Shown here: positions 1 to 64,000 of the stretch, piece after piece | Position numbering within the stretch: position 1 is the stretch's first letter | Layout: each line of letters opens with the position of its first letter | Source: an uncultured Verrucomicrobiales bacterium | GTDB taxonomy: Bacteria > Verrucomicrobiota > Verrucomicrobiia > Verrucomicrobiales > DEV007 | Length of the DNA: 64,000 nt | Direction: 5' to 3' | Assembly: GCA_937891465.1 (NCBI GenBank) | Contig: CALAHF010000105.1 | Coordinates: 1 to 64,000 of the forward strand | Notes under the pieces: model-generated | Databases searched by the model: none | What the model saw: the letters and a program-made list of their open reading frames with translations, nothing else | Told to the model about the DNA's origin: nothing | Translations under genes and position numbers: made by a program

Positions 1-857
1 ATCAGATCAACTCCCGCAATCGCCATCAGTTCATCGCCATCAAGGACAGAACCCGTTTCATCCGCCAGCAAAACGCGGTCCGCATCGCCGTCATGGGAAA
101 TCCCGACATCCGCTCCGGTTTCACGAACGAGTTCCTCAATCACTTCACCATGGGTGCAACCACATTCTTCGTTGATATTTACACCGTTGGGTCGGTTGTG
201 AAACGTGACCACTTCTGCTCCGAGATGCTTCAAAATCGCTTCGCTGGTTTCAAAACTCGCACCATTCGCGGTATCGAGCGCGATCTTTAAACCGTCAGCC
301 AGGTGATCTTCGACGCCCTCGCAAACAAAATGAACATAGCGATCCACCGCATTCTCCATCGGAGCGGTTCGACCTATTTTCCCAATCTCGCCAAACGGCT
401 CTTCGGATACCAAACGGGCTTCAATCGCTGCTTCCATTTCATCGGGCAATTTATAGCCATCCGGGCCGAAGAATTTGATGCCGTTGTCGTGAAACGGATT
501 GTGCGAGGCAGAAATCACGATCCCGAAATTCGCATTGATCTCCTTCGTCAACATCGCCACCGCCGGAGTGGGAATAACTCCGACAAGACGAACGTCGACA
601 CCACGCGAATTGAGTCCTGCTGCGATCGCCGCCTCCAACATATCGCAGGATTGCCGCGTATCTTTTCCAATCACGACCGTTGGCCAATCCCGGTTAAAAC
701 GATCCGATAGGGTTGGTTCATCGATCGAACCCTGTTGGTTCGCAAATACTTCCGCCACCGCCTGACCAAGTCGCAAAACGGTTTCAGGAGTGAGCGGGTA
801 AACGCCGGCACGCCCTCGAATTCCATCGGTTCCGAATAATTGAAGGGGCTGAGGCAT
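1..857 (-). CDS. glmM: Phosphoglucosamine mutase GlmM (C-terminus beyond window)
   Basis: Converts glucosamine-6-phosphate to glucosamine-1-phosphate in the cytoplasm, for peptidoglycan and LPS precursors. The N-terminal ~285 residues are present. They begin MPQPLQLFGTDGIRGRAG and carry the phosphoserine loop VISASHNPFHDNG and the metal-binding loop GISHDGDADR. The reading frame leaves the window at base 1. The start at 857 is the first ATG before the family's FGTDGIRG motif. It is the third gene of a cdaA-cdaR-glmM operon, an arrangement known from Firmicutes. Residues ~39-51 are encoded by a palindromic repeat (706-752) that lengthens the loop before VVIGKDTRQS; ordinary GlmM proteins are shorter here. 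Confidence 0.96.
   Translation of the reverse strand, partial: MPQPLQLFGTDGIRGRAGVYPLTPETVLRLGQAVAEVFANQQGSIDEPTLSDRFNRDWPTVVIGKDTRQSCDMLEAAIAAGLNSRGVDVRLVGVIPTPAVAMLTKEINANFGIVISASHNPFHDNGIKFFGPDGYKLPDEMEAAIEARLVSEEPFGEIGKIGRTAPMENAVDRYVHFVCEGVEDHLADGLKIALDTANGASFETSEAILKHLGAEVVTFHNRPNGVNINEECGCTHGEVIEELVRETGADVGISHDGDADRVLLADETGSVLDGDELMAIAGVDL
706..752. repeat. Palindromic repeat R1, in frame inside glmM
   Basis: The sequence contains atagggttggttcatcga followed by the opposing arm cgaaccctgttggttcg. It matches the repeat family found between genes elsewhere in this window. Read on the minus strand it encodes about 13 GlmM residues (ANQQGSIDEPTLS) without breaking the frame. Confidence 0.8.
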
Positions 858-921
858 ATGATCTAAAAGGAAAAAGAGAGCAGAAACAATACAGCTCACA
901 ACTCACACTCTTTGACGCCGC

Positions 922-1173
922 TCACGGAGCTGGAGGCGCGGGAGTTGTGGTATCGGCGCCCGGGATTGGACTGGTCAGAATATCGCTGGTTCCGTCGGGA
1001 GGCGTTTGAAGAATCGGCAAGCTGCCTTTCTCGGGCAATTTCTCGCCGGGAATTGGGAAACTGTATTGCGAATCCGTGCTGGAGCTCGACTTGACAAGAT
1101 ACCAAATTGCGAATGCCACAATCAGAGTCGAAATTTTGGTGAGCCAATTATTGAGAATCAGATTCTTCATCAT
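922..1173 (-). CDS. Minimal CdaR/YbbR-like membrane protein
   Basis: An 83-residue protein between cdaA and glmM, overlapping the end of cdaA by 26 bases. Its start (LTKISTLIVAFAIWYLVKSS) resembles the N-terminal membrane anchor of CdaR/YbbR, the partner that regulates diadenylate cyclase CdaA. It has one membrane segment at ~residues 10-27, then a Pro/Ser/Thr-rich tail (~residues 40-83). The repeated YbbR domains of ordinary CdaR are absent. The identification rests on the anchor and on gene order. I infer that it may still bind CdaA in the membrane. I saw no remnant YbbR domain in the other frames before glmM, so it looks like a short form and not a recent frameshift. Confidence 0.7.
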   Translation of the reverse strand: MMKNLILNNWLTKISTLIVAFAIWYLVKSSSSTDSQYSFPIPGEKLPEKGSLPILQTPPDGTSDILTSPIPGADTTTPAPPAP

Positions 1174-2026
1174 CTTTTTCCTCCCTGTTTTTGGCTTTTG
1201 ATTCAGACTCGTCAGTGGATTCGTCTTCGTTCTCGTTCTCGTCTTCTTCGCTGTCGTCTTCGACGAAAAACAACTCCTTCAAGCGGTCCCGCAGTTGATC
1301 CTCAGATAAATCAGCTTCCAGCTTACCTTCGGTCGCGATCGAGATTCGACCTGTTTCCTCGGAAACGACGAGTGCAATCGCATCGGATTCTTCGGTAATC
1401 CCCATTGAGGCTCGATGCCGAAGCCCAATGCTGCGGTCGCTCATTTCACGTTGAGTCAGCGGAAACACACAGCCCGCCCCGAGAATGCGTTCATCTCCGA
1501 GTCGAACAATCATCCCACCGTCGTGCAGCGTGGTTCCAGAATAAAAAATGGTGCTGACCAGCTCAGTCGACAATCGGCTATCCATTTCGACACCCGTTTC
1601 GAGATACTGCTTCAAATCGATCGAGCGCTGAATCGCAATCAAAGCTCCCACTCGTCGATGAGAAAGCGACTCTGCGATTTCGACAAGTTTTTCGGTAAAC
1701 TCTGTTCGGGCTTGCTCGGAAAAGGACGAAAACAATTTATGGCTTCCGAGTTCTGCCAACGCCCGGCGCAGTTCCGGCACGAAAATAACGACCAGCGCGA
1801 TCGGAAGAAAGATGGACACATACGCCAATACGCGCGTAATCACGATGAGATCTAACGCCATTGCAATCAACGTCATGCCGATGAAAATTGAAATCAGCGC
1901 AATGAAAATTCGGGCACCCCGCGTGGCTCGGAAATACCGATAGGTCTGATAAATGATGAACCACAGAATGAGTACCTCGACCACGGCGCGCCAGTAGTCT
2001 TCGATGTAGGTCAATAAGTCGTCCAT
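1148..2026 (-). CDS. cdaA: Diadenylate cyclase CdaA (DAC domain)
   Basis: Makes cyclic di-AMP from two ATP at the membrane. The 292-residue protein has three membrane segments within residues ~15-85, then a DAC domain with the hallmark DGG motif (TTLHDGGMIV) and the RHR motif (GLRHRASMGITEESDA), both needed for ATP binding and catalysis. The C-terminal ~40 residues form a very acidic Glu/Asp/Ser tail that the typical enzyme lacks. It is the first gene of a cdaA-cdaR-glmM operon, which links c-di-AMP to cell wall precursor supply. The start at 2026 leaves a short hydrophilic N-terminus before the first helix. Confidence 0.95.
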   Translation of the reverse strand: MDDLLTYIEDYWRAVVEVLILWFIIYQTYRYFRATRGARIFIALISIFIGMTLIAMALDLIVITRVLAYVSIFLPIALVVIFVPELRRALAELGSHKLFSSFSEQARTEFTEKLVEIAESLSHRRVGALIAIQRSIDLKQYLETGVEMDSRLSTELVSTIFYSGTTLHDGGMIVRLGDERILGAGCVFPLTQREMSDRSIGLRHRASMGITEESDAIALVVSEETGRISIATEGKLEADLSEDQLRDRLKELFFVEDDSEEDENENEDESTDESESKAKNREEKDDEESDSQ

Positions 2027-2126
2027 TTACGATCCGTCAGAGAGAAAGTTGAGGTAAGTGCATAATTTACGTCGAAACGTAATGATTGCCGCAATTTTTG
2101 AGTGGCTCTTTCGATTTTTCTGATAA

Positions 2127-3710
2127 TCACGGATTCAGAATAGCCTGAATCCGATGGCCTTTCCGACTCATAATCATAACCGATTGACGGTCTTTAGGTA
2201 ACGAGCCTAGTAAATCGTAAAACGTCTCAACCGAAGACACTGGATCACGATTGATGAAGTGAATCAAATCGCCGGGCGCAAAACTGGCAGCCGCTTGTGA
2301 ACCTGCGCTGACTTTTGAGATAATGACCGCTGGGGATTTTGAATCGAGCCCAACTGCCTGGCGCTCTGCCGGCGTCAAATCACGAACCGAAATACCAAGT
2401 GCCTCCGTAATGGTTTGGCCGCTTGCAGTGATATCGCTGCGTAATTTCAGCGATCGAGTGTCCGGTCGCTCTGCGATCACTGCTTTCAACGACTTGAGTT
2501 TCCCTCTGCTTAAAACGGTGAGCGCCACTTCGTCTCCGGAATTCTTTTTACGAATCCGCTGCAATGTTTCTTCAGCAGAATTTGTCTCCCGACCATCAAA
2601 TTTCAAAATCAAATCGCCCGGTAATGCTCCGGCGGCTTCCGCTGGCGAGTCCTTCATCACTTCGCGGACGATCGCTCCTCGAGCACTTTGCAGACCAAGG
2701 CCACGGGCAATTCGAGGAGATAAATTCGACAATTCCAAACCGAGATAACCCCGAATCAACGGTTGGCCGTGAGCAATTGCTTCAAAAACTTCGCGCACAT
2801 CATTCGATGGAATCGCCAATCCGATTCCCTGCCACACGTGAACATTCTCTTGTCCGGTAAAAATCGCGACGTTGATCCCAATCAACTCTCCATGAATATC
2901 GATCAGCGGACCGCCGGAATTACCGGGGTTAATTACGGCATCGACCTGAAAATACTCATTATCACCATCCGAAAGTCGCCGTTGCTTTGCACTGACAATT
3001 CCGCGGGTAACGGTTTCACTCAAGCCAAACGGATTTCCGACCGCGAGCACCATTTCGCCAACATTCACCTCATCTGAATCTCCAAAAGGAAGTGCCTCAA
3101 ATTTTGGAAGCGGCGTTGTGCCATCCGCCGGGATGATTTTTAAAACCGCGATATCAACATTGGGATCACTCCCGATCCATTTGGCTCCATATTGCCCACC
3201 ATCATGAGTCGTAATTTGAATCGAATCCACCCCGGCGACCACGTGATGATTGGTCAGCACATAGCCATCGTCCGAAACAATCACGCCTGAACCCAGACCA
3301 GGTGTTTGACGATTACTTCGGCGATAGCCAAAAAAACCAAAGGGGTCCACTGGGACAAGCGCCTCGGTCGTTTTTGTGGTGTTGATACTTACCACTGATG
3401 GCACCACCGAACTCGTAAGATCTGATAAAGACCGATTCACCCGCTCCAGCAACTCCGTTCCGTTCAAATCGAGGTCTGACTCGCCTTTCGAAATCGGTTT
3501 GGCGACAACTTTTGGAATTTCCGCCTGCCCCAAAATCGCGTCTTTGATTTTTCCATCGGCCACGGCAGGAGAAACGGGAGTTCCTTCCAGTAAATCGAAG
3601 ATATTGTACCGATCCTCATCACTATGACGATCGATGAAATGCTTGTATCCGAAACCGGCAAGCGCAAGTGCTGTAACGAGAATAATGCTGTTTGCGAGCA
3701 GTCTAAACAT
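2127..3710 (-). CDS. HtrA/Deg-type periplasmic serine protease with two PDZ domains
   Basis: An envelope protease/chaperone for misfolded exported proteins. The 527-residue protein has an N-terminal membrane segment (residues ~5-22) that is probably a signal anchor. A trypsin-like domain follows with the triad His156 (TNHHVV), Asp186 (NVDIAVLKI) and Ser265 (NPGNSGGPL). Two PDZ domains lie at ~residues 315-410 and ~430-520. A ~75-residue hydrophilic linker separates the anchor from the protease. It lies between a thioredoxin-like exported protein (upstream) and cdaA (100 bp downstream). Which Deg subtype it is cannot be told from the sequence alone. Confidence 0.94.
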   Translation of the reverse strand: MFRLLANSIILVTALALAGFGYKHFIDRHSDEDRYNIFDLLEGTPVSPAVADGKIKDAILGQAEIPKVVAKPISKGESDLDLNGTELLERVNRSLSDLTSSVVPSVVSINTTKTTEALVPVDPFGFFGYRRSNRQTPGLGSGVIVSDDGYVLTNHHVVAGVDSIQITTHDGGQYGAKWIGSDPNVDIAVLKIIPADGTTPLPKFEALPFGDSDEVNVGEMVLAVGNPFGLSETVTRGIVSAKQRRLSDGDNEYFQVDAVINPGNSGGPLIDIHGELIGINVAIFTGQENVHVWQGIGLAIPSNDVREVFEAIAHGQPLIRGYLGLELSNLSPRIARGLGLQSARGAIVREVMKDSPAEAAGALPGDLILKFDGRETNSAEETLQRIRKKNSGDEVALTVLSRGKLKSLKAVIAERPDTRSLKLRSDITASGQTITEALGISVRDLTPAERQAVGLDSKSPAVIISKVSAGSQAAASFAPGDLIHFINRDPVSSVETFYDLLGSLPKDRQSVMIMSRKGHRIQAILNP

Positions 3711-3749
3711 GAGACAGTTGGAGCGTTAGATGGTGAAAATCAGGTAATT

Positions 3750-4793
3750 TTACTTAGCCCCGACCACTTCATCAATCGTCGGGAAAGATGCAGCGAATGC
3801 GCGATCATCTTCAGACAACGTCTTGATTGAAACCGTCCACTGTTCGCCATTCACGCCCATTAGCGTCACCAAATCAGGATCCCGTCTGATAAATTTGGCA
3901 AAAATGATCGTGTCTTTCTCTCCTCCCTGCCAATCACGATACCCGTGTTTCCCGAGCATTTTCTTGCGATATTTGCTCTGTTCAAGGATCGGCCACGTCT
4001 GTTGTTTCAGTCGATTAAAATAATCCACGGCCTTCCCTTTTTTATATCCTGACAGGTGGCAATCCACCTCCCCTTTCGGATTAAAAATCAGCACGTTCGG
4101 ATAACCTTTGACCTTAAATTTTTCCTTCCAGTCCCGCAACGGTTGTGATGCATCCGTTATGTTCCGAGGATAATTCAAATAGCAGATGATCAGATTCTCC
4201 TTCACGTATTCGTTGAATGATTTGGTTGAGAAAACCTCTTCACTCAATCGCATCGCCGTGGGATTCCAATCACCGGTCATCAGCAGCAGCAGCGGCTTCT
4301 GTTCCCGCTCGGCTCGAAGAAAAGCATAGTGCGGATTGATTTCCCACCAGGCACTGTCCGGATCATCTGGAAATACTTTGACTCGCTCAGGACGAGTTTC
4401 TTCAATCGCATAGGCATTTGCCTGAGAACCACCTCGCGAAATTGCTCCAGTTCCAATACCCGGCATTTCGGAATTATTAACCCCGGGAACAATTTTATCG
4501 GGTCCCGTCGGGACTGATTTGGCAGGAGCCGCCGGAACTTTGGGCAGCGGCTCATTCGATGGAATCGGAATCGAATTGGGGATCTCACGGCGAGTTTCAC
4601 TCGGTAACATCGGGACTCCCCCTCCCTTTGATTGCGGCATCTTTGGCTTCGCGCCCGGTGGAGGAGGCAGCAGCGGCCGGTCTCTGGAAAAGAACAATTG
4701 CTCCGAGGTCGGCGGATTTTGGCCGATCGCAGTGGGTCCAAGCACCGCCGCAAGTCCGATTGCGACGAGTTGAATCTGTAGATTTCGTTTCAC
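3750..4793 (-). CDS. Exported thioredoxin-fold protein with C-terminal SHD1-like domain
   Basis: The GTG at 4793 (VKRNLQIQLVAIGLAAVLG) puts a clear signal peptide at the N-terminus. The open frame extends to 4853, but that would bury the signal peptide. A Pro-rich linker (to ~residue 130) is followed by a thioredoxin-like domain (LLLMTGDWNPTAMRLSEEVF, then GYPNVLIFNPKGE). The active-site Cys pair is missing: WNPTAM stands where WCxxC would be, so it is probably not a redox enzyme. The last ~65 residues (DWQGGEKDTIIFAKFIRRD to TLSEDDRAFA) resemble the SHD1 domain common in PVC exported proteins. The function is unknown. A palindromic repeat (R2) lies just upstream. Confidence 0.75.
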   Translation of the reverse strand: MKRNLQIQLVAIGLAAVLGPTAIGQNPPTSEQLFFSRDRPLLPPPPGAKPKMPQSKGGGVPMLPSETRREIPNSIPIPSNEPLPKVPAAPAKSVPTGPDKIVPGVNNSEMPGIGTGAISRGGSQANAYAIEETRPERVKVFPDDPDSAWWEINPHYAFLRAEREQKPLLLLMTGDWNPTAMRLSEEVFSTKSFNEYVKENLIICYLNYPRNITDASQPLRDWKEKFKVKGYPNVLIFNPKGEVDCHLSGYKKGKAVDYFNRLKQQTWPILEQSKYRKKMLGKHGYRDWQGGEKDTIIFAKFIRRDPDLVTLMGVNGEQWTVSIKTLSEDDRAFAASFPTIDEVVGAK

Positions 4794-4842
4794 GTGTTTC
4801 AAAAAAAGGTAACCGATTCTGCCGCTTTCGAAAAGCAACGTT

Positions 4843-4890
4843 TCACGAGTCAACAGGGTTGGTTAATCGAATGCACCCTGTTACTTCGTA
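4843..4890. repeat. Palindromic repeat R2, head-to-head
   Basis: The arms tcacgagtcaacagggtt and accctgttacttcgta oppose each other around ggttaatcgaatg. It lies between the MOSC gene and the thioredoxin-like gene, just upstream of the latter's start. Confidence 0.8.
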
Positions 4891-4896
4891 AAACGT

Positions 4897-5355
4897 CTAC
4901 GAATCGATTTTTAAAATACCATCCGAAAGGATTTTGGCGCGAAGCCCTCCGTTTCCTTTCAATTCCAATTCTGCTCCTTTGTGGAATGCCTGTTCCATCC
5001 AATAGCAGGGCGCACATTCCTGCGTGCCCAAAAAAGTGACGCCTTGAATTTCAAACGTCTCGTCGATCAATTCATTCAAATTCACATCGGAGACGATGAC
5101 GTTGCGTCGAAATGACTCCGTGCCCTTGTCATTCACGTCGAATTTTTCGCAAAGTTTCTCGTAAATTTCCTGCGAGAAAAACGTGATTTGTCCTTTGTAA
5201 TCAGGCTTGAAATCGAAAAACCGATCTCCGCGAATCCCGCTTCCCGCAACGCACTCAATCTCGTCGACTTCCACCATAGGCTCAGCTCCGGGTTCCATCC
5301 CGTGATGCCCAAAATAATTGTGGTCTTTCGACAAATACAATTTTCGAATTTTCAC
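4897..5355 (-). CDS. MOSC domain protein
   Basis: MOSC domains bind a sulfur-carrying ligand, such as the molybdenum cofactor, through a conserved cysteine. This protein has the family pattern HNYFGHHG, then VDEIECVAGSGIRGDRFF, then GTQECAPCYWME with the conserved Cys. With the GTG start at 5355 it is 152 residues and begins VKIRKLYLSKDHN, as family members do. The frame is open to 5418, but that start would overlap the upstream PPIase gene by about 50 bases. It follows the PPIase gene directly. The substrate is unknown. No molybdopterin biosynthesis gene lies nearby. Confidence 0.85.
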   Translation of the reverse strand: MKIRKLYLSKDHNYFGHHGMEPGAEPMVEVDEIECVAGSGIRGDRFFDFKPDYKGQITFFSQEIYEKLCEKFDVNDKGTESFRRNVIVSDVNLNELIDETFEIQGVTFLGTQECAPCYWMEQAFHKGAELELKGNGGLRAKILSDGILKIDS

Positions 5356-5365
5356 GGACGGCGAT

Positions 5366-6361
5366 TTAATAAACTCGAATATTCGAATCGCGACGGAGCT
5401 GATTGATCCAACGCTCAAAGTTTTCTCTTCGCTTTTCCGCAGTGAGACGCTTGTCTACTTGATCGCGAATTGCGCTGAGAGGCGGGGCCTTTCCACCGAC
5501 CTTTGAATCGACTTTAAAGAGACGCCAAAACGGGCCGTCATCAAAAACTTCGCTCACTTGTCCCGCAGGAAGGCTGAAAACGAAGTTCGTGATTTTTTTA
5601 TTGAGAACGTTCCGATCAATCAAACCAACCGAACCACCAGCAGCTGAAAAACTATCTGCGGAATTTGCCTTTGCCAATGTCGCAAAGTCGCTGGAGCCGC
5701 TGACAAGCTTAGATCGAATGCTTTTGATGAGCTTTTCCTGAGCTTCTTTGGAGCTGTCCAAGCCTTCTTTCCCAATCGACAACATTCGGAGATTCAACTT
5801 TGGGTCTTCCGCGTAATCAGCTTTATAACGATCGTAAGCCTCTTCGATTTCCTTCGGGGTGTTCAGAATCTGGCCACCACCCGGAGGCAGGCTGTTTCGA
5901 GAACGAAGCGCCTGAACTGCAATTTGGTCTGCCTGAACTTTCCGAAACTGAGGGAATGTCATTCCCGTGTCTTTCAACTCTTTGAGAAATTTGTCCTGAT
6001 CCCCTTTGAAACGATCTTTCACAAATTTATCCACCGCTTCGGAAACGATGTGCTCCTTGATTTCGCCGCCGAGTTTTTTGAATTCACTGAGAATTAACTT
6101 CCGCTCGATCAGATCTTCCAACGCACGTCCTTGCATCGCTTTGATCTCGGCCTCCATTTGCGGTTTAGTGACACGCCCTTTGTTCTGCATCAGATAAACC
6201 TGAATTTGGGTCTGAATCGCCGTATCCACCTCCAACCCCGTGATCGGCTCACCATTTACGGTGGCGCGCATGCTGTTGATTTCGGTGACTTGGGATTTGA
6301 CCGATCCGATCGTCGAGAAGAGAGCGATCAAAGCCGTAGTCGCTATGCCTGAAATTTTCAT
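5366..6361 (-). CDS. SurA-like periplasmic peptidyl-prolyl isomerase
   Basis: Probably an outer-membrane protein chaperone. The start at 6361 (MKISGIATTALIALFSTIGS) gives a clean signal peptide; an upstream GTG at 6400 would add 13 charged residues. A SurA_N-like helical region (~residues 25-170, with VNGEPITGLEVDTAI and LEDLIERKLILSEFKKLG) is followed by one parvulin/PpiC domain (~residues 180-290, ending SAAGGSVGLIDR and FSLPAGQVSEVF). E. coli SurA has two parvulin domains, and this 331-residue form has one. It follows mfd after 39 bases, in the same direction. Confidence 0.88.
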   Translation of the reverse strand: MKISGIATTALIALFSTIGSVKSQVTEINSMRATVNGEPITGLEVDTAIQTQIQVYLMQNKGRVTKPQMEAEIKAMQGRALEDLIERKLILSEFKKLGGEIKEHIVSEAVDKFVKDRFKGDQDKFLKELKDTGMTFPQFRKVQADQIAVQALRSRNSLPPGGGQILNTPKEIEEAYDRYKADYAEDPKLNLRMLSIGKEGLDSSKEAQEKLIKSIRSKLVSGSSDFATLAKANSADSFSAAGGSVGLIDRNVLNKKITNFVFSLPAGQVSEVFDDGPFWRLFKVDSKVGGKAPPLSAIRDQVDKRLTAEKRRENFERWINQLRRDSNIRVY

Positions 6362-6400
6362 GTTATTGGGTTTTCTGTTTCTGTGAAGATCATAGCGCAC

Positions 6401-9400
6401 TCAAATCGATTTTACGAGTTCAAGAGCGTCCTCCAACCATTCCTCGGGTGTGTCTCCATCTAAACGGGGAAACTTACCGTTTATTTGAAGGTAATTGCCT
6501 TTTTTTGTAAGCATTAATTTACGATCATTGATCTCTAAGGCACCAAAACCATTGAGCGCGGCTCGAACTTTCAATTCGGTACAGCTGAGTAAATTTTCTG
6601 TTGGAACCGGTGGTCGGCCAAATCGATCCCGCCAATTTTGTCGCAGCTCGTCGAGTTCTTTCAATCGCGAAACCTCGGCCAACTCACGATAGGCGGTGAT
6701 TCGGAGTCGAGCCTCAGGCATGTAATCGGCCGGAATGTAGCCGGGTAACGAATCTCCGGGGGCCCGCTGATAGTGAGTTTCGTTGGTGCAGAGAAAATCG
6801 ATATGCACCGGCATGTCGCAGCGATCCGCCGAGGGTTCGCCTTTCAATTTTGATACGCTTTGCTTCAGCAACTGGCAGTATAAATCGAACCCAATTGCCG
6901 CAATGTGACCGCTTTGCTGAGTACCAAGAAGGTTTCCTGCGCCCCGAATTTCGAGGTCACGCATTGCAATTTTGAAGCCAGCTCCGAGTGACGAGTATTG
7001 CTTGATCGCATTGATTCGCTTTTGAGCATCGCCTCCCGTCAACATGTCCTTAGGCAGCATCAAATACGAATATGCCCGTCGATCAGCCCGACCTACGCGG
7101 CCTCGCAACTGATACAAATCAGCCAATCCAAAACGATCCGCTCGATCGATAATAATCGTGTTCGCATTGGGAATATCGACGCCACTTTCAATGATCGTCG
7201 TGCAAACCAACACGTCGCATTCGTGATTGATGAACCGTTTCATTACGTCTTCGAGCTCATCGTTGCCCATTTGTCCATGGCCAATTTCAACCCGGGCGTC
7301 CGGCACCAGTTTTTGGATCCGCGTTTTCATTCCACGGATGGTTTTCACCCGATTATGCAGGAAGAAAACCTGTCCCTCACGGGCGAGCTCTTTTTCAACC
7401 GCTGAGCGGATCACCTTTTCATCATAGGGACAAATCGACGTTGCCACGGCTCGCCGATTTGCAGGCGGCGTGTCGATCGTGGACATTTCTTTCACGCCCA
7501 TGAGCGATAAATAGAGCGTCCTCGGGATGGGAGTCGCCGAAAGGGTCAGGACATCGACAAACCGGAAAATCTCTTTGAATCGTTCTTTGTGAGAAACACC
7601 AAACCGTTGTTCCTCATCGATAACCACGAGTCCAAGATCTTTGTAACGAACGTCTTTTGAAATCAGACGATGCGTTCCGATGACCATATCAACGGTGCCA
7701 TTGGCCAATCCTTCGACGGTTTTTCGTTGCTCACCAGGTGACCGATAACGGCTCAGCAATTCGATTTTCACCGGGAAATCCGACATCCGCTCCCGGAAAT
7801 TGTGATAATGCTGATCGGCTAACACCGTTGTCGGAGCCAGCATCGCCACCTGCTTTCCAGACATCATCGCCTTGAATGCTGCCCGAATGGCGACTTCGGT
7901 TTTTCCAAATCCCACATCGCCACAGACCAGTCGGTCCATGCAACCCGGTTGCTCCATGTCCTCTTTGGTCGCCTCAATCGCTCGTAGTTGATCCGGCGTT
8001 TCTTTGTAAATGAACGCGTTCTCGAATTCCCACTGCCATTTGTTGTCAGGCGGATGAGCAAAGCCAGTCTGCGTTTCACGCTCAGCTTGGATTTGTAACA
8101 ACCGCTCCGCGTATTCGAGAATCGACTTTTCGGTCTTCTCCCGCGTCTTTGCCCAACGTTGATCACCGAGACGACTTAATTTCGGAGCGTTTTTCCCTGA
8201 GCCCACGTAGCGGGAAACGAGATGAGCCTGATCGAGCGGAACATAGAGCCGCGCAAATTCGGCATACTCGATTTCCATGACCTCCTCGTTTTTGATCCCG
8301 TTCCGCGTGTCATTTTCGCGTTCTTTGATCCCCCGGAATTTTCCGATTCCGTAATCCGAATGCACCACGAGATCGCCGTAATTGAATTCCCGAAGGCTCG
8401 CCTGCTGCTGATTTGATACTCGCTTTTGAGCCAGTTTGTAACGCCGGCGCGATCGGTGATTCTGATACCGCCCAAAAATCTCCGCATCGCTCAGCACTGC
8501 AATTTTGGCTTCAGGAATGGTAAATCCCCGCGCCAATGAACCGAACATCGTTTTTAGAAATCCGTCTTCAAAAGCATCCGCGAAAACGAGTTCTGAAAAC
8601 CGCTCTTTCTCACCGATTGAATTGAACGACATCGCCACGGTCCATTTGTCGCGTCGCCATTCGGCAAGCTGGCTGGCAAAATCGGCTCGTTTTTGCTCTT
8701 GCAGCACAAAATCGCCCGCCTCGAATGTCCCGACGGGGTTCGCATAACACGGCGTCGCATCCGTTTCATCATCCGCGAATTCCGCTGAGATGTGAACATG
8801 CGCATCATCAACTTCAGCGTCGATATTGATAATGAGATCGTTCTTGCCGACATAATCGGCCAGAGTCGCGGTTTGCTCCAAATTTGCTTCACTGAGCAGG
8901 ACTTCCGTGGAATCGACTTTCTCAACCGACGTCTGCGAATCAACATCAAAAACCCGAATCGAATCGATTTCGTCACCAAACAATTCAATTCGAACCGGAT
9001 CGCGACCCTGGTATGCAAAAACATCGATGATTCCTCCACGAACCGCATACTGGCCTCGGCGAAACACTTGAGCGGACGATTCATATCCAGCGCCCTCCAA
9101 CTGCCCCACAAACCTCTCCGAATTCAGCTCTTCCCCTACCTTAAACAAAGCCGTGTGATCCGTCAGCGTATTCGGGGCTGGCGCATCTTCTTCAAAACTC
9201 GCCCCACAGATCACGATCACCAATGGCTGATCTAATTTCGTAGTTCGCCGCTCGTGAACTTCCTTCAATACCGCGAGTCGTTCCGCAGCAGACTCCGGGT
9301 CCGGCAGGGCTTCATCAAATCCCGCCCACTCGTATTCAGGCAGCATCATGGCGTTCTCCACACCCCACAACGGCAGCTCGTTGATAATATTTTCCTGAAC

Positions 9401-9604
9401 CTTGATATGCGCGCAGGCTATCCAAATCGGATCCGGTTTCGTCCAGTTTCGCACCATCATCGCCGCGTAAAACGACTGCCCTGACTCCGCTACTTGATAG
9501 AATTCGGCCTTCTTTTTCTTAAACCGTGAACAAAACTTTACCGCCCGCTTTTCTAAAATCTCGAAGAGCGGTTCGGCCGTTTCGGGAACTTGCGAAGGAG
9601 GCAT
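6401..9604 (-). CDS. mfd: Transcription-repair coupling factor Mfd
   Basis: Removes stalled RNA polymerase from DNA lesions and recruits UvrA. At 1067 residues it is slightly shorter than the E. coli protein (1148). In order: a UvrB-homology module, the polymerase-interacting CarD-like domain (FNYGDLVVHSDYGIGKFRG), a DEAD-type helicase (Walker A GDVGFGKTE, Walker B VVIDEEQRFG, motif III TLSATPIPRTLYLS), a RecG-like second lobe (RADRFGLADLYQLRGRVGR) and the C-terminal TRCF domain. The start at 9604 is 55 bases from the end of the upstream hydrolase gene. Confidence 0.98.
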   Translation of the reverse strand: MPPSQVPETAEPLFEILEKRAVKFCSRFKKKKAEFYQVAESGQSFYAAMMVRNWTKPDPIWIACAHIKVQENIINELPLWGVENAMMLPEYEWAGFDEALPDPESAAERLAVLKEVHERRTTKLDQPLVIVICGASFEEDAPAPNTLTDHTALFKVGEELNSERFVGQLEGAGYESSAQVFRRGQYAVRGGIIDVFAYQGRDPVRIELFGDEIDSIRVFDVDSQTSVEKVDSTEVLLSEANLEQTATLADYVGKNDLIINIDAEVDDAHVHISAEFADDETDATPCYANPVGTFEAGDFVLQEQKRADFASQLAEWRRDKWTVAMSFNSIGEKERFSELVFADAFEDGFLKTMFGSLARGFTIPEAKIAVLSDAEIFGRYQNHRSRRRYKLAQKRVSNQQQASLREFNYGDLVVHSDYGIGKFRGIKERENDTRNGIKNEEVMEIEYAEFARLYVPLDQAHLVSRYVGSGKNAPKLSRLGDQRWAKTREKTEKSILEYAERLLQIQAERETQTGFAHPPDNKWQWEFENAFIYKETPDQLRAIEATKEDMEQPGCMDRLVCGDVGFGKTEVAIRAAFKAMMSGKQVAMLAPTTVLADQHYHNFRERMSDFPVKIELLSRYRSPGEQRKTVEGLANGTVDMVIGTHRLISKDVRYKDLGLVVIDEEQRFGVSHKERFKEIFRFVDVLTLSATPIPRTLYLSLMGVKEMSTIDTPPANRRAVATSICPYDEKVIRSAVEKELAREGQVFFLHNRVKTIRGMKTRIQKLVPDARVEIGHGQMGNDELEDVMKRFINHECDVLVCTTIIESGVDIPNANTIIIDRADRFGLADLYQLRGRVGRADRRAYSYLMLPKDMLTGGDAQKRINAIKQYSSLGAGFKIAMRDLEIRGAGNLLGTQQSGHIAAIGFDLYCQLLKQSVSKLKGEPSADRCDMPVHIDFLCTNETHYQRAPGDSLPGYIPADYMPEARLRITAYRELAEVSRLKELDELRQNWRDRFGRPPVPTENLLSCTELKVRAALNGFGALEINDRKLMLTKKGNYLQINGKFPRLDGDTPEEWLEDALELVKSI

Positions 9605-9659
9605 CGGGCGTAGATGCGAAGGTTCCTTCTACTTCGCTGGAAAATCAAACGGCGACTCT

Positions 9660-10292
9660 TCAGCGGAGAAACGGATTTGTGTCCCGCTCCACCGCAACCG
9701 TTGTCGCGGAACCGTGACCGGGGAAAACCATCGTCTCGTCGGGAAGGGTTAGGATTTTTTCACGAATTCCCCGCACCAACAAATCGCCATCTCCGTGCGG
9801 AAAATCAGACCGCCCCAGCCCACCTTCAAACAAGACATCACCTCCAAAAAGTACCGACGACCCCTTCGGCTGAAAACAAAGAGAATCCGGAGAATGCCCC
9901 GGAACGTGAAGGATAGTGAACTTCTGCCCTTTAATCGGCGTGACCGATGTTTCTCCTTCGAGGAAATGGTCGACCTGAAACTCTTTGATATCGAGAGCCA
10001 TCCCATAGGCTGCTTCAACGACCGACTTCAGCGTCAAATCGTCATCCGGCTGAGAATGGCTGTATATCGGCATGTCAAAAGCCGCCTTCATCTCTGCTGC
10101 CCCCTGAATATGATCGTAATGCACGTGAGTCAGCAGCAGCGCGGCTACGTTCAGCGTCCGGTCCTGAAGCCACTTCGCGATGCCCTCCGGCGCATCAATC
10201 ACGATTACCTGCCCGTTTTCCAAACGGAGCAGGTACCCGTTCGTGAAAACACTTCCACCTGTATATATATCGATTTCAAGATTCTGACTCAT
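9660..10292 (-). CDS. Metallo-beta-lactamase-fold hydrolase, glyoxalase II-like
   Basis: A probable cytoplasmic thioester or related hydrolase with two metal ions. It carries THVHYDHIQGAAE (the HxHxDH motif), HVPGHSPDS (His), GGDVLFEGGLGRSDF (bridging Asp) and VFPGHGSATT (final His). With the ATG at 10292 (MSQNLEIDIYTGG) it is 210 residues, normal for the short GloB-like family. The frame is open to 10493, but the added residues resemble no family member and would overlap the divergent zinc-ribbon gene. The substrate cannot be inferred. Confidence 0.88.
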   Translation of the reverse strand: MSQNLEIDIYTGGSVFTNGYLLRLENGQVIVIDAPEGIAKWLQDRTLNVAALLLTHVHYDHIQGAAEMKAAFDMPIYSHSQPDDDLTLKSVVEAAYGMALDIKEFQVDHFLEGETSVTPIKGQKFTILHVPGHSPDSLCFQPKGSSVLFGGDVLFEGGLGRSDFPHGDGDLLVRGIREKILTLPDETMVFPGHGSATTVAVERDTNPFLR

Positions 10293-10349
10293 CACTGATT
10301 TGCTTTTGCGGCTTCTTTCGCGACACTTGTTCAAACTGTCCAATTTTTT

Positions 10350-10733
10350 ATGAGCTTTAAATTCGCCTGTCCGAACTGCAACGAATCGATCCCGGCCGAC
10401 CCGACCCTCGCCGGTGAATCGACAAACTGTCCCAAGTGCGACTGGATTATCCGGATCCCGAAAATGGATGTCCTGAATGAAAGTCGCGAGCAAATCAAGT
10501 TTCTTTGCCCGTCATGCGATCGCAAACTTTCAGCGACCGTAGAACAATTTGGGACAGAAATGCCCTGCCCCTACACCGATTGCAAAAATCCGATTCTCGT
10601 TCCCCGCCCCGAATGGAGCGCTGTTCCGACCAGCATCACCACGAAAGGCGAAGTCCGTCCGTCGTCGTTGATTTCTGCGGCAGAGGAATTGACCCGCAGA
10701 TCCGCAGACACGAGAGCCATTCCCCCACGCTGA
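10350..10733 (+). CDS. Small double zinc-ribbon protein
   Basis: A 127-residue protein with two ribbons: CPNCNESIP with CPKCDWII (residues ~7-30), and CPSCDRKLSA with CPYTDCKNPI (residues ~52-80). The rest is low complexity. It is divergent from the metallo-hydrolase gene (57 bp apart) and followed after 7 bases by a DUF1444 gene, so the two plus-strand genes are probably co-transcribed. Zinc-ribbon proteins like this often mediate protein or nucleic acid contacts. No specific role can be assigned. Confidence 0.75.
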   Translation: MSFKFACPNCNESIPADPTLAGESTNCPKCDWIIRIPKMDVLNESREQIKFLCPSCDRKLSATVEQFGTEMPCPYTDCKNPILVPRPEWSAVPTSITTKGEVRPSSLISAAEELTRRSADTRAIPPR

Positions 10734-10740
10734 TTTTTTT

Positions 10741-11577
10741 ATGGCGGGTGATGTTTCAAATCAGGAGCCGGAGTTGCTTTCTCCAGCGAGTTTTACGGAA
10801 CTATTCGTTGCGTGTTTGCGTCAGATCCGTCCCGAATTAAAAATCGAAGTCATCGAAGACCTCGAACTCAAATTTTCCAAACCGGGAGACGATCGAAAAC
10901 CGCATCAGGCCTTCCTCGACAACGCCTTTACCGTTTATCAGAAAGATCCCGAAGCGCGCGATGAAATCATCGATCAATTCATTGCCGGACAGTTGGAGAC
11001 GCTCGATAAAAGCGCCACGGACGATATCAATCCGAAGCGGATCATCCCCGTCATCAAAGACCGGCAGTGGCTTGAAGACATTTCGATTTCTCTAAAAACG
11101 AACGCCGAATTTCCGATCCCACTCCACGACGAATACAATTCGGAGCTGCAAGTGATCTATGCCGAGGACAGTGAGCACAACATCCGTTATTTGAACGGCG
11201 ATAACCTCGATCAACTTCCCTGCGAGCGGAATGAATTGCTCGCGTATTCCACCGAAAACCTCAAAGATCTCCTCGGCAACGGCATCGAAGTCATGGGCGG
11301 AGACGGCATTTTCATGGTCACCGCCGGCGGAAATTACGAAACCAGCCTGTTGTTGATCTATGACTTATGGACTGCCAATGGCCCAATGGAAGTCAAAGGT
11401 CAGCACGTCGTTGCTATTCCAACCCGCGATCTGCTACTTGTCAGCGGCACTGACGATCTCGAAGGAATCGCCCGTATTCGTGAAATCGCCGGCGAAATGA
11501 TTCAGGAAAACGCTTACACCCTCACGCCCGTTTTATTCGCATGGAACGACGGACGTTTCGAAGTATTCGAAGGCTGA
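10741..11577 (+). CDS. DUF1444 (YtpQ-like) protein
   Basis: A 278-residue soluble protein resembling the DUF1444 family. Typical elements are the N-terminal helix with LEIEV-type sequence (LKIEVIEDLELKF), the central RIIPVIKDRQWLEDI, and GPMEVKGQHVVAIPTRDLLL near the C-terminus. Family function is unknown. No signal peptide or membrane segment was seen. It starts 7 bases after the zinc-ribbon gene and ends just before a perfect-looking palindromic repeat (R3), which may act as its terminator. Confidence 0.82.
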   Translation: MAGDVSNQEPELLSPASFTELFVACLRQIRPELKIEVIEDLELKFSKPGDDRKPHQAFLDNAFTVYQKDPEARDEIIDQFIAGQLETLDKSATDDINPKRIIPVIKDRQWLEDISISLKTNAEFPIPLHDEYNSELQVIYAEDSEHNIRYLNGDNLDQLPCERNELLAYSTENLKDLLGNGIEVMGGDGIFMVTAGGNYETSLLLIYDLWTANGPMEVKGQHVVAIPTRDLLLVSGTDDLEGIARIREIAGEMIQENAYTLTPVLFAWNDGRFEVFEG

Positions 11578-11581
11578 AAAT

Positions 11582-11632
11582 TTCACGATCGAATAGGGTC
11601 TGTTCAACGTACGCACCCTATTGGATCGTGAA
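11582..11632. repeat. Palindromic repeat R3, head-to-head
   Basis: The arms ttcacgatcgaatagggt and accctattggatcgtgaa are near-perfect inverse copies around a 15-base centre. It lies between two convergent genes (ends 11577 and 11647), so it could serve as a bidirectional terminator, but it has no long T-tract. Confidence 0.85.
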
Positions 11633-11646
11633 AGTGGGAATCTCAC

Positions 11647-12084
11647 TCAGCGGCAGCGACTTCCGCCGTAGCTTCGGGAATAACGAAGTGAAGGGGAACT
11701 GCGGAACGAAAGATAACGGGGCGATGACTGCGACGAATACAATCGAGGAGAATAGTACCGCGATGAAGAATAATAACTTGGTGAACTCTGGCGCAACGAG
11801 AAAGACGTCCGTGGGCTCACGGTGATGATTGTGCTGCGAGACGATTGCACGACTCGATTTGAACCGCAGTTGCTATGATAAACCGGAACCCAACCGTAAA
11901 CCGCTGCGCGATTCACATAACGAACGGATCGGTAGGTAGCGCAAACGGGCTTACGGCAGTGCTGGCAAGAATGAAGCACGCGAGTCTGATAGAGCGGGCC
12001 GCCGGCTTTGGCGACGGAAGGAACCAGCGTCATGCCGAAAACGGCCATCAGCGTTGTCAGAGGAAAAAGGAGCAGTCGATTCAT
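11647..12084 (-). CDS. Exported Ser/Tyr/Arg-rich protein of unknown function
   Basis: A 145-residue protein with a signal peptide (LLLFPLTTLMAVFGMTLVPS, cleavage likely after VAKA). A Cys-containing segment follows (HSCQHCRKPVCATYRSVRY, four Cys and one His, possibly a metal site), then a low-complexity tail rich in SSR, YYS and SPR repeats. I do not recognise a family. The unusual composition raises the question whether it is a gene, but the signal peptide, the single long frame and its position in an otherwise empty interval support it. Confidence 0.55.
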   Translation of the reverse strand: MNRLLLFPLTTLMAVFGMTLVPSVAKAGGPLYQTRVLHSCQHCRKPVCATYRSVRYVNRAAVYGWVPVYHSNCGSNRVVQSSRSTIITVSPRTSFSLRQSSPSYYSSSRYYSPRLYSSQSSPRYLSFRSSPSLRYSRSYGGSRCR

Positions 12085-12278
12085 GTTTCGGAGGTGGGAT
12101 TGGGGTTACAAAGAACGGTTCCACAGATAAAGACGCACGGTGATGCCGCTTTATTCACATTTATTTGGAGATTTTCCGTTATTTCGTACTTTTTTGAAAA
12201 TTACGGATAACTGAACAGAATTCAGTTTCCGCCAGTGCTACCTGCTGCTACTATAGCCAGTATCAATTTCCCCATGCC

Positions 12279-13760
12279 ATGAACAAAACCCAGGCGCTCA
12301 TTTTCTTTGGAGTCATCATTGCCGGACTCGGCATTTCACTTTTCACGCTTAATCAGTGTGGAAAACAAGTCGAGGTGGTCGGGATTCCATCGGTAGATCC
12401 AGCGGTCAACCAAACCACACCGGAGACTCCCGGAACTGGGACCAAACCGATCACGCCTAGGGATCCAGCGGTGACTCCTGAAATTCCGGGCAACAAACCA
12501 GCAGTTACCCCAGTCAAAATTCCCGCCTCATTTGCTTCTGCCGATGCTTTGCTCTCGGCCATGTCAGAATCAGTGAAAAACCGCGATGCGGATACGTTTT
12601 TAAAAATCGCCGGCCCGGATGCAGCCACCCCACTGGTTCAGGCTCAAGTATCCAAGCTGATTAAGGACACCAATTTTGAAATCGATGACCAGCAGCCGAG
12701 TACTCAGATTGCAAAAGTGGCCGGTTCATTCTCACGATGGGCAATTCGCCTGAAACCGGTCAAAGGCGTGACACTTCCAGAAGGCGCTCCAAAAATCGCC
12801 GAAATTTACACGGACGTGATTGAGAAGAAGGGCGCGGGTTGGGATGTTTCTAAAATTGCACTTCCACTCGAAATCACTGCATTTTTGGGCACCACGCCGA
12901 TTGCAAAAGTGAACATGCCAGCTGTAGACCCTGCTACGCCGACAACTCCAGGAACACCTGCAACTCCGGCCAATAAAGGAAACTCAGCCAAACCAAATCT
13001 CCCAGCCGCTGCGGGCATCGATGCACCGGATGCCCTGACCGTTGCGCACGCGTTTTCAAAAGCAGTGGTGGATAAGAATTTCAAACTCGCCCGTGACATG
13101 ACGGACACGGAAACAATTTCCGACGAACGGGTTGCCGCGCTGATGATCGCGATCGAAGAAGGAAAATTCGGACTTCGCAAGCAAGAGCCTCTGGTTGTCA
13201 CGTTAAACCGCGAAAGCATTGTTTGGGTGCTGACACGAATTGAAAGCGGCAGCGCTGATGGAAATTCTGAGTTTGCTCTCGAAATGGCAAAGACCGGCGA
13301 CGATTGGAAAATCAACGGCCTCGCTTTTAACGCACTGCTCACGGCTTTGGCGGATCGCGCTGGCGCAGGCGGAACAGCTTACGCGCCAATGGTTAAAAAT
13401 CCGCAAGGTGGTGAATCGCTTGTGGTTTATTTTGACTTTGACAAGGATGGCGTGACGTCGCGGGCGAACAAGCAGCTTGGGATTATCGCTTCGATTTTGA
13501 AATCTGATGCTTCTCGCAAAATTCGCATCAACGGCCATGCCGATGCGCTGGGAACGGACCAATACAACGAAACTCTAAGCGACGGTCGTTCAGCTGCGAT
13601 TCGCAAGGCGCTGGTCGCAGCTGGCGTCAATAACAAGCAGATCATCACCGAAGCATTCGGAGAAACCCGACCGCAGCGGCCGAACTTCAAAAACGACGGA
13701 ACGGATGACCCCAGTGGTCGTTCACAAAACCGTCGTGCTGAGGTCTACCTCGATTTCTGA
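12279..13760 (+). CDS. OmpA-family peptidoglycan-associated protein with N-terminal membrane anchor
   Basis: A 493-residue protein with an N-terminal membrane segment (residues ~6-26) and a Pro/Thr-rich stretch (residues ~35-80). Two NTF2/lumazine-like repeats of unknown function follow (~80-210 and ~245-365), linked by a second Pro/Thr segment. The C-terminal OmpA domain (~375-493) has VVYFDFDKDGVT, RKIRINGHADALGTDQYNE, LSDGRSAAIRKALV and SQNRRAEVYL, the pattern that binds peptidoglycan. No beta-barrel is present. It probably spans from the inner membrane to the cell wall. A 194-bp intergenic region separates it from the divergent upstream gene. Confidence 0.88.
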   Translation: MNKTQALIFFGVIIAGLGISLFTLNQCGKQVEVVGIPSVDPAVNQTTPETPGTGTKPITPRDPAVTPEIPGNKPAVTPVKIPASFASADALLSAMSESVKNRDADTFLKIAGPDAATPLVQAQVSKLIKDTNFEIDDQQPSTQIAKVAGSFSRWAIRLKPVKGVTLPEGAPKIAEIYTDVIEKKGAGWDVSKIALPLEITAFLGTTPIAKVNMPAVDPATPTTPGTPATPANKGNSAKPNLPAAAGIDAPDALTVAHAFSKAVVDKNFKLARDMTDTETISDERVAALMIAIEEGKFGLRKQEPLVVTLNRESIVWVLTRIESGSADGNSEFALEMAKTGDDWKINGLAFNALLTALADRAGAGGTAYAPMVKNPQGGESLVVYFDFDKDGVTSRANKQLGIIASILKSDASRKIRINGHADALGTDQYNETLSDGRSAAIRKALVAAGVNNKQIITEAFGETRPQRPNFKNDGTDDPSGRSQNRRAEVYLDF

Positions 13761-13835
13761 TTCCGCCGCAAGCGATTACAAAAAGTCGTTTCGGTTATAA
13801 AGGTCGGTCATCGAATACGCCTCGATGAAGGGAGT

Positions 13836-14237
13836 ATGAAGAATTCGACAACGGATCTCCCCTTCCTGGTCGTCAACGACGATCCGACTATTCAGCGTTT
13901 GTTTCGCAAAAAGTTGGAGCGTTATGGCGCGGAATCGGTTCGGGCGTGGACCGGAGGCAAAGCGATTTACAAAGCTAAAAGCCACGACTTCTCGGCAACC
14001 TTTCTTGATCTCGTTTTGCCTGACATGGACGGGATAGAGCTCTACGAAAAATTGCTCGAAACAGAATCTCATTACAAGTTGCCCGTGGTTTTCATCGCCG
14101 ATACCGGAAGCCGTGATGAATTGGCAGTGTTCAATCGGCTTGAGACTGAAAAAGCGGTTTCCGTGATTTCCCGATCGGCTCTAAGCAGCGGATCGGACCG
14201 GATCATTCCGGAGTTGATGCTGGCTTCAAAAAATTGA
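13836..14237 (+). CDS. Single-domain response regulator, partly degenerate
   Basis: A 133-residue receiver domain without an output domain. It keeps the acidic pocket (VVNDDPTIQRLF) and the phosphorylation Asp within TFLDLVLPDMDGIELYE. Near the end the conserved Lys-Pro is not evident (VISRSALSSGSD), so phosphorylation-driven switching may be altered. It has no kinase neighbour; the only histidine kinase in the window is 7.6 kb away. It ends one base before the convergent AEC transporter gene. The partner is unknown. Confidence 0.8.
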   Translation: MKNSTTDLPFLVVNDDPTIQRLFRKKLERYGAESVRAWTGGKAIYKAKSHDFSATFLDLVLPDMDGIELYEKLLETESHYKLPVVFIADTGSRDELAVFNRLETEKAVSVISRSALSSGSDRIIPELMLASKN

Positions 14238-14238
14238 A

Positions 14239-15198
14239 TCAACCTTCGACTCCAATCCATTTCATTCCCAGCGCAATGATGAGTGGCGCGGTTCCGATTG
14301 AAACGATAGAAGTCGCCAGCACGACCTGAATCGCCGTTGCCGGATGACCACCGTAGAGCCGCACCACAACAATCGGAAAAATCGCGGCCGGCATCGCTGC
14401 TTGAACGACCATCACTCGTTTCAATTCTTCCGGCATGGGCAGATAGATCGCAATCGCCATAATGATCGCGGCCATGATTCCAAGCCGCACAATGCAGCTG
14501 ACGATGACTGTTTTGAACGTATCTGCCCGACGAAAAGCGGCTGCTTCAAAAAATCGGGACATCGTTGCGCCAATCATAAAAATCGCCATGGGGATGGCAC
14601 ACACGCCCATCATTCCAAAAAACGTCTGTGCAATTTTTGGGATGAATTCGTGAAGCCCCGTGAAATTCAAAATCAGCGCCACGACGGTTGCGATGAACGG
14701 GCCATTCAAAACGGCCTTGAGATTGGCTTTTCCAGCCAAAATCGAAACTCCGATCGTCCAAACCGCCAATTCGACACCGAGTCCGTGCACCAAAATGAGC
14801 CCCTGTGGCCCCGAGTCATTGGGGAACAGCTCGGCCATGATTGGCAGCGGAAGGTAACCATAATTCTGAATTCCCGTTGCCAAGGTAAACGTGCGCGCCC
14901 CTTCTCCTCGCTTCATTCGGGCCAATCGACCGATCAAAAATGCCATCGTAAAGCCGATCACAATGACAACAAATCCCGTTCCCATCGCCCAGCTCGCCGA
15001 AAGTGCCGTCGCCAGCGCAGGATTTCCCGGAACGACACTGAGGATGAAACAAGGAATCAGAACATTCAGCCCGAGTTTCATCACCCCGGTTTCAACCGCT
15101 TCGCCACCGATCCAATCGCGCCGCTGCATGAAAAATCCGGCCCCGACGACGAGAAACACCGGAATAATGGCGATGAGGATGGTGGAATAGGAAAGCAT
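14239..15198 (-). CDS. AEC-family (auxin efflux carrier-like) membrane transporter
   Basis: About 319 residues with ten predicted membrane segments, starting at 15198 (MLSYSTILIAIIPVFLVVGA). An upstream ATG at 15231 would add 11 polar residues. Family pattern: LGLNVLIPCFILSVV in helix 2, GIQNYGYLPLPIMAELF in the central crossover, and VVQAAMPAAIFPIVVVRLYGG near the C-terminus. Members export organic acids or malonate-like substrates. The substrate cannot be told here. It is convergent with the response regulator, and smpB lies 50 bases upstream. Confidence 0.9.
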   Translation of the reverse strand: MLSYSTILIAIIPVFLVVGAGFFMQRRDWIGGEAVETGVMKLGLNVLIPCFILSVVPGNPALATALSASWAMGTGFVVIVIGFTMAFLIGRLARMKRGEGARTFTLATGIQNYGYLPLPIMAELFPNDSGPQGLILVHGLGVELAVWTIGVSILAGKANLKAVLNGPFIATVVALILNFTGLHEFIPKIAQTFFGMMGVCAIPMAIFMIGATMSRFFEAAAFRRADTFKTVIVSCIVRLGIMAAIIMAIAIYLPMPEELKRVMVVQAAMPAAIFPIVVVRLYGGHPATAIQVVLATSIVSIGTAPLIIALGMKWIGVEG

Positions 15199-15248
15199 TG
15201 CGTTTCTTGGGTGTAAAACCAACACCATCATGCGTTTTCAATACACAC

Positions 15249-15734
15249 CTACTTCCGGTTAAACCTCGCCATTTCGCGGTCAGCCTCACGGGATTGCACC
15301 CGTTTCTTGATGTCTTCACGCTGATCGACGTGAGACTTTCCTTTACCCACACCGAGCTCAACTTTGATGTAGCGGTCTTTCCAATAGAATCGTAACGCGA
15401 CGATCGTGGCGCCTTTTTGATCGGTTAAAACAGCCAACTTTTCGATCTCACGCTTGTGGAGTAAAAGTCGCCGAATGCGGCGAGGAAGATGAATTTCATG
15501 ACTCGCTGCTTCGTAAGGGCGGATGTCGCAATTGTGAAGCCAGGCTTGCCCTTTCTCGATCCGGCAGAAGGAATCGCCCAGATTGATATTGCCGCTCCGG
15601 ATGGATTTCACCTCCGTGCCAACCAACGCAATGCCCGCTTCATACGTCTCCGTGATGTGGTAATCCCGTCGCGCTTTTTTGTTCGACGCGATGAGTTCTC
15701 CCAGATCCTTTTTGCCTTTTCCCTTTTTACTCAT
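15249..15734 (-). CDS. smpB: SsrA-binding protein SmpB
   Basis: Binds tmRNA for ribosome rescue. At 161 residues it has normal length and the family motifs: ARRDYHITETYEAGIALVGTE, then SIRSGNINLGDSFC, then PYEAASHEIHLPRRIRRLLL, and the basic C-terminal tail KKRVQSREADREMARFNRK, which enters the ribosomal path. Its ATG overlaps the stop of the upstream membrane-anchored gene by 4 bases (ATGA), so the two are translationally coupled. No tmRNA gene was seen in the window. Confidence 0.97.
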   Translation of the reverse strand: MSKKGKGKKDLGELIASNKKARRDYHITETYEAGIALVGTEVKSIRSGNINLGDSFCRIEKGQAWLHNCDIRPYEAASHEIHLPRRIRRLLLHKREIEKLAVLTDQKGATIVALRFYWKDRYIKVELGVGKGKSHVDQREDIKKRVQSREADREMARFNRK

Positions 15735-16258
15735 CGTTTTTCCAAATCTACTGCAACGCGGTCGCCATCAATTTCCAGCCAGAGCGGTTCTTTGATGCCG
15801 TTGCGAACCCAGTATTTCAAATCAGCAGTCGCCTCGTCTTCGCTCTCCAAAACCGGCGGTGGATCAAACGGCAGAAAAAACCGCTCAATCTCATCTCCGC
15901 TTTCCGTAACCAAACGCACATTCGGCGACGTCAATTCGAGAGGTTTCCCGATATTTCCCGAAATCGTAAATTCAAGAAGGCTGTCGATGCAATCAGGCAC
16001 TGATTTCAGATTCACAATTTCAAATCGCGGCTCATTTTCTGCAACGGTGGGCGCTCTGGCTTCGGTTTTTGGGTCCTTAGAATTCGAAATTTTCGTCGAC
16101 GATGAATCCGAATTCACCCCGGACGATTGTTTCCCATCAACTGCAACAACGGGCGAATCGAGCTCGATGTTCTCTCCCGGAGATTGGAACACAAACCAAA
16201 CCGCACCGCCAATAATGAGGAAGAGTAGCCAAATTTCTATTCTCTTAAAAATCGCCAT
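15731..16258 (-). CDS. Membrane-anchored periplasmic protein of unknown function
   Basis: A 175-residue protein with one N-terminal membrane helix (IEIWLLFLIIGGAVWFVF), a Ser/Asp-rich linker (to ~residue 75) and a small beta-rich domain (FEIVNLKSVPDCIDSLLEFT to the end). I do not recognise a family. It is coupled to smpB by a 4-base overlap. A palindromic repeat (R4) lies ~100 bases upstream, between it and the divergent trpS. Confidence 0.7.
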   Translation of the reverse strand: MAIFKRIEIWLLFLIIGGAVWFVFQSPGENIELDSPVVAVDGKQSSGVNSDSSSTKISNSKDPKTEARAPTVAENEPRFEIVNLKSVPDCIDSLLEFTISGNIGKPLELTSPNVRLVTESGDEIERFFLPFDPPPVLESEDEATADLKYWVRNGIKEPLWLEIDGDRVAVDLEKR

Positions 16259-16353
16259 CGGAAACGTGAATCAATTGGCAAATCAACACGCTTTCGCCAT
16301 TGTTGACAAGCTCCCGTCTCGTCGGACATTTGCCGCCCGCAAAAACCATCCGA

Positions 16354-16400
16354 AACGAACCAATAGGGTCTGTTCATCGAACCAATCCTGTTGCTTCGTG
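16354..16400. repeat. Palindromic repeat R4, head-to-head
   Basis: The unit cgaaccaatagggtctgttc is followed by the opposing arm accaatcctgttgcttcgtg. On the minus strand it contains an ATG opening M-N-R-P-Y-W-F-V, the same peptide used as a real start at R5. It lies between two divergent genes, just ahead of trpS. Confidence 0.85.
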
Positions 16401-16423
16401 GGAACAATTTACGACACACTACC

Positions 16424-17389
16424 ATGCGCATTCTTTCAGGCATTCAACCGAGCGGCCGCCCTCATATCGGAAATTATTTCGGAATGATGGAGCCTGCCAT
16501 GCAGCTTCAAAACGAAGGCGACGCGTTCTTTTTTATCGCTGACTACCACTCGCTCACGTCCACCCATGATCCTGCCGTGCTGCGGCAAAATGTTCGTGAT
16601 CTCGCGATCGACTTTCTTGCTTGCGGCTTGGATCCTGAAAAAGCGACGTTCTGGCGTCAGTCGGATGTGCCGGAAGTTACGGAACTCACATGGATTCTCA
16701 GCTGCGTGACGCCGATGGGATTGTTGGAGCGCTGCGTTTCCTATAAAGACAAAATCGAGCAGGGAATTAAGCCTTCTCACGGTTTGTTTGCCTATCCGGT
16801 TTTGCAGGCGGCGGATATCTTAATCTTTGACTCGAATGTCGTTCCGGTCGGGAAAGATCAGAAGCAGCACCTCGAAGTGAGCCGCGACATCGCGATGAAA
16901 TTCAATGATCGCTACGGCGCAGATTTGTTGGTGGTTCCTGAGCCACGGATCCGCGAAACCACCGCAACGGTTCCGGGGCTTGATGGCCGTAAGATGAGCA
17001 AGAGCTACGACAACACGATCAATATTTTCGAAGAAACTAAAAAGAAGCTTCGCAAAAAAATCATGAAAGTGGTGACGGATTCCACGCCAGTCGAAGACCC
17101 AAAAAATCCCGACGACAGCTACATCTTACAGCTTTACCAACTGTTTGCCGACAAAGAAAAAGTCGCGGAAATGGAAGCCTCATTTCGGGCCGGCGGACAA
17201 GGCTACGGCTATTACAAACAGGAACTTTTTGAGACGATTTGGGAATTTTTCCTTCCGATGCGGGCTCGCCGCGAGAAACTGGAAAAGGACAGCGACTATG
17301 TTGATGGCGTTCTCGAAGAAGGTGCTAAAAAAGCCCGCGCAAAGGCACGCGAAGTGCTGGACCGAGTGCGCAACGCGGTCGGCATGTGA
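16424..17389 (+). CDS. trpS: Tryptophanyl-tRNA synthetase
   Basis: Charges tRNA-Trp. The ATG at 16424 (MRILSGIQPSGRPHIGNYFG) gives 321 residues and the usual N-terminus; a TTG at 16391 lies inside repeat R4 and is rejected. Class I signatures: HIGN (residues ~14-17) and KMSKS (~residue 191, in LDGRKMSKSYDN). Also present are LSCVTPMGLLERCVSYKDK and the C-terminal GYGYYKQELFE. An M16 peptidase gene follows after 21 bases in the same direction. Confidence 0.97.
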   Translation: MRILSGIQPSGRPHIGNYFGMMEPAMQLQNEGDAFFFIADYHSLTSTHDPAVLRQNVRDLAIDFLACGLDPEKATFWRQSDVPEVTELTWILSCVTPMGLLERCVSYKDKIEQGIKPSHGLFAYPVLQAADILIFDSNVVPVGKDQKQHLEVSRDIAMKFNDRYGADLLVVPEPRIRETTATVPGLDGRKMSKSYDNTINIFEETKKKLRKKIMKVVTDSTPVEDPKNPDDSYILQLYQLFADKEKVAEMEASFRAGGQGYGYYKQELFETIWEFFLPMRARREKLEKDSDYVDGVLEEGAKKARAKAREVLDRVRNAVGM

Positions 17390-17410
17390 TCCGATTCTCC
17401 CATAAAAACG

Positions 17411-18685
17411 ATGAAATCGGACACCCAGATCACCACTTTCGATAACGGCGTGCAGCTCGCGACCACCTCCATGCCGCACATGGAGAGTGTCGCGATTGGT
17501 TTCTGGACTCGCGTCGGCAGTCGGCACGAATCCCTCGAAAATAGCGGAATCGCTCACTTCATCGAGCACCTCCTATTCAAAGGAACCCCGAGTCGCACGT
17601 CGGCAGAAATCTCACGCCAGATCGAAAGTCTCGGCGCGAGTCTCGATGGTTACACCGTCGAAGATCACACCTGCTATCACGTCAAAGGCCCCTGCGATCA
17701 GTTGGAACCCTTGGTTGATGTGCTCGCCGATTTTTACCGCTTCCCTGTCTTCGACACAAAAGATATCGAAGCCGAGCGAAATGTGATTTTTGAAGAAATC
17801 GCCATGGTGCGCGATCAGCCTTCGCAGATGCTGGAAGACCTTCTCAGCGAAGCCGCCTGGGGGTGCGATCATCCTCTTGGCCGCCCGATTACTGGAACAG
17901 AAATCAGCCTGACAGGAATGGGGCGAAACGAATTGCTGTCCTTTTACAATCGGGCCTATGCCTCGCAGGAAACTGTGATTTCCGTCGCAGGAAATATTGA
18001 TCACAAACAAGCGGTCGACATCGTCTACGAACGAGTTCAGGACATGCAGCGGTCTCACCCGATGCAGTTCAAAGACGCGGATCGTCCGACACAAGGGTTT
18101 TCGTTTGAAGCCCGGGAAGATTTGGAACAGGCCCAAATCGCAATTGGATTTCGCGGAGTTTCCCGGAACGATCCCGATCGCTACGCCATGAAAATGCTGA
18201 ACGTTCTGCTCGGCGAAAACATGAGCTCGCGGCTTTTCCAAGTGCTCCGCGAAGAGGCGGCGCTGTGCTACGAAATTCAGAGCGACATCATGAGTTTTGA
18301 CGACGCCGGCTTGCTCCACATGTTCATCGCGTTGGATCCTGAGAACGTCACTGAAGCACTCGAAATAATCGCACAGGTCCTGAAATCGTTCCGCGACAAA
18401 CCCGTTTCCGAGTCAGAGCTTGAAGAGGCAAAATCGTATTTGATCGGTCAAAGCCGCATCGCACTGGAAAACACCGCGTCCCAAATGATGTGGTCAGGCG
18501 AGTCCCTCCTTGCCTTCAACGGACTCGTCCAGCCATCCGAAGTGTTTGATCAAATCAAGCAAGTCACCGTCGAAGAAATTCAAAAGATGGCGCAACGAAT
18601 GTTTCAGCCCAAAGGCATGGCGATCGCCGGGATCGGCCCTCATGGCGCTGGTTTGGAATTGAATCGGTGGGAATTAGTTTCTTAA
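17411..18685 (+). CDS. M16-family zinc metallopeptidase (processing peptidase-like)
   Basis: A 424-residue single-subunit M16B type. The inverse zinc motif HxxEH is complete (His49, Glu52, His53 in SGIAHFIEHLLFKGT), with the distal Glu region VEDHTCYHVKGP and ERNVIFEEIAMV. The second domain has the substrate-pocket R/Y-type segment (MLNVLLGENMSSRLFQVLRE). No signal peptide was seen, so it is probably cytoplasmic or exported without a cleaved signal. It probably forms an operon with trpS (21-base gap). The physiological substrate is unknown. Confidence 0.95.
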   Translation: MKSDTQITTFDNGVQLATTSMPHMESVAIGFWTRVGSRHESLENSGIAHFIEHLLFKGTPSRTSAEISRQIESLGASLDGYTVEDHTCYHVKGPCDQLEPLVDVLADFYRFPVFDTKDIEAERNVIFEEIAMVRDQPSQMLEDLLSEAAWGCDHPLGRPITGTEISLTGMGRNELLSFYNRAYASQETVISVAGNIDHKQAVDIVYERVQDMQRSHPMQFKDADRPTQGFSFEAREDLEQAQIAIGFRGVSRNDPDRYAMKMLNVLLGENMSSRLFQVLREEAALCYEIQSDIMSFDDAGLLHMFIALDPENVTEALEIIAQVLKSFRDKPVSESELEEAKSYLIGQSRIALENTASQMMWSGESLLAFNGLVQPSEVFDQIKQVTVEEIQKMAQRMFQPKGMAIAGIGPHGAGLELNRWELVS

Positions 18686-18749
18686 ATCTTACTAGGCTCA
18701 AAAAACACACAATTCGGGCATCGCATCACTAACGGATTCATGAGACGAT

Positions 18750-18797
18750 TTCACGAATCAACCGTGTTGAATCGATGAACAAACCTTATTGGATCGT
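18750..18797. repeat. Palindromic repeat R5, forms the start of the PSCyt gene
   Basis: The arms tcacgaatcaaccgtgttga and aaaccttattggatcgt surround atcgatgaac. The ATG inside the repeat (18775) is the start codon of the following gene, and the right arm encodes its first eight residues. Confidence 0.82.
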
Positions 18798-21700
18798 TGC
18801 AGCTCTATTCTGCGGATCGGCGGCATCCGCCGAAGCCGAGGACATTGATTTCAACCGCGATATCCGTCCGATTCTTTCGGAAAATTGTTCGCATTGTCAC
18901 GGACCCGATTCCGAAGCGCGCAAAGCGGATTTGCGAATGGACACGCAACTTGGAACGCGTGCTGACCTTGGCGGAACAGTCGCAATCGTTCCCGGTGATT
19001 TGGACGCGAGCGAGGCCTGGCAACGAATCAATCACAACGATCCGGATGAAATGATGCCGCCACCGAATTCGAACCGGCACGTTTCAGCGAAAGAAAAAGA
19101 CCTTCTAGAAAAGTGGATCCTCGCTGGTGGAAATTTCGAAGAGCACTGGGCGTATCTGAAACCGGTCAAAGCAACGGTCCCGGACGGCACGAATCCGGTT
19201 GATCATTTTGTGCGGGAAAAACTGGCGCAACTTGGAATGAAACCGTCGCTCCCGGCAAACAAACGGGCGCTGATTCGACGGGCGAGTTTGGATATCACAG
19301 GACTACCGCCGACTCCTGATGAAGTGGCTGCGTTTATCGCAGACGAATCAAATAAAGCTTTCGAACTCGTCGTTGAGCGTCTTCTAAAATCCCCGCGATT
19401 TGGAGAACGCTGGGCGAGACCATGGCTGGACCTAGCACGCTACGCCGATTCGAATGGTTATCAGGCCGATCAAATTCGTGATAGCTGGGCCTACCGAGAC
19501 TGGGTGATTGATGCCCTGAATTCCAACATGCCGTTTGATCAATTTACGATCGAACAGCTCGCTGGTGATCTATTGCCCAATGCGACTCTGAGCCAAAAAA
19601 TCGCCACGGGATTTCACCGGACGGTTCCATGCAACGTCGAAGCAGGAGTTCATCCGGAAGAAAATCGAACCAATCAAGTCATCGACCGTGTGAACACGAC
19701 GGCAACGGTATGGCTTGGGTCAACGCTGGAATGCTCCCAGTGCCATGATCATAAATTCGACCCGTTTTCGATGAAGGATTACTACGGAATTTTTGCTTAC
19801 TTCAATCAAACCCCGTTGGAAGTTCAGAATCGCAGCGGCAAAGGCGTGAGCTTCGATTTTTACGGTCCCAAAATGGAGCTGCCGATGAGCGCGGACAAAG
19901 AGGCCACTCGAAAAAACCTCGAAACTGAAGTCGCAGCTCTAAAAACGAAGCGGTCAACACTGACGGGTGGCTCGAAAAAGGATCGATCAGATTGGGAAAA
20001 AAGGATGTTCGCCGCCTCGAAACAGGCAGGGAAATGGGAGGTTCTTAAAATCGATTCCTTTTCCGGAACGGGGAACGAGACCTTCAAAGATCTCGGCGAT
20101 GGCTCGATTTTAGTGACGGGTCCGAATCCGGATAAATCGACCTATACAATTTCTGTATCGACAAAACAGGGCGGAATTCGAGCGGTCAAGATCGAGGCGT
20201 TGACTCACGATTCGCTTCCCGCAAACGGCCCGGCGAGGGGAAATGGAAATCGTCCCAACGTCATCCTCAGCGAAGCAAGACTTGAAATCGCGGAAGCAGG
20301 TGGAAAAGCCGAGGTCGTTCAACTTTCCAGAGCGACCGCAGATTTTTCTCAAAAAGGCTGGGATGCAGCCGCTTTGATCGACAACGATTTGAAAACCGGC
20401 TGGGCAATCAGTCCCCAGTTTGGAAAAGATCACTGGATTCAGTTTCGAACCGGTAACGGCACGAAAGGAATTGGGAAATCGGATTCCGAAAATGAACTCA
20501 AGCTCACTCTGATCCAAAACTACGGTAGTCAGCGCGTGATTGGTCGGCTGCGAATTTTGGTGACGCGAGATGACCCGTCCGCTTCAGAGTTGAAGCCCGA
20601 ATTGATCACATTGTTTCAAAAACCGGCGAAAAATCGGACCGCACCCGAAAAGAAGAAACTCGATGCGCTGTTCGCAGATACGAATCCCCAGCTCAAAGCC
20701 GTTGATCAAAAAATCAAACAAGCAGAAATCCGCTTGAAATCCGTTGAGCCGGATTCAACCCTGGTGATGGTCGAGTTGGAGGAAGCTCGTGAAACTCATG
20801 TGATGAAACGCGGGAACTATCTGGATAAAGGCGATCAGGTTGGCGCGGGAACGCCTGGACTCTTGCACCCAATCAATGAGTCACTTCCCGAAAACCGTTT
20901 GGGATTTGCGCAATGGCTGATGAATTCAGACAATCCGCTCGTCGCGCGCGTGACGGTAAACCGGTGGTGGGCCGAAATTTTTGGGCGGGGGATTGTCCGC
21001 ACGGTTGAGGATTTTGGGACGCAATCGGAACCACCGACTCACCCTGAACTTCTTGATTGGCTGGCGGTAGAATTCGCCGAAAGCGGATGGGACATGAAAA
21101 ATATCATCAAAACAATCGTGATGTCGGAGACGTATCAGCAGTCATCAGACATTTCCGAAGACGCTCTCGAAATCGATCCCGAAAATCGTCTGCTTGGGCG
21201 TGGCCCGCGATTTCGAATGAGTGCTGAAATGATTCGTGACACTGCGCTCACGGTGAGTGGATTGCTTTCTACAAAAATGCATGGACCTCCGATTATGCCG
21301 TATCAGCCCGCCGGAATGTGGCGACAAGTCGGACGAAATGAGCCGACTTGGATTGAAGCAAAGGATGAAAATCGCTGGCGACGCGGGGTGTATGTCATTT
21401 GGCGACGAGCAGCTCCTTATCCGAGTTTTGTAAATTTCGACGGCCCTGACCGAAGCGCCTGCGTTGTTCAGCGCCCGAGAACTAATACTCCGCTCCAAGC
21501 GCTAACCTTACTCAACGATCCGGTTTATACCGAAGCCGCGCTGGCTTTGGCCGATCGGATATTGCACGAACTCCCCGATGCAGAGCCTGAACAGCAGATC
21601 GAACGGGCTTTTAAAATTGTGCTCAATCGCAAACCGACGAGCGAGGAACGGGAACACGTCAAAACAATGTTAGAAGATCGCCTTGCAAAACTTCGGGCCG

Positions 21701-21846
21701 AGTCTGATCTCGCTGAAGATGCGATCACCGGTGCCAGCGCCGTTTACAAACCGAAGTCAGACAAATCCAAACGAGCCGATTTGGCCGCGTGGTATTTTAT
21801 CGGAAACGTCCTTCTCAATCTCGACGAAGTCGTGACGAAAGGATGA
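18775..21846 (+). CDS. Secreted PSCyt1-DUF1549-DUF1553 cytochrome-like protein
   Basis: A 1023-residue protein of the planctomycete/verrucomicrobial type. Its signal peptide is MNKPYWIVAALFCGSAASA. A PSCyt1 c-type haem motif follows (ENCSHCHGP, CxxCH). Next is the PSCyt2/DUF1549 domain (~residues 155-365, with RFGERWARPWLDLARYADS and a second CxxCH in LECSQCHDHKF). A beta-rich insert (~390-600) has DHWIQF, reminiscent of a discoidin-type fold. The PSD1/DUF1553 domain (~700-1010, with NPLVARVTVNRWW and NTPLQALTLLNDPV) ends the protein. A DUF1501 gene usually follows such genes and is absent here. The start codon and first residues come from repeat R5. The biochemical role of the family is not established. 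Confidence 0.93.
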   Translation: MNKPYWIVAALFCGSAASAEAEDIDFNRDIRPILSENCSHCHGPDSEARKADLRMDTQLGTRADLGGTVAIVPGDLDASEAWQRINHNDPDEMMPPPNSNRHVSAKEKDLLEKWILAGGNFEEHWAYLKPVKATVPDGTNPVDHFVREKLAQLGMKPSLPANKRALIRRASLDITGLPPTPDEVAAFIADESNKAFELVVERLLKSPRFGERWARPWLDLARYADSNGYQADQIRDSWAYRDWVIDALNSNMPFDQFTIEQLAGDLLPNATLSQKIATGFHRTVPCNVEAGVHPEENRTNQVIDRVNTTATVWLGSTLECSQCHDHKFDPFSMKDYYGIFAYFNQTPLEVQNRSGKGVSFDFYGPKMELPMSADKEATRKNLETEVAALKTKRSTLTGGSKKDRSDWEKRMFAASKQAGKWEVLKIDSFSGTGNETFKDLGDGSILVTGPNPDKSTYTISVSTKQGGIRAVKIEALTHDSLPANGPARGNGNRPNVILSEARLEIAEAGGKAEVVQLSRATADFSQKGWDAAALIDNDLKTGWAISPQFGKDHWIQFRTGNGTKGIGKSDSENELKLTLIQNYGSQRVIGRLRILVTRDDPSASELKPELITLFQKPAKNRTAPEKKKLDALFADTNPQLKAVDQKIKQAEIRLKSVEPDSTLVMVELEEARETHVMKRGNYLDKGDQVGAGTPGLLHPINESLPENRLGFAQWLMNSDNPLVARVTVNRWWAEIFGRGIVRTVEDFGTQSEPPTHPELLDWLAVEFAESGWDMKNIIKTIVMSETYQQSSDISEDALEIDPENRLLGRGPRFRMSAEMIRDTALTVSGLLSTKMHGPPIMPYQPAGMWRQVGRNEPTWIEAKDENRWRRGVYVIWRRAAPYPSFVNFDGPDRSACVVQRPRTNTPLQALTLLNDPVYTEAALALADRILHELPDAEPEQQIERAFKIVLNRKPTSEEREHVKTMLEDRLAKLRAESDLAEDAITGASAVYKPKSDKSKRADLAAWYFIGNVLLNLDEVVTKG

Positions 21847-21852
21847 TTTAGT

Positions 21853-22593
21853 TTAGGCAGGAATGCTCAACCAAACCGTGGTGGTTCCGTCGGCGTTGCG
21901 CAGCCCGAGCCGAATTCCCATTTGCCCTGCGAGAATCGCCGCCGTAGTAAGGCCGTTGCCTTCGTGGTCATTTCCTTTCGTGCCTTCGAATGGAGTAAAC
22001 ATCTTCATGATGTTTTCCGCCGGAATTGATTCACTCGAATTACGGATGAAAATGTTCACGTTGTTTCCTTCGACAGCTTCGCCCGGAGGAAATACATCGA
22101 TAGCAACTTCGCCTTTGGGAGTCATTGCTCCGGCCGCCTCAGCTGCGTTCTGGGTCAATTCACGGAGAATTTCGTTGAGTCGATTTCCGTCGGCTTGAAT
22201 GATCGGCAACCCTTCGGGTCGGTTGAACTGCAACCCAACGCCATGTTCGTCGCACAGTGATTTTGTAACCTGCTCAAAATACGGGAATAACGCATTCAGG
22301 TCGGTGTCTTCAATCTGAACGCGCGCACAGCCTGCCGTTGTTAAGATTCCCCTCGCCAACTCAGTCGATTGATGAGCAGACTCTTTCATCTGCTGAACAT
22401 TATCGCAAACCGATTGTGAGACGTCATCGTCCATCAGAATCAAGCTCGAGAACCCTTGGACCACTCCAAGCATGTTGTTATTTTTGTGAATCAAACCCTG
22501 AAGCAATTCCTTGTAGAAATTGCGGGTCGGAGATTCATCAAGGACCAAATGGTCTGCGAAAACGAAACTTTGAGACGGGTCAATATCGGCCAT
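21853..22593 (-). CDS. Soluble histidine kinase core without a sensor domain
   Basis: A 246-residue protein. The dimerisation region carries a plausible phosphorylation His in LIHKNNNMLGVVQGFSS (~residue 36). The ATPase domain has the N box (LRELTQNAAEAAGA) and a G box (NDHEGNGLTTAAILAG). No membrane segment, PAS or other sensor domain was seen, and only ~30 residues precede the His region. It may take its signal from a partner protein. It is convergent with the PSCyt gene (6 bases apart) and has no response regulator next to it. Confidence 0.85.
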   Translation of the reverse strand: MADIDPSQSFVFADHLVLDESPTRNFYKELLQGLIHKNNNMLGVVQGFSSLILMDDDVSQSVCDNVQQMKESAHQSTELARGILTTAGCARVQIEDTDLNALFPYFEQVTKSLCDEHGVGLQFNRPEGLPIIQADGNRLNEILRELTQNAAEAAGAMTPKGEVAIDVFPPGEAVEGNNVNIFIRNSSESIPAENIMKMFTPFEGTKGNDHEGNGLTTAAILAGQMGIRLGLRNADGTTTVWLSIPA

Positions 22594-22675
22594 GTCAGCA
22601 GCGGCTTGTAAGAGATTAATTGAGAGAAAATTGGCAATTAATTAGCATAATTAAAATACTTAGATAACCAATGCT

Positions 22676-23509
22676 TTAACGGCAACTGGCCTCTGAGTCA
22701 ACCCGCCGAACCCGTTCAGCAGAACGAATTTCGACGGTTTTTTCACTCGTTTGGACCAAAAGTTCGCCATCCGGCCCAATTGACTTCGCCAAACCGGTAA
22801 CAATCTCGCTTCCCGTATGAACCTCAACGGCCCGTCCGTTTAAAAAACTCCGTGATTCGATCGCCTGTTTTGCCGACTCAAAATTTGAAATAGAAGCCGG
22901 ATAAATCGCGATCCACTCCGCCAAAATATGAGCCAGAAGGATGGAACGCGACAAAACCCGGTCCGTTTTTTCGAATAGCGAAGCGGCGATTTCACGGACA
23001 TCGTCCGGAAATTCAGCGGGTCGAATATTCACGTTTAAACCCACACCCACCGCGCAAAACGATCCGGACGAATCTTGAGAGATCCGCGACTCGACCAAAA
23101 TTCCGCCTAACTTACGATCCAAAAACATGAGGTCGTTGGGCCATTTCAATTCGATTTCCTGAATGCCCGGAATCGCCGATTCGATCCCGCGCGCTACCGC
23201 CAAGCCAATCAAATGAGGAATGCGCGTCCACTGATCAATCGGCTCGGTAGGACGTAGGACGATCGAAAACATCAGGTTTTTCCCCGGAGGAGATTCCCAT
23301 CGATTCTCTCGGCGCCCCCGACCATTGGTCTGATGATCGGCCACAATGACGAGGCCATCCAGCTCTCCGCGACTTCCAGCCTTGGTAGCGTCGTCGTTCG
23401 TCGAAACCGTTTCTTCGCGAATTTCGAATCGGAGCCCCAGACTCGCGCTATTGCCGGCCAGTTTACGAAGCTCTGCCTGAATCACCGTTTCTGAAATGGG
23501 ATCGATCAT
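22676..23509 (-). CDS. birA: Biotin-acetyl-CoA-carboxylase ligase (BirA, no repressor domain)
   Basis: Attaches biotin to carboxylase carrier protein. The 277-residue protein begins directly in the catalytic domain: ETVSTNDDATKAG, then the biotinyl-AMP loop TNGRGRRENRWESPPGKNLMFS, then ELKWPNDLMFLDRKLGGILVE and GVGLNVNI. A C-terminal SH3-like domain follows (~residues 225-270). The N-terminal helix-turn-helix of E. coli BirA is absent, so this is a group I enzyme that does not repress transcription. Repeat R6 lies directly upstream. Confidence 0.95.
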   Translation of the reverse strand: MIDPISETVIQAELRKLAGNSASLGLRFEIREETVSTNDDATKAGSRGELDGLVIVADHQTNGRGRRENRWESPPGKNLMFSIVLRPTEPIDQWTRIPHLIGLAVARGIESAIPGIQEIELKWPNDLMFLDRKLGGILVESRISQDSSGSFCAVGVGLNVNIRPAEFPDDVREIAASLFEKTDRVLSRSILLAHILAEWIAIYPASISNFESAKQAIESRSFLNGRAVEVHTGSEIVTGLAKSIGPDGELLVQTSEKTVEIRSAERVRRVDSEASCR

Positions 23510-23529
23510 TTTGCGTGAGCTCCACTTTT

Positions 23530-23574
23530 TCGAATCAACAGGGTCTATTCATCGAACATACCCTATTAGTTCAT
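23530..23574. repeat. Palindromic repeat R6, head-to-head
   Basis: cgaatcaacagggtctattc and ataccctattagttcat oppose each other around atcgaac. It lies between nadC and birA, upstream of birA. Confidence 0.85.
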
Positions 23575-23633
23575 AGGGCTATCTTCCGGTTCCGCTGTCG
23601 CGGTATCCTCAGACCGCTGGCAAGCCAGTTTGT

Positions 23634-23651
23634 CACCCTGTTGGTTCGTAG
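23634..23651. repeat. Half copy of the repeat unit (R6b)
   Basis: The sequence caccctgttggttcgtag is a single opposing arm of the same family, 60 bases from R6 in the same intergenic interval and ahead of the nadC stop. Confidence 0.65.
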
Positions 23652-23667
23652 AAATTCATTTTACAGT

Positions 23668-24534
23668 TCAGGCACTCTTTAGATCAAGCCCCAAGTCCAC
23701 GGCTGTCGCGGAATGCGTCAGCGCACCAATCGAAATGTAATCGACTCCGGTTTCAGAGATTGATTCTGCAGTTGTTAAATTTACGCCCCCGCTGGCTTCA
23801 AGCAGAACGGTTGGGGCCGATTCATCGCGCATCGTGACGGCAGAACGCAATTGCTCCAGCGTCATATTATCTAACAAAATCACATCGACCGCTTCAAGCG
23901 CGAGGAAGGTTTTCACTTGTTCGAGCGTGTCCGCTTCGAGTTCGATTTTTATTTCTGGATGAATTTCGCGCACTCCACGAATCCCTTTTTCCAGAGCACT
24001 CGCTTTGTTTTCGGCGACCAAATGATTATCTTTCACCATCACGGCATCGAACAAGCCCATTCGGTGATTGGTTCCGCCACCAGCGGCAACGGCTGCTTTC
24101 TCAAGCAATCGCCAGCCCGGAGTGGTCTTCCGCGTGTCGAGAATTTTCGCTTTGGTGTGGGAGACGAGTTCGACGAAACTACGGGTCAACGTCGAGATTC
24201 CGGAGAGCCACTGAAGAAAGTTCAGGGCGGTTCGCTCTGCTGTCAGAATCGATTGCGTCGGCCCTGAAATTTTCATGGCGCAGTCGCCGAGATCGAGGGC
24301 GGTCCCTTCACTCACGACAAAATCAATTTCGATGTTGGAATCGATTTTTTTGAAAACGCGCGTGGCAATTTCAAGTCCAGAGACAACGCAGGATTCACGG
24401 GCGTTGATCGAACCGGTTGAACGGTGATCCGCCGGAACAAAGTTCAACGACGTGACATCGCCGGCCTGATCGAGATCTTCTTCCAGCGCAAGCCCGATGA
24501 GGGTTTCGATTCGTTGATCCAATTTTGAGTCCAT
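23668..24534 (-). CDS. nadC: Nicotinate-nucleotide pyrophosphorylase (quinolinate phosphoribosyltransferase)
   Basis: Makes nicotinate mononucleotide from quinolinate in NAD synthesis. At 288 residues it has normal length and begins with LEEDLDQAGDVTS. Key motifs: TAERTALNFLQWLSGIST, then the substrate-binding ILDTRKTTPGWRLLEKAAV and GGGTNHRMGLFDAVMVKDNH, then EADTLEQ, ILLDNMTLEQL and EASGGVNL. nadA and nadB are not in the window. The start at 24534 is only 6 bases downstream of the oxidoreductase stop, so the two genes are probably co-transcribed. Confidence 0.97.
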   Translation of the reverse strand: MDSKLDQRIETLIGLALEEDLDQAGDVTSLNFVPADHRSTGSINARESCVVSGLEIATRVFKKIDSNIEIDFVVSEGTALDLGDCAMKISGPTQSILTAERTALNFLQWLSGISTLTRSFVELVSHTKAKILDTRKTTPGWRLLEKAAVAAGGGTNHRMGLFDAVMVKDNHLVAENKASALEKGIRGVREIHPEIKIELEADTLEQVKTFLALEAVDVILLDNMTLEQLRSAVTMRDESAPTVLLEASGGVNLTTAESISETGVDYISIGALTHSATAVDLGLDLKSA

Positions 24535-24540
24535 AAATTT

Positions 24541-25575
24541 TTAGTCTGTCACGGGCAACGTGACGTTTTGCTTTTTGTCAGCGGCCTTCAATCCGGCTTC
24601 CAGGATCTCCTGCGCATCCCGGCAAATTTTCATTTCGCACAACGGGAAAACCGATGCATCGAGATTCTCAATCAAATGAATAAAGTGGCTGCTGGCCGAT
24701 TCCAAATCTGCCGACTGCTCAGGGACGGGAACTTCGCTTCCCTCGGGATCCTCAAGAGTTGCCTTGATCAATTTTCCGTCATGGTTTGGCTCAACCAAAA
24801 ACGTTCCTTCGCTCCCGTAAATCGCAGTCGTATAGGAGGTAATTTTTCCAATCTGAGTCCAACTCGCTTCCGTCGTTGCGATCGCATTGTTGTAGTTCAT
24901 CACGAGAATTGCATTGTCCTCGAGGGTTAAATCGGGTTTCAAACCGGTATTCAATTTGATCCCGGTAACGCTGTTGGGCGAACCGAGCAGCACCTGCGAA
25001 AGGGCGGCTCCGTAGCAACAATAATCCATCAGAGCACCCGCTCCATTGAGTTCAGCATCGTAGAGCCAATCGCAAAAATGCGAGCTGCAACCCAACTCGA
25101 CCGGCCCTTGATGAGCAGCACGGTATTTCACCTGCCAGAGTTGACCAATGTCACCGTTCGACGCGAGTTCAATGGCATGACGAAGCTGCGACCACCACGT
25201 GAACGGCCAATTGATAACCAACCTGACATTGTTGGCTTCAGCTGCCGCCAACATTTTGTCGGCCCCCGCCAGCGTTGCTGCCATGGGTTTTTCGACCAAA
25301 CAATGAAGTCCACGCTCGCAGGCAGCGATAGTGAGGTCCTCGCTCAGTTTGTTGCTTCCAAAAACATAGACGGCTGTCAGCTCTTCATTTTCGAGCAATG
25401 CTTCATGCGAATCATAGGTTTTTGCATCGGGATATTTTTCGCTGAACTGATCGAGCAACGGCTGATTGGTATCCGCTGCTGCGACGATTTTCGCATTCCT
25501 GATGCGGGACAACTCATCGACATTTCCCCACACATGATCGTGATGCAGGCCGAGAATTCCTATTCGATGAGTCAT
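24541..25575 (-). CDS. Gfo/Idh/MocA-family NAD(P)-dependent oxidoreductase
   Basis: A 344-residue protein with an N-terminal Rossmann fold (IGILGLHHDHVWGNVDELS) and the family EKP motif (CLVEKPMAATLAGADKML). The C-terminal beta-sheet domain has GALMDYCCYGAALSQVLLG. Members oxidise or epimerise sugars and cyclitols. The glycine pattern GLHHDH replaces the usual GxGxxG. The substrate cannot be inferred. nadC follows after 6 bases and the M3 peptidase gene lies 24 bases upstream, all on the minus strand. Confidence 0.9.
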   Translation of the reverse strand: MTHRIGILGLHHDHVWGNVDELSRIRNAKIVAAADTNQPLLDQFSEKYPDAKTYDSHEALLENEELTAVYVFGSNKLSEDLTIAACERGLHCLVEKPMAATLAGADKMLAAAEANNVRLVINWPFTWWSQLRHAIELASNGDIGQLWQVKYRAAHQGPVELGCSSHFCDWLYDAELNGAGALMDYCCYGAALSQVLLGSPNSVTGIKLNTGLKPDLTLEDNAILVMNYNNAIATTEASWTQIGKITSYTTAIYGSEGTFLVEPNHDGKLIKATLEDPEGSEVPVPEQSADLESASSHFIHLIENLDASVFPLCEMKICRDAQEILEAGLKAADKKQNVTLPVTD

Positions 25576-25599
25576 ATTTTTTAGACAGAGGTTGATGCT

Positions 25600-27726
25600 T
25601 CAGGCTGACAACCCGCTCCGCTTAAGAAGCGCATTTAGGTCTGGATCACGCCCCATAAAATCGCGGAACAAATCGGCAGCCGCTTGAGAATTTCCGCGGC
25701 TGAGAATTTTCTCACGAAACTCACGGCCGACCTCGGGCGAAATCACTCCAGCGTCCGCAAATTTTGTGAACGCATCCGCATCAAGCACTTCGGCCCATTT
25801 GTAGGAATAATAGCCAGCGGCGTATCCGGTTGGGCTGGAAAACAGGTGACCGAATCGGCGCGCCATCGAAGGCGGACGAATTTCGAGATCCATCATATAC
25901 CCTTCGAGAAGCCCCTGAACCAACGAATCCAATTCAGAACCTTCCGGCTCCGAGTGATGATTCACGTGCAATTCCAAATCCATCTTTCCAAGCGAAAGCT
26001 GACGCATCTGGGCCATGCCGGACTGGTAGTTGCGGGCGGCAATCATTTTGTCGAACAGCTCATCCGGAATTTTTTCACCGGTTTCGAAATGCTTCGCAAA
26101 GAAATCCAAACCAACTCGCGACCAACAAAAATTCTCCATGATCTGGGAAGGAAGCTCTACAAAATCCCACACTACGTTCACTCCGTTGAGCGATTTGATT
26201 TCGACCTCGCCCAGCAAATGATGAAGGAGATGACCGAATTCGTGGAAAACGGTTTCAACTTCGCTATGCGTCAGCAAAGCCGGCTTGTCTTTCGACGAAG
26301 GTGTCATGTTTCCGCAAATTAATCCGAGATGAGGCTTACGATCTCCGCCTTTGACGGGTGGTTTTCCAGTCCGTAAATAATTCATCCATGCGCCGGGCCG
26401 CTTCGAATCTCGCGGATGCCAATCGGCATAAAACGAACCGAGATGGTCGCCTGATTTTTCGTCATGGAGCGTGTAATATTTCACCTCAGGATGCCAGACT
26501 TCGAAGCCAGCGTCGTCGCTTGCAGGACCTTTTCCAGGCTCAACAAAAACCGATTTTTTCTCTTCCACTTTGAAGCCAAAAACCTGTTCGGTTAAACGGA
26601 ACATGCCCTCAAGAACGCCATCGATCGGGAAGTAGGGACGGGTCTCTTCTTCATCAAAATCGTATTTTGCTTTACGCTGTTTTTCAGACCAGTAAGCGAC
26701 GTCCCAGGGATTGAGACGCTTGTCTTTATTTCCCGTTTGCTCAGCAACAAACGCTTCGAGTTCTTCAATGTCTTTTCGGAAAAACGGTTTCGTTTTTTCG
26801 TGCAGGTCTTCAACAAAATCCAAGGCCGCGGCACCGTTTTTCGCCATACGCCGATTCAGCACCTGATCCGCGAAATCTTTCTTCCCGAGAATTCCGGCCA
26901 TATCCTGGCGAAGCGATAGAATTTTCCAAATCAAGTCGGTGTTATCAAAATCCCCGCCCTTGCCGACGGTGCAGGACCCTTCCCAGACTTCTTTGCGAAG
27001 CGTTTCGTCATCCGCGTGTTCTAAAACAGGAAAATACACAGGCTGTTTCAAGGTGACACGCCAGACCGGTTTTTCGGTCCCGAGATCTTTTTCTCGGGCT
27101 TCGCTGAGCAACACCGCTTTTGATGTTGGCGGAAGCCCCGCGAGACGCGATTCATCTTCGATGATCAGTTCCCATGCGTTCATGGAATCCAACACGTTTT
27201 CGGAAAACTTCTGTGTCAGCGTCGCCAACACCGCCTGAACTTCTTCGAGGCGGGATTTTTCTTCCGGCGGGAGATCCGCTCCGTTTTCAGTGAAATCGAG
27301 AATTGTTTCTTCGAGAAGCCGCTTTTTAGCTCCGGTTAATGACTTGGCTTCATCCGTTTGAGAATACGCTTTCACTCGACTCCACAATCCGTCGTTGAGG
27401 GTGACCCGTGATGAAAACTCCGTAACCGCCGGCAACATTTTGTTGTAGGCCTCCCGCTGTGCTTCCGAATTTCGAACGGAGTCGAGATGGGAAAGCGCGC
27501 CCCATCCACGATCCAAAGACTCGGACGCTTTCTCAAGCGCCATCAGCGTGTTTTCAAAAGTCAGTTCCGACTCACCGTCCCAGTTTGCGAGGTCATCGAT
27601 ATTTTTCTGGGAAATCTCTAACGCTTTGGAAATATTCGATTCAATTTCTTCAGGAACAAGAAGTGACCAACGAATGTGAAATGACTCGTCGAGAAAGGGT
27701 TCGGCAGGGGTGGCAACAGCTGACAT
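25600..27726 (-). CDS. M3-family oligopeptidase (PrlC/OpdA-like)
   Basis: A cytoplasmic zinc endopeptidase for short peptides. The ATG at 27726 (MSAVATPAEPFLDESFHIRW) gives 708 residues, normal for the family; a TTG nine bases upstream is also open. Zinc motif: HEFGHLLHHLLG (HExxH) with the distal Glu in NFCWSRV-type sequence (LPSQIMENFCWSR). Also seen are GHLGSFYADWHPRDSKRPGA and FGHLFSSPTGYAAGYYSYKW. The family is well conserved, so the assignment is secure. The specific peptide substrates are unknown. Confidence 0.95.
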   Translation of the reverse strand: MSAVATPAEPFLDESFHIRWSLLVPEEIESNISKALEISQKNIDDLANWDGESELTFENTLMALEKASESLDRGWGALSHLDSVRNSEAQREAYNKMLPAVTEFSSRVTLNDGLWSRVKAYSQTDEAKSLTGAKKRLLEETILDFTENGADLPPEEKSRLEEVQAVLATLTQKFSENVLDSMNAWELIIEDESRLAGLPPTSKAVLLSEAREKDLGTEKPVWRVTLKQPVYFPVLEHADDETLRKEVWEGSCTVGKGGDFDNTDLIWKILSLRQDMAGILGKKDFADQVLNRRMAKNGAAALDFVEDLHEKTKPFFRKDIEELEAFVAEQTGNKDKRLNPWDVAYWSEKQRKAKYDFDEEETRPYFPIDGVLEGMFRLTEQVFGFKVEEKKSVFVEPGKGPASDDAGFEVWHPEVKYYTLHDEKSGDHLGSFYADWHPRDSKRPGAWMNYLRTGKPPVKGGDRKPHLGLICGNMTPSSKDKPALLTHSEVETVFHEFGHLLHHLLGEVEIKSLNGVNVVWDFVELPSQIMENFCWSRVGLDFFAKHFETGEKIPDELFDKMIAARNYQSGMAQMRQLSLGKMDLELHVNHHSEPEGSELDSLVQGLLEGYMMDLEIRPPSMARRFGHLFSSPTGYAAGYYSYKWAEVLDADAFTKFADAGVISPEVGREFREKILSRGNSQAAADLFRDFMGRDPDLNALLKRSGLSA

Positions 27727-27758
27727 GGCGGCCAATTTACCCCATCGTTTTTAGGTCG

Positions 27759-28721
27759 CTACGGATTCTTTGTCTCGAAAATGTCATTCGCCCAGATTCG
27801 CAGGGTTTCTGAGGTCTGTTTGCGATGGGTTAGAAGGAAAAAGTGATCCGCTCCGGAGATCGTCTCGATTTCAAAATCGGAGCCTCGAAGATGATTCGTC
27901 GTTCGGTGCAGGGTTCCATTTTTCACAAACGGCTCGGCTAAACCGCACAGAATCCGAATGGGTCCGTTGGATTTTAGTGTCTTCGATTGTGGATAAGCTG
28001 CGAGACAGATGAACCCCGAATAGTTTGATTCGGTTTCCGAATAGATCCGAAAACTAGAAAAACCCCCGGCCGACAACCCGATCAGCAACGGAGGCTTCTC
28101 GAATTGAATCGAAGCCAGCTCGGTTATTTCAGCAGCGCTTTGAATCGATTCGTCGACATAATCGGAAGAAATTCCGCCACCGGAGATTCCGAACGCCGGA
28201 GCAATGACAACGGATTCAGGGAATGTCTGAATAATTGGTGACAGCAGCGGAAGAATACTCCCGCCATACCCATGAATAAAAACGATCCGTCGAGTTTCAG
28301 GCTCTATGTTTTCGGGAAGGTAAATCGTTGCCAAGCCATGGTCAGGTTTTGCAACCGAATAGCAATAACTGAGCACTGACGGTGCTTTTGCAAAGACTGG
28401 ATTGTCGTTCAAAGACTTTGAATATTCAGAAAGCTCGTTGGCGAGGGATTCCGCTTTTTCCGGAGAAAGCCCTAACGCCATTGCCGCCATTCCGCCTCCC
28501 GCTTCGAACAATTCGAGCTCTGCAGGCCCGGATTTTAGCGCGAATTGGACCATCGGGAGCAACTTTCGCTTACTTTGAGGCAAGTCTTCCGGATCTGCTG
28601 CCAGCTTCGACTTCCACGAAATTTGCTGAATCCTGCCGGTTACCGATGGAATTTCGCCTTTTCCGCAGCTGCAAACCGCGAAGCTCAATGATATTACCCA
28701 GACTACAAAAACCGATTTCAC
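27759..28721 (-). CDS. Alpha/beta-hydrolase lipoprotein or exported esterase
   Basis: A 320-residue protein. The N-terminus (FVVWVISLSFAVCSCGKGE) looks like a signal peptide with a near-match lipobox Cys. The hydrolase domain (from ~residue 135) has an HGYGG oxyanion motif, the nucleophile elbow GLSAGGFSS and a late His (ISGADHFFLLTH). About 110 residues between the signal peptide and the hydrolase fold match no domain I know. The substrate is unknown. It probably forms a group with the methyltransferase gene 20 bases upstream. Confidence 0.8.
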   Translation of the reverse strand: MKSVFVVWVISLSFAVCSCGKGEIPSVTGRIQQISWKSKLAADPEDLPQSKRKLLPMVQFALKSGPAELELFEAGGGMAAMALGLSPEKAESLANELSEYSKSLNDNPVFAKAPSVLSYCYSVAKPDHGLATIYLPENIEPETRRIVFIHGYGGSILPLLSPIIQTFPESVVIAPAFGISGGGISSDYVDESIQSAAEITELASIQFEKPPLLIGLSAGGFSSFRIYSETESNYSGFICLAAYPQSKTLKSNGPIRILCGLAEPFVKNGTLHRTTNHLRGSDFEIETISGADHFFLLTHRKQTSETLRIWANDIFETKNP

Positions 28722-28740
28722 CCAGTGGTTATATCAAAAC

Positions 28741-29478
28741 CTAGGCTTTTCGTCTCCACAAACTTGTCTGCGCCGTGCTCAGTTGCAGCTTACGAACATG
28801 CTCGCGAATCAAAAACGGCAGCTCCCGAACTTCGATCAATTCAAACTCATTACCAATGTGTTCGATGATGAAATCGATCGTTTTACCGCCCGGTTGGTTC
28901 TCCCGAGGTGTGAATTCCTCCAACCAGGTGCATGGAGTCGCCATGATTAGTTGGCCTCCTGGTTTTACCAGATCCGGCAATCGATTAAGAAAATCCGCGG
29001 GTCGTGGAAGGCGACACAACAGGTTCGCGGCATGAACGATATCGAAACTTCCAAGATCAGGACGCAGATTCATCGCATCCCCTTGCTCAAACGAAACCCG
29101 TTCTGGATTAGAATTCTCGGGAAGCGCAACCTCAAGAAAATCGCCAAGGTGCGCTTCAGAGAAACGTGAATAGGAAACGGACTCCTCCTTTCGGATTGCT
29201 TCAGCGACATCGATAAAGCTCTGCGAAAAATCGATTCCGATGACCGATTCTGCAGACTTTGAGAATTCGAAACTGGATCGTCCTACGGCACAGCCGATGT
29301 CTAAAACGCGGGCATCATTTCCTACCGACTTCGACATTTCAGTCGTTGCGCAGGGAAAGTGGAAGGCACCTTCTGGAATTCCACCTGGATCAAATCCAAG
29401 ACCATCAAGGATCTCAGGCTTTGAACCGTAATGGAACAGCAGATAAATACTCCGAAGTGAATCGCTTTCGTAGCTCAT
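28741..29478 (-). CDS. SAM-dependent methyltransferase of the OvoA C-terminal type
   Basis: A 245-residue class I methyltransferase resembling the C-terminal domain of OvoA, which N-methylates 4-mercaptohistidine in ovothiol synthesis. Seen: an N-terminal YLLFHYGSKPEIL segment, the SAM loop VLDIGCAVGRSSFEF, the acidic loop FEQGDAMNLRPDLGSFDIVH, PGGQLIMATPCTWLEEFTP, and a short C-terminus. The HYG and WLEEFTP segments and the GCAVGRSS loop are what suggest the OvoA type over a generic methyltransferase. No OvoA sulfoxide synthase part is fused or adjacent, so its substrate here is uncertain. Confidence 0.75.
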   Translation of the reverse strand: MSYESDSLRSIYLLFHYGSKPEILDGLGFDPGGIPEGAFHFPCATTEMSKSVGNDARVLDIGCAVGRSSFEFSKSAESVIGIDFSQSFIDVAEAIRKEESVSYSRFSEAHLGDFLEVALPENSNPERVSFEQGDAMNLRPDLGSFDIVHAANLLCRLPRPADFLNRLPDLVKPGGQLIMATPCTWLEEFTPRENQPGGKTIDFIIEHIGNEFELIEVRELPFLIREHVRKLQLSTAQTSLWRRKA

Positions 29479-29486
29479 AGAATGAG

Positions 29487-29532
29487 GAACGAATCAAGCC
29501 TATTGCTTCGCCGAAGCAACAGAGTTCGATCA
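29487..29532. repeat. Degenerate palindromic repeat R12
   Basis: gaatcaagcctattgcttcg and cgaagcaacagagttcgatc are opposing half units with substitutions. The sequence lies between the AP2-like and methyltransferase genes. The match is weaker than for the other copies. Confidence 0.5.
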
Positions 29533-29958
29533 TCAATCCCCCATTTTCTTCCGGCGCTTTTTGGCGAGCGCCAACGCTTCTTTATCTCCATATCTGGAAA
29601 TAGAAAACTTCGCGGTCCGGCGCTTATCGTCATCGTCAAGCCAGGCAGCTTGCCAATACTCGTAAGACTTGCCTTTTTGCGATTGTGAAACCACGTGGGT
29701 TACACCGACAACACCACTTTTTTTGATGCGCCGTTTCTTTCGAGAAGCCGCTTCTTGTTTATATTTAGGTAATTTGGAAACCAAATCATCTCGATGTAAT
29801 TTTGCACCTTTCAGCGCTTTCGCTTTTCCGCCCGAGGATTTATCCGGGAAGTATTTTTGCTTCGTTTTTCCTTTGTGGGTGATCCGAACATAAAAACCGT
29901 GATTTTTTTTCTCAGGTTGGTCAATGCGCGTGATCCCATAAGTTGGTCGTGAGGCCAT
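29533..29958 (-). CDS. Tandem AP2-like domain protein, putative DNA-binding
   Basis: A 141-residue strongly basic protein with two similar halves. The second half (SGVVGVTHVVSQSQKGK, YWQAAWLDDDDKRRTAKFSI, YGDKEALALAKKRR) follows the AP2 pattern GVxGV, W-x-A-x-W, a Phe strand, then an Ala-rich helix. The first half (YGITRID, HGFYVRITHKGKTKQKYFPD, GGKAKALKGAKLHRDDLV) repeats the pattern more loosely. Bacterial AP2-like domains occur in homing endonucleases and in free-standing proteins. No nuclease motif is seen here, so a DNA-binding role is inferred. Confidence 0.7.
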   Translation of the reverse strand: MASRPTYGITRIDQPEKKNHGFYVRITHKGKTKQKYFPDKSSGGKAKALKGAKLHRDDLVSKLPKYKQEAASRKKRRIKKSGVVGVTHVVSQSQKGKSYEYWQAAWLDDDDKRRTAKFSISRYGDKEALALAKKRRKKMGD

Positions 29959-30121
29959 ATTTTAATTAGGAGTCTTGGTTTCGAAAGAGAGGGGTGAGTG
30001 GACGGAGGCGATCTTAAAGAAATGTCGCACTTCGAACAAGGTCAAAAAACACGAATACGTTCCCTAAAAACCCGCAATCGCGTAACCCTTAATCAAAAAA
30101 AAACCAAAACGAGAAGCTTTT

Positions 30122-30586
30122 CTAACTTCCAGACTGCGATTGCCTAACCCCCTCGTATAAAACGATTCCTACAGAAGTCGCCAAATTCAAACTGCGACCG
30201 GCAGTTTGAGGAATAGTCAGGCGCTGGCTCTTATTTTTCTGCAATAATGACTCCGGCAAACCTCTTGTCTCGGAACCAAAAACTAAACAGTCTCCCTCAG
30301 CGAATTCTGCCAGCCAGTACGCCCGCTCGGTTTTCGTGGTGAGGAAATAGAAGGATGCCGCAGGAGTTTTCTCCTCAAAATCAACTCGGAGACTTTCAAA
30401 GTCATCCCATCTCTGAACATTGAGTTCCGGCCAATAATCCAGGCCAGCCCTACGAAGCGATTTGTCATCCAACGAAAACCCCAGGGGCCCCACAAGATGA
30501 AGGGTGGAGCCGGTTGCGAGACACAATCTACCAATATTTCCCGTGTTCGGGGGAATCTCCGGCTCGATTAGGACAATGTTGAACAT
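30122..30586 (-). CDS. trmL: tRNA (cytidine(34)-2'-O)-methyltransferase TrmL
   Basis: A SPOUT-fold enzyme that 2'-O-methylates the wobble base of tRNA-Leu isoacceptors. The 154-residue protein begins MFNIVLIEPEIPPNTGNIGR, with LRRAGLDYWPELNVQRWDDF in the centre. The knot region is CLVFGSETRGLPESLL, then LTIPQTAGRSLNLATSVGIV. Length and motifs match the family throughout. It is a single gene with ~160 bp of empty sequence downstream. Confidence 0.95.
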   Translation of the reverse strand: MFNIVLIEPEIPPNTGNIGRLCLATGSTLHLVGPLGFSLDDKSLRRAGLDYWPELNVQRWDDFESLRVDFEEKTPAASFYFLTTKTERAYWLAEFAEGDCLVFGSETRGLPESLLQKNKSQRLTIPQTAGRSLNLATSVGIVLYEGVRQSQSGS

Positions 30587-30612
30587 GTCGTCAACCTGCC
30601 ATCAAATGGATA

Positions 30613-30652
30613 CAAAAAACCGACAATCTGCCGAAAAAAGCAGAATTGCCGG
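30613..30652 (-). terminator. Rho-independent terminator after rplU-rpmA
   Basis: On the minus strand a stem (ccggcaattctgc with ggcagattgtcgg, one bulged base) and a T-rich loop are followed by TTTTTTG. It lies 34 bases after the rpmA stop. Confidence 0.8.
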
Positions 30653-30685
30653 ACAGTTGATGGAATCGGGTAATCGCGAATTGAA

Positions 30686-30937
30686 TCAGGCTTCAGCCAG
30701 ATCAACATTAACGCGACGTCCATCACGGTCGAAGCGCACATTGCCTTCGACGAGTGAGAAAATCGTGTAATCGCGGCCAAGACCGACATTTACGCCGGGC
30801 TGCCACTTAGTGCCGCACTGACGAATGATGATGTTTCCTGCGATAACGCTTTCGCCACCGAACTTTTTAACTCCGCGACGCTTGCTGTTACTATCGCGGC
30901 CGTTCTTAACGCTACCTTGTCCCTTTTTGTGAGCCAT
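30686..30937 (-). CDS. rpmA: 50S ribosomal protein bL27
   Basis: An 83-residue protein with the conserved sequence [39 protein letters not shown] and [18 protein letters not shown]. The N-terminal Ala-His-Lys-Lys, which reaches the peptidyl transferase centre, starts directly after Met, so no propeptide cleavage is needed. It lies 32 bases downstream of rplU, and the pair ends at a clear terminator. Confidence 0.98.
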
Positions 30938-30969
30938 GACGGGTGTTGAGTAAAAACTTAAAAATTGAA

Positions 30970-31278
30970 TTAAACGGACTGAATCTCGAGGCGCGTAAGA
31001 TGGCGACGATGTCCTTTGGTTTTGTGAAAGCCTTTGCGACGCTTAAATTTGAAAGCGATCACCTTTTTGGCGCGGAACTGGTCCACAACCTTAGCCGTGA
31101 CAGATGCGCCATCGATCAGCGGAGTTCCAACGTTGACGCTGTCACCCTCACCGGACATCAGCACCTCGTCCAAAGTCACCGTATCACCGACTTCCGCGTT
31201 GAGTTTCTCAACGTTGATTTTGTCGCCTTTTTCAACACGGTATTGTTTCCCGCCTGTTTTAATTACTGCGTAAGCCAT
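30970..31278 (-). CDS. rplU: 50S ribosomal protein bL21
   Basis: The ATG at 31278 ([20 protein letters not shown]) gives 102 residues, the usual length; an upstream start at 31296 adds six residues. Motifs: [18 protein letters not shown], then [20 protein letters not shown] and the basic [15 protein letters not shown] end. It forms the standard rplU-rpmA operon. Repeat R7 and tRNA-Leu lie upstream. Confidence 0.98.
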
Positions 31279-31372
31279 CTTATTAAAGTGGTTCAAATCC
31301 CTCCAATCTGGAGGGCGGGGAAAATGCCATCACTCCCCCCTTCCATCAAGCTGTATTTTAAAAATATTCGCC

Positions 31373-31423
31373 TTCACGAACAGACCCTATTGATTCATCG
31401 ATTCAATAGGGTCTGTTCGTAAA
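31373..31423. repeat. Palindromic repeat R7, tail-to-tail
   Basis: acgaacagaccctattga and tcaatagggtctgttcgt are perfect inverse copies around ttcatcgat. The arms run in the opposite order to R2-R6. It lies between the 3' end of tRNA-Leu and rplU. Confidence 0.88.
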
Positions 31424-31435
31424 AACTATGGAAAA

Positions 31436-31517
31436 TACCGGGAACAGGACTCGAACCTGCACGCATCTCTGCACTTGAACCTAAATCAAGCGTGTCTACC
31501 AATTTCACCATCCCGGC
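31436..31517 (-). tRNA. tRNA-Leu (anticodon UAG)
   Basis: An 82-base cloverleaf. Acceptor strand GCCGGGA pairs with TCCCGGT (closing G-U pair), and the discriminator is A, as in leucine tRNAs. The anticodon arm is cttga-tttaggt-tcaag, which gives UAG. The D-loop is AAATTGGTAGA. The T arm is GCAGG-TTCGAGT-CCTGT. A variable stem (GTGCAGAGATGC region) marks it as class II. CCA is not encoded. Confidence 0.96.
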
Positions 31518-31599
31518 TTCTTCGTTCCGTCGAAAAGATGGACTCAGTTTTAAATTTCGCAATCGTCGGCCTAAAAGAATCAAATTTTGACCCAGCCGT

Positions 31600-33627
31600 T
31601 CACGCTGCCTTGTCTGCTTTTTTCCCAGAATCAGGATTTTCTGAATCTGGCTTCGTCGGCGGATCGACGGCTTTCTTGGCCGGTTTCTCTTCAGCAGGTC
31701 GTTCCACTGGCGGTTCGCCCTCTTGATATTCTTTGAGCCGCTTTACGAATTCCTCTTTACGGTCTTTTTCCAGAACGACGGCTTTCTCCATGAACTCGAC
31801 GGCTTCTTTTTTGTAGCCAGCCATCCAGTGAGCCTGAGCGATGTGATCAAAAATCACTCCATCTGGATCCGAAACTTGCCCGCCCTCTGCAATGACCTGC
31901 TCGCGCTCCAATTCCATCATTTCCTGAGCTTTTAAAAGCGTTTTACGGGCTTCCTCAAATTTTTCTTTTTTGAAGTAATACCACCCCAGTGAATCAGTGA
32001 TCGCTCCGGACGTGGGGTCCAACTCCAGTGCGGTTTTAATCAACTCGCCACCCTCATCAATGTTCATGTCATTTTCTACCCAGGTGTACCCGAGGTAATT
32101 GTAGACGAGTGCAACAAAGCCATCCGACGGAGGATCGTTCGGATCACGCTTGCCGATGAGTTCGATGGCTTTCCGAAACTGAACGGCACATTTTTCGATA
32201 TCGCCGACACGCTCATAAACCACTCCGAATCGATAATAAAAAATTTCGCTGAGCAGCTCCGGCTGTGACTGTGTCGCCAACTTGATGGTCCGATTCATCG
32301 GTGCGACCGCATCTTTCCACCTTTCTGCATCCATGTAGGTTTCAGCGATTTCCAAGGGAAACTGAGGGGACTCCGGAAACAAATACGCCCCTTCTTCCAG
32401 GACATCGATTGCCTGATCAATCTTTTCTGCCCAGGCATAGAGTTTTCCCGTCTGGATGTATTCGCCTGCAGTTCCCTTGCCTGCCAGCAGCGCGCGTCTG
32501 AAATATTGAGCCGACTCAAGTAAATCCGAGTCTTCAGGATCCGGCTCTCTCAGCCCGGCGGCCTGAGCCGTTTTGCTCATTCGCGCAAAATAGATGCGAC
32601 CGAGTTCTCGATTGGTATCAGCATCCTGTGGATCAATCTCAACAATCCCCTTCAGGGCATCGATCGCTTTTTCTTCATTTCCCTGAGCCACAAAGACCGC
32701 AACGAGCTTTCTTCGAACATCCAGCCGATCTGGATTTTTCTCGATGATGTCCTCGAAAATTTCCTGAGCCCGCTTTTGCTGATTCGATTTCCGGTAATAA
32801 TCACCCACCGCCTCAGCAACGCGGACATCCTTCCCTGCTCGCTTAAGTGCCTTTTCGTAAATATCGTTTACCAACACAGGCACCTTCGTTCCTGAACTCC
32901 GAGTTGGCCAAGTGCGTTTCGCCAACTCCCCAAGTCTCAACCAAAATCGAGGATCCGAATTCTCCCGTGCAGTTGCGCGGTCCATCACCTTTCGCGCTTC
33001 AGTCGGCTGCCCTTCGATCAAATGCCGACGAACCAGGTTTTCATAAACCTCCGGTTCGTCAGGAAATTTTTCGACTGCTTCATTCGCCAACTTCAGGGAT
33101 CGCTCTCGATCGTCTTCGTTATCGGAGAAGTAGGTGTAGAGAAATTCCGAAAGCACGATGTAAGCCCGCGCCTTGTTGGGATTCAGTTTTAAAGCACGCT
33201 CAAGAAGTTCGAGCGAGGTATCCGTCCTGCCAGTGCGCGCAAGGAGGTTTGCAGTCTTCCGTGCGAGCATGATCTCATTGGGCTGCAATTCGAGAACTTT
33301 CTCGTAGGATTTAATCGCAGCGCCTTGGTCACCATTTTTTTCGAGCATCCGCCCGATCGAATAGTGTGCCAACGCCTCAGCTTTGTGACGACTGTCGTCA
33401 GTCAGCTTTAAATCATCAGTTGGCTCGAAATAGCGGTCGACATAGATTTCAGCGAAATCGTCGAGACCGAGTGCTTCGAGCTTCGGCTCCTTGCTTTGTC
33501 CCATCGAAAATGTCGACAGGGAAAAAGAAAACAGGAGGCCGAATTGAACTGCAAATTTTGGAGAGAAGCCGCCAAGAGAAAAAAGAAGGCCTTTGAGAAG
33601 GTAAGCTCTTTGTTTCAACGCGATCAT
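31600..33627 (-). CDS. Exported TPR-repeat protein
   Basis: A 675-residue protein with a hydrophobic N-terminal segment (residues ~25-42, FAVQFGLLFSFSLSTFSMGQ) that looks like a signal peptide. A long run of tetratricopeptide repeats follows (for example AHYSIGRMLEKNGDQGAAIK, YIVLSEFLYTYFSDNEDD, VFVAQGNEEKAIDALKGI, VYNYLGYTWVENDMNIDE). A Pro/Lys/Glu-rich tail closes it (~residues 645-675). It probably acts as a periplasmic protein-protein interaction scaffold. I see no catalytic domain. The 34-residue bS22-like gene starts 122 bases upstream. Confidence 0.85.
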   Translation of the reverse strand: MIALKQRAYLLKGLLFSLGGFSPKFAVQFGLLFSFSLSTFSMGQSKEPKLEALGLDDFAEIYVDRYFEPTDDLKLTDDSRHKAEALAHYSIGRMLEKNGDQGAAIKSYEKVLELQPNEIMLARKTANLLARTGRTDTSLELLERALKLNPNKARAYIVLSEFLYTYFSDNEDDRERSLKLANEAVEKFPDEPEVYENLVRRHLIEGQPTEARKVMDRATARENSDPRFWLRLGELAKRTWPTRSSGTKVPVLVNDIYEKALKRAGKDVRVAEAVGDYYRKSNQQKRAQEIFEDIIEKNPDRLDVRRKLVAVFVAQGNEEKAIDALKGIVEIDPQDADTNRELGRIYFARMSKTAQAAGLREPDPEDSDLLESAQYFRRALLAGKGTAGEYIQTGKLYAWAEKIDQAIDVLEEGAYLFPESPQFPLEIAETYMDAERWKDAVAPMNRTIKLATQSQPELLSEIFYYRFGVVYERVGDIEKCAVQFRKAIELIGKRDPNDPPSDGFVALVYNYLGYTWVENDMNIDEGGELIKTALELDPTSGAITDSLGWYYFKKEKFEEARKTLLKAQEMMELEREQVIAEGGQVSDPDGVIFDHIAQAHWMAGYKKEAVEFMEKAVVLEKDRKEEFVKRLKEYQEGEPPVERPAEEKPAKKAVDPPTKPDSENPDSGKKADKAA

Positions 33628-33644
33628 TCCATGAAAATAGTCAA

Positions 33645-33749
33645 TTAGCTCTTGTAACGCAAACGCTTCTTGTGGCGGTTAGCCTTCATGCGCTTGCGTC
33701 GCTTGTGCTGATTGATCTTAGTTTTCCGCCGTTTTTTTAGGGAACCCAT
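33645..33749 (-). CDS. bS22-like (AURKAIP1/COX24-domain) small basic protein
   Basis: A 34-residue protein (MGSLKKRRKTKINQHKRRKR then MKANRHKKRLRYKS), almost entirely Lys/Arg/His. It matches the short basic AURKAIP1/COX24 pattern (mitochondrial mS38, actinobacterial bS22), which binds the small ribosomal subunit. It is too short for usual gene callers. The assignment rests on the family-like KKRR-KxNKHK-RKRxK pattern. It has its own ATG and stop in an interval otherwise without genes. Confidence 0.8.
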   Translation of the reverse strand: MGSLKKRRKTKINQHKRRKRMKANRHKKRLRYKS

Positions 33750-33821
33750 AGAAGAATAAGTGTTGCGTCGTTTTTAGTTAAGTAAGTTTTGTGAACAGGG
33801 GTCACGAAGCCTGAGATTTGA

Positions 33822-34712
33822 TCAATCGACCAATTTATTGAGTGGATACTCAATAATTCCCTCGGCTCCGAGAGCTTTCAGACTAGGGATCAACTCCCGC
33901 GCCTGCCGTTCGTCCGTCACGGTTTCCACCGCCACCCAGCCATCTTGAGTCAATTTAGACACAGTCGGCTGACGTAACGAGGGTAAGCAATCGAGCACAG
34001 ATTGCAACTGGTTTTCAGGGAGGTTCATTTTCAAACCCACCATGTCGCGGGCTTTCAAAGCCCCCTGCAGCAATACTGCTAAACGCTCAATTTTTTCACG
34101 CTTCCAATCATCCGCCCACGATTCGTGTTTTACGATCAGTTGTGGATAACTTTCCATCAGCTCATCGACGATCCGAAGATTATTGGCACGCAAAGAAGAA
34201 CCGGTTTCGGTGATGTCGACAATCGCATCGACCAACTCCGGAACTTTCACCTCTGTGGCGCCCCAGCTGAATTCGACTTCAGCTTTCACTCCGTGTTTTT
34301 CGAGGTATTTTTCGACAACTCCCGTCGCTTCAGCTGCAATTCGTTTACCTTCAAGGTCTTTAACCGATTGAATAGGCGAATCATTTGGCACGACTAATAC
34401 CCATCGCGTCGGCTTCGAGGTCGCTTTACTGTATTTTAGATCGCAAACAGCATGAACATCGGCGCCGTTTTCGACAACCCAATCCAATCCGGTGATTCCA
34501 CAATCGAGGAATCCGTGATCGACATAACGGGCGATTTCTTGAGCGCGCAGTAACCGAATCTCGATCTCCGGGTCATCAATCGTCGGACGATATGAGCGCG
34601 ATGCACCATGAATGTTGTAGCCGGCCTTTTCAAAAAGATCGAAGGTCGGTTCTGAAAGGCTTCCTTTGGGCAAGCCAATTCGAATCACTTTTTTGTCTGT
34701 CTGGTCTGACAT
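33822..34712 (-). CDS. hisG: ATP phosphoribosyltransferase, long form
   Basis: Catalyses the first step of histidine synthesis. The ATG at 34712 ([20 protein letters not shown]) gives 296 residues; the frame is open to 34823, but those residues are not family-like. Motifs: [33 protein letters not shown], and [18 protein letters not shown], which binds PRPP. The C-terminal ~75 residues ([20 protein letters not shown] to the end) form the regulatory HisG_C domain, so this is the self-sufficient type that needs no HisZ. No other his genes are in the window. Confidence 0.96.
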
Positions 34713-34773
34713 TGTAAAATTTTGCGTTTCTGAGGGCGGGTAAAATGCGTCCAATTTTAAAACTGTCACGCGA

Positions 34774-35091
34774 TTATTCCTCAGACTCGAAATCACGCCG
34801 ATTTCGGAGACGTTTGCGACCAACCTCGAACTTCTTACGATGCTTCAAACTCTGGCTCGTAGCCCGCTTTCGCCATAGCCGAAACGACGATGACTTGAGC
34901 GATTTTCTCATAAAACGGATCACGTCCCCCTCCGTTTTCCCCGTTCGCTCTTTGATTTCTTCAAAGGTAATCCGATCCGCCCACGCCGCCCAAATGATCC
35001 AATCCGGATCCGTAAACTTCGGCTCAGGGTTTTTGACACGGGTTTGGGGCTGGTTCGATTTTCTGCTCACCAAATACCCTACGACCCTCAA
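34774..35091 (-). CDS. DUF2805 (TIGR03643-type) protein
   Basis: A 105-residue basic protein. It matches the small family with [40 protein letters not shown] and RKR at the core; the pattern looks like a helix-turn-helix. Family function is unknown. The first ~25 residues before the core vary, and a GTG slightly downstream could be the true start. It lies between hisG and mutS, 61 and 18 bases away, all on the minus strand. Confidence 0.82.
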
Positions 35092-35109
35092 ATACTGAAA
35101 GGACTCAAT

Positions 35110-37668
35110 TTAGGAAAACAGGTTCAACTGAGGATCAGATTCGAGCTCAGGTCCTTTTTCAACCTCTTCGTCTTTATTCCCAGCATGCGTCGCTGCCTTT
35201 TTCTTCGCCGCGCTTTTCTTCTTGAGAGTCGGTTTCGAAATCGGTCCCGCCTCCTTCAAGCCGCTCGCTTCTTCGCCAGCCTCAAGCTTCTCCAAAATCT
35301 CTTTCGCCCGCGAAATTACGCTTTCCGGCAATCCCGCAAGCCGCGCGACCTGAATTCCGTAACTTCGGTCAGCCGCGCCAGGCACGATTTGGCGGAGGAA
35401 AATGATCTGATCGTTCCATTCGCGAACGGCCACGTTGTAGTTTTTCACTGCCGAGCGTGACGTCGCTAAGTCAGTAAGCTCGTGATAATGCGTGGCAAAA
35501 AGAGTCCGCGCTCCGATTTCGTCATGCAAATGCTCGGCCACACTCCAGGCGATTGCAAGTCCGTCGTAGGTTGACGTTCCCCGCCCGATTTCGTCGAGAA
35601 TCACCAAGCTCTGGTCCGTTGCGGCATTGGCAATCACCGCCGTTTCCGTCATTTCGACCATGAACGTTGATTGCCCTTTCGCAAGATCATCACTCGCTCC
35701 AACACGGGTGAAAATTCGATCTACCAGCCCGATTTCAGCCGATTCCGCGGGAACAAAGCTGCCGATCTGAGCCATCAGCGTGATCAGCGCCACTTGGCGA
35801 ATGTAAGTCGATTTACCCGCCATGTTCGGACCGGTGATCAAAATTACGCGGCTTTCTTCCGGCTCCAAAATCGTGTCGTTCGGGACAAATTTTTCGTCAC
35901 CGATATTTTGATCCAACACCGGATGCCGACCCGCTTTCACATACAAATTGCGAGACCCATTCAGCACAGGTCGGCAATAATTATAAAGCCGCGCGGTCTC
36001 GGCAAGTCCCTGAAGCAAATCCAGTTCTGCAATTGCTCCTGCAGTCATTTGAATCGCTTCCAAATGCTCCAACACCGTTTCGCGCAGATTCAAAAACTCT
36101 TCGTATTCCAGCGACTTCAAGCGCTCATCTGCTCCGAGAATTTTATTCTCCACTTCTTTCAGCTCCGGCGTGATGTAGCGCTCGGCATTCGCCATCGTCT
36201 GCTTCCGCGTATAATCCTCGGGCACCCGATCCAAATTCGTTTTTGTGATCTCGATGAAATAGCCGAACACCGCGTTGTATTTCACTTTCAGCGACGGAAT
36301 CCCCGAACGCTTCTGCTCACGAATCTGCAATTCGGCAATCCATTGGCGCCCCTCAGTTGTCGCCGCGCGAAGTTCATCGATTCCCTCGGTATAGCCATCG
36401 GCAAAAATCCCACCATCCTTGAGTTGAGCCGGCGGTTCTTCCGCGATTGCTTTTTGTAAAAGCTCGACCAGTTCCGTAAAACCTCCCAAACGCTCCAACA
36501 ACCCTCGCCCCAGCGTAATTTCGCCCAGCGCCGAAACGTGATTTTTCACATCCGGCACGCGTTGCAACGAACCTTCCAGCGCCTTCATATCACGCGCATT
36601 TCCCGAGCCCTGGCTCAATCGACTTAGCGTCCGTTCGATATCGCGAATTTCTTTTAACGAATCCTGCAACTGATTCAACACAAACGGCTGGTGAATCATC
36701 GTCTCAATAAAATCCTGCCGCGCAATCAGCGTATCGAGATCACGAATCGGATGCAGCACCCAGTCCCGCAACTTCCGCGCTCCCATCGGCGTCAGGGTGC
36801 GGTCAATCGACCCGAGTAGTGAATGTTTCACGCCACCCGAACGACTTGTCACCAAATCCAAATTTGCTTGACTCGCCGCATCGATCAGCACGAAATTCTC
36901 AGTCTGATACGCCTGCATGCTCCGCACATGAGCAATGCTCCGGCGCAGCTGAGTCTCCAAATAATGCAAAATCGCACCCGCCGCGCACACCGCCGGCATC
37001 AGATCCGCACAACCAAATCCATCAAGTGACTGCACTTTGAAATGCTGCTTCAGGGAATATTCCGCCTGATCGAGAAGAAACGTAAACCCATCCAATTCCT
37101 GCGCATTTGTAAGCACATCGAACGCCTCCGGTTGCTCATCCGAATACAGCAACTCGCTCGGACGAATCCGCGCCAATTCATCCAGCAACGATTCATGATC
37201 TGAAAATTCCGTCAGTTTAAATTCGCCCGTGGTGTGCTCCACATACGCCAAACCGATCCTGCCTTTTGACTGAAACACCGCTGCGAGATAATTCGATCGA
37301 TCCGCATCGAGCAGATTCATATTATCGATCGTGCTCGCCGAAATGATCTGTTTGATCTCCCGCTCAACGATTTTTCCCGGTTGCGGCTCCGTTGTTTGTT
37401 CCGCAATCGCCACCCGTTTCCCCGCCTTAATCAGCTTCGCGATGTAACCTTCAGCCGCATGATGGGGCACCCCGCACATCGGAATCCCGCCGCGTTTTGT
37501 CAGCGCCACATTCATGAGAGGCGCCGCTGTCTGCGCATCCTCCAGGAACATTTCATAAAAATCCCCAAGCCGATACAGCAGCAAGACATCATCCGGCAAC
37601 GAACGCCGAATCGTCTGAAACTGTTGCATCATGGGCGTCAATTTGCCCGACGAAGATTTGCCTGCCAT
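35110..37668 (-). CDS. mutS: DNA mismatch repair protein MutS
   Basis: Recognises mismatches. With the ATG at 37668 (MAGKSSSGKLTPMMQQFQTI) it is 852 residues, normal for MutS1. The mismatch-contacting motif is GDFYEMF (in RLGDFYEMFLEDA). The ATPase domain has Walker A GPNMAGKSTYIRQ, the signature STFMVEMTETA and LILDEIGRGTSTYDG-type sequence, and the helix-turn-helix region is SYGIQVARLAGLP. The C-terminus has a Lys-rich linker and ends QLNLFS. A TTG start within repeat R8 (37683) is also open, but I prefer the ATG. mutL is not in the window. Confidence 0.97.
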   Translation of the reverse strand: MAGKSSSGKLTPMMQQFQTIRRSLPDDVLLLYRLGDFYEMFLEDAQTAAPLMNVALTKRGGIPMCGVPHHAAEGYIAKLIKAGKRVAIAEQTTEPQPGKIVEREIKQIISASTIDNMNLLDADRSNYLAAVFQSKGRIGLAYVEHTTGEFKLTEFSDHESLLDELARIRPSELLYSDEQPEAFDVLTNAQELDGFTFLLDQAEYSLKQHFKVQSLDGFGCADLMPAVCAAGAILHYLETQLRRSIAHVRSMQAYQTENFVLIDAASQANLDLVTSRSGGVKHSLLGSIDRTLTPMGARKLRDWVLHPIRDLDTLIARQDFIETMIHQPFVLNQLQDSLKEIRDIERTLSRLSQGSGNARDMKALEGSLQRVPDVKNHVSALGEITLGRGLLERLGGFTELVELLQKAIAEEPPAQLKDGGIFADGYTEGIDELRAATTEGRQWIAELQIREQKRSGIPSLKVKYNAVFGYFIEITKTNLDRVPEDYTRKQTMANAERYITPELKEVENKILGADERLKSLEYEEFLNLRETVLEHLEAIQMTAGAIAELDLLQGLAETARLYNYCRPVLNGSRNLYVKAGRHPVLDQNIGDEKFVPNDTILEPEESRVILITGPNMAGKSTYIRQVALITLMAQIGSFVPAESAEIGLVDRIFTRVGASDDLAKGQSTFMVEMTETAVIANAATDQSLVILDEIGRGTSTYDGLAIAWSVAEHLHDEIGARTLFATHYHELTDLATSRSAVKNYNVAVREWNDQIIFLRQIVPGAADRSYGIQVARLAGLPESVISRAKEILEKLEAGEEASGLKEAGPISKPTLKKKSAAKKKAATHAGNKDEEVEKGPELESDPQLNLFS

Positions 37669-37673
37669 ATCGC

Positions 37674-37720
37674 CACGAATCAACAGGGTTTGATCGATGA
37701 ATCAACAGGGTTTGATCGAA
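37674..37720. repeat. Direct tandem repeat R8
   Basis: Two direct copies of gaatcaacagggtttgatcg (37677 onward), separated by two bases. In contrast to R2-R7, both point the same way. It lies between mutS and the HAD gene, just upstream of mutS. Confidence 0.85.
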
Positions 37721-37723
37721 ATT

Positions 37724-38503
37724 TCACAAAAGCTGCGCAAGATCGGTAATCACCCAATCCGGCGTTGCATCGAATTCGGGGTGCAATCGCAGGCTGCGTT
37801 GATCACCGGCAAATAGCGCGGTTTGAAAACCTTCCAAGCCGGCTGGCCAGATGTCTTTTTTCATGTCGTTGCCAACATAGAGCGTTTCGCTCGGCTGGAT
37901 TCCCTGAGCTTTGAGATTGGTCGCGAGCTTTTGATACAATGCCCGCGACGGCTTCCCTTCGAGTTCTTCGTTGGAGAAAACCATCAACTCCGGATCAAAG
38001 CCGAGTTCTTCCAATTCGCCACCGAGAAACGCCGGAAACAGATGCCGCGTATAAAATTGAGCATTCGAAACAATCCCCAGTTTCAGGCCGCGCTCGCGAA
38101 GCGCTTCTATAACCTCTCCGCAATTCGGCATCGGCCAGACGGGATTGGCGTGAACTTCGTATTTAACGGCGATCGCTTCGACGTCTTCAGTTTGGCCGAT
38201 CAAATCTCTCCACACATCGCGAATTTCGACTTCGGGGAATTCTTTGTCGGATCGCGATTGATGTTCGGCAATCAACTCGTGATAGCGAGTCGCCGCGTTC
38301 GGATCAGAAACTCCCGCTGCTTCCATCGCGGTTTGCAAGGCGTTTTCCTGAACGAGAGAAATATCGCCAGCCGCTGAAATCATCAGCGTTCCGTAGATAT
38401 CGAAAACAACCGCACGGATTCCATCGAGCGATTTTAAAACCGGCTCAACGCCAGTTGGCTTTGGTTCGAGCGGCTTTGAATGGTGGCGAATGATTTCGAT
38501 CAT
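37724..38503 (-). CDS. HAD-superfamily hydrolase in the sugar/compatible-solute cluster
   Basis: A 259-residue protein with the nucleophile motif VVFDIYGTLM, motif II LGIVSNAQFYTRH and the motif III/IV region TLYVGNDMKKDIWPAGLEG. The second Asp of the usual DxDGT is a Tyr (DIYGT), as in haloacid dehalogenase-type members, so phosphatase chemistry is not certain. It overlaps the start of nothing but is itself overlapped by the glycosyltransferase stop (4-base ATGA), which couples the two genes. In a gpgS neighbourhood a phosphatase removing phosphate from glucosyl-phosphoglycerate would fit, but that is inference. Confidence 0.85.
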   Translation of the reverse strand: MIEIIRHHSKPLEPKPTGVEPVLKSLDGIRAVVFDIYGTLMISAAGDISLVQENALQTAMEAAGVSDPNAATRYHELIAEHQSRSDKEFPEVEIRDVWRDLIGQTEDVEAIAVKYEVHANPVWPMPNCGEVIEALRERGLKLGIVSNAQFYTRHLFPAFLGGELEELGFDPELMVFSNEELEGKPSRALYQKLATNLKAQGIQPSETLYVGNDMKKDIWPAGLEGFQTALFAGDQRSLRLHPEFDATPDWVITDLAQLL

Positions 38504-39882
38504 GTTCGCAAAAGGTTAAAACGTGCCGGATCGAGGAACGAATCGAGCAAGATATCGGGGCCGGGATTTTGAATGTCCCCGATCTGTGAACTCCCGACAT
38601 TCTGATACAACAAGTCCAATTTTTCGCCGTACGACGCAACACTGTAGGCCTGCTGAACGGCTCCCCTTTGATCGGAAATCATTTCAGGCGAACAGGGTTC
38701 GATCGAAGGCGGCTCGATGCCTTTCGGATTTTCGAGAATGGTTGTTTGGAAGGATTCGCTGAGTCGGCCGAAATCGATTTTTCCATCGCGCATCATCGAT
38801 TCGAGCCCGGTTTCGACGGCGTTTACTGGCATTTGGCGACCGTAAGCGGTGTAGGATTGTTCGAGTTTGTTTCCGATTTCTGTTTTCAATTCGGAAAGCG
38901 AAATTAAATCGATCGGGACCCAGAATTCGCTGTAGAGATGATTTAAATTCACCGGGAAATCCGCAGTGATATCGATCAAATCGCGGCCGACGACGGATTT
39001 TCCTGAGAGCCAGGGTTCGAGAAAGGCGAGCCCAAATCCTTCGGCAATACTTGTAGTGATCATGGCATCAGACCATCCGACGAGATCGGAAAAAGCGTGA
39101 CCATGGTCGCCGAGTTTTACCGGGAGGTTCAGGTTTTGTGCGACAGATTTCCAGTGATTGTGAATCGCTTTCCACTCAGGGTTTTCCGGCGCAAGTGACG
39201 TCGCAAATTCTGCGTCGTCTCGGTGGAAGTGGGCGTGCAGCAAAAACTCGCCGATGTTTTTCCGACGAATCCCGCGCACGGGATACAGGTAGAACTTCTT
39301 CCCCAGCGCGAACGGTCGATCAGCGGGAGTGGTTTCCAATTTGAATCCTGAAACCGCATTGGGAAGCATCGAAAGCCGCTCTTTGGCGAACCCGCGCGTC
39401 CAGAGAAGTTGGAAGTCACGCCGATTGATCGTTGCGTAATGAATCTGCAGAGCCTGCGGCCAGAGCTGGGTTCGGGGATCGTATTTCAGCTGCCGCGCGA
39501 AATTTCCGGACCGCCCGTCTTCCGCAAAATCGTGCGCCTGCAACAAAACCGGGGCTTCGCGGGCGAGTTCAGCAACGACCTGCGGCATCAGCACATTTTT
39601 CCCCAGCGCGTGATTGTGAAAATGCCAGACATCGGGATTCCCCGCGCGAATTCGCAATTCTTGAGCGAGCGCAGTGGCTTCGGAGGCTGAACCGGACTTT
39701 CGATAACCAAGACCTTCGATGACCTCGACGTTGGGAATTTTCTCCGCAATTTCCGGCGGCGGCGCTTCCCCCGCGAACACCACGATTTCGTGACCGGAAC
39801 TTTTTAGCGATTCAATTGCCGATGCGATCACTTGCGTCACGCCGCCACGGCGAAGGTGATAGTGCGTGATGGCGATTTTCAT
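38500..39882 (-). CDS. GT4-type glycosyltransferase
   Basis: A 460-residue GT-B protein. The N-terminal domain begins MKIAITHYHLRRGGVTQVIA, with WHFHNHALGKNVLMPQVV. The C-terminal domain has the donor-binding segment TTSIAEGFGLAFLEPWLSGK (the E-x7-E pattern of GT4). About 130 residues after it form an unusual long C-terminus of unknown function, partly encoded over a repeat-like sequence (38690-38708). It lies between gpgS (12 bases upstream) and the HAD hydrolase gene (overlapping), so the three form one operon. The sugar donor and acceptor are unknown. A mannosyl- or glucosyltransferase acting on glucosylglycerate is one candidate. Confidence 0.86.
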   Translation of the reverse strand: MKIAITHYHLRRGGVTQVIASAIESLKSSGHEIVVFAGEAPPPEIAEKIPNVEVIEGLGYRKSGSASEATALAQELRIRAGNPDVWHFHNHALGKNVLMPQVVAELAREAPVLLQAHDFAEDGRSGNFARQLKYDPRTQLWPQALQIHYATINRRDFQLLWTRGFAKERLSMLPNAVSGFKLETTPADRPFALGKKFYLYPVRGIRRKNIGEFLLHAHFHRDDAEFATSLAPENPEWKAIHNHWKSVAQNLNLPVKLGDHGHAFSDLVGWSDAMITTSIAEGFGLAFLEPWLSGKSVVGRDLIDITADFPVNLNHLYSEFWVPIDLISLSELKTEIGNKLEQSYTAYGRQMPVNAVETGLESMMRDGKIDFGRLSESFQTTILENPKGIEPPSIEPCSPEMISDQRGAVQQAYSVASYGEKLDLLYQNVGSSQIGDIQNPGPDILLDSFLDPARFNLLRT

Positions 39883-39894
39883 AAGCGTCGAAAA

Positions 39895-40884
39895 TCACTC
39901 CAATCCCCGGCTTTTCCGATACTCTTCAATCTCGATCATCGGTGGCCGTTCTTCCTCAATGATTTCTTTGAGAACCTGTTCGTAACTCTCGCCTTTGGCC
40001 TGGAACTGCCGGTAAATGTTGGCGAGCTCGGGCAGGCGATCGACCATGCCATTACTTTCGAGTCGGCTGAGAAAACTCTGCAGAATACCGAACGACATCT
40101 TGCCGAGATCGTTGGTCGTTTGATTTCGATGAACGCGGATATCAAGATCGGTTTGGGCAAACGCTTCGAGGCCGTATTCCTGCCACACATCAATGAGGTG
40201 GCTGGTCTCAACACCGTAGCCAATCGGGAAGGGAAGCTTTTCGAGGACCTCGCGGCGAACCGCGTACTCGCCGGACAGCGGCTGGATCATCGCGGTGAGC
40301 TCGGGAAAGAAAAGCGAGAACAATGGGCGGACTAAAATCTCAGTGACGCGGCCTCCCCCGCTCGGGCGGATGCCTTCGGAATACGCCAGCGGTCGATCGT
40401 AAAAAGCCTTGGTGTAATGGACTTCGTCGCGATAAATCAGCGGAGCGACCAGCCCGGTGACGAAGCGCTTGTTGATGTTGCGAATGTCGGCATCGACGTA
40501 ACAAATGATATCGCCTTTTAGCTGATGAATCGCTTTCCAGAGGTTCTCGCCTTTGCCGGGTCGAAATCCCTGCTCGGGTAAAATATCGGCCGAAAGGTAA
40601 GTTTCTGCTCCAAAACTCGCCGCCACTTCGAGCGTGTTATCGCTCGAGCCGGAGTCGATCACCGCGATTTCATCAACCAGCGGATACGTGTCCATCAGCT
40701 CGCTTTTGAGAAGGATGATGACTTTCCCGATCGTTTTCTCCTCGTTCAGCGTCGGGATGCAGAGGCTGATCTTGAGGCCTTTACGCTCCTTCTCCGCCAC
40801 AAGATCTTTGATCTCCCAGAACTTGCCGTGGCGGTAGGTGTTGGTCTCCAGCCAACGATTGATCTTGTCACTCGTTGCTTGCAT
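39895..40884 (-). CDS. gpgS: Glucosyl-3-phosphoglycerate synthase (GT81)
   Basis: Transfers glucose from NDP-glucose to 3-phosphoglycerate, the first step to glucosylglycerate. A 329-residue GT-A enzyme with all family landmarks: LCIPTLNEEKTIGKV, EIAVIDSGSSDNTLEVA, FRPGKGENLWKAI, the metal site YVDADIRNI, PSGGGRVTEILVRPL, QPLSGEYAVRREVLEKLPF and GYGVETSHLID. Its start overlaps the upstream M20-like gene by 17 bases. The neighbours (two glycosyltransferases, a HAD hydrolase) suggest a glucosylglycerate-derived solute or polymer. Confidence 0.9.
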   Translation of the reverse strand: MQATSDKINRWLETNTYRHGKFWEIKDLVAEKERKGLKISLCIPTLNEEKTIGKVIILLKSELMDTYPLVDEIAVIDSGSSDNTLEVAASFGAETYLSADILPEQGFRPGKGENLWKAIHQLKGDIICYVDADIRNINKRFVTGLVAPLIYRDEVHYTKAFYDRPLAYSEGIRPSGGGRVTEILVRPLFSLFFPELTAMIQPLSGEYAVRREVLEKLPFPIGYGVETSHLIDVWQEYGLEAFAQTDLDIRVHRNQTTNDLGKMSFGILQSFLSRLESNGMVDRLPELANIYRQFQAKGESYEQVLKEIIEEERPPMIEIEEYRKSRGLE

Positions 40885-42046
40885 CGTGGGAGAAATTTAA
40901 AGTTTCATCATCGGCGCCATCGATGAATTGCAGGATCGAAACAATCTGGGCGAGCCCCGTAAAAATCGGATCGATCTCGATCGTTTCGTTTTCGGTGTGA
41001 CGATTTTTTCCGCGGGTGATCCCCAGCGTCAGCGCGGGAATACGGCGATCGAGCAGCGCGGAAAGCTCCGAAACACTCGGTCCGACACATGGCTCCACAT
41101 TAAGTTTCTTCAAAATCTGACGCGCCGAATTCACCAGCGGATGACCCTCGCGGATCTCCCCGGGCGTTCGTTTTGCGAGAACATCGAGAACACATTTCGC
41201 GTCACAGTGCGCATCCGTCGCCTCGACAATTTCTTTAATCCGGCGATGAATCCTCGACACATTTTCCGCGTCTTCACTGCGGATTTCAAATTTCAGAATC
41301 CCTCGCCTCGGCGGCTCATTGTAGCCTGCCCCGGCCTCGATCGAGCCGAGCAACACCTCCGTATTCAGCTCGGCCAGCGTTTTGATTTCGAGAATGCGCG
41401 TAACGATCGTGGCGAGAATCCCAATCACTCCACACGGCCCCGTGTCGTCGCTTTTCACGATGATTTCGCCGCGCAGCATTCCCGTGCTCGAAAAACTGAG
41501 ACGCCCGAGTTCAATCCCTTCCAGGCAAATTCCCGCTGCGATCTGTGGTTTCGCGTGTTCTAGAAAATACCGAATCCCCGCCAAATCCCCTCCCCCAAAA
41601 CTCTTCGTCGTCCCTACCAGAAGCAAATCGGCCTTCAACTTGATGCCGAGTTCCTTCAACACTTTCGGCAGTGAAATCAACGCCCCGACGCCCACACTGT
41701 TATCCGCAATTCCCCGCCCGACGATCTCCTTTGCCCCGACATCAGCCGTGTGATTCGTATCCGCCGGCCAAATTTTATCCGTGTGCGCGACCACCAAAAT
41801 CGTTCGCCGATCTTCCATGTCCCCATCCTGACTCCCCAGCAGGAGGCCCGCCGCGTTACCCGCTTCATCAATCGAAATATTCGTGAGTTCTAATTCCTTA
41901 AAACGGTTCGTAATAAACGCCGCGAGTGCCTCCTCGCCAAAGGTGGGCGAGGGCGTCTCTGCGGAAGTGATAATATTCCCCAGCACGATCTCCCGAACAG
42001 CGGCGAGGTCGGTAGGGCTGGCAATATGTGGTGTGGAATCAGGCAC
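40868..42046 (-). CDS. M20-like peptidase with the catalytic Glu apparently lost
   Basis: A 392-residue M20-type protein. The metal ligands His (VVAHTDKIW), Asp (GRGIADNSVG), Glu (GICLEGIELG) and the final His (KNRHTENETIEID) are in place. Where the family has the Glu-Glu general base, this protein has LLLVGTTKSFGGGDLAG, with no acidic pair. It may therefore be inactive as a peptidase, or use different chemistry. It overlaps gpgS by 17 bases, so it belongs to the same operon. Its role in sugar metabolism is unexplained. Confidence 0.78.
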   Translation of the reverse strand: MPDSTPHIASPTDLAAVREIVLGNIITSAETPSPTFGEEALAAFITNRFKELELTNISIDEAGNAAGLLLGSQDGDMEDRRTILVVAHTDKIWPADTNHTADVGAKEIVGRGIADNSVGVGALISLPKVLKELGIKLKADLLLVGTTKSFGGGDLAGIRYFLEHAKPQIAAGICLEGIELGRLSFSSTGMLRGEIIVKSDDTGPCGVIGILATIVTRILEIKTLAELNTEVLLGSIEAGAGYNEPPRRGILKFEIRSEDAENVSRIHRRIKEIVEATDAHCDAKCVLDVLAKRTPGEIREGHPLVNSARQILKKLNVEPCVGPSVSELSALLDRRIPALTLGITRGKNRHTENETIEIDPIFTGLAQIVSILQFIDGADDETLNFSHDASNE

Positions 42047-42191
42047 GTCGGCGAGAACTTAGCCGCATAAGTCCGGCGGATGCGACCTGAAATTTTCGCA
42101 ATCCCACCAAAACCAATCAGAGAGCGGCGGGAAATAAAACTCCCACCTCCGTCCATTGCTGCGGAGCCGGTTTCAAAAGCCCTGAGCTCCA

Positions 42192-42304
42192 TCAAATCGC
42201 ATCATTAGTCATTTCTAATTTTGCATGACGCAATTCATCAAAATAAATACAAATTTCTAAATGTCCCGCTGGACCAAGCGATGAAAGATGACTTCGGATG
42301 CCAT
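42192..42304 (-). pseudogene. Remnant of a RelE/ParE-type toxin gene
   Basis: The ATG at 42304 overlaps the stop of the antitoxin remnant (TGATG), as in intact pairs. Translation gives MASEVIFHRLVQRDI, then a stop. One frame over it continues EICIYFDELRHAKLEMTNDA before ending at 42192. The VIFHRLVQRDI-xEICIYFDEL pattern matches the first ~35 residues of ParE/RelE toxins. The rest of the gene is gone. Confidence 0.7.
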
Positions 42305-42516
42305 CAGCCTTCAAATGCCGCTTTGAATTCGGTCATGGTCATCCCTTTCGATGGATCACTCTCCAACTCGGCGTCGCGTCACAGGGCTTCGGCAACTCCC
42401 TTGTCTTCATCATACAACACTGAAGGCAACGAACACAGGAGAACTGAAGCGAGTTGCGCCCGCTCATCCTCTGGAAGTGCCATCGCGGTCTTCTCAATGT
42501 CTACGAGGGTTGTCAT
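42304..42516 (-). pseudogene. Antitoxin of the unstable-antitoxin type with internal stop
   Basis: Starts at 42516 with MTTLVDIEKTAMALPEDERA, like addiction-module antitoxins of the PF09720-type family. Codon 46 is TGA (42381-42379) where the family has an Arg (EAL-stop-RDAELESD; a CGA-to-TGA change would explain it). The frame then resumes with SDPSKGMTMTEFKAAFEG to 42304. The nonsense mutation leaves only the first 45 residues translatable, and the partner toxin is also broken. The interval 42047-42191 beside it holds nothing recognisable. Confidence 0.75.
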
Positions 42517-42617
42517 GGGTGCAGTTTATCTCAGATCGTGAATTTCTGCAATCGTGGGGATTCCCAAACATTTCCCCCTGCAACCGGAACAAATCCTGCG
42601 ACAGTCGCGCTCAACTG

Positions 42618-43862
42618 ATGAATTTTGGATTTGTATCAACTCGCTTTGCGGGAACGGACGGGGTTTCGCTGGAAGCTGCGAAATGGGCGGAGGTGCTATG
42701 GAAAGAAGGCCATGTGTCGCACTGGTTTTCAGGTGAAAGTGATCGGCAGCCGGTGATTTCGATGGTGGTGCCGGAAGCGTATTTCGGGCATGAATCAATT
42801 TTGGAAATCGATGCGGAGATTTGGGAAACGGAAACGCGGTCTCGCGAGGTGACGGGGCGGATTCATGAGCTGACGGCGCTTTTGAAGGCGGCGCTGTACG
42901 ATTTTGCGGAGCAATTTTCGATCGATGTGCTGATTCCGCAAAATGCGCTGACGATTCCGATGAATATTCCGTTGGGCTTGGCGATCACGGAATTTTTGGC
43001 GGAGACGGGCATGCCGTGTATCGCGCATCATCACGATTTTTTCTGGGAGCGCTCTCGATTTTCGAACTCGGGGGAGAAGGATTTTCTGGACGCGGCTTTT
43101 CCACCAAGTCTGCCGAACATGCAGCATGTGGTGATCAATTCGCATGCGCAGACGGAGATTTCGCGCCGGAAAGGAGTCACGGCGACGCTGATTCCGAACG
43201 TGTTTAATTTCGAAGATCCTGCGCCGGGGATTGATGACTACAACGCGGATTTCAAAAAGGAAATTGGTCTCGCTGAAGACGACATTTTGATTCTTCAGCC
43301 GACTCGGGTGGTTCCGCGTAAAGGAATCGAGCATGCCATTGAGCTGGTTCGAGCGCTGGAGAATCCGAAGTGCAAGCTGGTGATTTCTCATTCCGCCGGC
43401 GATGAGGGCTTTGAATATCTCGAAAAGCTGGAACGACTTGCCCCGGAGGCGGGTATTGAAATGCTGATGGTAGCGGATCGGGTCGACGAACAGCGTGGTA
43501 AAACGGCTGACGGCAAAAAAGTCTACACGTTGTGGGATGCGTATCCTCATGCGGATTTCGTGACGTATCCCAGCCTGATCGAGGGCTTCGGCAATGCGTT
43601 ACTTGAGTCGGTTTATTTCCGTAAACCGACGCTGGTGAATCGCTATTCCGTTTATGTAGAGGACATTGAGCCGAAAGGATTTCGATTTCCGTCGATCAAC
43701 GGCCTGGTGACGAAGAAAGTGGTCAAAGAAGTGCGGCGGTCGATTGAAGATGCGGAGTATCGCAAAACCGTGGTCGATCAGAATTTCAAGATCGCTAAAA
43801 AACATTATGGCTACAAAGCGCTCGGACGATTGCTGAAAGGCTGCGTGGAGAAGGTTTCCTAG
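42618..43862 (+). CDS. GT4-type glycosyltransferase, candidate mannosylglucosylglycerate synthase
   Basis: A 414-residue GT-B protein. The ATG at 42618 (MNFGFVSTRFAGTDGVSLEA) begins at the Rossmann strand; upstream starts to 42351 cover only intergenic sequence. Landmarks: ECHHHDFFWERSRF-like IAHHHDFFWERSRFS, LQPTRVVPRKGIEHAIELVR and the donor site YPSLIEGFGNALLESVYFRK (E-x7-E). The pattern resembles synthases that extend glucosylglycerate with mannose, but specificity cannot be proven by eye. It is divergent from the gpgS operon with the dead toxin-antitoxin pair in between. Confidence 0.85.
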   Translation: MNFGFVSTRFAGTDGVSLEAAKWAEVLWKEGHVSHWFSGESDRQPVISMVVPEAYFGHESILEIDAEIWETETRSREVTGRIHELTALLKAALYDFAEQFSIDVLIPQNALTIPMNIPLGLAITEFLAETGMPCIAHHHDFFWERSRFSNSGEKDFLDAAFPPSLPNMQHVVINSHAQTEISRRKGVTATLIPNVFNFEDPAPGIDDYNADFKKEIGLAEDDILILQPTRVVPRKGIEHAIELVRALENPKCKLVISHSAGDEGFEYLEKLERLAPEAGIEMLMVADRVDEQRGKTADGKKVYTLWDAYPHADFVTYPSLIEGFGNALLESVYFRKPTLVNRYSVYVEDIEPKGFRFPSINGLVTKKVVKEVRRSIEDAEYRKTVVDQNFKIAKKHYGYKALGRLLKGCVEKVS

Positions 43863-44030
43863 CCCGGGAAACGTCGAACACGGTCACGAATTTAACCATT
43901 CGAGCATTGCATCGAATTTAAATGTGACGTTTTATGGACTGACGTCATCTAACGGGATGACTCAAAACCGCACTCTTCAAAATTTATGGAGACAATTAAA
44001 ATCCTTTGAAGCCTTCTGGGTAATAACGCA

Positions 44031-44549
44031 ATGGGATCCTCAGTGGGATCACAAATTCTCGGCTCCCTTCTCGGTGGCGGCGGAAACAACAGCGGTGGAA
44101 TGGGAGATCTTCTCGGTGGATTGCTCGGCGGTGGTGGTAGCGGTGCAGCCGGTTCGGATTTGCTCGCCGGCATTCTCGGTGGTGGCGCAGCAAAACAGGC
44201 TCCCCCGAAAGAAGCCAACGATGAAGCTGAGATTCTGATTCGGGCGATGATCAATGCGGCCAAAGCGGACGGTCAAATCGATGAAGCGGAGAAAAAAGCG
44301 ATTCTCAGTCGTCTCGGTGATTTGGATCAATCTGAAGTCGATTTTGTTCAGAGTGAACTTTCCAAGCCACTCGACCTCGAAGGATTCGTTCGCGATGTTC
44401 CGGATGAAATGGATCACCAAGTTTATTCCTTCTCGCTGATGCCGGTGAAGCTCGATACGCAGAACGAAGCTCAGTATTTCGGCAATCCCGCTCAGGGACT
44501 TGGTCTCGACGACGGCGCCTGCAACGACATTCACAAGCAGCTCGGTTAG
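44031..44549 (+). CDS. DUF533 (YebE-like, TerB-fold) protein
   Basis: A 172-residue protein. The N-terminal ~60 residues are Gly/Leu-rich repeats (LGGLLGGGGSG, LLAGILGGGA), as in YebE-type proteins. The C-terminal TerB-like helical domain has AMINAAKADGQIDEAEKKAI, with DHQVYSFSLMPVKLDTQNEA and YFGNPAQGLGLDDG. Function is not established. The 168 bases upstream hold nothing recognisable, and a strong terminator follows. Confidence 0.87.
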   Translation: MGSSVGSQILGSLLGGGGNNSGGMGDLLGGLLGGGGSGAAGSDLLAGILGGGAAKQAPPKEANDEAEILIRAMINAAKADGQIDEAEKKAILSRLGDLDQSEVDFVQSELSKPLDLEGFVRDVPDEMDHQVYSFSLMPVKLDTQNEAQYFGNPAQGLGLDDGACNDIHKQLG

Positions 44550-44596
44550 CCTGAAATTTTTGCTTAATCCAGCGATTTAAAATCTTCCCTGATTTT

Positions 44597-44634
44597 AAAA
44601 TCCCGTTCGGCGCGAGGCGTTCGGGATTTTTTTT
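44597..44634 (+). terminator. Rho-independent terminator after the DUF533 gene
   Basis: A stem aaaatcccg/cgggatttt around a GC-rich loop, followed by eight T, 47 bases after the stop codon. Confidence 0.85.
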
Positions 44635-44753
44635 GGATAACTTTTTTTCGCAAGATGTGACATTTACTGCGCGAACCGTCGTCCAAAGTATTGAAGACAG
44701 ATGCAGTGCTTGACCATCATCGGTTGAATGTTGCAACTATAAGCGGTTCCTCC

Positions 44754-44789
44754 GGAGCGGGGTCATCCTTCAAAAGATGATCCCGCTCC
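44754..44789. terminator. Long hairpin between convergent genes, without a T-tract
   Basis: ggagcggggtcatc and gatgatcccgctcc pair over 14 bases (one G-U) around cttcaaaa. It lies 28 bases beyond the adenylate kinase stop. Neither strand has a long T run, so its function as a terminator is uncertain. The rest of 44550-44816 holds nothing I recognise. Confidence 0.5.
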
Positions 44790-44816
44790 ACTCTGTACAG
44801 GAGGTGCGTTTTGGGC

Positions 44817-45443
44817 TCAATCCCCTGCTATGAAATGCTTCCAGTCCGGCTGCTTTAGAATGACTTGAATAATGTCATTGAGAACTTTCACAGGCGGCTG
44901 GGCTGCGCCGATTTCCGACCGAAGGTGGGAATAATAATCCAGAAGATCTTTGGTTTCTTCTTCGTAGGTCTGAATCCGATTCCGAATAATGCCTTCGTCG
45001 GCGTCATCCAACCGGCCCTGCTTCAGAGCACGTTTCCGAATCCGGGTAATCAACTCATCGCGATTCGGGCAGGAGAGATGGAAAATCTGCAACACCTCGA
45101 CGTGTTCTTCCAACAATTTGGCTTGTTGGGAATTTCGGGGAATCCCGTCGAGCACAAGAATATCGATGTCAGGCTTGAAACTGGCTGAAGTAATCAACGC
45201 ATCGATTTGCGAACGGAAGAATCGAACCGTGAGCTCATCTGGCACCAATTCACCCTGACTGGAATATTTAATAAACTCCTGCCCGATCTCGGTTCGGGTG
45301 TCGAGTCGTCGAAAAGCATCACCCGTCGAAAAATGGAAAAATCGAGGAATCGCTCCCAGAATCGAGCCCTGAGTGCCTTTTCCGCAACCGGGTGCACCAA
45401 CTAAAATGAAAGATTTGAAGCGTTCGGGCCGTTCAGTGTTCAT
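44817..45443 (-). CDS. adk: Adenylate kinase-type nucleoside monophosphate kinase
   Basis: Interconverts AMP, ADP and ATP. The 208-residue protein has the P-loop VGAPGCGKGTQG, the AMP-binding STGDAFRRLD, and the Arg-rich segments DGIPRNSQQAKLLEE and KRALKQGRLDDADEGIIRNR. The lid is short and lacks the zinc or four-Cys site. The P-loop and lid are somewhat divergent from standard Adk, so a related kinase is possible; it may not be the only Adk in the genome. The 100-base gap to the divergent permease gene probably carries both promoters. Confidence 0.87.
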   Translation of the reverse strand: MNTERPERFKSFILVGAPGCGKGTQGSILGAIPRFFHFSTGDAFRRLDTRTEIGQEFIKYSSQGELVPDELTVRFFRSQIDALITSASFKPDIDILVLDGIPRNSQQAKLLEEHVEVLQIFHLSCPNRDELITRIRKRALKQGRLDDADEGIIRNRIQTYEEETKDLLDYYSHLRSEIGAAQPPVKVLNDIIQVILKQPDWKHFIAGD

Positions 45444-45543
45444 CGGGTTTTTATTTAAGCCATCTTAAAGATTCTGCTACCGATTTAAGCGCAGAAGGAT
45501 AGGTTACCCGTGAACAACTCAAGCGCCAGCCACTTACCTCCGT

Positions 45544-47163
45544 ATGGAACTCCTTATCATTGCACTCATCGTCGCCGGAATTCTCTGGATCGTTGGAACG
45601 GTGTTTTCTTCAAAATCAGGTTTCAGCCCATTCATCGCGGCTCGTTATTTGAAACCAAAACGCTCTTTTACCTCTGTCATTACGATTTTGTCGATTGCCG
45701 GCGTCGCCATCGGAGTTGGTCTACTTACCGTCGTCATGGCCGTAATGACAGGTTTTGGCGAACGCATGAAGGAAGTCATTCTGGGCTTCGAGCCGCACAT
45801 CGTTGTCGATTCGCGGGGGATTTTGCCGGACTGGCAGGAGCCGTATTCAAAAATCCAAAAGCTCGAGGGCGTCACGTCAGTTACTCCTTACGTTCGCGGT
45901 CAGGTAATCATGGATTTTCAGGGATTGCGCAGTGCCCCGTTGGTTCGGGGAATCATTCCGCCCGAAGATTCGGAGCTGGAGCTAATGACTTCAAAAATCT
46001 ACAAGCCGACTGGAAAAGACGATTTTCTGCAGGAAGGCGGTAAATTTTTCATCGATATCGACACGGCGGTGGTCGGCGATGGAATCGCAAGAAATCAGGG
46101 CATTCAAGTCGGCGACACGATCACCGTTTACTCGCCCAAAGACATGCAGCACATGATGAAAGTGTTCGAGGAGGCGAACAAAGCAAAGACCGAAGAGGAA
46201 AAACAAGCGAAAATGGATGAGATCGAGGAAATGACGCTTCCGCAGGAGTTGATCGTTTCAGGCATCTTCGATTCAGGGCATCACGAATTTGATAACAACG
46301 TGATTTTTACCCATCTAGAGACCGCGCAGGATTTGTACAACTTCGATTTGGACACTGTTCACGGACTCGCGATCCGAACGGAGGACGCCTTCCAAGTGAG
46401 GAAATACGAACAGCAGATCTCAAAGCTATTCGGGGGCACACCGTCCGAATTAGGCAGAAAACCTTCAAGAGTGTGGATGAAATGGAAAACGATTTCGCTT
46501 GGATTTCTCATCCTCGTCGGTGTGATCCTTTTGCCAATGGCGATCAAATTTAAGAATCGAAATTTTTGGATCGCATTCGGCGTCAGCATGCTTGCCATCG
46601 TCGTGATCTCGCTGATCAACATCATGGGACCACCGATTATTCGCGTCGAAGACAGTGCGCTTCGGGTGATGTCCTGGACAGTGATGCACAAAGGAATATT
46701 CGATGCCATCGCCGCCGAGCGTCAGATGATGTATCTGATTTTGTTTGTCATTATGATCGTGGGAGCATTTTGCACGATGAACACAATGATCACGATCACC
46801 GTGCAAAAACGGGGCGAGATTGGTTTAATCAAAGCTCTCGGGGCTCAGGAATCGCAGATTGCCTCTATCTTTCTTCTTCAAGGTTTGCTTGTCGGTGTCA
46901 TCGGTGTGGTTTTGGGATTTGGTGTGGGACAGCTGATTATCGAATACCGCAACGTGATCGGGGGCTGGATCGGCAGCCGTTTCGGATTCGCATTTTTCGA
47001 TGAAGCTGTCTACGGACTCGCGGGTGGACTTCCGGCGAAACAAAATGCCAGCGATATTCTGACGATCTGTGGCGGATCGATGATCGTAACGATGGTGGCT
47101 GCGTTAATACCGGCGATGATTGCCGCACTCGAAGAACCTGCCAAAGCCTTGCGCAGTGACTGA
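45544..47163 (+). CDS. LolC/LolE-type ABC transporter permease with extra helices
   Basis: The membrane part of a lipoprotein-release ABC exporter. In 539 residues: an N-terminal helix (~2-20), then GFSPFIAARYLKPKRSFTSV and the LolC/E first helix (~45-70), a periplasmic domain (~75-310), then two additional helices (~320-340 and ~345-365). The three C-terminal helices follow, with the cytoplasmic VQKRGEIGLIKALGAQESQI that contacts LolD. Typical LolC/E has four helices and ~400 residues, so the extra pair is unusual. No LolD ATPase gene is in the window. Two genes follow, probably in one operon. Confidence 0.88.
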   Translation: MELLIIALIVAGILWIVGTVFSSKSGFSPFIAARYLKPKRSFTSVITILSIAGVAIGVGLLTVVMAVMTGFGERMKEVILGFEPHIVVDSRGILPDWQEPYSKIQKLEGVTSVTPYVRGQVIMDFQGLRSAPLVRGIIPPEDSELELMTSKIYKPTGKDDFLQEGGKFFIDIDTAVVGDGIARNQGIQVGDTITVYSPKDMQHMMKVFEEANKAKTEEEKQAKMDEIEEMTLPQELIVSGIFDSGHHEFDNNVIFTHLETAQDLYNFDLDTVHGLAIRTEDAFQVRKYEQQISKLFGGTPSELGRKPSRVWMKWKTISLGFLILVGVILLPMAIKFKNRNFWIAFGVSMLAIVVISLINIMGPPIIRVEDSALRVMSWTVMHKGIFDAIAAERQMMYLILFVIMIVGAFCTMNTMITITVQKRGEIGLIKALGAQESQIASIFLLQGLLVGVIGVVLGFGVGQLIIEYRNVIGGWIGSRFGFAFFDEAVYGLAGGLPAKQNASDILTICGGSMIVTMVAALIPAMIAALEEPAKALRSD

Positions 47164-47217
47164 TTTACGGCGAAGTTATCGGCTAAGGTCACTCACATAC
47201 GGGCGGCCCGTTTTTGA

Positions 47218-48060
47218 ATGGAATTTTTCATCGCCAGCAACGGACAAAAAACAGGTCCTTTTTCAATTTACCGCATCACCGACATGGTGCGGGACAAAGA
47301 TCTCACTGCCAAAGATTTAGCGTGGACTAAAGACCAGGGCGAATGGCAGCCGCTGGGTGAAATCGAGGCATTCGAATCTGTTTTCAGGAACATGCGAACG
47401 GCGGAACGGGAAGATCGACTCGGCCCGAGCGTGACATTGGAAGATATCGAAAAACAAGCTGACGCCAAAGCAGCTATCCGCGCCGAGGGAAAAGTTCAAG
47501 TGGTTCGTGAAGTGCAGCCCTTTGCTCGATTCTGGGCGCGATGGATCGACTACATGATCGTTTTCACCCTGGTGTATGCGTATTCAGAAACTCCCCAGCC
47601 TCCATCGGCAGATGTTTCACCCTGGGAAATCTGGGCGATCCAAAAGGAATGGATGCAATCAGAAGCCGGAATAAAGCTGGCGATTTCGATGTATATCGGC
47701 CTGATCGTCTGGCATTTACTCGAAGGCATCGTCCTGTCCGTTTTTGGCACCACCCCCGGAAAAGCCTTTTTCGGCATTCGAGTCACCCGGCAGAACGGCA
47801 AAAAAATCTCGGTATTAGAAGGCGTGGGGCGTTCGGGCTATATTTTCGGAGCGGGGATCGGACTTGGAATTTGGATCTTGCCCTTAGTAGGAATGGCCTT
47901 CGGATTTTTTCGGCTGATGTCGACGGGGAAAACCCCATGGGATGCGCATTTGAAGCTACGAACCCAACACACTCCGATGAGTTTCGTTAGGATTCTTGTA
48001 GCAATCGGAGCATTTTTAGTCTTAATGATGGCCCTGCAGTTACTTAATACTCCGTCATGA
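47218..48060 (+). CDS. GYF_2-RDD membrane protein
   Basis: A 280-residue protein. The N-terminal GYF_2 domain (~residues 1-50) has the pattern GQKTGPFSIYRITDMVRDKD and WTKDQGEWQPLGEIEAF. An acidic/basic linker follows, then an RDD domain (~98-255) with ARFWARWIDYMIVF, GTTPGKAFFGIRVTRQNGKK and three to four membrane helices. A final helix ends the protein. RDD proteins are linked to transport or ion homeostasis in some bacteria; the role here is unknown. Its last four bases overlap the start of the GH57 gene. Confidence 0.88.
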   Translation: MEFFIASNGQKTGPFSIYRITDMVRDKDLTAKDLAWTKDQGEWQPLGEIEAFESVFRNMRTAEREDRLGPSVTLEDIEKQADAKAAIRAEGKVQVVREVQPFARFWARWIDYMIVFTLVYAYSETPQPPSADVSPWEIWAIQKEWMQSEAGIKLAISMYIGLIVWHLLEGIVLSVFGTTPGKAFFGIRVTRQNGKKISVLEGVGRSGYIFGAGIGLGIWILPLVGMAFGFFRLMSTGKTPWDAHLKLRTQHTPMSFVRILVAIGAFLVLMMALQLLNTPS

Positions 48061-49664
48061 ATCGCCACTGCGCACTCGTTCTTCACGCACACGTCCCCTG
48101 GGTCCGACATCCGGAAATGCCGCGTTGTCTGGAAGAGGATTGGCTTTTCGAAGCGATCCTTGAATCCTATCTGCCACTTCTCGAAGTGATGCACCGCCTT
48201 CGGGCTGAGGAAGTTCCGTGGAAAATCACGCTCAACATTTCTCCCACGCTGCTCGCGATGTTGCGCGATCCATTGATGGAAGAACGCGCCTCGGCGTATT
48301 TGGATCGAACTGCGAAACTGGCGAATTCTGAAATCGAACGCGGATCTGATTCCGGCTATCGCCGCATCGCTCAGTGGTACGGGCAACGCCTCCACCACCT
48401 GCAGCGACTTTATGAAGACGAGTGGAATCGCGACCTCGTGACGGCTTTTAAAGATCTTCAGGATTCCGGTCATCTTGAAATTCTAGCCTGCGGGGCAACT
48501 CACGGATTGCTTCCGCTGCTAATGAAAATGCCGGAAGCCGCCCGCGCTCAAATCAAAGCCGGAGTCGAAATTTACGAACGCTGTTTTGATCGCAAGCCAC
48601 GCGGATTCTGGCTTCCAGAATGTGCCTTTGCGCCATCACTCGCCCCGATGCTGAAAGAATTCGGTATTCAATGGACGCTCATCGAAGAACACGGATTGAC
48701 CTCCGCGCCACATGCTTCAGATGCTTTTCCTTACATTCCCGGCGAAACTGCCGAAGAACTCGCCGTTTTTGGGCGTGACACCGAAAGCAGCCGCCAAGTT
48801 TGGAGTGCTGAGACCGGATACCCTGGAGATGCACGCTACCGCGATTTTTTCCGCGACGTCGGCCTTGAAGCCCCCGCTGAAGCTCTCGAAGAATACCTCG
48901 ATGGTTCAGACATTCGCCGATTTACCGGCCTTAAATTTCACCGCGTGACTGGAAAGACCGACGAAAAAATGCTCTACGATCCGCCGTTGGCTGGACGTGC
49001 CGCAGACGAACACGCAATTCACTTTGTCAGCAGCCGCGCAGCCCAGCTGGCCGCGTTGACGAATAAGGGGATCGAAAATCCCATCGTTGTCAGCGCCTTT
49101 GATGCTGAACTGTTTGGTCACTGGTGGTTTGAAGGCCCTCAGTTTCTTGAAAAAGTATTGCGAAATGCCGCTGGTCGGAACGATCTCGAATTCACCACTC
49201 CGGCAGCCTATTTGGCCGATGGAGGCACCGCTCAAATGCGCGCGGTGGAACCCGTTTCCTCATCATGGGGCGAAGGTGGATATTTCGAAACCTGGCTGAG
49301 TGAAGAAAACGCATGGATTTATCCGCACCTTCACCGACGTGCCGAGCAGCTCGCGCGCCTCGTCAAAGTGCTGAAAGAAAATCTCGATACTCTTCCGGAA
49401 GCTTCGGGTAAACATCGGATCCGTTGCGTCAAACAAATGACGCGCGAAATCATGCTGGCTCAGTCGAGCGATTGGGCATTCCTGATGCGCAATGGTGCTG
49501 CCCGCCCGTATGCGAAGAAGCGCACCGAAGACCACTTTGCCAACTTTGATGCTCTCTGGGCGATGTTTAGCAAAGCTCCCGATGAAGAAGCCGTGGCCGC
49601 CCTCGAAAAAGCCAACCCGATTTTTGAAAATATTGATTGGGATACCTTTCTTCCTCTTGTTTGA
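48057..49664 (+). CDS. GH57-family alpha-glucan enzyme (branching enzyme/amylase type)
   Basis: Acts on alpha-glucan such as glycogen. A 535-residue cytoplasmic protein with the GH57 pattern: LVLHAHVPWVRHPE at the N-terminus, then the nucleophile Glu in RGFWLPECAFAPS (~residue 187) and the acid/base Asp in SAFDAELFGHWWFEGP (~residue 349). A C-terminal helical domain follows. The length and SAFDAELFGHWW motif suit 1,4-alpha-glucan branching enzymes. It overlaps the RDD gene by 4 bases (ATGA), so the genes are translated together. No other glycogen gene is next to it. Confidence 0.87.
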   Translation: MNRHCALVLHAHVPWVRHPEMPRCLEEDWLFEAILESYLPLLEVMHRLRAEEVPWKITLNISPTLLAMLRDPLMEERASAYLDRTAKLANSEIERGSDSGYRRIAQWYGQRLHHLQRLYEDEWNRDLVTAFKDLQDSGHLEILACGATHGLLPLLMKMPEAARAQIKAGVEIYERCFDRKPRGFWLPECAFAPSLAPMLKEFGIQWTLIEEHGLTSAPHASDAFPYIPGETAEELAVFGRDTESSRQVWSAETGYPGDARYRDFFRDVGLEAPAEALEEYLDGSDIRRFTGLKFHRVTGKTDEKMLYDPPLAGRAADEHAIHFVSSRAAQLAALTNKGIENPIVVSAFDAELFGHWWFEGPQFLEKVLRNAAGRNDLEFTTPAAYLADGGTAQMRAVEPVSSSWGEGGYFETWLSEENAWIYPHLHRRAEQLARLVKVLKENLDTLPEASGKHRIRCVKQMTREIMLAQSSDWAFLMRNGAARPYAKKRTEDHFANFDALWAMFSKAPDEEAVAALEKANPIFENIDWDTFLPLV

Positions 49665-49688
49665 TAGCCTCTCAAACAGCAACGAGAA

Positions 49689-50243
49689 ATGGCCGAAGAT
49701 TACGTTTACTTTGATTTAGAAACCAAACGCTCCGCGAACGACGTGGGCGGCTGGAACAACAAAGCCGAAATGGGCATGTCCGTTGGCGTGACCTACAGTT
49801 CAGCGAAAGGAAAATACACGATCTACGACGAGAAAAACGTCTCCGAACTGGTCGACGAATTGCTCGCCGCGGATCTCGTGATCGGCTTCAATCACATTTC
49901 ATTCGATTACGAAGTGTTGCAGGCCTACACCGTGCTGAACCTCGCCGAGCAGACCAAAAATCTCGATCTGATGCTCGACATGGAAAAAGTTCTCGAGCAC
50001 CGGCCGAAACTCGATGCCGTTGCTTCAGCGTCGCTCAACGCCAGCAAAATTGCCGTCGGAACCGACGCCATCAAATGGTGGCAGGAAGGCCGCATCATGG
50101 ACATCGCCGAATACTGCGCGTTCGATGTGAAAGTGACCAAATGCGTACACGAATTCGGAGCTGACCACGGCTTTGTGAAATACACGAATCGATTCAATCA
50201 GGATCAGGACGTGCCCGTGAATTGGCGCAAGCCGCTGGCGTGA
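49689..50243 (+). CDS. DEDD-type 3'-5' exonuclease (RNase H-like fold)
   Basis: A 184-residue protein with the four acidic positions of the DEDD family: YVYFDLETKRS (DxE), GFNHISFDYEVLQA (Asp), and YCAFDVKVTKCVHE (Asp). Similar domains are found at the N-terminus of some helicases and in YprB-like proteins. The Tyr five residues before the last Asp suggests a DEDDy subtype. It lies 24 bases after the GH57 gene and closes the plus-strand run. The nucleic acid substrate is unknown. Confidence 0.82.
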   Translation: MAEDYVYFDLETKRSANDVGGWNNKAEMGMSVGVTYSSAKGKYTIYDEKNVSELVDELLAADLVIGFNHISFDYEVLQAYTVLNLAEQTKNLDLMLDMEKVLEHRPKLDAVASASLNASKIAVGTDAIKWWQEGRIMDIAEYCAFDVKVTKCVHEFGADHGFVKYTNRFNQDQDVPVNWRKPLA

Positions 50244-50253
50244 AATTACAGTT

Positions 50254-50284
50254 TTCACGAACCAACAGGGTGAGTTCATCGATT
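50254..50284. repeat. Single repeat unit R9
   Basis: ttcacgaaccaacagggtga followed by gttcatcgatt is one unit of the family, without a clear second arm. It lies between two convergent genes (ends 50243 and 50284). Confidence 0.7.
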
Positions 50285-52245
50285 CAATTTCCGTTTGGAT
50301 ACTTGAAGGTAAAATTCTCGATGCTGCCGGAGAAGTAATTCGGGGAGCGGTAGTCTCCAACTGGCTCGCCCGTGTCCGCTCCGATCTGTATGGAGTCCGT
50401 GGGCTCTTCCCGAATAATTCCAGCCTCGGCTCTTTCGACAAGCTTGCTGTTCACTTTCAGGAACACTTCTCCTTTGGAGTTCCAGTTCGCTTCGAACTCA
50501 GCGGCGCCTTCGATCTTTTCCGGAGAGCGAACTACGGTGCGCTTCCTGTTGGCGCAGGCAACAAAGCATAGATGCCCTTCATCCAGATAGACGCTGTAGC
50601 CGTTTTGATTGCTGCCGTGGGCGAATATGACTCCGTTAGGAGTCTTGGAGTTAACGGTTCCTTTAATCTGAAGCGAACGCCCTCCTGCCACCTTGGGCGC
50701 CCGGAACGAAGGCAGGTTGAGCGATGAATTCCCGTCAAACTGAAGCGAAGCTCCATCGCCTTCCGCTCCTTGATTCACAAAGCGGAGGAGTTGTCTGTTG
50801 GCAGTCAAAATGGCAACCGTCGGCCCGGGCTCAGCGAACGTTGCTTCTTGATCGAAGGCAAAACCAACATCATCAGCCCACGCAGACATCTGCCCCGCCA
50901 TGGTAGAGACGCGTTCGGGTTCGGTGGTGAAGAGGTTGTTGCGCTCGCCGGGATCGGCTCTGAGATCAAAGAGTTGGGCTTCACTTCCATCCGGATTGAC
51001 GAGGAATTTCCATTGACCTTCACGCATCGCGAAAGTAGGGCTCTGGTGCTCCGGCTTTCCTCCTTTAAGGATCGCGTGAGGGTGACCGTATTGCCAGAAC
51101 ACCGGATTGGATCGGGGTGAAGGTTTGCCCAGGAGTACAGCGCTGCAGTCTACGCCATCAAGCTCGTCCTCGACTGGAACTCCGGCGAAATGACACATTG
51201 TCGGTGATAGATCGATCGCACTGATCACGCTGGTGTTATCTTCGACGCCTGCCGGAATCGTTCCGGTCCAGCGCGCGATAAAGGGCATGCGAATGCCGCC
51301 TTCGAAAAGAGACCATTTCCGACCTCGATACGGTCCGGTGAATCCCGCTGGTGGACCGGTCTCATACTTTCTCGGCCAATCAGTCGGGCCGTTGTCGCTC
51401 GTAAACAGGATCAGGGTTTTCCTGCCAAGGCCCAGTTCGTCGATGGTCGAAACTACTCTTCCAATTTCTCTGTCCATCTCTTCGAGGACGGCGAGAAAAT
51501 CGCGAACAAAAGGATCGTCGGAAACGGCTTTGAATTTATCAGCGGATCCGGGAATTGGGTCGTGCCTGTCGTGAACGTCGTTTGGAAACAGCCGAACGTA
51601 AAATGGCTCGTCCTGATGTCTTTTGATAAAGTCGATCGTGCGATCCGTCTGGATCTGCATCTTCTCCCAACGCTTACAGGGGATGACGCGTCCGTGACCG
51701 AGGACACGTGCTCTTTCCATGCCACCCTGATTGGAAATAATGCGATCGCCGAGTCCTTCGAAGGAAACGAGGGATTCGTCAAAGCCATATGCTTGAGGCA
51801 AAGGTGCGTCATCGACGTCGCGGCCGCCTCCCATGTGCCATTTGCCGAAGTGAGCGGTCGCGTAGCCGGCTGCTTTCAATTTCTTCGCAGTCGTAGGGGC
51901 GGAGGAGTCAAGGTAGTTCGCCATGCCGCGATTCGCGTTGCCTGCCCGACTGTTGAGGAACGAATGGATTTTCCAACGTCCCTGATATTGCCCCGTCGTA
52001 ATCGCGACTCTGGAGGCGGAACAGATGGGTGAGTTCACATAGAAATTGGTCAGCTTAATGCCTTCCTCGGCGAGTTTGTCAATGTGAGGAGTCTTCATCA
52101 ACGGGTTCCCAAAGCAACTTGGATCCGCGAATCCCATGTCGTCGATGAAGATCACGAGAATGTTGGGTTTCTCAGTTTTTGCCAATGCCTGAGTGCCTAC
52201 TCCAAGGGAGAGCAGCGAAAGGGTGATGATAGTGAATTGTTTCAT
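50284..52245 (-). CDS. Secreted sulfatase with C-terminal LamG-like domain
   Basis: A 653-residue protein with a signal peptide (FTIITLSLLSLGVGTQALA). The S1-type sulfatase domain (~25-500) has the metal-binding NILVIFIDDMGFADP and the formylglycine-site Cys75 in PICSASRVAITTG. This is the accepted C-x-A-x-R variant of C-x-P-x-R. GKWHMGG (Lys, His) and TSDNGPTD (metal ligands) follow. The C-terminal ~150 residues (SLQFDGNSSLNLPSFRAPKV to the end) look like a LamG/concanavalin-type carbohydrate-binding fold. It is the last gene of the locus and probably acts on a sulfated glycan. Confidence 0.92.
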   Translation of the reverse strand: MKQFTIITLSLLSLGVGTQALAKTEKPNILVIFIDDMGFADPSCFGNPLMKTPHIDKLAEEGIKLTNFYVNSPICSASRVAITTGQYQGRWKIHSFLNSRAGNANRGMANYLDSSAPTTAKKLKAAGYATAHFGKWHMGGGRDVDDAPLPQAYGFDESLVSFEGLGDRIISNQGGMERARVLGHGRVIPCKRWEKMQIQTDRTIDFIKRHQDEPFYVRLFPNDVHDRHDPIPGSADKFKAVSDDPFVRDFLAVLEEMDREIGRVVSTIDELGLGRKTLILFTSDNGPTDWPRKYETGPPAGFTGPYRGRKWSLFEGGIRMPFIARWTGTIPAGVEDNTSVISAIDLSPTMCHFAGVPVEDELDGVDCSAVLLGKPSPRSNPVFWQYGHPHAILKGGKPEHQSPTFAMREGQWKFLVNPDGSEAQLFDLRADPGERNNLFTTEPERVSTMAGQMSAWADDVGFAFDQEATFAEPGPTVAILTANRQLLRFVNQGAEGDGASLQFDGNSSLNLPSFRAPKVAGGRSLQIKGTVNSKTPNGVIFAHGSNQNGYSVYLDEGHLCFVACANRKRTVVRSPEKIEGAAEFEANWNSKGEVFLKVNSKLVERAEAGIIREEPTDSIQIGADTGEPVGDYRSPNYFSGSIENFTFKYPNGN

Positions 52246-52251
52246 GCTAGG

Positions 52252-54477
52252 TTATTTGGAATTGAGGCGAAGCGTAGGGCCAACAGGCAGACGATGGCTA
52301 TCATACGAAGGGTGCAAATCTTCGAAGGAAGGAATTGGGTTTGGCTCTGTTAAGTTGCCATCCCGAACCATCAGGCTTCGAATGATGGTCACATCGGGAT
52401 GCGTTAAAGGTGACAACCCATCGAAGGCGGCTGGATCGTGAAACGAATCGCCGTCGCCCGCGGTCGTTGACATGAGTAGCCCGTAGCGTTTGCCCGACTC
52501 CAGAGAGATGGGCTCGTTCAATGCCAGGTAGCGAAATTCACCATCCAACTCACCTGTCGTGCCTTCGGAAAAATCGCAACGCACCATTTCCGACGCACTC
52601 TCCTTGCCGCCCCATGTCACGAGCCGGACAACATGAGTCGCTTTAAGCCGCCGCTTTTTTGGATCGCCTGCCATACTTGGTTGATCCCGATCGTGCCCGG
52701 TCGGAATCGCTCGCGCAGGACGAACTGGAGTATCGCGATCATGATCGTCCCAAAGACCGAGATGGGTTACTTGCTTCGACTCCCGGACAGTGAATTCAAA
52801 ACCAACGTCTCCAGTGAGGTCGTTGCGCAAATTATGCCAGCCGGGGTCGACCACGAGCTCGCCGTTCGATGAAAGATCGATCTCGCGTGCATACCCACGA
52901 TTGTGGATTTTTAACAACTCACCAGCCAAAGATTCTGCTCTGGCTGAATTTCTCTCTGGCACTCCTTCACCGGTCTCATAAAGATCTGAATCCAGATCGT
53001 AATAAAGCGTAGCAATAGAAGCCCCACGCTTTCCTTTTTCAATCGATGGCAATGCCAAGCCGCCTTCGATCACAAGCTTTTCGCTTCCCACCCGAAGGGC
53101 AAGCGCGTCGTTCGAGTAGGGTGGACCGAGATGACAGAAAAACACCCGGGCTCTTTTATCTTCCCCTTGCTTCTCGCCGGTCCAATAGGCCAGGGAATCA
53201 TGACTGTCCTGAGCTTCGTAAGGAGCGAGAGAATGACCGACCACCTTTGCCAGCGTTGCGTAGAGATCGGTGAGAGAAGAGACGCTTCGATTGATCTTAC
53301 CGCCCTCGATATGTCCCTTCCAATAGACGATCATCGGAACCCGAATCCCGCCTTCCCAGATCTTTGCTTTTTTGCCGCGCAAACCTCCGCTTTCCTGATT
53401 GGGGCCGAGGTTATCTCCCATGTTCGGCCCATTGTCGCTAGTGAAAATGACCAGCGTATTTTCGATTAATTTATGTCCGGGCCATCGGGGATCATCCGTC
53501 TCGCGAAGTGTCTTGAGCAACTCGCCAAAGGCGACGTCATTCTCCAGAACCATATCCTCGCGATCTCCCGCCGCCGCATCATCAGAGTAACGGCTCGCGC
53601 CTTTGATGGTTGCACCCGCGATCTGGTCCGGAACGGCATAGTCTCCACTGGGATGACGCTGAAAGTGATTGGCGTTGGGGACGTAGTAGAGAAAAAAGGG
53701 ATTCTCCGATTGTGACTGCCGCGCGATGAACTCTTTCGATTCCCGCAAATAGTCAGGCCCGAGTTTCGCAAGATTCCAATCCGGCATCGCGAGGACACGA
53801 CCTTCCCGCTTCTTCATCCCGATGCGTTTCATATTGGAACGGTCCGTGAAGGCCCAGCGATCGTTGCGAATATAGATTCTCGGTTCGAGATCAAGTGGGT
53901 CTTCCGTGTTTCCAGTCACTCCGAAATACTCATCGAACCCATGATGCGTCGGCCCATCCAGAAAAGGTTTTGTGAAATCCACATCGCTAAAATCATATTC
54001 GTCCGCCACTTCTCCAAACCCATCATCAAAGTCCATTCCGACATGATATTTTCCGATACCCGCAGTGGCATATCCATTTTGTCGCAACATACCGGGCATG
54101 GTCGGCATGGCCTGCTGAATCATGGGAGTGTTAGGGCCGTGAGGAAGCCAGCCTTGATTTTTGAGATAGGCCCGATGCGCGAATCGTCCTGTGAGAAGCG
54201 AGTATCGCGTCGAGCTGCACATCGAAGCCGGAGCATGTGCATCGGTGAAAACGACGGATTGCTTGGCAAACGCTTCAAGATTTGGAGTGCGCAGCGTTCT
54301 CGCAATCGGTTCGGATTTCGGGCTCAATCGAATACCCAAATAGGCACTCGTATCACCGACTCCCATGTCATCGGCCATCATGACAATGATGTTCGGTTTC
54401 GCCGGACGAGGCTCGGCCGCGTGGCTGGCGAATCCAAGTCCGAGAAGAAGAAGTAGGAGTGTGAACTTCATGCTCAT
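52252..54477 (-). CDS. Secreted sulfatase with noncanonical CSSTR active-site motif
   Basis: A 741-residue protein with a signal peptide (KFTLLLLLLGLGFASHA). The sulfatase domain has NIIVMMADDMGVGDTS and the likely formylglycine Cys87 in SMCSSTRYSLLTGRFAHR. The third position of C-x-P-x-R is Ser, not Pro or Ala, which is unusual. GIGKYHVGMDFDDGFGEVAD and TSDNGPNMGDNLG also fit the family. A ~180-residue C-terminal domain (from ~560) of unknown function follows. Its ATG (54477) overlaps the DUF1501 stop (TGATG), and a second in-frame ATG lies at 54471. The substrate is not identifiable. Confidence 0.92.
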   Translation of the reverse strand: MSMKFTLLLLLLGLGFASHAAEPRPAKPNIIVMMADDMGVGDTSAYLGIRLSPKSEPIARTLRTPNLEAFAKQSVVFTDAHAPASMCSSTRYSLLTGRFAHRAYLKNQGWLPHGPNTPMIQQAMPTMPGMLRQNGYATAGIGKYHVGMDFDDGFGEVADEYDFSDVDFTKPFLDGPTHHGFDEYFGVTGNTEDPLDLEPRIYIRNDRWAFTDRSNMKRIGMKKREGRVLAMPDWNLAKLGPDYLRESKEFIARQSQSENPFFLYYVPNANHFQRHPSGDYAVPDQIAGATIKGASRYSDDAAAGDREDMVLENDVAFGELLKTLRETDDPRWPGHKLIENTLVIFTSDNGPNMGDNLGPNQESGGLRGKKAKIWEGGIRVPMIVYWKGHIEGGKINRSVSSLTDLYATLAKVVGHSLAPYEAQDSHDSLAYWTGEKQGEDKRARVFFCHLGPPYSNDALALRVGSEKLVIEGGLALPSIEKGKRGASIATLYYDLDSDLYETGEGVPERNSARAESLAGELLKIHNRGYAREIDLSSNGELVVDPGWHNLRNDLTGDVGFEFTVRESKQVTHLGLWDDHDRDTPVRPARAIPTGHDRDQPSMAGDPKKRRLKATHVVRLVTWGGKESASEMVRCDFSEGTTGELDGEFRYLALNEPISLESGKRYGLLMSTTAGDGDSFHDPAAFDGLSPLTHPDVTIIRSLMVRDGNLTEPNPIPSFEDLHPSYDSHRLPVGPTLRLNSK

Positions 54478-55745
54478 CAGGCGAAGAGCTCCAGTTCAGG
54501 TTTCCCTTTGTGGGCCACGGTGAAGGGGCGCTTGCTTGGGCTGTAAAGGGTTTGATCGATCGGAATGCCTAGAGCGTATGCGATCGTTGCGTTGAAATCT
54601 GGAATCGTCACGGGATTCTCAATCACCTCCTCCGCGCCTTCCGAAGTTTTTCCGTGAATGGTTCCGCCTTTGAAACCGCCACCAGCAAGCACGCTGGTAA
54701 ACGCTTTGGGATAGTGATCTCGGCCGATGTTTTGATTCACGATTGGAGTCCGCCCGAATTCGGTCGTCAGCACGACGACCGTGTCGTCCAGCTTGCCAAT
54801 GCGCTGCAAGTCATCGAGAAGCGCTGCTACTGCGCGATCCATCGTTTGGCACAACAGCGGCATGGAGGTGAAATTGTTTGCGTGGGTATCCCAACCAGTG
54901 AAGCTAACCTCTACCGTGCGCACATTGCTTTCGATTAAGCGCCGTGCCAAAAGGCAGCCCTGACCAAATGGATCTTCACCATAACGGGCGCGAATTTTCT
55001 TATCCTCTTTGCCGATACTAAAAGCGTCGAGGTCGGGACTCTCCATCAGGCGGACCGCATCGGCATACATGTCGCCATAGGCACGAATCGGCTTGGAGTG
55101 ATAGCGCTCGAGAAATTCCGTGTCGAGATCGTTGGCCAGATTAAGACGACGTTGAAATCGTTCATCATCGATGGAAGAGCGGGCATATTTGAGGCCCGAC
55201 TTCGGATCAGAGATCGCCAGGGGTTCAAACTCCGGTTCGAAAAATCCGCCGCCTCCGTGAAAGCGACTTTCGCGTCCGATGAAGACAGAACCGGGCATCG
55301 TCGGGTTGAGCTTCCCTCGCATTTTCTGCCCCCACGCACCGAGTCCCGGATGCCGAATCGTGGCACGCTGATCGTAGCTCGTGTGCATGAAGTAATTGCC
55401 CTTTTCGTGATCACCCGCAGTCGAGGTGAGGGAATTTACGACGCAGAGTTTGTCGGCATGTCTTGCCAGATTCGGAAGATGACTCGTCACGCGAATCCCA
55501 TCAACGTTCGTGTTGATCGGGTTGGTTGAGCCCTGGTTTTTGTGTCCCGTTTTGAGATCGAAGGTATCGATGTGGCTCATACCACCGGCCATATAAAGAT
55601 AGATCAATTGCTTCGCGGGGCCGATCCGAGGCGCGATCGAACTCTTGTCGCCAGCGGCTCCAAAGGTGTTACTCGCGGTGACGCCAAGGAAACTTCCCGC
55701 GGCGAGTTCCAGGAATCGGCGGCGGTTGAAATCAGTTTGTTTCAT
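54477..55745 (-). CDS. DUF1501 protein with Tat signal
   Basis: A 422-residue protein of the DUF1501 family, which almost always accompanies DUF1549/DUF1553 proteins in PVC bacteria. The N-terminus (FNRRRFLELAAGSFLGVTAS) is a twin-arginine signal. Alkaline phosphatase/sulfatase-like features are QLIYLYMAGGMSHIDTFDLK (metal site), SFTGWDTHANNF and VVLTTEFGRTPIVNQNIGRD. DUF1501 function is not established. It lies 18 bases after the PSCyt2 gene, so it is co-transcribed with it. Confidence 0.93.
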   Translation of the reverse strand: MKQTDFNRRRFLELAAGSFLGVTASNTFGAAGDKSSIAPRIGPAKQLIYLYMAGGMSHIDTFDLKTGHKNQGSTNPINTNVDGIRVTSHLPNLARHADKLCVVNSLTSTAGDHEKGNYFMHTSYDQRATIRHPGLGAWGQKMRGKLNPTMPGSVFIGRESRFHGGGGFFEPEFEPLAISDPKSGLKYARSSIDDERFQRRLNLANDLDTEFLERYHSKPIRAYGDMYADAVRLMESPDLDAFSIGKEDKKIRARYGEDPFGQGCLLARRLIESNVRTVEVSFTGWDTHANNFTSMPLLCQTMDRAVAALLDDLQRIGKLDDTVVVLTTEFGRTPIVNQNIGRDHYPKAFTSVLAGGGFKGGTIHGKTSEGAEEVIENPVTIPDFNATIAYALGIPIDQTLYSPSKRPFTVAHKGKPELELFA

Positions 55746-55762
55746 AATAAAGGGTGATTGAA

Positions 55763-58114
55763 CTATTGAATAAAAAGGAATTGGCGCGAGTTGAGCAAAG
55801 CCCAGACGAGGTCTTCGATCGTTTCCTCTCCGTGGGTTTCGTAGTTGGATAAGATACGCGCCACTTCATGCTCAGTTGGCTTTCTCGTGAACATGGATCG
55901 GTAAATGATGTCGATTTTCGCCTCGGGTGTCGCCGCTGAATTCAGCTTTGCACCAAGCACGGAGTTCGGATTGTAAATCGCAATGCTAAGAGGGCTGTTC
56001 AGCAAATAGAGCGACTGCGGCACCGAGGCATGCGAAGAGGCGTTTTCGATCACATCGCGATCCGATTGACCAAAGTCTCGTAAAAAATGTCCTCGGCGAG
56101 CAGGCGATCCCAGATCAACGGCCCGTGCCATTTCCTTCGCGGTTTCACGAAAAAGTTGAAATTGTTTTTTCTCGCGATCTTCCCAACTCTTCCGTTCGTT
56201 TTTGTCCAAACCTTCGGGTGCTTTGGGTGGTTTCGCTTCTTTGATAAACTGGATCGTATCGCCGGTATTCGCAGCGGCAGGACCGCCCATCATCATCGGG
56301 GAATCGATGGCGTGCCCATCTTTGAGATCGACCAGCACGATTTCTCTGGCTTGCTTTTCCACATCGCGAGTCTTCTCCTTCAGTTCGTGAGTCAGCTCCG
56401 CCGCCGTCTCACCTTCTCCAGCCTCGTAGGCTGCGGTGATTCGTTTTTCAAAGTCTCTTTGCTCGGCAATCAATCCACGACGCAAGTCACCTGCGGCCTT
56501 CATTCGAGGCAATACTTCCTCCAGTGGCCGTTCGTTGAGACTGCGATAAGTCGCACGGGTAGCAGCGATTCGTTCGAGCAATTTAGGTCGATTTGGAGCG
56601 TGCGTATCGACATTGGGGAGCACGAGCGTGACAATGGAATCCCACATCTGCTCTGCGCTCATCCGTTTCATCAACGGTCCCTGGAAATGGAACGGCAACC
56701 CGGGAAGGTGATCCTCTCCATGCATTTCCCGGCGAAAGAGCTCCGTGTGAAAGAGCACCTTTTGAAAGGCTCGAACATCATAGTTCAAGGTGCGCATCAG
56801 ATCTTCGAGGTAGCTGAGCAACTCCGGCTGACTAATCGGAGTGTGGTCGGTCAGGTCATCAACCGGCTCAAAAATGCCGTGACCAAAGGTACGTTTCCAA
56901 AGTCGATTGACGATCACTTGAGTGAAACGCGGATTGTCAGGGCTCGTCAGCCATTCGGCATAGGCTTTCTTCCTTTCCGCAGGATCATCGGACTTCGGAA
57001 TCTCCGCTCCGAACATGGTTCCGGTCGACACCGGATCAAGCGGCGTTGCATCATCGTATTGATAGTCGTGCGGCAATTTCAGCTGAGTGTCCTGAAGATG
57101 ACGGACCTCGACATAGGTCACCCTATTATACAGCGGCCCAATCGATAGATAAACGGCCTCGTTATGTTCTTCGACCGCCGCCCGAGCGGCGATAGCGCGA
57201 AGTGCGTGTTCACGAAATTGTTTTTCCGTTAACCCACTACGCTCCAGGAATTTAGAAATATTGGATTTCGCGAGCTGCTTTTCGATATCCGCTTCGTCTT
57301 TCAAAAAGGGGAAACCCTCGACCTTGACCGCATCGAAGTAAGCCGCTTTCTCCTCTTCCTTGAGCACAGCATGAACACCGGCTCGATGAGGATTCCCGCC
57401 ACGGTGATCAAAACCGTAGGTAAACGCCGCCATTCGGAAATAATCCATCTGCGTCCACTTATCGAAAGGATGATTGTGACACTGCGCACACTCCAGTCTC
57501 GTGCCGAGAAAAATTCGCACCGTGTTCGACATGTTGTCGAGATCCATCCCCGTGTCGCGAATGTAGTAACCTGCGGCAGGATTATCGAAAACAAGACCGT
57601 GACCGCTGACGAGTTTTCTCACCAACTCGTCATACGGAGTGTTGGCCGCGATCTGCTCCTTGATCCAGGTTTGATAGACCAGGCTCCAGTGCTGGCCTGT
57701 GGGGAGCCGCAAGAGATCCGCCCAAAACTGAAAGTGATGAGCCGTGTATCCAGCGTCGTTTTTTAGTAAAGAATGAATCAGTTCAGAATACTTCTCTGAT
57801 GAAGTCGATTCGAGAAATTCATCCGCTTCGGCGATGGTCGGAATGCGTCCAATGTTCGCAAGATAAGTCCGGCGGAGAAACTGCTCGTCGGAAATTTCGG
57901 GATATGCCTTGAGTTTTTGTTCCGCAAGATTCGCGGCGATGAGTTGATCAATTTCCTTAGCGGCTGGACGTGGGTCCAACTCAGCAAAAGAACTTGAGAC
58001 GAACAGGAACACTCCCATCAAAAAAACGAACCAATAGGGTATGTTCGATGAACCAATAGGGTACGTTCGTTGACCTAACAGGGGATGATTGCGAAAAAGG
58101 TGTGTGAGTTTCAT
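55763..58114 (-). CDS. Secreted DUF1549/DUF1553 (PSCyt2-PSD1) protein
   Basis: A 783-residue protein. The chosen ATG at 58114 (MKLTHLFRNHPLLGQRTYPI) precedes a signal peptide (IPYWFVFLMGVFLFVSSSFA). The frame stays open to 58234, and a GTG at 58201 has a good Shine-Dalgarno (see 58206-58238). The DUF1549 domain has FLRRTYLANIGRIPT and the CxxCH of LECAQCHNHPFDKWT. DUF1553 has NPRFTQVIVNRLWKRTFGHG and SLYLLNSPL. There is no PSCyt1 domain, unlike the copy at 18775. About 14 residues (TYPIGSSNIPYWFV) before the signal core are encoded by repeat R10. Confidence 0.9.
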   Translation of the reverse strand: MKLTHLFRNHPLLGQRTYPIGSSNIPYWFVFLMGVFLFVSSSFAELDPRPAAKEIDQLIAANLAEQKLKAYPEISDEQFLRRTYLANIGRIPTIAEADEFLESTSSEKYSELIHSLLKNDAGYTAHHFQFWADLLRLPTGQHWSLVYQTWIKEQIAANTPYDELVRKLVSGHGLVFDNPAAGYYIRDTGMDLDNMSNTVRIFLGTRLECAQCHNHPFDKWTQMDYFRMAAFTYGFDHRGGNPHRAGVHAVLKEEEKAAYFDAVKVEGFPFLKDEADIEKQLAKSNISKFLERSGLTEKQFREHALRAIAARAAVEEHNEAVYLSIGPLYNRVTYVEVRHLQDTQLKLPHDYQYDDATPLDPVSTGTMFGAEIPKSDDPAERKKAYAEWLTSPDNPRFTQVIVNRLWKRTFGHGIFEPVDDLTDHTPISQPELLSYLEDLMRTLNYDVRAFQKVLFHTELFRREMHGEDHLPGLPFHFQGPLMKRMSAEQMWDSIVTLVLPNVDTHAPNRPKLLERIAATRATYRSLNERPLEEVLPRMKAAGDLRRGLIAEQRDFEKRITAAYEAGEGETAAELTHELKEKTRDVEKQAREIVLVDLKDGHAIDSPMMMGGPAAANTGDTIQFIKEAKPPKAPEGLDKNERKSWEDREKKQFQLFRETAKEMARAVDLGSPARRGHFLRDFGQSDRDVIENASSHASVPQSLYLLNSPLSIAIYNPNSVLGAKLNSAATPEAKIDIIYRSMFTRKPTEHEVARILSNYETHGEETIEDLVWALLNSRQFLFIQ
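58023..58083. repeat. Direct tandem repeat R10, translated into a signal peptide
   Basis: cgaaccaatagggtatgttc and tgaaccaatagggtacgttc are two direct copies, with a partial third unit (cctaacagggg). Read on the minus strand they encode residues just ahead of, and within, the signal peptide of the PSCyt2 protein (PYWFV). Confidence 0.85.
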
Positions 58115-58205
58115 CAATTTGTGCAACGTCAGGATTGCTTTCCAGGGAAAATCAAACAGGGCAACTGTCGGCATAATCAATCGCAAAGCAGGAGTGCTCA
58201 CTAAA

Positions 58206-58238
58206 TAAGTTCCTCTCGTCAAAAAATTGGCCATTTTT
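58206..58238 (-). promoter_or_regulatory. Leader element, copy A (also before the sigma gene)
   Basis: On the minus strand the sequence tgacgagaggaactta is identical to copy B (61580-61614), with similar A/T-rich sequence upstream. GAGAGGA is followed by a 9-base spacer and a GTG (58201), exactly as in copy B. GGAACTT also resembles the -35 box of many ECF sigma promoters. Which role applies is undetermined. Confidence 0.6.
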
Positions 58239-58274
58239 TTCGAACTTTTTTCCGTGGCGCGAGGTTATTGTTAA

Positions 58275-59686
58275 TTAGAAAGTCTCCCGGCAGTTCAATG
58301 GCGACCGGGACCTTCTTGTCACGCAGCAGTTTGGCCCTCGATCAACCGTAAATGGGCTGCCGCTCACCTCCACATCATCTTTTGTGTAGCGAACTTTCGC
58401 CCATTGATTCTTGATCGGTAGCCGGAACTCCATCCAGTCCCAGGCTTCGGGCAACGCAGGGCGAATCGTCAGCTTCTCGTCCGGGACGGATAGATGCAAT
58501 CCTGCGAGGCCTTCAAGGTAGAGCAAGGCGACTTCGGCGACATCGAGATATCTCGCATCCTTATGCAGAAGAAACATCCGGTGATTAAAAAAGACGTTGC
58601 CTACTGCGGCGCAGGTCTCGTTGAAGGCGTGGGCATTGGGAAGTTCATACTGCGGTCCGAATCCTTCGATTCCATGAACTGCCCCGAGTCCGCCGGTGAT
58701 GTGCATCCGCATGTTGGTAATGTCGCCCCAGATTCGATCGAGTGCCTCCGCGTATCCTTTCTCGCCAGTTAATGCAGCCATATCAGCCATCGCGGAATAG
58801 AGGTGGTTGCTCGAACCGCGTGACCGACCGCTTGACTCTGCTTCAGCACTGGCTTGTGCTGCTGCGCATAGGTCGGCGACATGACGCCTTCGCCATCCGG
58901 CACATAGATGACGCCTCGGACCTCGAGAAACTTCCGCTCCATTTCGAGATAGAGCTCGTTTCCTGTAACGCGGTAGAGTTTCACCAACGCGAGCTCCGGC
59001 TCCTGATGCCCGGGGGCCTGCCGAATCGGCTTACCTCCATTGTAATCCGGATCGCCTTCAAAAAAGACCTTATTAATATGCTGTGCGTTTTTCTCTGTAA
59101 TTTTGAGTAAAGCGTCTTTGCCGGTGGTCTCGTAGTAGGCGACCGCGGCCTCGTAGAGATGGCCCATGTTGTAGAGCTCGTGACTGTGGACGACAAAGGA
59201 ATACGGCTTGTCTCCCATCATGTTCTTCTCTGTCCCGACCCTGGTCGTATGCGACGGATACAAATACCCGCTCGGCTCCTGCGCCTCACCGATCACGGCG
59301 ATGATTTTATCCATCCTCGCTTCAAGATCCGGATTGCGTTCCAGCTGCAGGAGATAGGCAGCGCCCTCCATCACCTTGTAAAGATCGGAGTCGATGAAAC
59401 GATGAGCCCGGTGATCTTCCACCGCCTTTCCTTTCTGAAAATCTGCCGCGGCCTGGAGATGGGCGACTCCCGGCTCGGTTCGTTCAAACGCCCACGGAAC
59501 CGGTGTTTCGCGCTGAGTGATCATTCGCGGTCGCCAGAAATTACTCGTCATTTCAACGTCGTTGTAGGAGACAGGTTTCAACGGGTAGTCGGCCGCAAAA
59601 CCAGCCCCTGCATGAAAGGTTACCGCAATGGTTGCGAGGAACGTGAGACAGTATATTTTCATAGAGGCATGCAATTCGTTTGGCAT
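58275..59686 (-). pseudogene. GH127 (DUF1680) beta-L-arabinofuranosidase-like gene, frameshifted
   Basis: The first part (59686-58769) has a signal peptide (KIYCLTFLATIAVTFHAGAG) and GH127 sequence (NDVEMTSNFWRPRM, APGHQEPELALVKLYRVTG). It breaks after VGHAVRATT. The frame continues at 58790 with MADMAALTGEKGYAEALD and HITGGLGAVHGIEGFGP. Restoring one base at ~58797 would give VGHAVRAT-YLYSAMADMAA. The expected catalytic CCPP region is also missing, and total length (~470) is short of the usual ~650. A further shift near 58330 is likely, since LLRDKKVPVAIELPGD lies in another frame. It is probably nonfunctional. Confidence 0.85.
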
Positions 59687-59689
59687 TCT

Positions 59690-61018
59690 TTACTCTGCTT
59701 CCACCAGCACACGGACCTGATCGAGATGGCCGGGATTTTCCTGCAATTCAATTAACAGGGTGCGCCGGTCAGCTGCCAGAATGACCGTGTCGAATCCGTG
59801 ACGTAGATCGCCCTCGGGGCGGGGCTCGATTGTTCGAGCGCTTGGGTATTTCACGTTGGGGATCCTGAAAGCAGCCTCCGATTCTTTCAATAATCGATCG
59901 TCTGTAATTACACCGACGATGGGTTTCGCAAAAGTAATCTGTCCGCGAACGCTCCGCCTTCGGTTTGGATTTTTGCCGGATGGATATGCATTCAACTGTA
60001 GCAGGTAACTCGTTAGCCGTTGCTCAGTCAACAGCGTCGGCTTTTCCCGGTAGCGCGACTTCGCGTATTGTCCAGGATCTACCATGTCCACGCGAATTGC
60101 TTCTTTCGGAACGAATCCTCTGCGCTCCGGAAACACCACGATATGCTCATTGTCCTTATAGTTCCCAGGATGAAAGGAGGGGCCGGGAGAAACAAATCGT
60201 ATCGAGCCTGTTGTTTGCAGCACCCCGGAATTTATTGGCCACGCTTTTTCGAAACGGGACGTTTCAAAGGGGGCTGAATCAATCATCTTCGAATGCTCGC
60301 TCGCACGTATCGCTTGCCCCTCTCGAAGCAAGCGAGGGGCAGTCTCCGACGAACTGACTTCCACCTCACCATCAAAGACACAAACATCAGTCTGCCCGTC
60401 ATCACTAACAGAAACCCCAAACGATGTTCCCAGATCGACCACGTGAGCGGCTGAGGTATCGACGACAAAGCCGACCGCTGATTCAGGAATCGTCGCAGTA
60501 ACCACACCCCGGTGCAAAACCACATGCATTTCGTTCACCACCTCAATCTCGGCCGGCCCCTCGATCGTCACTCGCGCGCCATTCAAAAAATCCAACCGAA
60601 CTAAGCCGCGAGAGATTTTCAATGGTCCACGTTTCACTAATTCACCAGCGGAATAGGCAGCTCCGGAATCGCGATAAGCTCCCACCACTTGAGTGATCTC
60701 TGCAATCGGCTGTGAAGACGACATCAAGAGAGCAAACACTCCGACGATCAGCGCCATGCATGCGGTGACGGCCAGGCCAATCCCCGGGACGTGCTTTCGC
60801 CGTGTTTCGGTCTCCGCTGAAAAAGACACGACGGTCGGTGACTCCGCCTCGGCAGCAAACCGACGGCGCAACGAAGCGTGGAGGTTTACCGCGTTCAGAT
60901 AGTAATCCCGCGCTTGCTCGTCTTCGAGCAGTCGCTCCTCCAGAGCGCGCGACTCCACTTCCGTCGTGGTCTCATTGAGGGATTTCTCAATCCAGTCCTG
61001 CAACGCTTCGTCGATCAT
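59690..61018 (-). CDS. FecR-like anti-sigma regulator
   Basis: A 442-residue protein that probably holds the neighbouring sigma factor in check. The cytoplasmic N-terminal segment (~1-80, with LEERLLEDEQARDYYL) is followed by one membrane helix (~82-102), a FecR domain in the periplasm (~115-240, with LKISRGLVRLDFLNGARVTI and DTSAAHVVDLGTSFGVSVS) and a C-terminal ~200-residue domain of unknown fold. Its ATG overlaps the sigma stop (ATGA). The trigger signal is not known. Confidence 0.9.
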   Translation of the reverse strand: MIDEALQDWIEKSLNETTTEVESRALEERLLEDEQARDYYLNAVNLHASLRRRFAAEAESPTVVSFSAETETRRKHVPGIGLAVTACMALIVGVFALLMSSSQPIAEITQVVGAYRDSGAAYSAGELVKRGPLKISRGLVRLDFLNGARVTIEGPAEIEVVNEMHVVLHRGVVTATIPESAVGFVVDTSAAHVVDLGTSFGVSVSDDGQTDVCVFDGEVEVSSSETAPRLLREGQAIRASEHSKMIDSAPFETSRFEKAWPINSGVLQTTGSIRFVSPGPSFHPGNYKDNEHIVVFPERRGFVPKEAIRVDMVDPGQYAKSRYREKPTLLTEQRLTSYLLQLNAYPSGKNPNRRRSVRGQITFAKPIVGVITDDRLLKESEAAFRIPNVKYPSARTIEPRPEGDLRHGFDTVILAADRRTLLIELQENPGHLDQVRVLVEAE

Positions 61019-61575
61019 TGTGCTGCCTCCTCTTCAAGCCCGAGTTGCCGCTCGATGCATTTTTGCAATTGCCCACGAACCCGGTTGAGCCGTTTGTAAA
61101 TCTTGTTGGCAGTCTCACCAGCCTGTTCGGCAAAGGATCGAATTGTGGCGCCTTCCGCATAACAGCTCACCACCATTTTGTGGTCGGTAGGTGGCAACTT
61201 CTCAACACAGGAGTCGAGGGCCCGGCGGCGGGCATCGAGATTCTCCGCTCGGTCTTCTGCTTGCTCAGCCAACAACTCAACGAGATTTTCGCTAAAGACG
61301 TGTCGGTCGCGGCGCACTTTCGTGAGGTGATTCAACGCCGCATTCTTGGCGACCTGGAGGGCCCAGTTTCGGAAATTGGTTCCAACCTCATACTGATCAA
61401 GGCAGCGCCACATCGTCAAACTGGCCCGCTGCACCACATCTTCGGCATCTGCCGTATTCCGAACCATCCCCAGAACGAACGAAAAGATCGCCGGTTCGTG
61501 TCGCACATAGAGCGAGACGAATTCTTCGTGACGGGATGAATCTGGAGTTGGGGATGCCATGAAAGGGGTTTCCAC
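61015..61575 (-). CDS. ECF RNA polymerase sigma factor (Rhodopirellula/Verrucomicrobium type)
   Basis: An ECF sigma factor of 186 residues. The sigma2 region (~25-90) has FVLGMVRNTADAEDVVQRAS and YEVGTNFRNWALQVAKNAAL. Sigma4 (~125-175) has CVEKLPPTDHKMVVSCYAEG and SFAEQAGETANKIYKRLNRV. It matches the subfamily found in Rhodopirellula and Verrucomicrobium. The GTG at 61575 has GAGAGGA at a 9-base spacing; an ATG at 61560 is the other option. It leads a seven-gene locus and is coupled to the FecR gene. It probably controls itself and the PSCyt-sulfatase genes. Confidence 0.92.
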   Translation of the reverse strand: METPFMASPTPDSSRHEEFVSLYVRHEPAIFSFVLGMVRNTADAEDVVQRASLTMWRCLDQYEVGTNFRNWALQVAKNAALNHLTKVRRDRHVFSENLVELLAEQAEDRAENLDARRRALDSCVEKLPPTDHKMVVSCYAEGATIRSFAEQAGETANKIYKRLNRVRGQLQKCIERQLGLEEEAAQ

Positions 61576-61579
61576 AGAC

Positions 61580-61614
61580 TAAGTTCCTCTCGTCAGAAAA
61601 TTAGCCAACTTTTT
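61580..61614 (-). promoter_or_regulatory. Leader element, copy B (before the sigma gene)
   Basis: tgacgagaggaactta on the minus strand, with A/T-rich sequence upstream that matches copy A (58206-58238) in most positions. It places GAGAGGA 9 bases ahead of the sigma gene's GTG. If GGAACTT were a -35 box, the -10 would fall at the start codon, so a ribosome-binding role fits better here. Confidence 0.6.
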
Positions 61615-61667
61615 CCATTTTTTGCGCGAAGATTCAGTATCGATCCCTGTTCGGACGCAACGCCTTC

Positions 61668-61715
61668 ATGATCCAACAGGGGGCGTTCGATGAACCAACC
61701 CTATTGCTTCGTGAA
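61668..61715. repeat. Palindromic repeat R11, head-to-head
   Basis: catgatccaacagggggcgt and aaccaaccctattgcttcgtg surround tcgatg. It lies between the divergent sigma factor and alcohol dehydrogenase genes. Confidence 0.8.
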
Positions 61716-61766
61716 CACCCAATTTTGGGATTTTAAAAGTGAGCGGGAGACGCTAACTTTTGCGAT

Positions 61767-62885
61767 ATGACTGAAGCCCGCGCCGCTGTTCTTTACGAAG
61801 CGAATACTCCCCTTTCGATCGAAACTGTTCGTGTGTTGCCGCCGAATCCGGGTGAGGTTCAGGTCCGAATGCATGCGGCGGGCGTTTGTCACAGCGATTT
61901 GCATGTCATGAAAGGCGATCAGCCAATTGCAATGCCGATCATCCTCGGACATGAAGGTGCAGGTATTGTCGAAGCGATTGGAAAAGGCGTCACATCAGTT
62001 GCCGAAGGCGATCACGTCATTCCGATTTGGCGAATGTCCTGCGGAATTTGCGAATACTGCCTCGGCGGAAAGCCGGCGCTCTGCGACGTAGGAACGGCGA
62101 TGCGTTTCACCGGAAAAATGCCGGATGGCAAAACCCGATTCGAAAATGGAAACGGCGATCCGATTTTGCACTACGCGGGTGTGTCGACTTTTTCGGAGCT
62201 CTCAACGATGCCTGAAGGCGCGGTTGTGAAAATTGATCGCGATTTCTCGCTCGAAAAAGCAGCGCTCATTGGGTGCGGCGTGATCACCGGAATGGGGGCT
62301 GTCTTCAATTCCGCCCGCATGAAGCCAGGCGCAACCGTCGCCGTTTTTGGCTGCGGCGGCATCGGCCTGAATATTGTTCAGGGCGCAAAAATCGCAGGAG
62401 CGCTGAAAATCATAGCGATCGACACGGTGGATTCAAAGCTCGATTTTGCCCGCGAGTTTGGTGCCTGTGAAACGATCAACGCTTCGGAAAATGATCCAGT
62501 CGAAGCCATCAAAGATCTCACGAACGACCTCGGGGTTGATTACGCTTTTGAAGCGATCGGTCTGCCGGAGCCGATTGAGCAGTCCTTCGATTCAACCCGG
62601 AAAGGTGGCACCTGCGTTGTTGTCGGAATCGCCCGCCCCGATGCCCGCGCCAAGATCAATGTGAACCAACTCGTCTACGCCGAGAAAACGCTGAAGGGCT
62701 CAATCTACGGCTCGACTCGGCCTCGGATTGATTTGCAGTTGCTCATCGACATGCACCGCGCAGGTAAACTGGAATTGGATCGCTTGCTGACGCGGACGTA
62801 TCCGCTTTCGCAAATCAATGAAGCCTATGCTGCTTTGGAACGCGGCGAAGTGGCGCGGGCATTAGTGATGCCGCAGGAAGTTTAG
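61767..62885 (+). CDS. Zinc-dependent alcohol dehydrogenase (class III-like)
   Basis: A 372-residue MDR protein. The catalytic zinc ligands are Cys and His in AAGVCHSDLHVMK and GHEGAGIVEAIGKGV. The structural zinc site has all four Cys (SCGICEYCLGGKPALC). The NAD-binding Rossmann motif is VFGCGGIGLNIVQGAKIAGA with an Asp (IAIDTVDSK) that favours NAD. The pattern resembles S-(hydroxymethyl)glutathione/NDMA-type dehydrogenases. The substrate cannot be fixed. The 5' neighbour is the divergent sigma gene with repeat R11 between. Confidence 0.93.
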   Translation: MTEARAAVLYEANTPLSIETVRVLPPNPGEVQVRMHAAGVCHSDLHVMKGDQPIAMPIILGHEGAGIVEAIGKGVTSVAEGDHVIPIWRMSCGICEYCLGGKPALCDVGTAMRFTGKMPDGKTRFENGNGDPILHYAGVSTFSELSTMPEGAVVKIDRDFSLEKAALIGCGVITGMGAVFNSARMKPGATVAVFGCGGIGLNIVQGAKIAGALKIIAIDTVDSKLDFAREFGACETINASENDPVEAIKDLTNDLGVDYAFEAIGLPEPIEQSFDSTRKGGTCVVVGIARPDARAKINVNQLVYAEKTLKGSIYGSTRPRIDLQLLIDMHRAGKLELDRLLTRTYPLSQINEAYAALERGEVARALVMPQEV

Positions 62886-62949
62886 ACATCCTTTTGCAGC
62901 CGCAGTTTGGTTTTCTTGAAATGTAGGCGACATTTAGCATCGAAATACA

Positions 62950-64000
62950 ATGGAAACGGATGCAATACGCAAGCAGCGCACGGAATGGCTGGTGGGACTT
63001 TTTGTCTTCTTCGGACTGGCCATTATGGGGACGCTGATTTTGCAATTCGGTCGGTTCAGCGACCGGGTGCGGGGGCATTATGATCTTACGATCGAGCTTC
63101 CCAATGGCGGAGGACTTCGCGCGTTGGCTCCTGTAAAAATGGGCGGCGAGAAAGTCGGCTACGTTTCGGTCGGGCCGACGCTGAAAAAAGATTTTTCTGC
63201 CGTCGATATTATACTCGCCATTTATCAGGATCAGCAAATTCCGTTGGGGTCGAATTTTCAAATCGGAACGAGCGGTTTGATGGGCGATGCGTTTGTCGAA
63301 ATCTTGATTGCTGAAAAATTCACGGGCGATTTCATTCCCAAAGAATCTCGAATCGTCGGAACGAAGACAGCTGATATCGCTGAACTTCAGGCAAACGCCG
63401 GCGTGATTTTAGAAGAAGTGAAAGTGGCCGTGGATGAGATCCAGATCGCAGTAAAAAGCCTCAATCGAGTTTTTGAAAAAGTGGAGGGCGATCTGCTTGG
63501 TGATGAGAATGTCGGCAATTTGAAGACCACCATTGCCGAACTAAAGGTGTCTTCACAAAATATTCGCGGCGCGACTGAAAAGCTTGATCCCGTGCTGGAA
63601 GACATTCGCCTGACTGTCGGAGAGGCGAAAACGGCCGTGACAAAAGCAGGCACCACTTTCGATACCGCAACGGAAACACTGGAAGGGATTCAAACCACCG
63701 TTTCCAAAGCAGATCCGGCGATCGAAGAATTGAAGCCAACGATCCTCGAATTGCGCGACACCATCAAAACCGCCAACGAAACATTGGAGAAAATCAAAGG
63801 TGGAAATGGAGTTGCCGGAGCTTTGATTTCCGATAGCGGAATGCGGGAAGATCTGGAAAGTTTCGTCGAGAAATTGGAAGCGTATGGAATCCTCGGGTAT
63901 CCCAAGGAGAAAAAACCGGGCTCAGGAATTTTCTCGGGCGGTTCATCAACGTCGTCCTCGTCGAAAAGCAGCAAAGCTGAAGAGAAACCGAAAAGGCGTC
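62950..64000 (+). CDS. MCE/MlaD-family lipid transport protein (3' end beyond window)
   Basis: The substrate-binding part of an Mla/Mce-type lipid ABC system, anchored in the inner membrane. Residues ~14-34 form a membrane helix (TEWLVGLFVFFGLAIMGTLI). The MCE domain (~40-115) has YDLTIELPNGGGLRALAPVK and IGTSGLMGDAFVEILI. From ~120 a long coiled-coil stretch with Thr/Val/Ala-rich heptads follows, then a Ser-rich tail. The frame is open at the window edge. The start at 62950 lies 64 bases after the alcohol dehydrogenase gene. The other Mla components would be expected downstream, outside the window. Confidence 0.93.
   Translation, partial: METDAIRKQRTEWLVGLFVFFGLAIMGTLILQFGRFSDRVRGHYDLTIELPNGGGLRALAPVKMGGEKVGYVSVGPTLKKDFSAVDIILAIYQDQQIPLGSNFQIGTSGLMGDAFVEILIAEKFTGDFIPKESRIVGTKTADIAELQANAGVILEEVKVAVDEIQIAVKSLNRVFEKVEGDLLGDENVGNLKTTIAELKVSSQNIRGATEKLDPVLEDIRLTVGEAKTAVTKAGTTFDTATETLEGIQTTVSKADPAIEELKPTILELRDTIKTANETLEKIKGGNGVAGALISDSGMREDLESFVEKLEAYGILGYPKEKKPGSGIFSGGSSTSSSSKSSKAEEKPKRR

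Follow-up and report, generated by a model that had tools for sequence, protein, structure and literature searches.

Introduction

Palindromic elements that lie in frame within genes are known from Rickettsia (Rickettsia palindromic elements, RPE; Ogata et al., 2000, 2002; PMC10969869; PMC2229807), and in Yersinia an RU-2/YPAL element in YPO1552 forms a MITE-built signal peptide (Delihas, 2007; PMC2759123). The uptake sequences of Neisseria (DUS) have a spacing that matches conversion fragments, often occur as inverted pairs and lie in permissive regions (PMC2397512), and molecular drive should spread USS evenly (PMC7811141); DUS and USS are short single motifs, only about 10% of them inverted (PMC1939737). 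The REPIN doublets of Pseudomonas fluorescens SBW25 are placed at random in extragenic space (PMC3116915). Here, we describe a genus-restricted, dyad-forming, REP-like repeat family in an uncultured Verrucomicrobiales bacterium (GenBank assembly GCA_937891465.1), starting from the 64,000-nucleotide stretch of contig CALAHF010000105.1 that was analysed (the window) and from one gene in it whose N-terminal coding region carries the repeat. A repeat read in frame within a gene (Rickettsia) and one within a signal peptide (Yersinia) thus have precedents; what is new is the frequency of such cases here and the spacing rule that the repeat obeys.

The repeat array of the PSCyt2/PSD1 gene

The protein of ORF 55763-58234(-) matches the Pfam domains PSCyt2 (2e-40) and PSD1 (1.2e-31), and the two direct copies that the first-pass annotation had placed in its N-terminal coding region are present, in frame and in a 22-nt phase. 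Its features are as follows.

55763-58114, minus strand: gene for a PSCyt2/PSD1 (DUF1549/DUF1553) protein (Pfam)
57983-58114, minus strand: probable signal peptide of 44 aa, MKLTHLF[RNHPLLGQRTYPIGSSNIPYWFV]FLMGVFLFVSSSFA (from homologue N-termini)
58027-58047, minus strand: repeat unit 1, proximal to the h-region, CGAACATACCCTATTGGTTCG, read as NIPYWFV
58049-58069, minus strand: repeat unit 2, CGAACGTACCCTATTGGTTCA, read as RTYPIGS
58071-58091, minus strand: decayed third unit in the 22-nt phase, CAATCATCCCCTGTTAGGTCA, read as NHPLLGQ (PWM score 5.3)

Units 1 and 2 stand head to tail with a 22-nt period and belong to a family with the motif CGAACNNACCCTRTTGGTTCG, which has 12 matches at up to 3 mismatches in the window against 0.01 expected. 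Because 22 is not a multiple of 3, the outer and inner units are read in two different frames. The score of the decayed unit is reached by about 3 in 10,000 (0.03%) random positions on that strand, and since this unit shares the 22-nt phase, the array takes up everything between MKLTHLF and FLMGV. The ORF is open through both copies (...RTYPIGS-SNIPYWFV-FLMGVFLFVSSSFA, followed by ELDP), its translation agreeing with the earlier reading of PYWFV directly before FLMGVFLFVSSSFA; the minus strand from 58114 to 57983 is MKLTHLFRNHPLLGQRTYPIGSSNIPYWFVFLMGVFLFVSSSFA, ending at the presumed mature start ELDP.

Four candidate starts, 58114, 58174 (ATG), 58201 (GTG) and 58234 (ATG), each put the repeat inside the protein. 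The sole start downstream of it, the in-frame ATG at 58018, leaves MGVFLFVSSSFA, which has the 12 residues first stated and lacks a positive n-region. Between 58174 and 58092 the codon score is positive and beyond 58174 it is flat; no good Shine-Dalgarno sequence was found ahead of 58114. Homologues at ten loci have ATG-started export signals at the equivalent place, mostly of some 20-40 residues, and the N-terminus of the closest (57% identity) is MKTILTTALWVFGLCCSSISSAK, followed by DF. Because these export signals are of ordinary length and ATG-started, and 58018 would leave 12 residues, the repeat residues are very probably translated; the precursor would then contain RTYPIGSSNIPYWF.

Translation does not make the repeat necessary. 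Removal of the array in silico joins MKLTHLF to FLMGVFLFVSSSFA and gives MKLTHLFFLMGVFLFVSSSFA, still a classical signal peptide with an equally hydrophobic core, and the 10-residue hydropathy maximum is 3.01 with the array, 2.87 with the array deleted and 2.00 for the 58018 start. Of the proposal that the repeat residues are needed for export, the part on translation is thus well supported, whereas the part on necessity is not supported. The repeat is most likely translated but dispensable, and the array looks tolerated rather than required. No direct ortholog of the gene, with the state lacking the array, was found in the congener.

The gene stands in a module of the order ECF sigma - FecR - GH127 - PSCyt2/PSD1 - DUF1501 - two sulfatases. 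The GH127 beta-L-arabinofuranosidase gene consists of two overlapping ORFs, 58275-58790 and 58769-59686 (-), probably split by a frameshift, or by an assembly error. A 60-nt near-duplicate (77%), at 58190-58249 and 61564-61623 (-), lies ahead of two genes of the module, those for PSCyt2 and the ECF sigma factor; with GTG VSTP and VETP in register, it is possibly a shared promoter or start region. This repeat (D4) was rejected as a member of the family: the genome contains only the two copies seen in the window, and none was found upstream of homologues.

Other elements in the window

The window also contains these elements (the dyads marked as unstranded have no strand assigned):

700-742, unstranded: in-frame inverted dyad within the minus-strand gene glmM (3-857), read as NQQGSIDEPTLSDR
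4846-4888, unstranded: inverted dyad
11586-11628, unstranded: inverted dyad
16356-16398, unstranded: inverted dyad
18754-18796, plus strand: direct dyad, its second unit (18776-18796) overlapping an ATG and reading MNKPYWIV
23531-23573, unstranded: inverted dyad, followed by composite module A (about 23574-23649)
29490-29532, unstranded: dyad with units facing the other way round (>22<)
31377-31419, unstranded: dyad (>22<) adjoining a tRNA gene, 31436-31517(-)
37676-37718, minus strand: direct dyad
50258-50278, minus strand: single unit
61669-61711, unstranded: inverted dyad upstream of the ECF sigma gene

The second locus that had been paired with the PSCyt2/PSD1 gene, at 18754-18796, is real, and there the second unit itself supplies the ATG: MNKPYWIV begins the signal peptide of the PSCyt1/PSCyt2/PSD1 protein 18775-21846. 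This element is present in both congeners. In the other one the element-derived start is kept (L158:3274-3316, MNKPCWIV) and the remaining signal peptide has diverged. In glmM the copy inserts about 11-14 residues, an addition common to both congeners and absent from seven other genera.

Copy number, range and architecture

At up to 2 mismatches, 1,035 units were counted in the organism's own genome (5.97 Mb, 229 contigs, 95.6% complete), with none for the reversed control, 762 in a congener and 0-2 in the other genomes of the same search. A wider sample of other genera of the family and order yielded 0-12 units (up to 12 at 1 mismatch or fewer), and those read in the low-copy genera have the same dyad form. 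The consensus differs between the congeners (CCCTATTGG against CCCTGTTGG, the latter that of the 762-unit congener). When named genome contigs were scanned, matches fell almost only in Verrucomicrobiales bacterium SS_bin_30 (JABDJT01), which is apparently the congener.

Architecture was surveyed in 280 elements from stretches covering 1.66 Mb of the own genome and 1,420 called genes. The 21-bp units are joined at exactly 22 bp, as inverted (<22>, 108/280) or direct (<22<, 69/280) dyads, and dyads can stack at 32 bp (<22>32<22>, 17/280). Within units and across dyads alike, pairing does not exceed that of shuffled sequences; what is conserved is therefore not the hairpin. When MITE features were looked for, the flanks TTTYA/TRAAA proved symmetric, but neither a parent IS nor a cleanly resolved empty site turned up. 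Two longer modules, A of about 75 nt and B of about 100 nt, adjoin dyads, some lying inside split units. Module A is also translated (GDKLACQRSEDSREAESEDS) in the N-termini of two secreted proteins.

As in REPs, the elements are extragenic, form dimers and lie beside ORF 3' ends; conserved stem-loop pairing was not seen. The terminal unpaired GTAG or CGTC tag of the REP superfamilies was not recognised among 630 units, where a unit end is touched by GTAG in 21 cases and by CGTC in 81, contacts of the second kind being expected given the dyad spacer T. No Y1 (RAYT) transposase linked to units was found in the own genome's draft assembly (95.6% complete) or in relatives: the own genome has a single Y1 match, a broken fragment lacking units, and no units lie near seven further matches that were read in relatives, on which grounds a RAYT-driven REP was rejected. 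A decayed Y1 (REP-associated) transposase fragment at L080:1330-2030 has on its flanks a palindromic repeat of another, G+C-rich kind (CCGGTGGTTGAGCGCAGCGACACCACCGG type). An intrinsic terminator was also set aside, the flanks being TRAAA and not a T-run and the 69 direct dyads being unable to form a long hairpin, and so was an RNA element, the repeat having neither an Rfam match nor RNA covariation.

Placement relative to genes and coding copies

Elements are intergenic in 115 of 141 cases, against 9% of random positions, and most copies lie within the first 20 nt after stop codons, a proximity far above control. Gene overlap was seen for 58 of the 280 elements in the 1.66 Mb (16 at 3' ends, 15 internal, 27 near the start), leaving 42/280 coding copies away from the 3' end. 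Eighteen of these 42 fall in signal peptides as judged by hydropathy and a crude rule, not SignalP (2.7% expected, p 1e-17; a few of the 18 are doubtful and about a dozen are plain by eye, such as MKTVLNTS[FEPTGSVHRTNPIAS]FFAILLFASAAFGQ), and the element density of predicted signal peptides is 0.44/kb, that of the remaining coding sequence 0.010/kb. A simple codon-score caller set the gene starts, and part of the N-terminal copies may belong to untranslated leaders, a caution raised before (PMC3733652); in several sister cases there is no start codon at all after the element. In several coding copies the dyad centre GATGAAC itself gives the start (MNKPYWIV, MNQPCCFV, MNRFCWFA). The congener has further cases (L144, L232), and orthologs differ in both directions: the element in the signal peptide of L188 (G001) is missing from the G000 ortholog, and C163:77400 (G000) starts in a unit and its G001 ortholog does not.

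Internal copies occur in dnaE, panC, cysS, mnmA and others, that of CysS sitting in a linker of variable length. Simple insertion, which holds for GlmM, was rejected as the origin of every coding copy, since alignment of PanC and PyrD to PDB homologues shows at most a few additional residues (almost none in PanC). In panC (L057:11067-11109), pyrD (L053:12057-12099) and mnmA (L075:12195-12215) the copies replace and do not lengthen the native sequence by comparison with PDB homologues, as if the motif had arisen by substitution or conversion.

The first-pass annotation had concluded that two unrelated loci use the repeat for the same purpose. The wider survey does not support a common purpose: in 1.66 Mb the repeat occurs in some dozen or more secreted proteins that are unrelated, with frame and position varying among them, and it is also found inside GlmM, CysS, MenD and DnaE.

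Spacing along the chromosome

In a spacing survey of 28% of the own genome, intervals between elements average 5.8 kb with a CV of 0.548, against 0.888±0.05 for a random choice of intergenic gaps and 0.926±0.055 in a model matched for gap type and gap length; under either model 0 of 2,000 simulations were as low as the observed value. The congener, at its own density, has a CV of 0.428 against 0.742±0.078. Even spacing is robust to the score threshold, and the idea that weak elements are hidden in the long intervals was rejected, such elements turning up in just a few of 28 such intervals. Pairs at 0.5-1 kb show a 20-fold depletion, and the deficit ends near 4 kb. Lattice-like periodicity was rejected, the pair-distance profile being one of exclusion with just a weak excess at 5-8 kb; the rule is an exclusion zone of about 2 kb rather than a lattice.

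Coding copies obey it too, 9.5% lying less than 2 kb from a non-coding copy against 53% expected under random placement. Translated and untranslated copies stand under the same spacing, and therefore a DNA-level rule places both; because this spacing holds whether a copy is translated or not, protein export is unlikely to set element position. Congeners share 2 of 9 occupied syntenic gaps, a small sample, which suggests that sites turn over while the spacing persists.

Discussion

Taken overall, the observations are probably best explained by a REP-like element with DNA-level spacing that is tolerated in permissive coding sites. A DNA-level rule would separate neighbours by some 2 kb or more, with most copies directly 3' of stop codons, and coding copies would survive only where the protein tolerates an open frame, in flexible linkers and above all in signal peptides, which can host the repeat because little beyond charge and hydrophobicity constrains their sequence. 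The open frames of the unit (RTxPIGS, NxPYWFV) and the ATG of the dyad centre (GATGAAC) would then allow read-through or start donation. In the PSCyt2/PSD1 gene, a three-unit array would have joined an ordinary signal peptide and lengthened its n-region, and would not be what enables export. A repeat positioned at the DNA level can in this way alter proteins in the signal peptide, where they are most permissive, many times per genome, and supply start codons too. Mutual exclusion over about 2 kb, alike for translated and untranslated copies, is unexpected for ordinary REP elements, and it poses a testable choice between an uptake sequence, a chromosome-organising site and a mobile element with exclusion.

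The strong enrichment in signal peptides, and MNKPxWIV kept in two species with the rest of the signal peptide diverged, would agree with specific recruitment of the repeat for export as an adaptive signal-peptide module. Such recruitment is nonetheless highly improbable, since frame and position differ per protein, a good signal peptide remains after array removal in the PSCyt2/PSD1 gene, and all kinds of coding copies follow the same spacing rule. We also think it very unlikely that the repeat is an untranslated leader, with the true start at 58018 or later and the ORF extended by chance: although the ATG at 58018 is in frame and 58114 has no good Shine-Dalgarno sequence before it, that start would leave a 12-residue signal peptide without a positive n-region where homologues have longer ATG-started signals, the codon score is positive over 58174-58092, and several sister cases lack a start after the element.

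The agent that spreads and spaces the copies can be sought in three directions. A plain selfish palindromic element of the REP/MITE type, mobilised in trans and without a spacing function, for which signal peptides would be safe insertion sites, is conceivable but doubtful: it would fit the dimers, the position beside ORF 3' ends and the intragenic copies, as in GTAG/CGTC REPs (PMC3733652), the difference between species (2/9 occupied syntenic gaps shared) and the composite modules nested beside dyads, but REPIN doublets are random in extragenic space (PMC3116915) and the elements here are not, there is no GTAG tag and no hairpin covariation, and the Y1 matches (one broken, in the own genome; seven in relatives) are without units nearby. 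The strict 22/32-bp phasing (about 2 and 3 helical turns) in either orientation, the lack of RNA covariation and an even spacing that includes coding copies would suit a chromosome-organising or global regulator array, in which loops of about 4-6 kb would be anchored by a protein bound to the phased units along one face of the DNA; we hold this to be improbable, as most sites are not common to congeners, the repeat is genus-restricted and no candidate protein was identified. Also unlikely is a motif of the DNA-uptake-signal kind, by which the genus would recognise its own DNA for transformation, uptake-biased recombination giving tract-matched intervals and translated copies as by-products. 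Even spacing with an exclusion of about 2 kb in two species, permissive coding positions and inverted pairs after stop codons, a consensus that differs between congeners, the failure to find a linked transposase, the presence of ComEC, and a PanC copy with almost no added residues, as substitution would give, are all consistent with it; however, most units stand in dyads with strict 22/32-bp phasing and not as the short single motifs of DUS and USS, some copies (GlmM) are insertions, and ComEC is very widespread.

We raise only tentatively the prospect that the repeat would be the first sequence known in Verrucomicrobiota to act like an uptake signal or to space the chromosome, with about a thousand sites several kb apart set by a DNA-level process strong enough to enter signal peptides, start codons and essential enzymes at vacancies in the array. 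To our knowledge, no uptake sequence or comparable site array is known in Verrucomicrobiota.

Comparison with known systems

By description, the repeat is like RPE, short palindromic repeats that enter unrelated and often essential protein genes without breaking the frame and that occur between genes as well; in-frame copies in unrelated conserved genes that are absent from homologues are seen here in GlmM and the signal-peptide orthologs. It differs from RPE, which are about 105-150 bp with a long hairpin, in its 21-bp units, 43-bp dyads and unconserved hairpin, and in its even spacing, many signal-peptide cases and start-codon donation. The Yersinia RU-2/YPAL element has one main case, whereas here there are about a dozen or more in a quarter of a genome, plus the congener cases. 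With the GTAG/CGTC-tagged REPs, including those of Opitutus terrae, it shares unit size, dimers 1-2 bp apart, a position less than 20 bp from ORF 3' ends, intragenic copies and large numbers in a verrucomicrobium (PMC3733652); unlike them it has no GTAG tag, no linked RAYT that could be found, many direct (HT) dyads, 22/32-bp phasing and mutual exclusion over about 2 kb.

SBW25 REPINs share with it the inverted doublet as unit and the extragenic preference, but are RAYT-linked and randomly distributed, a placement from which the repeat departs (CV 0.548 against 0.926 in the matched model). The uptake sequences of Neisseriaceae and Pasteurellaceae (PMC2397512, PMC1939737, PMC7811141) likewise number about 1,000-2,000 copies, are spaced evenly, take a clade-specific form, occupy permissive coding sites and, in the case of DUS, stand as inverted pairs near gene ends, and the combination of high copy number and even spacing that marks DUS is found in the repeat; it differs in being a strictly phased dyad with a longer motif and insertion-type copies. 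In its spacing, the repeat thus appears to resemble DNA-uptake sequences rather than randomly placed REPINs.
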